7,035 bases of DNA from contig JAKAAK010000173.1 in assembly GCA_021797025.1 (NCBI GenBank), positions 1 to 7,035 of the forward strand, written 5' to 3'. Of this stretch, positions 1 through 7,035 are shown piece by piece (positions within the stretch are counted from its first letter, which is position 1; every line of letters begins with the position of its first letter). This DNA is from Thermoplasmata archaeon (GTDB lineage: Archaea > Thermoplasmatota > Thermoplasmata > Thermoplasmatales > Thermoplasmataceae). The position numbers were made by a program, and so were the translations under genes. The notes beneath the pieces are model-generated. The model did not search any database and was not told the origin of the DNA. It saw only the letters and a list, made by a program, of their open reading frames with translations.

Positions 1-230
1 TGGATGATATTGACCATGATACCATTAATGTGGCTGGAAATGATGCCATGACATTGTATCAATTCGGTAAACATCTTTACGATTCTATTCGTGATGATAG
101 ATGCCCATTTATAAGTGTAAATAATGGACAGCCCCTGAATTATAGTATGAGCTCAAATAGGGTGAAGGGTATGTATAAAATTCGATTTACAGGGATGGAA
201 GACATGGATTTCCTGAATTTTATGAGATAA
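1..230 (+). CDS. C-terminal fragment of an unrecognised protein (5' end outside window)
   Basis: The reading frame is open from base 3 to a TAA at 228-230 and has no stop up to the window edge, so this is the 3' end of a longer gene. The GTG at 30 is probably an internal valine, since coding-like sequence (DDIDHDTIN) precedes it. The visible 75 or so residues are soluble and mixed polar, and end in GMEDMDFLNFMR; I see no catalytic motif, membrane span or signal. I do not recognise the family. The gene converges on otsB, with only 15 nt between the two stop codons and no clear hairpin terminator in that gap. Nothing in the context links it functionally to the trehalose genes. Confidence refers to this being real coding sequence, not to any function. 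Confidence 0.6.
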   Translation, partial: DDIDHDTINVAGNDAMTLYQFGKHLYDSIRDDRCPFISVNNGQPLNYSMSSNRVKGMYKIRFTGMEDMDFLNFMR

Positions 231-245
231 AATATTGGAAACATA

Positions 246-998
246 TCATGGCTCAGTGATCAGCGCCCGCAAAAATGATCTTACGGAGGAATAGCTTATA
301 CTGTATCTGGCCAAGGTATCCTGATTTCCCACCTTTATTGTAATGGCATCGGGATTCATTTGAAAAGCGTCTTCGTCTGTGGCATCATCCCCAATAATGA
401 TTGCCAGCCTGTTAGCATTTCTCACCATTTTAATTGCCCTGCCCTTATTAACACCGGGTATTCTCAATTCACAAATGTCTATGCCGGTGTACATTTCCAT
501 ATTGTACTGTAATGCCAGTGATTTAACCTCCTCCATTACTGCTTTTCTTATGGATTTACTGGTGATATTTCCTGTATGAAATAATACACCACCTGATTTT
601 CTATAAATTCTAAGACCGGGAAATTTATTTACTAGATAATAATTTTCATCATACAGTTTCAATGATAACTCTTCGTATTCATGGAAGCCTGGTACTACTA
701 GTGTTTCCCCGTTTATGTGGAAGGTCGCACCGTGAAGTCCGATTATATTATAGTCACCTATAAAACTAGTTATTTCTCTTACATCCCTGCCTGTAACTAT
801 ATATGTTTCATACGATCGGGCAATAGAAGATAGGAGGCCTATCAATTCACAATCAGCCTGGTTGATTTCCGGGTCCTTGATTATGGGAACAAGTGTTCCA
901 TCATAGTCCAGAAAAATCTGAGGTGCCATATATTTTATACCATTCGCAAGTTCAAGTAGTTTATTTTCATGCATTGTCATAATTACTGTCAGCAACAT
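246..998 (-). CDS. otsB: Trehalose-6-phosphate phosphatase OtsB (HAD superfamily)
   Basis: This enzyme removes phosphate from trehalose 6-phosphate to give trehalose, the second step of the OtsA/OtsB pathway, in the cytoplasm. The HAD motifs are intact. Motif I is DYDGT at residues 31-35 (nucleophile D31, acid/base D33), motif II is TGR at 69-71, motif III is the lysine of NKG (K185), and motif IV is GDDATDEDAF at 203-212. FPGLRIYRK (126-134) and ELRIPGVNKG (177-186) are typical of the family, and I recall very similar stretches in the T. acidophilum enzyme. At 250 residues it is near normal length, but motif I lies about 25 residues later than in that homologue. The chosen ATG overlaps otsA by 32 nt; in-frame ATGs at 980 and 974 would shorten the overlap to 14 or 8 nt and are equally acceptable. 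The overlap implies co-transcription and coupled translation with otsA. Confidence 0.93.
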   Translation of the reverse strand: MLLTVIMTMHENKLLELANGIKYMAPQIFLDYDGTLVPIIKDPEINQADCELIGLLSSIARSYETYIVTGRDVREITSFIGDYNIIGLHGATFHINGETLVVPGFHEYEELSLKLYDENYYLVNKFPGLRIYRKSGGVLFHTGNITSKSIRKAVMEEVKSLALQYNMEMYTGIDICELRIPGVNKGRAIKMVRNANRLAIIIGDDATDEDAFQMNPDAITIKVGNQDTLARYSISYSSVRSFLRALITEP

Positions 999-2298
999 TT
1001 ATAATTCTTCTGTACCACCAGTTGCTATTCTTTGTGATCACATATTTTTTCATCTTTTCAAGCCTCAATTTTCTTTCCTCTTTGCTCATTTCCAGGGCCC
1101 GAACTATAGAACTTGCTATTTCATTTATGTTATTAGGGTTCACGATTAATGCACCCTTCAATCCATCTGCTGCACCTGCAAATTTAGAAAGTATCAGAAC
1201 ACCTTTTCTGGTTGTTGCCACAAACTCCTTGCTCACAAGATTGAGGCCGTCAACCAGTGGTGTAATTAAGGCAATATCACCATTTGAGTAGATAGTCAAT
1301 AAAGACTTGAATGGTATCTTACGGTACATATATACTATAGGGACCCAGCTGGACGTACTGTACAGGCCATTCACCCTGCCAATCTCCATTTCAAGCTGCC
1401 GTTTTATTTCATCATATTCTGGAATTCCTGTCCTGCTGGGAGTGACATTCATTAAATATACAAATTTTCCGGCAAGGTCTCTTCTATAGCTCAGGACTTT
1501 ATCGATGGCTTTTACCCTCTGAATAAGGCCCTTTGTATAATCCATCCTGTCTATGGAAAATATAATAGAAACCTTCTTCATGTGATGAAGCCCGTGTTTT
1601 CCTGTAAGTGGTTTATAAAGTTTGGTATCGATGCCAAGAGGCACGGAAAGCGTTTTGAAATGATTGACCGGCTTAATATTATTGTATTCCAGCGTGTTCC
1701 GGAAATTCTTTTCATAAAGCCGTATATGGAATGTTATCAGGTTTGCCTTTGAAACGCTCCTGGCAAGAAATCTCCCCTCCGGAAGTATGCTAAAGAATTC
1801 GGGTGATACCCATGGAATGTGCCATGAAAATATAATATTATTATTGATACCCATATTTCTAAGTATTGATGGGATCATCATTAACTGATAATCATGGATC
1901 CAGATAGTAGTTTTGCTATCAATTTTTTCCATTATTGCACCTGCAAATTTTTCATTTGCAATATAATAATATTTGAACCCTGTGGCATCCAGCTGTATGT
2001 TATTCCTGAAGTAATGGAAAAGTGGCCATAACACCCTATTAGAATAGCTGTTATAAAATCCAAACTTCTCTTTATCTGTAAGGTATATTCGCCGGATGGT
2101 ATAACCTTCTACCTCTTCTTCCTCATGCGCCCTATCGATTCTGCTATCACCCCAGCAAACCCATGTTCCACTGTACTTCTTGAGGACACTGTTCAGGGCT
2201 GTTGCGACCCCTCCGACGTTAGGCACTTTGATATTTCTTCCTCCCTGTATATGGTGCGAAAAAGGCGCCCTGCTGGTAACAACAAGAAGATTATCCAT
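967..2298 (-). CDS. otsA: Trehalose-6-phosphate synthase OtsA (GT20)
   Basis: This is a retaining GT-B glycosyltransferase joining a nucleotide-activated glucose to glucose 6-phosphate to form trehalose 6-phosphate. At 443 residues it matches single-domain OtsA and has no fused phosphatase. Family landmarks in order are VVTSRAPF (6-13; R10), GGVATAL (29-35), WPLFHY (91-96), WIHDYQLMMIP (133-143; D136), SWHIPWVSPEFFSILP (158-173; H160), DRMDYTKG (250-257; R251 and K256, which contact the donor phosphates in the E. coli enzyme), TPLVDGLNLVSKE (346-358; D350, E358) and FAGAADGL (373-380). All expected catalytic positions are present. It starts 29 nt after the GH15 stop and overlaps otsB at its 3' end. 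A T-rich TATA-like stretch upstream could give it its own leaderless promoter besides read-through. Donor preference (UDP- or ADP-glucose) cannot be read from the sequence. Confidence 0.95.
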   Translation of the reverse strand: MDNLLVVTSRAPFSHHIQGGRNIKVPNVGGVATALNSVLKKYSGTWVCWGDSRIDRAHEEEEVEGYTIRRIYLTDKEKFGFYNSYSNRVLWPLFHYFRNNIQLDATGFKYYYIANEKFAGAIMEKIDSKTTIWIHDYQLMMIPSILRNMGINNNIIFSWHIPWVSPEFFSILPEGRFLARSVSKANLITFHIRLYEKNFRNTLEYNNIKPVNHFKTLSVPLGIDTKLYKPLTGKHGLHHMKKVSIIFSIDRMDYTKGLIQRVKAIDKVLSYRRDLAGKFVYLMNVTPSRTGIPEYDEIKRQLEMEIGRVNGLYSTSSWVPIVYMYRKIPFKSLLTIYSNGDIALITPLVDGLNLVSKEFVATTRKGVLILSKFAGAADGLKGALIVNPNNINEIASSIVRALEMSKEERKLRLEKMKKYVITKNSNWWYRRIINVADSNYDNA

Positions 2299-2315
2299 GA
2301 AAATATAATACCTGA

Positions 2316-2325
2316 TAATTAAAAA
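2316..2325 (-). promoter_or_regulatory. Possible TATA-like box of otsA, or oligo-T terminator of the GH15 gene
   Basis: On the minus strand the 29-nt gap between the GH15 stop and the otsA ATG contains TTTTTAATTA, centred about 22 nt before the ATG. That spacing resembles the GH15 promoter in this window and would give a leaderless otsA transcript. The same T5 run sits 2 nt past the GH15 stop and could instead promote termination. No Shine-Dalgarno sequence precedes otsA. The two roles cannot be separated by eye. Confidence 0.3.
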
Positions 2326-2327
2326 GT

Positions 2328-4169
2328 TTATTTATTGAAGTTTGCACCTTTTTTCCTCATGGCCCTGTTCAATTTTACAGCGGCTCTTATGACACCAAGA
2401 TGTGTGATAGCCTGCGGGAAATTCCCCAGCATTTCATTGCTATTATCAAAATTCAGTTCCTCCGAGAACAGCATTAAATGATTTGAATATGATAATAAAT
2501 TCTCAAATGTTTCCTTGGCATCCTTTATACGGCCCATGAGGATTAAATCCTCCACGTACCAGAAAGACAGTAAAAGAAATCCATTGTCCTTACCTGTTAG
2601 TCCATCGTCGTTTCTGTACCTGATGAAAATTCCATCATTATTCTTTAAATCCTTTTCTACCTTTTCCAGGGTAGAAAGAAATTTCGGGTCACTAGCCTTG
2701 ATAAATCCGGTGAGAGGCATTCTGAGAATGGAGCCATCCACCTCGTCACTTCCGTAATACTGTGTAAATGCATTTACATTTGAATTATATCCCTTCTCCA
2801 TAATTTCTGTCCTGATTTCTCTTCTGAACTTCATCCATTCCCGGTATGGCGCATGATAACCAAGGGATTTTCCCATGATAATAGCCCTGTGGAATGCAGT
2901 CCATGATATAAATTTTGAATAAATATAGTGCCTGGGCTCAGCCCGAAATTCCCATATGCTGGAATCCGGAACCTGCCATATATCCTTTAAGATATCGAGT
3001 ATTTCTATAATAAAATCCCATAGATAAGTTGTAACCAGGCCGCCCGCCTCATAAAAGCGGAATACCGCATCTACAATTGAGCCATACTGATCGATCTGTA
3101 ATTGATCTGAAGCTTTATTTCCTATTCTTACAGGGCGGGAATTCATATATCCTGAAAAATTTACATCTGTTTCATCAATATCGGTTACGGAATTAATCGG
3201 ATATATTGTTCTTACCTTTGAATCTTTCTGAACTATAGCCATTAAATCATACAGGAATTTTGAAGCTTCATCTTTCAGACCGATAAGGGAAAGTGATTCT
3301 ATTACATATGCAGTGTCCCGTATCCATGTATAACGGTAATCCCAGTTTCTTTCACCGCCGATTATTTCCGGCAAACTTGTAGTAGGAGCTGCAACCATCA
3401 TTCCGGTAGGTTCATAGAAAAGCCCCTTCAGTGTAAGTGCGGACCTCAGAACATAATCATAGTAAAGACCACTGTAATTTATTTTACCTGTCCATGACCT
3501 CCAGTAATTCCTGCTTTCCTCAAGCCGGTCATATGAACTGTACTGTTCAACACTTCCTATTTGCCTCACACCACTCAATACCACGATCCAGTGGTATGTC
3601 CCTTTCCTCATGGTTATATTATTATAAACCTCTCCTTTCCCCTTATTAAGTTTCAAATTTGTTGAAACTCCCAGTGTATTATTTTTAGAGGAAAAGAGAT
3701 AGCCGTACCTGTTTTCGGTTATCTTTACATGATCGGCACCGAAGTTGAAATCGGGTTTCACATCTACTGTAATATCGATATCGGAATATGGTGCCTCGAT
3801 AAACCTATGTATTTCAGGGAAATTTATGGTACTGTAACTGGAAACTGGAAGGAAATCTGTAAGTCTCAAAACAACGTGATTGTCATTTATGAATTCTGTA
3901 ATAAGTATATTTGTAAATTCCTCATAATACTGGTTTACATGGCATGCTGCAATTGGTTTTGTTTTAAAATATCCACCTTTCTGTGCATCCAGAATTGAAT
4001 CAAAAACCGGATTTGAATTGAAATCAGGAAAACACGCCCAGTCAACCGTGCCATCCATTCCTACAAGTGCGGCAGTCCTGTTGTTTACTATGAATCCGTG
4101 ATCCTTTATTTTGAGGTAATCTGAACTGTATGTATTCTTTATATTATGTAAACCCCTATATGATCCCAT
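2328..4169 (-). CDS. GH15 family hydrolase, probable alpha,alpha-trehalase (glucoamylase-like)
   Basis: This is an inverting glycoside hydrolase of family 15. An N-terminal beta-sandwich (about 1-230) carries the family opening DHGFIVNNRTAALVGMDG (23-40) and VDWACFP (42-48). It is followed by an (alpha/alpha)6 barrel with GGERNWDYRYTWIRD (271-285). The probable general acid is E407 in WEFR (406-409), and the probable base is E570 or E571 in FSEEL, just before LGNFPQAITH (581-590). The 613-residue length is complete. Archaeal Thermoplasma members of this family have been reported to be trehalases. Sitting first in an operon with otsA and otsB supports trehalose as substrate, but glucoamylase or maltooligosaccharide hydrolysis is not excluded. 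No signal peptide is visible, so it is likely cytoplasmic. The ATG at 4169 lies about 22 nt from a TATA box, implying a leaderless mRNA; a short tail of about 20 residues precedes the domain. Confidence 0.88.
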   Translation of the reverse strand: MGSYRGLHNIKNTYSSDYLKIKDHGFIVNNRTAALVGMDGTVDWACFPDFNSNPVFDSILDAQKGGYFKTKPIAACHVNQYYEEFTNILITEFINDNHVVLRLTDFLPVSSYSTINFPEIHRFIEAPYSDIDITVDVKPDFNFGADHVKITENRYGYLFSSKNNTLGVSTNLKLNKGKGEVYNNITMRKGTYHWIVVLSGVRQIGSVEQYSSYDRLEESRNYWRSWTGKINYSGLYYDYVLRSALTLKGLFYEPTGMMVAAPTTSLPEIIGGERNWDYRYTWIRDTAYVIESLSLIGLKDEASKFLYDLMAIVQKDSKVRTIYPINSVTDIDETDVNFSGYMNSRPVRIGNKASDQLQIDQYGSIVDAVFRFYEAGGLVTTYLWDFIIEILDILKDIWQVPDSSIWEFRAEPRHYIYSKFISWTAFHRAIIMGKSLGYHAPYREWMKFRREIRTEIMEKGYNSNVNAFTQYYGSDEVDGSILRMPLTGFIKASDPKFLSTLEKVEKDLKNNDGIFIRYRNDDGLTGKDNGFLLLSFWYVEDLILMGRIKDAKETFENLLSYSNHLMLFSEELNFDNSNEMLGNFPQAITHLGVIRAAVKLNRAMRKKGANFNK

Positions 4170-4186
4170 TGGAAATAAAGCATTAT

Positions 4187-4196
4187 AATATATAAA
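4187..4196 (-). promoter_or_regulatory. TATA box of the GH15-otsA-otsB operon
   Basis: The minus strand reads TTTATATATT here, centred about 22 nt upstream of the GH15 ATG. This places transcription start at or near the start codon, as for leaderless archaeal mRNAs. There is no ribosome binding site between box and ATG. It is the most convincing promoter for the whole trehalose operon. Confidence 0.55.
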
Positions 4197-4205
4197 GAGT
4201 TTTTG

Positions 4206-4233
4206 AATTAGTCAATATATATGCTAAATTAGT
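4206..4233 (-). repeat. Paired heptamer ACTAATT, 21 nt apart, upstream of the operon TATA box
   Basis: The heptamer AATTAGT (plus strand; ACTAATT on the minus strand) occurs at 4206-4212 and again at 4227-4233, exactly 21 nt apart or about two helical turns. Both copies lie upstream of the GH15 TATA box, where an archaeal activator could bind. If the small ORF 4238-4408 is a gene, they lie just beyond its stop. In such AT-rich DNA a heptamer repeat may be chance. Confidence 0.2.
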
Positions 4234-4237
4234 TTTA

Positions 4238-4408
4238 CTATGTCTTAAGTTGATTTTTAGAAATTGTTTTTTCCATTACATTGATTCTTCTGGATAGTTT
4301 CCTAATGTCCGTTGCCCCTAGAACTGCTATGAATAATAAGACAGCAGTATAAATTAATGAAACAACAAATTTGTAATTAAACTTTGAGAAATATTTAATT
4401 ATTTCCAT
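4238..4408 (-). CDS. Possible small single-span membrane protein (56 aa)
   Basis: From an ATG at 4408 the minus strand encodes 56 residues ending at a TAG. A short N-terminus with several lysines (MEIIKYFSKFNYK) leads into one strongly hydrophobic stretch of about 19 residues (FVVSLIYTAVLLFIAVLGA, residues 14-32). A basic, probably helical tail, RKLSRRINVMEKTISKNQLK, follows. This is the layout of a membrane anchor with a cytoplasmic tail. The frame stays open upstream to 4606, but that part is antisense to the ATPase MIT domain and looks like noise, so the short form is preferred. Against it: the TATA box of the ATPase lies inside this ORF, and I see no well-placed promoter of its own. I recognise no family. 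It is divergent from the ATPase, with 13 nt between start codons. Confidence 0.38.
   Translation of the reverse strand: MEIIKYFSKFNYKFVVSLIYTAVLLFIAVLGATDIRKLSRRINVMEKTISKNQLKT
4389..4398 (+). promoter_or_regulatory. TATA box of the MIT-AAA ATPase gene
   Basis: AAATATTTAA is centred about 28 nt before the ATG at 4422, which puts the predicted transcription start 1-2 nt before that ATG. This supports the ATG at 4422 as the leaderless start rather than the in-frame TTG at 4413, which would lie upstream of the transcript. Confidence 0.5.
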
Positions 4409-4421
4409 TGTATTGTATATT

Positions 4422-5681
4422 ATGACCCTTGTGGATGATTCTATCCTATTAATAAAGAAGGCGCAAGAAGCAGAAAATAATAACCGGTTAAGGGAGGCCA
4501 TTGAATTATATACAGGAGCGGCGAAACTCTTGTTGGAATCATCAAAAGTTGAAAATCCTGAAGTGGCGGCACACAGGGAGCAACAGGCAAAGTCCATGTT
4601 TACCATAGCAGAAAATCTAAAAGAGAAACTCCATAATATGGAAAATTCTAAGGAAAATAAGATAGATGCATCCGGTGGAAAGGGCGAGATTAATAACCCC
4701 GATAAAGAGCAGGATATGAATATAGAAGCAGAACAATCAGATCAAAATCAGCTCCAGAAAGAATCCATGCAGGTTAATAATGAAAATAAAGTTATTAAAG
4801 AACAGGACCTGAACATGAAAAATACTCCGGAGGATCAGGAATTTCTTGATGCAATGGGCATTGATAATATAAATATCCCTGACATTTCATTCGATGATGT
4901 TGCTGGACTGGATATGGTCAAGGATGAAGTAAAGGTCAAAATACTTTTACCTCTGGTAAAAAAAGATCTCGCAAAGGTTTATGATATCAGTGCAGGTGGG
5001 GGAATTCTTATGTATGGCCCACCGGGGAATGGAAAAACGTTCATAGCAAGAGCCATAGCTCATGAAGCCCATGCATACTTTATCAACATAAATCCTTCCA
5101 ATTTACTCAATCAATGGTTCGGGAGATTTGAAAAAAATATTGAAACGCTTTTCAGATATGCATCAAAGCATTCCCCTGCAGTATTATTCTTCGATGAAAT
5201 CGACGCCATTACTCCTAAGCGGGCTAAAACCAATTCCAGTTATATGAAAAGGGCAGTGCCGGCATTACTCTCAGAAATGGATGGAATCGTTGCTAGAAAA
5301 CATACATTGTTAATCATAGGGGCAACAAACAATCCATGGGATATTGATGAGGCTTTCCTTAGACCTGGAAGATTTGGAGAGCGTATATATATTCCACCAC
5401 CTGATGTGAAAGCCCGTAAACTTCTCTTTGAAATGTATTTAAAAAACGCCATACATGATGAGGTGGACTATGATTATCTTTCCAGTATTACAGAACATTT
5501 CTCTGCTGCTGATATAAAATACGTTTGCAATAAAACAAAGGAGAATGTATTCAAAGAAGCCACAAAAACAGACGTTGTAAGAAATATAACAGAGAATGAT
5601 ATCTTAGAAGTTGTAAATGCCAGCAAACCATCAGTTAACAATGAACTTCTGGCCAAATATATAAAATTCCGGGACGCATAA
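4422..5681 (+). CDS. MIT-domain AAA ATPase, Vps4/CdvC-like
   Basis: This is a probable ESCRT-III-remodelling ATPase of 419 residues. An N-terminal three-helix MIT domain (about 5-73) carries the landmarks AIELYTGAAKLL (26-37) and IAENLKEKL (62-70). A polar, low-complexity N/K/E/Q-rich linker (about 74-150) follows, then one AAA module. The module has Walker A GPPGNGKT (199-206), pore-loop aromatic W232 (NQWFG), Walker B LFFDEID (255-261; E259), sensor 1 ATNN (301-304), arginine-finger region LRPGRF (313-318) and a sensor-2 region SAADIKYV (361-368). The C-terminal NASKPSV (399-405) and following helix resemble the Vps4/CdvC end. Vps4 differences are RPGRF in place of its RRRF motif, GRFEK in place of GESEK after the pore loop, and no room for the Vps4 beta domain. 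The ATG at 4422 is chosen from promoter spacing. The gene converges on an ESCRT-III gene, consistent with MIT-MIM partnership. A general p97-like unfoldase role is less likely given the MIT domain. Confidence 0.88.
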   Translation: MTLVDDSILLIKKAQEAENNNRLREAIELYTGAAKLLLESSKVENPEVAAHREQQAKSMFTIAENLKEKLHNMENSKENKIDASGGKGEINNPDKEQDMNIEAEQSDQNQLQKESMQVNNENKVIKEQDLNMKNTPEDQEFLDAMGIDNINIPDISFDDVAGLDMVKDEVKVKILLPLVKKDLAKVYDISAGGGILMYGPPGNGKTFIARAIAHEAHAYFININPSNLLNQWFGRFEKNIETLFRYASKHSPAVLFFDEIDAITPKRAKTNSSYMKRAVPALLSEMDGIVARKHTLLIIGATNNPWDIDEAFLRPGRFGERIYIPPPDVKARKLLFEMYLKNAIHDEVDYDYLSSITEHFSAADIKYVCNKTKENVFKEATKTDVVRNITENDILEVVNASKPSVNNELLAKYIKFRDA

Positions 5682-5693
5682 AGTTTTATTGCT

Positions 5694-5708
5694 GCGTGGA
5701 TTGCACGT
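5694..5708. repeat. Short hairpin just downstream of the ATPase stop
   Basis: GCGTG at 5694-5698 can pair with CACGT at 5704-5708 around the loop GATTG (one G-T pair). It lies 13 nt after the ATPase TAA, following a TTTTATT tract. It could help end the plus-strand transcript, or it may be the flank of the IS200/IS605-like remnant next to it. Confidence 0.3.
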
Positions 5709-5710
5709 CC

Positions 5711-5750
5711 TGACTTCCTTTACGCCCTCATGCATAGGGTTTCCGCCCCT
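5711..5750 (-). mobile_element. Solo right-end / omegaRNA-scaffold remnant of an IS200/IS605 (IS1341, TnpB) element
   Basis: The plus strand has TGACTTCCT (5711-5719), a hairpin CCCT/AGGG (5725-5728 with 5736-5739, loop CATGCAT) and GTTTCC (5739-5744), then CGCCCC. Read on the minus strand, this is GGAAACC, hairpin, GGAAGTCA. That is the layout I recall for the 3' end of tnpB elements, which doubles as the omegaRNA scaffold. The patch is visibly GC-richer than the AT-rich DNA around it. No tnpB or tnpA remnant lies on the minus-strand upstream side, where the ESCRT-III gene is intact, so this is a decayed or non-autonomous copy. The family assignment rests on remembered patterns, not a search. 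Confidence 0.45.
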
Positions 5751-5801
5751 AAATGCTAGAATAATGATTATCAATCAAATATTCATCTTAAATAAAATAT
5801 A

Positions 5802-5819
5802 TAGAATTTTTAAATTCTA
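5802..5819. terminator. AT-rich palindrome between convergent genes
   Basis: TAGAATTT (5802-5809) and AAATTCTA (5812-5819) are perfect 8-nt inverted arms around TT. It lies between the converging ATPase and ESCRT-III genes and could form a weak bidirectional hairpin. Archaeal termination relies more on T-runs than hairpins, so its role is unproven. Confidence 0.25.
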
Positions 5820-5842
5820 CGTTCTAATAATATTCTCATCCT

Positions 5843-5848
5843 AAAAAA
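5843..5848 (-). terminator. Oligo-T terminator of the ESCRT-III gene
   Basis: On the minus strand six T residues follow the TAA stop directly. Oligo-T runs after a gene are the usual intrinsic termination signal of archaeal RNA polymerase. The run is short, and the AT-rich palindrome just beyond may help. Confidence 0.35.
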
Positions 5849-6490
5849 TTAATTTGAATGCTCTTCCTGGGTTTTCTTGGCCTGATTTATTATATCTTCC
5901 AGGCGCTTTTCTTCTGCAGTTAGAGGTTTGGCTTCTGTATGGGGAGTGGATTCTACATAATCAGTAGAACTTTTGTTCTCAGTCATAGAATTTACAATAT
6001 CCTGAGCCTTCGGGGTTTTTACCTGTGAGCTTGAGGCTACTGTTGATGATATTGATTCTATCTGATTCATCAGTATATCAGATGCCTGCTCGCTTAATGT
6101 CATGGATTTTTCTAGGTCCTGAGTGAATTGAGCTATCTCCTTTTCAGAAACCTGGCTCAATCTCAGTATATCTGCACTGTCACCTATTGCAGAATTTATA
6201 GTGTGTGATGTTGTCATATATTTTAATGTTAGAGATACATTGTCCAGTAGAAGTTTCATGTCCTCAAGACCGGCTATAGCTGTATCAATCTGGGCCACAT
6301 TATTTGCAAATAGCTGAACCTTCTGGGTATTTCCCTGTTGACTGGCTGTTAGAGCATCCTGATAATAGGCATCTCTGATTCTCTGATAATCACGTATACC
6401 TCTGTTGATTGCCCCTATCTGCGTTCTAATTTTTGATTGACCTTCCAGAGCCCTTTCTTCGAAATTTTTTCGAATTTTAAAACCAACCAT
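5849..6490 (-). CDS. ESCRT-III (Snf7-domain) protein, CdvB-like
   Basis: This is a probable filament-forming membrane-remodelling protein of 213 residues, all helical in character. The N-terminal region (5-39) is strongly basic (K5, R7, K8, R13, K20, R22, R30, R33, R37, R39), as expected for helix 1 facing acidic membranes. The core follows the Snf7 pattern: ASQQGNTQKVQLFANNVAQI (49-68), then LDNVSLTLKYM (82-92), an acidic second half with EIAQFTQDLEKSM (118-130), and EQASDILMNQIESI (134-147). A Ser/Thr-rich linker (about 148-188) leads to a C-terminal helix 190-207 that resembles a MIT-interacting motif. It lacks the C-terminal winged-helix domain by which crenarchaeal CdvB binds CdvA, so it is closer to the short CdvB paralogues. 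The start ATG at 6490 has TATA-like boxes upstream. It lies 60 nt downstream of a second Vps4-like gene on the same strand and converges on the first. Confidence 0.85.
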   Translation of the reverse strand: MVGFKIRKNFEERALEGQSKIRTQIGAINRGIRDYQRIRDAYYQDALTASQQGNTQKVQLFANNVAQIDTAIAGLEDMKLLLDNVSLTLKYMTTSHTINSAIGDSADILRLSQVSEKEIAQFTQDLEKSMTLSEQASDILMNQIESISSTVASSSQVKTPKAQDIVNSMTENKSSTDYVESTPHTEAKPLTAEEKRLEDIINQAKKTQEEHSN

Positions 6491-6504
6491 AATAATATGT
6501 AATA

Positions 6505-6533
6505 TTAAATACTTATTAAATTTTGCTATATAA
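6505..6533 (-). promoter_or_regulatory. Candidate promoter region of the ESCRT-III gene
   Basis: The 60-nt gap between the second ATPase stop and the ESCRT-III ATG is very AT-rich on the minus strand. TTTAATAA, centred near 6517, is about 27 nt before the ATG and would give a leaderless mRNA. TTATATAG, near 6530, is about 40 nt before it and would give a short leader. Either could serve, so the gene may be transcribed alone as well as with the upstream ATPase. Confidence 0.35.
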
Positions 6534-6550
6534 GAATCCCATGTTTCTAA

Positions 6551-7035
6551 TCATTTGATAGTTTTCAGATAGTCGTCGTATTTTTTTATTAATGCATCAT
6601 CAACAGATGGTTTTATGCCAGAAATCACATTGAGAACGTCATTTGTTTCTATATAGACTTTTTTACCCATTTTTACAGCCTCCATAAAACTATTTTCGCG
6701 GGTTTTTCTGCAAATAAATTCGATATCGGCACCTGAATAATGTTCGGTTTTCTTTGCCAGTACATCATAATCAATGTTTTTTACAGCCTTAACTTTCATG
6801 AGATTGAGCTCGAGTATTTTTTTTCTTGCCTCATAATCCGGCAATGGAACATATATTTTAACATCAAATCTACCGGGTCTCATAATGGCTTCATCTATCT
6901 TCCATGGGTTATTTGTGGCAGCGATAATAAAAACATTTTTATTTTTCTGGGAATTTAGACCTCCTACTTCCTGCAATAACTGTGAAACTCCACGCTGGGA
7001 GGCGTCTGAATCTGATGTATCTCTCCTGGGCACCA
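6551..7035 (-). CDS. C-terminal part of a second Vps4-like AAA ATPase (5' end outside window)
   Basis: The minus-strand frame is open to the window edge, so the GTG at 7033 is an internal codon and about 160 C-terminal residues are visible. They start just after the expected Walker B region (PRRDTSDSDASQR, the loop before helix QLLQEVGG). Sensor 1 ATNNPWKID, arginine-finger region MRPGRFD, the sensor-2 region HYSGADIEFI and the Vps4/CdvC-like ending SGIKPSVDDALIKKY follow. Walker A, Walker B and any MIT domain lie outside. It is a clear paralogue of the ATPase at 4422-5681: across the 28 residues from ATNNPW to PD, 20 are identical. It differs in keeping GAD where the other has AAD, and LPD where the other has PPD. 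As there, no Vps4 beta-domain insertion is seen. It is followed 60 nt later by the ESCRT-III gene on the same strand, which suggests a shared operon. Confidence 0.85.
   Translation of the reverse strand, partial: VPRRDTSDSDASQRGVSQLLQEVGGLNSQKNKNVFIIAATNNPWKIDEAIMRPGRFDVKIYVPLPDYEARKKILELNLMKVKAVKNIDYDVLAKKTEHYSGADIEFICRKTRENSFMEAVKMGKKVYIETNDVLNVISGIKPSVDDALIKKYDDYLKTIK

Follow-up and report, generated by a model that had tools for sequence, protein, structure and literature searches.

Two Vps4-like ATPases of different subfamilies beside one ESCRT-III gene in a Thermoplasmatales genome

The window, that is, the whole stretch of 7,035 nucleotides that was analysed, belongs to a Ferroplasma-like, acidophilic archaeon and carries one ESCRT-III gene (E3) flanked by two Vps4-like ATPases (A1 and A2), which belong to two ancient subfamilies and did not arise by local duplication. 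Positions 5849-7035, together with the next 1.0 kb, are the minimal Thermoplasmatales ESCRT module, in the order barrel-A2-E3. The explanation favoured here, held with about even confidence, is that the filament of this module would be formed by E3 and disassembled by A2, and that A1 would be an orphan motor of the second subfamily.

Gene content and order of the locus

A1 lies on the forward strand (4422..5681; ATG at 4422, stop at 5681; 419 aa). E3 (5849..6490; 213 aa) and A2 are on the reverse strand, and of A2, the Vps4-like ATPase of the core module, the window includes just the last 160 aa (6551..7035). The A2 gene continues to L005:9541 in genome G000, equal to 7654 in window numbering, and upstream of it, outside the window, a gene with a beta-rich product (the barrel gene; L005:9117-9533, i.e., 7662-8078) is located, the model of which has a pLDDT of 84. 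The window and G000 differ in 23 of 7,035 bases; since they are not identical, the layout within the window is present in two distinct sequences.

The earlier note had described a compact locus of three genes. The three genes are indeed present, but A1 is encoded on the opposite strand and a further core gene, the barrel gene, is placed just past the window. The barrel-A2-E3 genes read towards the convergent A1, so A1 and E3-A2 do not form a single operon. The order of the barrel-A2-E3 core is kept in relatives. As for the whole locus, whose conservation the earlier note had proposed to examine, related arrangements are found in G067, with the A1-type and A2 ATPases at most 7 kb apart, and in G081, with an A1-type gene, A2 and an ESCRT-III gene inside 3.1 kb. 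A1 occupies the same site in G000 and G067, adjoining the ESCRT operon in the former and about 4 kb away from it in the latter.

A1 is a complete MIT-AAA ATPase. Its MIT domain (residues 6-68, 4437..4625, forward strand) scores 30.5 bits with PF04212 (Pfam cut-off 30) and its AAA domain 135 bits. It has a single AAA module with the motifs GPPGNGKT, FFDEID and RPGRF, whose key residues are invariant or nearly so in an alignment of eight sequences. The Walker A motif, read from the sequence at residues 199-206 (5016..5039, forward strand), is identical in seven of the eight, P0011 having GAPGNGKT, and P0001, which is outside this alignment, has FFDQID at Walker B. The start methionine is the same in the close orthologues P0001 and P0002. 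The Vps4_C helix scores 18.8 bits in the window, under the cut-off of 21.3, compared with 21.4 bits in G067 and 22.2 bits in G062. The orthologues of A1, from 11 database clusters, are 59-96% identical, and A1 groups with those of the Ferroplasma lineage in a clade of 11 rows (100/100 support). Between G000 and G067 the gene is under purifying selection (dN 0.15, dS about 2.2), with identities of 68% in the MIT residues 1-72, 21% in the linker and 89% in the AAA region and C-terminus.

A2 is complete in G000 (367 aa, L005:9541-10644), and its Walker motifs, GPPGTGKT and FFDEID, are intact, as could be seen once the sequence was extended beyond the window end. The earlier note had left it to be checked whether A2 has an MIT domain. 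Its N-terminus is MIT-like: the Pfam MIT match is weak (19.2 bits with a cut-off of 30), but a profile-profile comparison relates it to the N-terminus of A1 with a probability of 96.8%, and MIT is precomputed in the database for the relatives P0084 and P0086.

E3 has a predicted helical fold which is ESCRT-III-like. It scores 25.9 bits with Pfam Snf7, under the cut-off of 27.3, and its homologue in G063 lies above it (32.7 bits). When the predicted model (mean pLDDT 70.6) is compared with the PDB by Foldseek, the best 12 matches are all CdvB/CHMP ESCRT-III chains, with a best E of 2.1e-3. E3 is of the T type: the ESCRT-III profile of this type gives 146.8 bits and that of the F type 5.7 bits. 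No second ESCRT-III was found in G000, an assembly 84.6% complete. Thus two Vps4-like ATPases do stand beside one ESCRT-III gene, as the earlier note had it.

In comparison with known systems, the earlier note had chosen the crenarchaeal cdvABC cluster. The likeness consists of an MIT-AAA motor and an ESCRT-III filament, with fold matches to CdvB and CdvB2; the differences are the two motors with one filament protein and a MIM1-like tail instead of MIM2. No Pfam match to CdvA was obtained among the eight window frames scanned, and A1 and A2 (206.8 and 233 bits) stay below the cut-off of 650 bits of the crenarchaeal NCBIfam CdvC equivalog. The closest system is instead the minimal Thermoplasmata ESCRT system, composed of Vps4, ESCRT-III and the beta-barrel arCOG07400 (PMC10936438). 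The genes described there agree in content and taxon with A2, E3 and the beta-rich gene upstream of them, and the barrel gene, likened to arCOG07400 by position, taxon and its beta-rich model, is a candidate member of that family. The same account does not appear to mention a second Vps4 subfamily in this group, its E3b partner (a second ESCRT-III) or two tail types.

VAT/CDC48 and PAN are related AAA proteins, and A1 scores similarly with the CdvC (206.8 bits), PAN (202.6 bits) and CDC48 (197.8 bits) models. In the PDB list of the A1 alignment, p97-type chains lead and are matched over two stretches, and CdvC (4lcb) over one. An identity of A1 or A2 as a VAT/PAN unfoldase, a possibility that the earlier note had raised against itself for A2, was rejected: each has one AAA stretch with an MIT or, in A2, an MIT-like N-terminus. 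A separate double-AAA protein of the genome is encoded on contig C85.

Two Vps4 subfamilies and two types of ESCRT-III tail

The phylogenetic tree separates A1-type from A2-type rows with 100/100 support (76 of 95 rows), and the A2 superclade of 40 rows is supported equally (100/100). The earlier claim that the paralogues are diverged rather than recent copies is therefore strongly confirmed. Both subfamilies occur together in 13 of the 117 genomes of the order; A1-type is found alone in G078 and G082, and A2 alone in many genomes.

A second ESCRT-III, E3b, was found in 16 of the 117 genomes (E<=1e-30). Outside the genus, it is present in 12 of the 13 genomes with an A1-type ATPase, among which G058 is counted by a fragment only, assigned by score and place, and several genes of the A1 subfamily are directly downstream of E3b genes. 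No E3b match was obtained in the ten genomes of the genus, G000 included, which leaves A1 there as an apparent orphan motor. These results suggest that two ESCRT systems formerly worked side by side in the family, and that one motor of each has been retained in this lineage.

The tails of the two ESCRT-III types differ as well. The strict spacing of the MIM1 consensus fits 25 of 50 distinct ESCRT-III tails, with 0.7 expected from shuffles, and a simple proline-type MIM2 pattern fits none of the 50. The MIM1-spaced motif is found in 13 of 16 E3b tails, where position 7 is polar or small, namely R (5), K (3), G (3), N (1) or S (1). The three E3b tails without it (G052, G056 and G057) come from genomes with no detected A1-type ATPase, and, these genomes being related, the losses are probably one event. 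In G047 the E3b tail is still MIM1-like though no A1-type ATPase was found there. Among the A2-type ESCRT-III tails, 30 of 33 match the MIM1-like motif, with L (28) or M (2) at position 7. The E3 tail EKRLEDIINQA (residues 194-204, 5879..5911, reverse strand), in a predicted helix of residues 192-212 (pLDDT about 65), misses the strict pattern and has Ile at position 7. On the side of the motors, MIT position 34 is A, G or S in 30 of 30 A1-type rows and Y (21), I (5), H (2), V (1) or L (1) in 30 A2-type rows, the tree sides holding 36 and 40 rows, respectively. The A1 MIT of Ferroplasma lies about as far from one consensus as from the other. E3b tails such as EKRLRERLKDI fit the MIM1 consensus, as in the eukaryotic Vps2-class ESCRT-III. 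Eukaryotic Vps4 is one motor reading several tails, whereas here there are two Vps4 subfamilies and two tail variants.

Possible roles of the two motors

According to the favoured explanation, E3 would polymerise on the membrane, its helical MIM1-like tail would be gripped by the MIT domain of A2, and the A2 hexamer would thread and disassemble it. Elsewhere in the family, the partner of the A1 subfamily would be E3b, with its different tail type. After the loss of E3b in the Ferroplasma-like genus, A1 would persist as an orphan MIT-AAA motor. Its most likely task is an accessory one in the remodelling of membranes or proteins, for which its MIT domain would either have been re-targeted to another client or engage E3 with low affinity, A1 then being an auxiliary. 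An accessory character is also indicated by its distribution: at E<=1e-60, a threshold that more diverged ATPases may escape, A1 was not found in seven of the nine other genomes of the genus (four of the six with F-type ESCRT-III and all three of G063-G065), all of which keep A2 and ESCRT-III.

That A1 directly adjoins E3 counts against this explanation and would fit one filament used jointly. Both ATPases might then act on E3 through their MIT domains, one for division and the other for vesicle release or repair, which agrees with the conserved MIT of A1, its position near the operon in G000 and G067 and E3 being the sole ESCRT-III found in G000. Such divided labour is nevertheless rather doubtful, given the seven congeners that manage without a detected A1, the A1 of G062, encoded on a separate contig where ESCRT-III genes went undetected, and the A2-type tail of E3, as opposed to the small residue that the A1 MIT retains at position 34. 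The mixed hexamer put forward in the earlier note, a heteromeric ring of A1 and A2, is improbable. Both AAA cores are intact with RPGRF arginines and the genes are neighbours, but the AAA regions are 48% identical, each subfamily occurs alone elsewhere and is thus able to work alone, and the co-occurrence of the A1 subfamily with E3b points to two separate systems.

The patchy presence and changing location of A1 would also be expected if it were a mobile AAA ATPase, or one related to defence, that plays no part in ESCRT. This seems unlikely as well, in view of the MIT score above the Pfam cut-off, the subfamily members downstream of E3b genes and the site shared by G000 and G067. A decaying relic could be imagined with the presumed partner E3b not found in the genus; the selection on A1, its unbroken frame, Walker and arginine motifs and the range of its orthologues make this very improbable.

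Cell division and the origin of the operon

FtsZ_C has a match in 100 of the 117 genomes of the order and in none of the ten of the genus; A2 and an ESCRT-III are present in every one of these ten. As the genus appears to be without FtsZ, A2-E3 may serve division, and it is probably the division machine of the genus. At the completeness of G000 (84.6%), E3b or FtsZ could be outside the assembly; the nine congeners show neither. Genomes taken to be those of Thermoplasma have FtsZ and keep the same module, so the module need not act in division. In the published account, Ferroplasma and Acidiplasma are reported to have the minimal ESCRT system but none of FtsZ, SepF and PRC, and what the reduced system of Thermoplasmata does is described as still to be elucidated (PMC10936438).

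The operon here differs in type from that of close relatives and occupies a new site, next to A1. A replacement from outside is likely, if unproven; common descent was not rejected by AU tests. A broader scenario, which we put forward tentatively and consider somewhat improbable as a whole, is that two insulated ESCRT-III/Vps4 pairs evolved in Thermoplasmatales, told apart mainly by one MIM1-type tail residue read by the MIT domain (Leu, Met or Ile for A2; Arg, Lys, Gly, Asn or Ser for A1-type). The FtsZ-less Ferroplasma line would then have lost the second filament and re-used its motor, and the lineage of the window would have exchanged its whole division operon for one of a foreign type, placed next to the re-used motor.

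The locus bears on the open question of how FtsZ-less euryarchaea divide, and the MIM1-like tails offer a concrete, testable candidate contact. Two Vps4 subfamilies with co-varying tails, if true, would be a simple natural test of filament choice by Vps4, outside eukaryotes and Sulfolobales.

The ESCRT-like locus and its proteins

The ESCRT-like locus proposed in the earlier note is real, with all three genes present. A1 (4422-5681, + strand) is a MIT-AAA ATPase of 419 aa, E3 (5849-6490, - strand) is the ESCRT-III protein, and A2, the second Vps4-like ATPase, extends from 6551 past the window end on the - strand. Followed beyond 7035, in sequence L005 of the comparison genome G000, A2 is complete (367 aa), with intact Walker motifs (GPPGTGKT and FFDEID) and a RPGRF motif. 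A beta-rich gene of 138 aa (hereafter barrel) ends 7 bases ahead of A2, which is followed by E3 on the same strand, and A1 is convergent with these genes. The stretch between A1 and E3 (~5695-5760) is GC-richer, without a further copy in the 10 genomes of the window's Ferroplasma-like genus and without a match in Rfam.

G000, a 1.75-Mb draft (84.6% complete), carries the window on its contig C13. It belongs to this genus, which contains G062 (the MAG 'Ferroplasmaceae archaeon UBA567'); two relatives of A1, P0008 and P0009, also carry the name Ferroplasma. A trehalose cluster (246-4169) includes a trehalose-phosphatase, OtsA and a GH15 trehalase-like gene adjoining A1, and the same neighbors of A1 are found in G067. 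There are 23 base differences between the window and G000, 19 of them within 2200-2290; this ~90-base segment, at the otsA 5′ end, resembles a small mosaic or conversion tract.

The Snf7 score of E3 is slightly below the Pfam cut-off. Its predicted model (33-row alignment, pLDDT 70.6) includes long helices and a C-terminal helix, with a linker of low confidence, and its best 12 Foldseek matches are CdvB2, CdvB and CHMP2A-CHMP3 chains. A second look at the model (VIA) ranks BAR domains top, an arrangement common among long helices. The N-terminus of A2 is MIT-like at 96.8% in the profile-profile comparison, whereas the Pfam match is weak. The AAA domain of A1 has near-equal raw scores for CdvC, PAN and CDC48 (206.8, 202.6 and 197.8 bits), and A1 is called Vps4-like because of its MIT domain, its single AAA module and the gene neighborhoods of its relatives. 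In P0001, a public relative 96% identical to A1, Walker B is FFDQID and not FFDEID, which could be either natural or an error. Such an E to Q change usually stops ATP hydrolysis.

Two Vps4 subfamilies and their ESCRT-III partners

The A1-type (36 rows) and A2-type (40 rows) ATPases split at 100/100 in a careful tree of 76 rows, drawn from 95 after several long rows, the N-gapped copy of G062, the VAT domains and a third, distinct type of ATPase had been omitted. The window's A1 groups with Ferroplasma-lineage proteins in a clade of 11 rows, whose join to its nearest neighbors within the A1 side is weaker (87/57 and 92/67). Of the order's 117 genomes, 13 have both types (G000, G062, G067, G048, G049, G051, G053, G054, G055, G059, G071, G081, and G085), and G078 and G082 the A1 type alone; an A1-type fragment of G058 (152 aa) stayed outside the tree. 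The third, more distant AAA type (394-406 aa; L137:1455-2651, with equivalents in genomes of g4, g5 and g9) lies upstream of the A1-linked ESCRT-III, E3b, in the order ATPase, protein of ~200-230 aa, E3b, and then often an A1-type ATPase.

ESCRT-III proteins form an A2-linked type, E3b and a very diverged F-type (G060-G062 and G066-G068). F-type copies (L113:8114-8782, L114:12054-12716 and others) are extremely diverged yet occupy the same operon place. A profile built without them matches them at E 2.7e-7 to 8.5e-5 (next non-ESCRT match 1.1), and the two copies scanned had no Snf7 match in Pfam. E3b was found at E≤1e-30 in 16 of the 117 genomes; matches of 8.5e-12 or weaker in three more are A2-type proteins. 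Outside the genus, 12 of the 13 genomes with an A1-type ATPase have E3b, the exception being G054, where the A1 gene is at a contig edge. Four E3b genomes showed no A1-type ATPase (G047, G052, G057, and G056, whose contig is short); E3b is missing the tail motif in three of them. E3b is absent from all 10 genomes of the genus at a limit of 0.001, and relaxing the limit to 10 adds nothing but F-type proteins, those of G066 (0.06) and G068 (0.08).

The MIM1-spaced motif occurs in 30 of 33 A2-type tails, with L (28) or M (2) at position 7; in the other three (G052, G056, and G057), the tail SDVDNLISKI has L on inspection by eye but departs from the pattern at position 1. It is also present in 13 of 16 E3b tails, where position 7 is R (5), K (3), G (3), N (1) or S (1). 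Two proteins, G047_5971 and G082_4838, have a second match. Two of the six F-type tails match, with I, and the window's E3 tail (EKRLEDIINQA) likewise has I at position 7. Of 50 distinct tails, 25 follow a stricter MIM1 pattern versus 0.7 for shuffled ones, related sequences not being independent; the E3 tail does not fit it. On the ATPase side, MIT position 34 is A, G or S in all 30 A1-type rows examined, versus Y (21), I (5), H (2), V (1) or L (1) in the 30 A2-type rows examined. Elsewhere in the MIT, Ferroplasma A1 is about equally distant from the two consensus sequences.

The operon of G000 at another site

By one protein (putative RFC large subunit, L005:2036-3274), the relatives nearest to G000 are G066 (87%), G068 (86%), G067 (82%) and G062 (80%, partial), followed by G060/G061 (70%) and G063-G065 (60-61%). 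The operon genes of G000 are related differently. The barrel is 67-69% identical to G063-G065 versus 35-43% to the closer relatives, and E3 32-33% versus 15-18%, A2 being less telling (66-68% versus 63-65%). The native operon of G066-G068 is flanked by an acetyltransferase-like gene and a gene of 297 aa; this site is ~330 bp in G000, where the operon is found ~3 kb away, adjoining A1, at a place of 177 bp in G067. A second, distant barrel relative (L117:14454-14822, with short ORFs in G060, G061, G066, and G067) stands apart from the core genes.

Because of this new site and the closeness of barrel and E3 to G063-G065, the operon may be an outside replacement of the native one, the survivor of an old duplicate pair, or a relocated operon that diverged fast, and AU tests do not decide among the three. 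G000 and G067 share the position of A1, adjoining the trehalase-like gene. G060, G061, G062, and G066 lack A1 at this position (that of G062 is on another contig), and the search of G068 gave no second Vps4.

FtsZ and the proposed role of the locus

FtsZ_C is present in 100 of the 117 genomes; all 10 of the genus, the three of g2 and the two of g13 gave no match, and neither did G114 (85% complete) and G029 (52%). A2 and ESCRT-III are present in all genomes of the genus and of g2. This distribution agrees with the passages of PMC10936438 describing Ferroplasma and Acidiplasma as without FtsZ, SepF and PRC and possibly dividing by ESCRT, with the caution that Thermoplasma and Cuniculiplasma carry both FtsZ and ESCRT.

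E3 filaments would likely be the scission machine, recycled by A2 through the MIM1-like tail, and the barrel, by its gene position, may tether or regulate. Purifying selection acts on A1, whose MIT is conserved while its linker changes fast, and thus A1 probably still grips a client, E3 or another. The locus is an extension of a known system, in which the second Vps4 subfamily, the co-variation of its partner and tail, and the operon change are new.
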